From Clostridia bacterium (lineage in GTDB: Bacteria > UBA6262 > WVXT01 > JAUXBS01): a stretch of DNA of 8,579 nucleotides. The stretch spans positions 1 to 8,579 of the forward strand of contig JAUXDE010000076.1 in assembly GCA_030618495.1 (NCBI GenBank), written 5' to 3'. The translations under genes were made by a program, and so were the position numbers. The notes beneath the pieces are model-generated. The model made no database searches, was not told the origin of the DNA, and saw nothing but the letters and a program-made list of their open reading frames with translations. Of this stretch, positions 1-8,579 are shown piece after piece (the stretch's first letter is position 1; the number at the start of each line of letters is the position of its first letter).

Positions 1-2
1 TA

Positions 3-809
3 CATCCTTTTTCTTTAAAGGAGATTGATTTTGCGGATAAAAAAATACCGGAGTATTCAGATTCACCACCTGAACTAATTTTTAACAAAAAAGGAAAATC
101 TGTAAAAGATTTGCTAAAATTTGGTGGTTTCCCCGAACCTTTTCTTTCTGGTTCTGAAAGAACATTGCAAAGATGGCATCAAGAAAGATTTGAAAGAATT
201 ATGAGAGAAGATATAAGAGATTATGAAAGAATACATTCTTTATCACAAATAGAAATCTTAGCTGAAATAATACCATCAAAGGTGGGCTCTCCGCTTTCAA
301 TAAATTCGTTAATAAATGATTTGCAGGCAAGTCACAAGACAATCAAATCATGGCTGGAAATATTAAGTAGAAATTATTATATATTTTCTGTGTCACCATA
401 CAGCAAAAAAATATCACGAGCAATAAAAAAGGAAAAGAAGTATTATTTATGGGACTGGTCAGAAATAAAGGATGAAGGAATGAAATATGAGAATATGATA
501 GCTGTTCATTTATTGAAGTATTGTAACTATTTTCAAGAAGCGCATGGTAAAAAAGTTAATCTGCATTATCTTCGCGATCGAGATAAAAGGGAAGTTGATT
601 TTGTAATAACCTGGGACGAAAATCCCTGGATATTTGTTGAGTGTAAATACTCTTACAAGTCAACTCATAGGCCATTAAAGTATTTTGCAGAAAGATTTAA
701 TGTTTCAAATAGATTTATTGTAACAGCTTCAGAGAGACATGATTTCGTTGATAAAAGAAATAAGATTAGAGTTATTCCAGCATCAAAATTTCTTGCTTCA
801 TTGATATAA
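3..809 (+). CDS. DUF4143-family ATPase, C-terminal part (5' end outside window)
   Basis: The frame is open from the left edge and begins with HPFSLKEI, the stretch that follows the ATPase core in AAA_14/DUF4143 proteins, so the P-loop lies upstream and the gene is 5'-truncated. About 268 residues are visible. GGFPEPF (visible residues 41-47) is a family hallmark. It is followed by a DUF4143 region with a winged-helix-like stretch (SINSLINDLQASHKTIKSWL). The C-terminal part has E163 (YEN), D199 (REVDFVI) and E213-x-K215 (FVECKYS), an arrangement resembling the PD-(D/E)XK nuclease fold noted for this domain. Members are often encoded in mobile or accessory regions and their cellular role is mostly unknown. 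The gene is clearly more AT-rich (many AGA, ATA and AAA codons) than rlmD or the large gene downstream, which may indicate transfer. The TTG at 111 is not the start because coding similarity extends upstream of it. Confidence 0.88.
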   Translation, partial: HPFSLKEIDFADKKIPEYSDSPPELIFNKKGKSVKDLLKFGGFPEPFLSGSERTLQRWHQERFERIMREDIRDYERIHSLSQIEILAEIIPSKVGSPLSINSLINDLQASHKTIKSWLEILSRNYYIFSVSPYSKKISRAIKKEKKYYLWDWSEIKDEGMKYENMIAVHLLKYCNYFQEAHGKKVNLHYLRDRDKREVDFVITWDENPWIFVECKYSYKSTHRPLKYFAERFNVSNRFIVTASERHDFVDKRNKIRVIPASKFLASLI

Positions 810-894
810 TATATTACTATAGGCTGTTACCGCAGTTCATAGCATCTATACCTGCTTAATTTCAATAATAATATTTCAAGAAGGTGTGATTTCC

Positions 895-922
895 TTGACA
901 ACAGCGTAATATTTAGTATAAT
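895..922 (+). promoter_or_regulatory. Sigma-70-type promoter P1 for rpmG
   Basis: TTGACA (895-900) is followed after 16 bp by TATAAT (917-922). Both hexamers are perfect consensus. The expected transcription start near 929 leaves a leader of about 35 nt that includes the rpmG Shine-Dalgarno site. It also rules out translation from the TTG at 922. Confidence 0.85.
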
Positions 923-949
923 TGACAAAATTTCAGATATACTTATTAT
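922..949 (+). promoter_or_regulatory. Second overlapping promoter P2 for rpmG
   Basis: TTGACA (922-927) is followed after 16 bp by TATTAT (944-949). The last T of the P1 -10 box is also the first T of this -35 box. A start near 956 would fall inside the Shine-Dalgarno site, so P2 transcripts would carry little or no ribosome-binding site. The match is good but could be chance in AT-rich DNA. Confidence 0.4.
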
Positions 950-963
950 ACGAGGAGCAAATA

Positions 964-1125
964 ATGGCAAAGGTAGATTCAATCACAATGACATTGCAGT
1001 GCACTAAATGTAAGAACAGGACTTATACATACAGAAGAAACAAGAAGAAGAAGGCAAAGAAACTTGATTTGAAAAAACACTGTAAGTTCTGCCGTAAACA
1101 TACTCTCCATAAACTGGTGAAGTAA
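964..1125 (+). CDS. rpmG: 50S ribosomal protein L33 (bL33)
   Basis: This 53-residue basic protein is a component of the large ribosomal subunit near the E site. It shows the zinc-ribbon form of bL33: CTKC near residues 13-16 and CKFC near 39-42, followed by the family ending RKHTLHKLVK. The length is the usual one for bL33 (about 49-55 residues). The start is the ATG at 964 because GAGGAG (952-957) lies 6 nt upstream. A longer reading from 922 would begin inside the -10 box of promoter P1. In many bacteria rpmG is followed by secE and nusG, but here it is followed by rlmD. No terminator is obvious before rlmD apart from the fold at 1146-1207, so co-transcription is plausible. Presence of both Cys pairs suggests a zinc-binding (C+) L33. 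Confidence 0.96.
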   Translation: MAKVDSITMTLQCTKCKNRTYTYRRNKKKKAKKLDLKKHCKFCRKHTLHKLVK

Positions 1126-1145
1126 TTTTATGAAAAATACTCTTG

Positions 1146-1207
1146 CCCCGAACTACAAGGAAGCCGCGACTGTAAACGCAGTACCATGGCTTTCCTGTGA
1201 TTCGGGG
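1146..1207 (+). other. Potential structured RNA between rpmG and rlmD
   Basis: A closing helix CCCCGAA (1146-1152) pairs perfectly with TTCGGGG (1201-1207). Inside it, ACA-GGAA-GCC (1155-1165, one bulged A) pairs with GGC-TTCC-TGT (1188-1198, one bulged T). Innermost, ACTG (1169-1172) pairs with CAGT (1179-1182). The tail TTAGTTTTATCTTTATTG is T-rich but has no tight U-run. It could be an imperfect terminator or attenuator after rpmG, or a cis-regulatory leader of rlmD. I recognise no known riboswitch class. Confidence 0.45.
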
Positions 1208-1239
1208 TTAGTTTTATCTTTATTGTTACGGGGAATCAA

Positions 1240-2577
1240 ATGGAAATGATAATTGACAAATTGACTTACGGTCCGAACGCTATAGGGCGCATTGACGGGG
1301 TTGCCGTTTTCGTGCCCGGGGCGATACCGGGCGACAGGGTTGAAGTAAAGATAACCAGGAAGATGAAGAATTACTGGATAGGCGAGGTTGAGAGTTTTAT
1401 AAAGAGGTCCGGTAAATATGTGAAAGCCCCCTGCCCGGTTTTCGAGAAGTGCGGGGGATGCCACTGGCAGAACCTTTCCTATGCGGACCAGCTTGATTGT
1501 AAACTAAGTATCGTATCCGAAACCATAGCCCACCTGGGCGGGGTCAGGGATTTCAAGGTAAGTCCTGTAATAGGGTGTAAGACGCCTTTTGGGTACCGGA
1601 ACAAGATACAGCAGCCGCTGGAATTTAGGAATGGGGAGGTGGTTTCCGGGTTTTATGAAAGGGGTAGCCACAGGATTGTCCCTGTTTCCAGGTGCATGCT
1701 TGAGATGGAGCCTGCCAACAGTATAGTGGAATACGCCCGTGAAGTCATCAAAGAACTCCGCCTGATAATTTATAATGAAAAGACCCGCAAGGGACTCTTA
1801 AGGCATCTCGTGGTAAGGTTGAGTAAGTCAGAGAAAACCGCTGTTCTTACGGTTGTAGCCACCAGGAGGTTTGAGGAGGAAAAAAAGTTTGCCTGTGCCC
1901 TCATGAAGAAGCTGCCCATGTTAAAGGGCGTCATGGTAAATGTCAACAATAGAAGGGACAACGTTATACTTGGAAAAAGTACCTGCTGTATTGAAGGGGA
2001 TGATTTTATAGTAGAAAACATCGGTCATTTGAAATTCATTGTTTCATCGGGTGCATTCTTTCAGACAAATACAGTCCAGGCGGAGGAACTCTGCAGGGTA
2101 GTGGAGTCAATGGCGGGCCTTACGGGCAAAGAAACACTGGTTGACCTTTACAGCGGGGTGGGTATGATAGGCATGTTCCTTGCGGGGAAAGCGGGGACGG
2201 TGGTATGCCTGGAAGAAAACCCCGACGCCGTAAGTGATGCCATAAAAAACGCGGGGATAAACAAGCTTGGAAACGTACAGTTCTTCGAGGGCAATGTAAT
2301 GGATGTTTTATCCGGGAAAAACGCTCTTAAAAAGGCTGAGGTGATTGTTCTTGACCCTCCCAGGCAGGGCGCGGGGGAAAAAGTGATAGGCTGGATTGAA
2401 AAGTCGCGGGCGGAAAGGGTTATTTATGTATCATGCGACCTGGGGACTTTCTGCCGGGACCTGAAGTACCTGCAAGAAGCGGGGTTTAACATGAAAACGC
2501 TTGTTCCCATTGATATGTTCCCGCAAACATACCATATCGAAATTGCGGCAAGATTTGACAGGGTAACTAAACCATGA
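1240..2577 (+). CDS. rlmD: 23S rRNA (uracil-C5)-methyltransferase, RlmD/RumA type
   Basis: The enzyme transfers a methyl group from SAM to C5 of a uracil, U1939 of 23S rRNA in the E. coli RlmD numbering. The protein has 445 residues, the normal size. An N-terminal TRAM-like RNA-binding region spans about 1-55. Four cysteines fit the [4Fe-4S] ligands of this family: C65, C71, C74 (C-x5-CGGC) and C152. The SAM-binding Rossmann core contains FFQTN (273-277), VDLYSGVGMIG (301-311) and LDPPRQG (371-377). The nucleophile is C399 in YVSCD, and the likely general base is E434 in YHIEI. All catalytic positions are present. The start is the ATG at 1240 with an ACGGGGA Shine-Dalgarno about 5 nt upstream; the ATG at 1246 is a less favoured alternative. 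The exact target (U1939 or U747) cannot be proved from the sequence. The 3' end overlaps rlmN. Confidence 0.93.
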   Translation: MEMIIDKLTYGPNAIGRIDGVAVFVPGAIPGDRVEVKITRKMKNYWIGEVESFIKRSGKYVKAPCPVFEKCGGCHWQNLSYADQLDCKLSIVSETIAHLGGVRDFKVSPVIGCKTPFGYRNKIQQPLEFRNGEVVSGFYERGSHRIVPVSRCMLEMEPANSIVEYAREVIKELRLIIYNEKTRKGLLRHLVVRLSKSEKTAVLTVVATRRFEEEKKFACALMKKLPMLKGVMVNVNNRRDNVILGKSTCCIEGDDFIVENIGHLKFIVSSGAFFQTNTVQAEELCRVVESMAGLTGKETLVDLYSGVGMIGMFLAGKAGTVVCLEENPDAVSDAIKNAGINKLGNVQFFEGNVMDVLSGKNALKKAEVIVLDPPRQGAGEKVIGWIEKSRAERVIYVSCDLGTFCRDLKYLQEAGFNMKTLVPIDMFPQTYHIEIAARFDRVTKP

Positions 2578-3620
2578 AACCTTTTATTTTTACAGGCGAA
2601 ACGTTAACGGAAGCCAGGGATTTCCTGGTATCCTGCGGCGATAAGAAGTACAGGGCGGACCAGGTTCTCCGGTGGATATATGAAAAGAACATTTTTGATT
2701 TTGATGAAATGACGAACCTGCCGAAAGCCCTGGCCTCTCTTTTAAAAAGCAGGGCGGAGACGGTTTCTGTCGCAGTTTGCGGCAAGAAAACATCAAAGAA
2801 AAACAAAACAATTAAGTACCTGTTTAAACTGAATGACGGGAACTGTATTGAATCGGTTTTTCTGCCTTATAATAAAAGGAATACCGCATGTATTTCAGTG
2901 CAGGTTGGATGCCCTCTCGGGTGCGCTTTCTGCGCTACGGGAAGACAGGGTTTTATCAGGAACCTGACGACGGATGAAATAGTGGGGCAGTTCCTGCAGA
3001 TAAACAGGGATGCGGTTATGAATAAAGCAGGCGGGGTCAGCAATATTGTTTTAATGGGCATGGGGGAACCGTTCTTGAATTATAACAATGTTATTAAAGC
3101 TCTTGATATTTTATCGGAGCCATGGGGCGCGGGCATATCACATCGCAGGATTACTGTCTCCACATCCGGTGTTGTTGCGGGCATGGACAGGTTATCAGCT
3201 GAAAAGAAACACTATAATCTGAGTATATCACTGCACAGCCCTTTTAGCGAGAAAAGAAAACAACTCATACCCCTGAATAAGAAATATTCCCTGAGAAGGC
3301 TGATGGATGCATCGGAGAGGTATATTGAAAAAACAAAAACAATGATTACCTTTCAGTATCTCTTGATAGGGGGATTCAATGATACGGTAAGTGATGCCCG
3401 TGAACTGACAGTATTGTTGAAAGGGCTCAAATGCAAGATAAATATTATAGTGTACAATAAAATATCCGGTTTACCCTTCAAGAAACCCACCGAAAAAGCA
3501 ATGGAAAGGTTCATTTCGATTTTAACCTCATCAGGAATAACCACCACACGCAGGAAGAGCATGGGTGAAGACATAGACTCCGGCTGCGGCCAGTTGAGGC
3601 AGCGGTATAGTGCTCGGTGA
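2574..3620 (+). CDS. rlmN: 23S rRNA (adenine-C2)-methyltransferase RlmN (radical SAM)
   Basis: RlmN methylates C2 of A2503 in 23S rRNA and, in several bacteria, A37 of some tRNAs. The 348-residue protein carries the radical-SAM cluster motif C113-x3-C117-x2-C120 (CPLGCAFC). It also has both mechanistic cysteines of the family: C106 in ACISVQVGC and C338 in DIDSGCGQL. GMGEP (152-156) is the SAM-binding motif. The presence of C106 and C338 in RlmN-type contexts argues against Cfr or an inactive paralogue, although the Cfr/RlmN split rests on finer features. The ATG lies in ATGA (2574-2577), so the gene overlaps rlmD by 4 nt and is probably translationally coupled to it; only a weak AGGG precedes it. 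The last three codons and the TGA stop lie within the left arm of the palindromic repeat at 3609-3766, directly after the conserved CGQLRQ tail. Confidence 0.96.
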   Translation: MKPFIFTGETLTEARDFLVSCGDKKYRADQVLRWIYEKNIFDFDEMTNLPKALASLLKSRAETVSVAVCGKKTSKKNKTIKYLFKLNDGNCIESVFLPYNKRNTACISVQVGCPLGCAFCATGRQGFIRNLTTDEIVGQFLQINRDAVMNKAGGVSNIVLMGMGEPFLNYNNVIKALDILSEPWGAGISHRRITVSTSGVVAGMDRLSAEKKHYNLSISLHSPFSEKRKQLIPLNKKYSLRRLMDASERYIEKTKTMITFQYLLIGGFNDTVSDARELTVLLKGLKCKINIIVYNKISGLPFKKPTEKAMERFISILTSSGITTTRRKSMGEDIDSGCGQLRQRYSAR

Positions 3621-3766
3621 CATAAATTACCGTTATTTTTGAGGCACTTAGCCTCCCGAAGGGCTTCGGGCTTTTGCCTGTGCTCTTGCAACACAAGCCT
3701 CACGTTGCTTCGGCGCGGCTTAAAATCCCGTAGCACAAATAACGGGAATTTATATCACAGAGCACT
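3609..3766. repeat. Palindromic MITE-like element at the 3' end of rlmN
   Basis: The left arm (3610-3638) and right arm (3737-3765) are inverted copies matching at 26 of 29 positions, extended by A3609-T3766. Inside the arms, AGCC-CCGAAG (3650-3661) can pair with CTTCGG-CGC-GGCT (3708-3720). Local hairpins occur at 3641-3655 and 3655-3670. The interior is richer in G+C than the flanks. There is no transposase ORF and no convincing target-site duplication. The left arm reaches into rlmN and supplies its stop codon. The likeliest reading is a non-autonomous, MITE- or REP-like repeat, but copy number in the genome is unknown. Confidence 0.7.
3655..3674 (+). terminator. Terminator-like hairpin downstream of rlmN
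   Basis: CCCGAAG (3655-3661) pairs with CTTCGGG (3664-3670), effectively a 6-bp GC-rich stem with a GGGC tetraloop, followed by CTTTT. It lies 35 nt after the rlmN stop, inside the palindromic element. It could end the rpmG-rlmD-rlmN transcript, although the T-run is short and the long-range fold of the element competes with it. Confidence 0.4.
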
Positions 3767-3828
3767 TAACCTGAAAGTGAATTCTTACACTATTCTCACA
3801 TTCCCATTACACCCCTATCATATACCTG

Positions 3829-3837
3829 TGTTATAAT
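3829..3837 (+). promoter_or_regulatory. Extended -10 promoter of the antitoxin gene
   Basis: TGTTATAAT is a perfect extended -10 (TGnTATAAT). A weak -35-like TTACAC (3807-3812) lies 19 bp upstream of the hexamer. The predicted start near 3844 gives a 5' UTR of about 56 nt. The rest of the 3767-3899 gap shows nothing else apart from the short ORF 3859-3903. Confidence 0.6.
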
Positions 3838-3899
3838 AGTAGTGATGCTAGAGAGTTTATGAAAACGGGTTTAAAATATGAGGAAGGGAGGACAGGAAA

Positions 3900-4097
3900 A
3901 TGACCAGAAAACTTGATGTGAACCAGGCAAGGGTTGTTTTTGACGCAATGGTTGGGGAAGCATACAGGAAGCTTAACAAGTATATTATCACCAACCATGG
4001 CAAGAAAAAGGCAGTACTTATGAGCTTCAAGGAGTACGAGGCGCTTTTAGAATCAATGGAGATATTTTCAGAAGACAGGGCCGCTGTTTTAAGGTAA
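3900..4097 (+). CDS. Phd/YefM-family type II antitoxin, no adjacent toxin
   Basis: The 65-residue protein matches the N-terminal part of the Phd/YefM (PhdYeFM_antitox) family. It has an ARVVFDAMVGEAY segment, then IITNHGKKKAVLMSFKEYE, which corresponds to the family pattern I-T-n-h-G-k-p-x-A-v-l-x-s-x-x-x-Y-e. Such proteins dimerise, bind their operator DNA and neutralise a toxin through a C-terminal tail. Here the tail after the fold is short (SMEIFSEDRAAVLR), and no RelE/YoeB- or Doc-like gene follows in the next 200 nt on either strand. It may therefore be an orphan antitoxin, a pure regulator, or the partner of a distant toxin. The start at 3900 is supported by GGGAGG (3886-3891) 8 nt upstream. 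Gene length is near the short end of the family. Confidence 0.82.
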   Translation: MTRKLDVNQARVVFDAMVGEAYRKLNKYIITNHGKKKAVLMSFKEYEALLESMEIFSEDRAAVLR

Positions 4098-4194
4098 ATA
4101 AATATTAAAAAAACACAGCAAAAAACTTATCGCAAAATATCTGCTTCAAAATCCGTCTCTCCGGAAGTTCTTGTCCCGTAAACGTTAAATGCTG

Positions 4195-4223
4195 TTGACA
4201 AACATCTCTTAATAACGTATAAA
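4195..4223 (+). promoter_or_regulatory. Sigma-70-type promoter of the methyltransferase gene
   Basis: TTGACA (4195-4200), a 17-bp spacer and TATAAA (4218-4223) make a near-perfect promoter. A start near 4230 leaves a leader of about 70 nt containing the hairpin at 4240-4262 and a short ORF. The AT-rich stretch 4098-4194 upstream holds nothing I can identify. Confidence 0.75.
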
Positions 4224-4239
4224 CATGAGATATACATTA

Positions 4240-4262
4240 CGGGTTATTTCCGCAATAATCCG
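4240..4262 (+). promoter_or_regulatory. 5'-UTR hairpin upstream of the methyltransferase
   Basis: CGGGTTATT (4240-4248) pairs with AATAATCCG (4254-4262): 9 bp with one G-T wobble around a 5-nt loop. It ends 3 nt before the strong AGGAGGA site. It could be an RNA stabiliser, a regulatory hairpin or, as DNA, an operator. Confidence 0.4.
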
Positions 4263-4281
4263 CGCAGGAGGAATCAAGCGC

Positions 4282-4308
4282 ATGTTTCACCGGAGATTAT
4301 ATGACTGA
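4282..4308 (+). CDS. Possible 8-codon leader ORF
   Basis: ATG at 4282 opens MFHRRLYD and stops at TGA 4306-4308, inside the start of the methyltransferase gene. It owns the best Shine-Dalgarno of the area, AGGAGGA (4266-4272), 9 nt upstream. The methyltransferase start has only GGAG (4292-4295) 5 nt upstream. Translation of this ORF could bring ribosomes to 4301 by stop-start coupling. Whether the peptide is made is unknown. Confidence 0.35.
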   Translation: MFHRRLYD

Positions 4309-4975
4309 AAAAGACACTGAACCGGCAAAACTTAACCTGGAGAATATTTACAGGTCACATCATGAAAAGGGAAAGAGGTATGGATACCTGTATTGTCACG
4401 GAGAAAGGGGGCATTACCTTTCGGAATGGATAGGAAAGGGAAAAACCGTCCTGGACCTGGGCTGCAGGGACGGGGAATTAACGAAATCCTTTTTGAATGG
4501 CAATAGTGTGACAGGAGTTGATATTGACAGAAAGGCCCTGGATATAATAAAGGAAAAACATGATGTCAGGACTTTATGGCTTGATTTAAATACTGAGTTT
4601 CCCTTTGAAAAGGAATCTTTTGACGTGGTGGTGGCCTGTGAGATAGTAGAACATATTTATCAAGCTGAACCTTTTCTGAAAAAGATATTATCAGTTCTCA
4701 AGCCGGGGGGAATGTTCCTGGGTTCTGTCCCGAATGATTCCAGGTTTAGAAACAGGCTTAAATTCCTGGCCGGAAGGGAACTTGGGTTAGATCAAACACA
4801 TGTTCGTATGTTTTCGTGCGATAAACTGAATAAACTGCTGGCGGAGTATTTCAGGGATATTCTCATTATCCCCCTTGGCGGCAAAATCCTTCCATTTCTA
4901 AAAGTATCGAGAAAAACACCCGGTTTCCTGAATCGCTTATTTGCGAGGGATTTGCTGTGGAGAGCTATAAAGTAG
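4301..4975 (+). CDS. Class I SAM-dependent methyltransferase (Methyltransf_11/UbiG-MetW-like)
   Basis: The 224-residue protein has a single Rossmann methyltransferase domain. Motif I is TVLDLGCRDG (49-58), the acidic ribose-binding strand end is GVDIDR (72-77), motif IV lies in FDVVVACEIVEHI (108-119), and the post-core turn is LKPGG (133-137). The layout fits Methyltransf_11-type enzymes that act on small molecules, lipids, sugars or quinones. The C-terminal stretch ending in LFARDLLWRAIK is common in uncharacterised members. The substrate cannot be told from the sequence. Start 4301 is the only acceptable start codon after the in-frame stop at 4256. It has its own promoter, and the following gene has another, so it may be monocistronic. 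No catalytic residue appears lost. Confidence 0.9.
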   Translation: MTEKDTEPAKLNLENIYRSHHEKGKRYGYLYCHGERGHYLSEWIGKGKTVLDLGCRDGELTKSFLNGNSVTGVDIDRKALDIIKEKHDVRTLWLDLNTEFPFEKESFDVVVACEIVEHIYQAEPFLKKILSVLKPGGMFLGSVPNDSRFRNRLKFLAGRELGLDQTHVRMFSCDKLNKLLAEYFRDILIIPLGGKILPFLKVSRKTPGFLNRLFARDLLWRAIK

Positions 4976-4996
4976 AGGGTGTGTATACATCATTAA

Positions 4997-5140
4997 ATAG
5001 AAAATAATAATGATACTAATGAGAAAGATTTTTATTACGTTATTTATTCAGGTGATTGGAAATATTCAAAGTCAAATGACGGTAACGGAAATCGGCTTGG
5101 GACGAATACTCTTACAAGACAGGATATTATCCTGGAGTAA
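4997..5140 (+). pseudogene. Possible degraded coding fragment
   Basis: This is an open stretch of 47 codons between stops, with no ATG, GTG or TTG at its head. Its conceptual product reads like a protein tail (for example DFYYVIYSGDWKYSK and NRLGTNTLTRQDIILE). It may be the 3' remnant of a gene lost by deletion, or simply a chance open frame. I recognise no family. It is the only content I can suggest for most of the 4976-5188 gap. Confidence 0.2.
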
Positions 5141-5159
5141 AGGGGATACCGTGTCCCTT
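5141..5159 (+). terminator. Weak hairpin upstream of the large fusion gene
   Basis: AGGGGA (5141-5146) pairs with TCCCTT (5154-5159), 6 bp with one G-T wobble and a 7-nt loop. The nearest T-run (5175-5179) is 15 nt away, so this is a poor intrinsic terminator. It might instead be a remnant of a palindromic element end. Confidence 0.2.
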
Positions 5160-5188
5160 CCTATTCCCAATTCTTTTTGAAAATCCTT

Positions 5189-5217
5189 TTTACAAATTCC
5201 TGTTTTATTTGTATAAT
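5189..5217 (+). promoter_or_regulatory. Promoter placed for a leaderless transcript
   Basis: TTTACA (5189-5194), a 17-bp spacer and TATAAT (5212-5217) make a strong promoter. Transcription should begin 6-8 nt after the -10 box, at or beside A5224, which is the first base of the ATG of the fusion gene. Confidence 0.65.
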
Positions 5218-5223
5218 AATAGA

Positions 5224-8175
5224 ATGCTGGGTATATTAATAACAATACTGTTTTTTCTTTCGGGCGCATGCGGCCTGGTTTATGAAGTTGTGTGGCTGCG
5301 TATGCTGGGGCTCATACTGGGCTCGACCGTGTTTGCCGCAAGCACGGTTCTTTCATCTTATATGGCGGGCCTTGCGCTTGGTTCTTTTTTTTCAGGCAGG
5401 ATAATAGATAAAAAGGGCAGTCCCCTGAAAGTATTCGCCATGCTGGAAGCGGGAGTCGGTATTTCCGCGCTTATGGTACCCCTTGTATTCAGGCTGCTCG
5501 AAGGTTTTTATGCCAATATTCATTCAGTATTTCACTCCAATGCTTACCTGTTTTCGATAGTTCGGTTCATTATTTCTTTTATTGTGCTGTTGGTACCCAC
5601 GACGTTGATGGGGGCTACCCTTCCGGTGTTGAGCAGGTATTTTATAAAGAAATTCGATAACCTGGCAAACAGGTTTGGAATCCTTTACGGTATAAATACC
5701 CTCGGTGCCGTTGCCGGGTGTTTCGCGGCAGGGTTTATCCTTATAGAAAAACTCGGGGTTACCAATACAATTATATTAGCCGCCGTTATCAATATTGCCA
5801 TTGCCCTGGCAGTGTTGCTGGCAGGCAGGAATGAGCCGGTATCGGGGGATATTAAAACGAGCAGGGAGGAAGCGCGTAATCCCGTTAACTATTCCGGGGC
5901 CACGGGTACGCTTGCCCTTATTGTTATGTCCGTTTCCGGTTTTTGCGCTCTTTCTTACGAGGTGCTGTGGAGCAGGGTGCTGGTGTTCTTCTTTACGAGT
6001 AATACGTACGCGTTCAGCATGATGCTCATCATATTCCTTGCGGGGATATCAATAGGAAGTTTCGTTTTCGGCAAGCTTGCCGACAGGAGCAGGGATCCTC
6101 TTTCCATGCTGGGTATTATGGAAGTCCTTATAGGCATATTCGGGATAATGTCCGTCGTGATGTTTGCCAGGATTAATGCCATTATGGGTGATGCTTCCGG
6201 GAGCTGGGCAGGCCGGGTTGTTTCAATGCTTGCGGGCTGCGGCGCGGTGATGTTCCTGCCCGCTTTTCTTATGGGGGGCGCTTTTCCCGTTGCCGGCAGG
6301 ATTTATATTCCAGGTATAAAAAAACTGGGCGCTTCCATAGGCAACCTGTATTCCATAAATACGCTCGGGGGTATAATCGGTTCCGTAATAACCGGTTTTG
6401 TGCTTATCCCCGTTATTGGCATTCAGAAGGTTATAATATTGATTGGAATTATAAACCTGGTTATTGGCAGTGTTGTTATTATCTATAATCCCGTGGTCAA
6501 GAAGAAGAAGAAGTTATATTTTGGGTTATTTATAGGCATTGTGTTTATACTAACCGCTTTCATTCCTTCAGGTAAGCCTGTTATCCTGTACAGCCGTATA
6601 GTGCGTGATGCCTCGCGTCCCGCGAAGCTTATGTATTACAAGGAAGACATAACAGCCACCGTTTCCGTGATTGAAGTTGATGGTGACAGGAAGCTGAATA
6701 TAGACGGGTTCAATGCCGCGGGTACGAAACAGTACGAGTACATGCGCATGCTCGGCCACCTGCCGTTACTACTGTGCAGGAATCCGGAAAATGTCCTGGT
6801 ACTGTGTTTCGGTACCGGTACCACGTGCGGTTCCATATATAATCACGGGGTAAAAAGGCTTGACTGCGTGGAGATTTCACCTGCGGTTGTCGATGCCGGC
6901 AAGTATTACAGGGATTATAATTATGGTATTCTTGAAAAAGAAAGGTTTAATCTCATCGTGGATGATGGCAGGAATTACCTGCTGTATTCAGACAGGAAGT
7001 ATGATGTTATAACCACCGAACCTATGCACCCGTACCTTTCAGGCGCGGTTAATTTTTATTCAAAGGATTTTTACGAGCTTTGCAGAAAACGCCTCACCGA
7101 AAATGGAGTGATGTGCCAGTGGGCTCCCATGCATGTCCTTTCAAAGGAAGATTATAATATGGTACTGAGGACTTTTCGGGAGGTATTCCCTCATTCCACC
7201 ATGTGGTTCGTGGGTACCGAGAGTATTTTGATAGGCACCAACAAAGAGCTCAGCATTGATTTTAAAGCCCTCGAAGAGAGGCTTTCGTCGGAGGATGTGA
7301 AGAGGGACCTTGCAAAGATACATCATGACAGCGTGTACGCGATACTGGACTCGTTTGTCATGGATGAATCATCGCTTGCGGAATATACGAAGGATAGCAA
7401 GGTGATAACGGATGACAGGCCGGTTATAGAGTTTTCCGCTCCAAGGAACCTGATACTGCCTGCTTCGAAGACGTGGCTTGCCAATATTGGTGAAATCAAC
7501 AGGAGAAGGGAACGGGTTTTCCCGTTGCTTGTTAATACAGGCAATGAAACGCTGATTATAAAGGATACTCTCGAAAGGTATTTCCAGGCAACGAACCATG
7601 TAATAAAGGGCCAGGTATATTCCGGCAGGAAGCAGTCCGAATTAGTTTCTCGGGAATTCGGCAGGGCGTTTATACTGAACCCCGGGGACCGCAGGATGGA
7701 TCTCCTGGTAACCAATGAAGGCGGAAAACTGAAATACTTTTATTTTCATATGGGTGACGGGTTCAGGAAGGCGGGTAGTCCTGATAATGCTATTCTTGCG
7801 TATAAGAGGGTTCTTGAAATAGACCCGGGTTATGCCCGGGCCCATAATGGCCTTGCCCTGGCATATAATGAGAAAGGCATGTATGATGAAAGTATAAAGG
7901 AATGCCTGAAAGCAATAGAGCTTGACCCGGGGGTGGCAGCAGCGTACGGCAACCTCGGTATAGTTTATCTTAACAGCGGGTATTCCTCCATGGCGGAAGA
8001 ATCTTTCAGGAAGGCGATAAGCATAGACGCCGCTCATGCCGTTTCCCATTATTACCTTGGTATTATATACAGGGAAAAGGGGTTGCGCGATAAGGCCGAA
8101 AGGAAGTTCAAAGATGCTTTGCGGGTGAACCCGGGGTTTAAAAGGGCAAAGCAGGCGCTTGATAAAACACGTTAG
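5224..8175 (+). CDS. Fused MFS transporter-like / spermidine-synthase-like protein with C-terminal TPRs
   Basis: The 983-residue protein has four parts. Residues 1-425 hold about 12 helices in two related halves: SG-C-L-YEV-W recurs at 12-24 and 237-249, and the MFS motif-A-like loops GRIIDKKG (58-65) and GKLADRSRD (283-291) correspond. An extra hydrophobic segment at 431-450 follows KKKKK (426-430). Residues about 465-670 form a spermidine-synthase-like Rossmann domain: FGTGTTCGS (529-537), VEISP (549-553), DDGRNYL (580-586) and EPMHPYLSG (599-607). EP-x-x-P replaces the catalytic-Asp segment of true SpeE, so aminopropyl transfer is doubtful; this is typical of the fused MFS/SpdSyn family. 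TDDRPVIEF (about 730-738) is another family signature. Four TPRs span about 837-972. Function in this family is unproven. Start: ATG 5224 begins the conserved LSGACGLVYEVVW helix. No Shine-Dalgarno is visible, and the TTG at 5209 overlaps the -10 region. Confidence 0.9.
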   Translation: MLGILITILFFLSGACGLVYEVVWLRMLGLILGSTVFAASTVLSSYMAGLALGSFFSGRIIDKKGSPLKVFAMLEAGVGISALMVPLVFRLLEGFYANIHSVFHSNAYLFSIVRFIISFIVLLVPTTLMGATLPVLSRYFIKKFDNLANRFGILYGINTLGAVAGCFAAGFILIEKLGVTNTIILAAVINIAIALAVLLAGRNEPVSGDIKTSREEARNPVNYSGATGTLALIVMSVSGFCALSYEVLWSRVLVFFFTSNTYAFSMMLIIFLAGISIGSFVFGKLADRSRDPLSMLGIMEVLIGIFGIMSVVMFARINAIMGDASGSWAGRVVSMLAGCGAVMFLPAFLMGGAFPVAGRIYIPGIKKLGASIGNLYSINTLGGIIGSVITGFVLIPVIGIQKVIILIGIINLVIGSVVIIYNPVVKKKKKLYFGLFIGIVFILTAFIPSGKPVILYSRIVRDASRPAKLMYYKEDITATVSVIEVDGDRKLNIDGFNAAGTKQYEYMRMLGHLPLLLCRNPENVLVLCFGTGTTCGSIYNHGVKRLDCVEISPAVVDAGKYYRDYNYGILEKERFNLIVDDGRNYLLYSDRKYDVITTEPMHPYLSGAVNFYSKDFYELCRKRLTENGVMCQWAPMHVLSKEDYNMVLRTFREVFPHSTMWFVGTESILIGTNKELSIDFKALEERLSSEDVKRDLAKIHHDSVYAILDSFVMDESSLAEYTKDSKVITDDRPVIEFSAPRNLILPASKTWLANIGEINRRRERVFPLLVNTGNETLIIKDTLERYFQATNHVIKGQVYSGRKQSELVSREFGRAFILNPGDRRMDLLVTNEGGKLKYFYFHMGDGFRKAGSPDNAILAYKRVLEIDPGYARAHNGLALAYNEKGMYDESIKECLKAIELDPGVAAAYGNLGIVYLNSGYSSMAEESFRKAISIDAAHAVSHYYLGIIYREKGLRDKAERKFKDALRVNPGFKRAKQALDKTR

Positions 8176-8194
8176 TTGAATTCCTGTCAACAGT

Positions 8195-8578
8195 TTACAT
8201 CAAACCGTTCTTGAAGTTAAACTTGACGGTATCGGGCGGATTGGCGCTTTTTTCATAGGCTTCAGCAATTCTTTTCCACTTTTCTTCGTCAGGTTTTATG
8301 AAACTCAAATCAATACCGAATTTCCTTATGCCGGCAGCCATAAGTTTTTTCCTGGAATTATACAGCGCTACCGGTTTTTCAGGGATTATAACCGCATGTT
8401 TGGAATCCTGCTCCAGCCTGAAACCATAACTCCCGTCAGGGGAGGAGAAGTTCTTAATTGACTTGCTTTTATCTCCCGTGAACATCCTGGACCTTGCAAT
8501 AACAGGGTAACCGTAAAGATAAACCACCAACCTGCCGCCTATCCCGGCGCGGCTTATGCCTTTAAGGTTCAATATGTC
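8195..8578 (-). CDS. Peptidase U32-family-like protein, C-terminal part (5' end outside window)
   Basis: The minus-strand frame is open to the right edge, with about 127 residues visible, so the TTG-start reading at 8572 is only an artefact of the edge. Four elements in order resemble the C-terminal part of U32 peptidase-like proteins: a strand-rich VVYLYGYPVIARSRMF segment; a DGSYGFRLEQD segment that corresponds to the 'D-x-x-G-x-x-F-x-L' of the family; then PVALYNSRKKLMAAGIRKFG; then a short acidic helix. U32 proteins include collagenase-like peptidases and enzymes of tRNA or quinone hydroxylation, and the role here cannot be told. The C-terminal end (NFKNGLM) is normal. The gene converges on the fusion gene with only 19 nt between stop codons and no clear terminator. 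The assignment rests on pattern resemblance only. Confidence 0.6.
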   Translation of the reverse strand, partial: DILNLKGISRAGIGGRLVVYLYGYPVIARSRMFTGDKSKSIKNFSSPDGSYGFRLEQDSKHAVIIPEKPVALYNSRKKLMAAGIRKFGIDLSFIKPDEEKWKRIAEAYEKSANPPDTVKFNFKNGLM

Positions 8579-8579
8579 A

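Follow-up and report, generated by a model that had tools for sequence, protein, structure and literature searches.

A shrunken member of a mobile family of small inverted-repeat elements closes the rlmN reading frame in an uncultured Clostridia lineage

The palindrome at the 3' end of rlmN

In the window (the whole stretch of 8,579 nucleotides analyzed here), the reading frame of rlmN closes inside a strong palindrome. This raises the question of whether the palindrome is a part of the gene, a regulatory hairpin, or mobile DNA that landed at the gene end. The host genome (G000) is a MAG of 1.69 Mb with 98% completeness. We compared it with a sister genome of the same genus (G001; GenBank JAUXBS, 'Clostridia bacterium' CSMAG_2805), a cold-seep MAG that is 76% complete; the CSMAG names belong to a cold-seep catalogue (PMC10491686).

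The earlier note on this DNA described two 29-nt arms, and our comparison of 3609-3637 with 3738-3766 returned the same 26/29 inverse matches. This is the sole pair of such strength in the window, the maximum in 30 first-order Markov sequences being 22/29. When extended with a repeat tool, the top inverted repeat of the window pairs 3604-3641 with 3734-3771 over 38 nt at 84%. The nested pairing that had been reported (AGCC..CCGAAG with CTTCGG..GGCT) is also found inside the element, and for each strand the RNA fold is far more stable than that of shuffled sequences (z -7.7 and -8.9). Refinement of the limits gave an element of 156 bp at 3610-3765, compared with the 158 bp at 3609-3766 given earlier. 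The features of the locus, with F1, F2, and F3 denoting element families described below, are as follows.

2574-3620, plus strand: rlmN (Pfam RlmN_N and Radical_SAM); the element provides all or part of the final three sense codons and the stop
3608-3609, no strand: TA, left flank within rlmN; presumed left copy of a target duplication, from the consensus of 89 ends and the empty site in the sister rlmN
3610-3641, plus strand: F1 left terminal inverted repeat GTGCTCGGTGACATAAATTACCGTTATTTTTG, carrying the last rlmN codons and TGA (3618-3620)
3642-3652, plus strand: joint AGGCACTTAGC, at which a deletion fused the F1 left arm to a nested F3 right end with the 4-nt microhomology AGGC, by sequence comparison with C92a (AACCAGGCACTAAGCC)
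3648-3680, plus strand: hairpin of the F1 core TTAGCCTCCCGAAGGGCTTCGGGCTTTTGCC, resembling a terminator but with a short T run
3688-3701, plus strand: joint of the second deletion GCAACACAAGCCTC, where the F1 core meets a nested F2 right junction at CAACAC, by sequence comparison with C92a (CCCAACACAAGCCTC)
3734-3765, plus strand: F1 right terminal inverted repeat
3766-3767, no strand: TT, right flank, a one-base variant of TA; presumed mutated right TA copy, from the end consensus and the sister empty site

The encoded protein ends R-Y-S-A-R-stop (codons TAT AGT GCT CGG TGA). Element sequence begins at the G of AGT (3610), within the third-last sense codon, and supplies the TGA, in agreement with the earlier claim on the stop codon. 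The 3' end of rlmN in the sister genome, the comparison proposed at that time, reads ...RQRHIKPER-TAA without the element, and the DNA on either side of this empty site aligns at 71-79%. The sister gene has one codon more at the insertion site, which calls for the assumption of a small indel. As the sister rlmN does without the element, we rejected the palindrome as a conserved part of the gene; the window copy is one shrunken member of a mobile family.

Directly downstream, at 3900-4094 (plus strand), lies a Phd/YefM-type antitoxin gene (PF02604) that has no recognisable toxin partner adjoining and keeps its position in the sister genome. Further on, 5209-8175 (plus strand) encodes a 988-aa protein that combines MFS-type membrane segments, a spermidine-synthase-like domain, and C-terminal TPR repeats.

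A multi-copy family and its nested relatives

Full-length F1 measures about 265 bp, carries inverted ends of about 32 bp (GTGCTCTGTNNCATAAATT(A/C)CCGNTATTTTTG), and has no long ORF inside. Arm position 20 is a conserved mismatch, nearly always A on the left versus C on the right. F1 often hosts nested members of two other families, F2 (ends GTGTTGGGTAACATAAAT) and F3 (ends GTGCCTTGTTAAA), and is itself nested in a further one, F4 (ends GTGTAGTGTTACTAACAT), which occupies about 40 places in the host genome. All four families begin GTG after TA.

The window copy is best read, on sequence comparison, as a deletion derivative of a composite like C92:6358-6924. On this reading, one deletion removed the segment running from GAGGC in F1 up to AGGCAC at the nested F3 end (common AGGC), and the other removed the segment running from CAACAC in F1 up to the nested F2 right end (common CAACAC). 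The scars of the nested F3 and F2 that remain are GGCACTTAGCC and CAACACAAGCCTC, with the joints read by eye.

We located F1 at about 19 places in the host genome (8 two-ended and about 11 partial), many of them at contig ends, a position typical of repeats that break assemblies. About 10 places were found in the sister genome, giving about 29 across both. The element is thus multi-copy, whereas a single copy in the genome, with the same sequence kept as part of rlmN in relatives, would have spoken against the transposon reading of the earlier note. Four loci are empty in the sister genome, namely rlmN and three others of the element group. Other insertions, of F4, are common to both genomes at the same site (G000:C105 with G001:C208; G000:C163 with G001:C47), indicating that the insertions are of mixed age. 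A search of 58 further genomes yielded no element, the sister MAG was the sole match in a pattern scan of genome contigs, and the ends of F1 and F4 found no match in viral contigs. The elements are mobile and multi-copy, occupy differing loci in the two genomes, have conserved inverted ends, and are non-coding.

Several variations on this anatomy were observed. F1-F4 have a common internal layout, in which a motif resembling AATTCAAGG.GTGA.GAG..hairpin..TAACCGA.GAAACAACG lies near both ends in inverted orientation and a central hairpin is followed by CTTTTG; it was seen at L023, L024, L021, L022, and related F1/F4 loci. This shared subterminal motif may be a putative transposase-binding motif. 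Some F1 copies in both genomes carry, at one internal position, an extra insert of about 110 bp with strong hairpins (GGGGGAGGCAGTGACC...CCCCCATGA; L041 at G000:C106, L049 and L057 in G001). Loci L142 (G000:C139:98) and L120 (G000:C7:3446) have a common flank, with an F1 end in one contig and a tiny F4-left/F1-right hybrid remnant in the other at the same site, which perhaps reflects MAG strain variation or recombination between families.

The two arms of a copy agree with each other more than arms drawn from different copies. For F1, 235/275 positions match within copies versus 222 expected (p 0.005), and for F4, 304/350 versus 284 (p 0.0002), with the agreement concentrated at positions 5-12. 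The arm variants are thus correlated within copies, the outcome opposite to the lack of compensatory changes that the earlier note had held to be damaging. This correlation does not show selection for pairing, because subfamilies inheriting matching ends would look alike.

The same covariation of the outer arms is what pairing selection would give in a REP/BIME-like element, a palindrome that a RAYT (Y1) transposase mobilises as a single-stranded DNA hairpin, and the host genome does contain a single RAYT (Y1_Tnp) gene (L105, G000:C61:1466-1789). However, the repeats on either side of this gene are inverted TTTGGGGACACGTACCTAATT (TTTGGGGACACGTACCTAATTATT), of a separate REP-like family, and not F1-F4 ends. 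In the sister genome (76% complete), no RAYT match was found, although the elements are present. Given the foreign repeats around the RAYT gene, we rejected a REP/RAYT identity and abandoned the REP-type reading of the earlier note; movement by this route is very unlikely. A palindrome similar to the RAYT-flanking one, GGACAGACACCTATT..AATAGGTGTCTGTCC, occurs within an F1 remnant where contig C73 begins.

Target site and candidate transposases

Target statistics were compiled from 89 non-nested element ends. The two bases outside the ends are TA in 51/89, TA making up 6.5% of dinucleotides. The base before TA (-3) is C in 39/89 ends (44%), compared with 10.5% expected at TA sites (p 8e-16), and C or T in 66/89. 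G is the first base inside the end in 90-94%, and the bases outside are T in 68-75% and A in 67-78%, with C at -3 in 39-52%. The drop in conservation from 90-94% inside to 67-78% at TA places the boundary between TA and G.

Two nesting events, read by eye, show a 2-nt duplication by length: F1 in F4 (ATATGGCTT/../TGGGAGG versus uninterrupted ATATGGTTAGGAGG) and F2 in F1 (GGTATGTAA/../AAACCTC versus uninterrupted GGTATGCTCACCTC). Among two-ended copies, TA is intact on both sides in a minority only, and many have one altered side; the sister empty sites, at 71-80% identity, are too diverged for a base-exact target duplication to be read.

Tenzen and Ohtsubo reportedly found in 1991 that IS630 prefers TA within CTAG, and, as far as that account goes, our elements resemble IS630 in this preference. 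A TA target with duplication is a feature of the IS630/Tc1-mariner family in general, and ISY100, an IS630-family element, targets TA almost exclusively, with duplication of the TA (PMC2170065). The likeness ends at autonomy, as IS630 and ISY100 each have their own transposase gene. From the target site, we infer an IS630/Tc1-mariner transposase for F1-F4.

Our best explanation, with a probability of about 0.7, is that the element is a small non-autonomous DNA transposon (MITE) that a trans-acting IS630/Tc1-mariner-type transposase inserts at TA/CTAG, with stop codons rebuilt on insertion. The MITE reading of the earlier note gains from the multiple copies, the empty site in the sister rlmN, the TA flank, and the correlated arm variants. 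The element has the marks of a MITE, being short, non-coding, and multi-copy, with terminal inverted repeats and an insertional origin evident from the empty site. The transposase, supplied in trans, would recognize ends beginning GTG and move the elements by cut-and-paste into TA dinucleotides, preferably within CTAG, duplicating TA as IS630/Tc1-mariner transposases do. The window copy would have landed near the rlmN end and shrunk by the two internal deletions, before or after landing.

An IS630 transposase (PF13358) was not found in G000, G001, or four relatives from the order. No transposase ORF lies in the interval between two paired ends or on the inner side of unpaired ends, where reading inward leads into ordinary genes. 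The autonomous transposon with the same ends that the earlier note had suggested seeking was likewise not found in G000 or G001.

A MITE could also be moved by another transposase, either of the IS5 type with YTAR targets or an enzyme of some other kind. The frequent pyrimidine before TA resembles YTAR, and MITEPsy1, a MITE with such targets, duplicates CTAG/YTAA (PMC3189936). However, at both ends TA is followed almost without exception by G, and a 4-nt duplication would demand a constant CTAG, whereas the base before TA varies. The DDE_Tnp_1 transposase (PF01609) was found in neither G000 nor G001. The four-nt YTAR duplication was rejected for its misfit with the constant G, and we regard the involvement of such another transposase as unlikely, if worth keeping in view.

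Stop codons and gene ends

Using a simple ORF caller, we classified 64 of 65 insertions. In 22/64, the reading frame of a gene extends into the element, which provides the stop. The stop is the junction TA/G (the slash marking the element boundary) in 12 of these 22 and lies within the element in the other 10, rlmN among them. By similarity, the genes concerned are predicted to include rlmN, pgpA (which precedes recA), genes resembling pyrE and birA, and, in G001, one resembling efp. Where a TA/G copy has two ends, its right flank usually looks as though the stop before insertion had been TAA or TAG.

In a 168-kb background sample, chance would give TA/G at 4.6-6.4% of permissible TA sites, or at 8.5-11.6% when weighted for the observed base preference, the range reflecting the ORF cut-off. 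The test, run as 12/62 (19%), returned p 2e-5 to 5e-4 unweighted and 0.006 to 0.05 weighted; a denominator of 64 instead of 62 alters it little. TA/G stops are 2-4 times as frequent as chance predicts. The elements over-use stop codons, and the excess is largely due to the CTAG preference plus tolerance, as an element with an initial G placed after TA rebuilds TAG, and insertion on a gene stop does little harm when the element's own end supplies the new one. Under the MITE reading, landing at the TA with which a TAA or TAG stop begins would restore TAG at once. The first 37 bp or so hold stops in other frames, and landing slightly upstream of a stop would add few foreign residues, as in rlmN. 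It is also conceivable, although quite unlikely, that the F1-F4 transposase evolved to exploit stop codons, CTAG and the G start forming a self-healing TA/G, and that the arm covariation reflects hairpin recognition or maintenance by an undescribed enzyme.

The frequency of copies at gene 3' ends would also fit a functional regulatory hairpin, a terminator or mRNA stabilizer kept as such rather than mobile. The strong fold on both strands and the central hairpin followed by CTTTTG agree with this, and two weak terminator-like matches lie inside the element, versus 0.3 expected. However, the hairpin is not in the sister rlmN, a long U-tract is lacking, many copies are found upstream of genes or in the gaps between them, and nested or broken copies are numerous. 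The TA/CTAG rule would be left unexplained, and we consider this reading extremely unlikely. A putative regulatory effect is possible; for a MITE, transcription termination or mRNA stability would at most be affected incidentally. Rfam gave no match for the window at gathering scores and none for full-length copies at E 0.1, and a known RNA family was rejected on that account.

F1-F4 are a new MITE group, adding families for a poorly known uncultured lineage. The group offers a clean example of how a target rule and a first base (TA + G = TAG) make gene ends safe landing sites, and the many independent cases in one genome render this idea testable by counting. It also cautions that, in such genomes, a predicted protein may end in a C-terminal tail encoded by a transposon.

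The kind of element is already known, and the stop-codon habit has a precedent in the BOX repeats of Streptococcus pneumoniae. There, 36 copies encode a stop codon at the extreme gene 3' end (PMC3049150), supplying gene stop codons as F1 does. BOX differs in its modular boxA/B/C build and in ends related to ISSpn2, and it is not known to follow a TA/G rule. RUP, from the same species, is a MITE for which movement by IS630-Spn1 has been proposed and is likewise a small non-coding element with inverted ends, TA at insertion sites, and a strong hairpin (PMC2229807). Its sequence is different, and an IS with matching ends is known for RUP, whereas none was found for F1. MITEPsy1 of Pseudomonas syringae is another short MITE and inserts at CTAG or YTAA (PMC3189936), but with a 4-nt duplication, a relation to an IS5-family element, and other ends. 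QMITE2 of Coxiella burnetii, different in sequence and ends, is a MITE that sits at the end of the enhC gene and extends its protein (PMC5896051).
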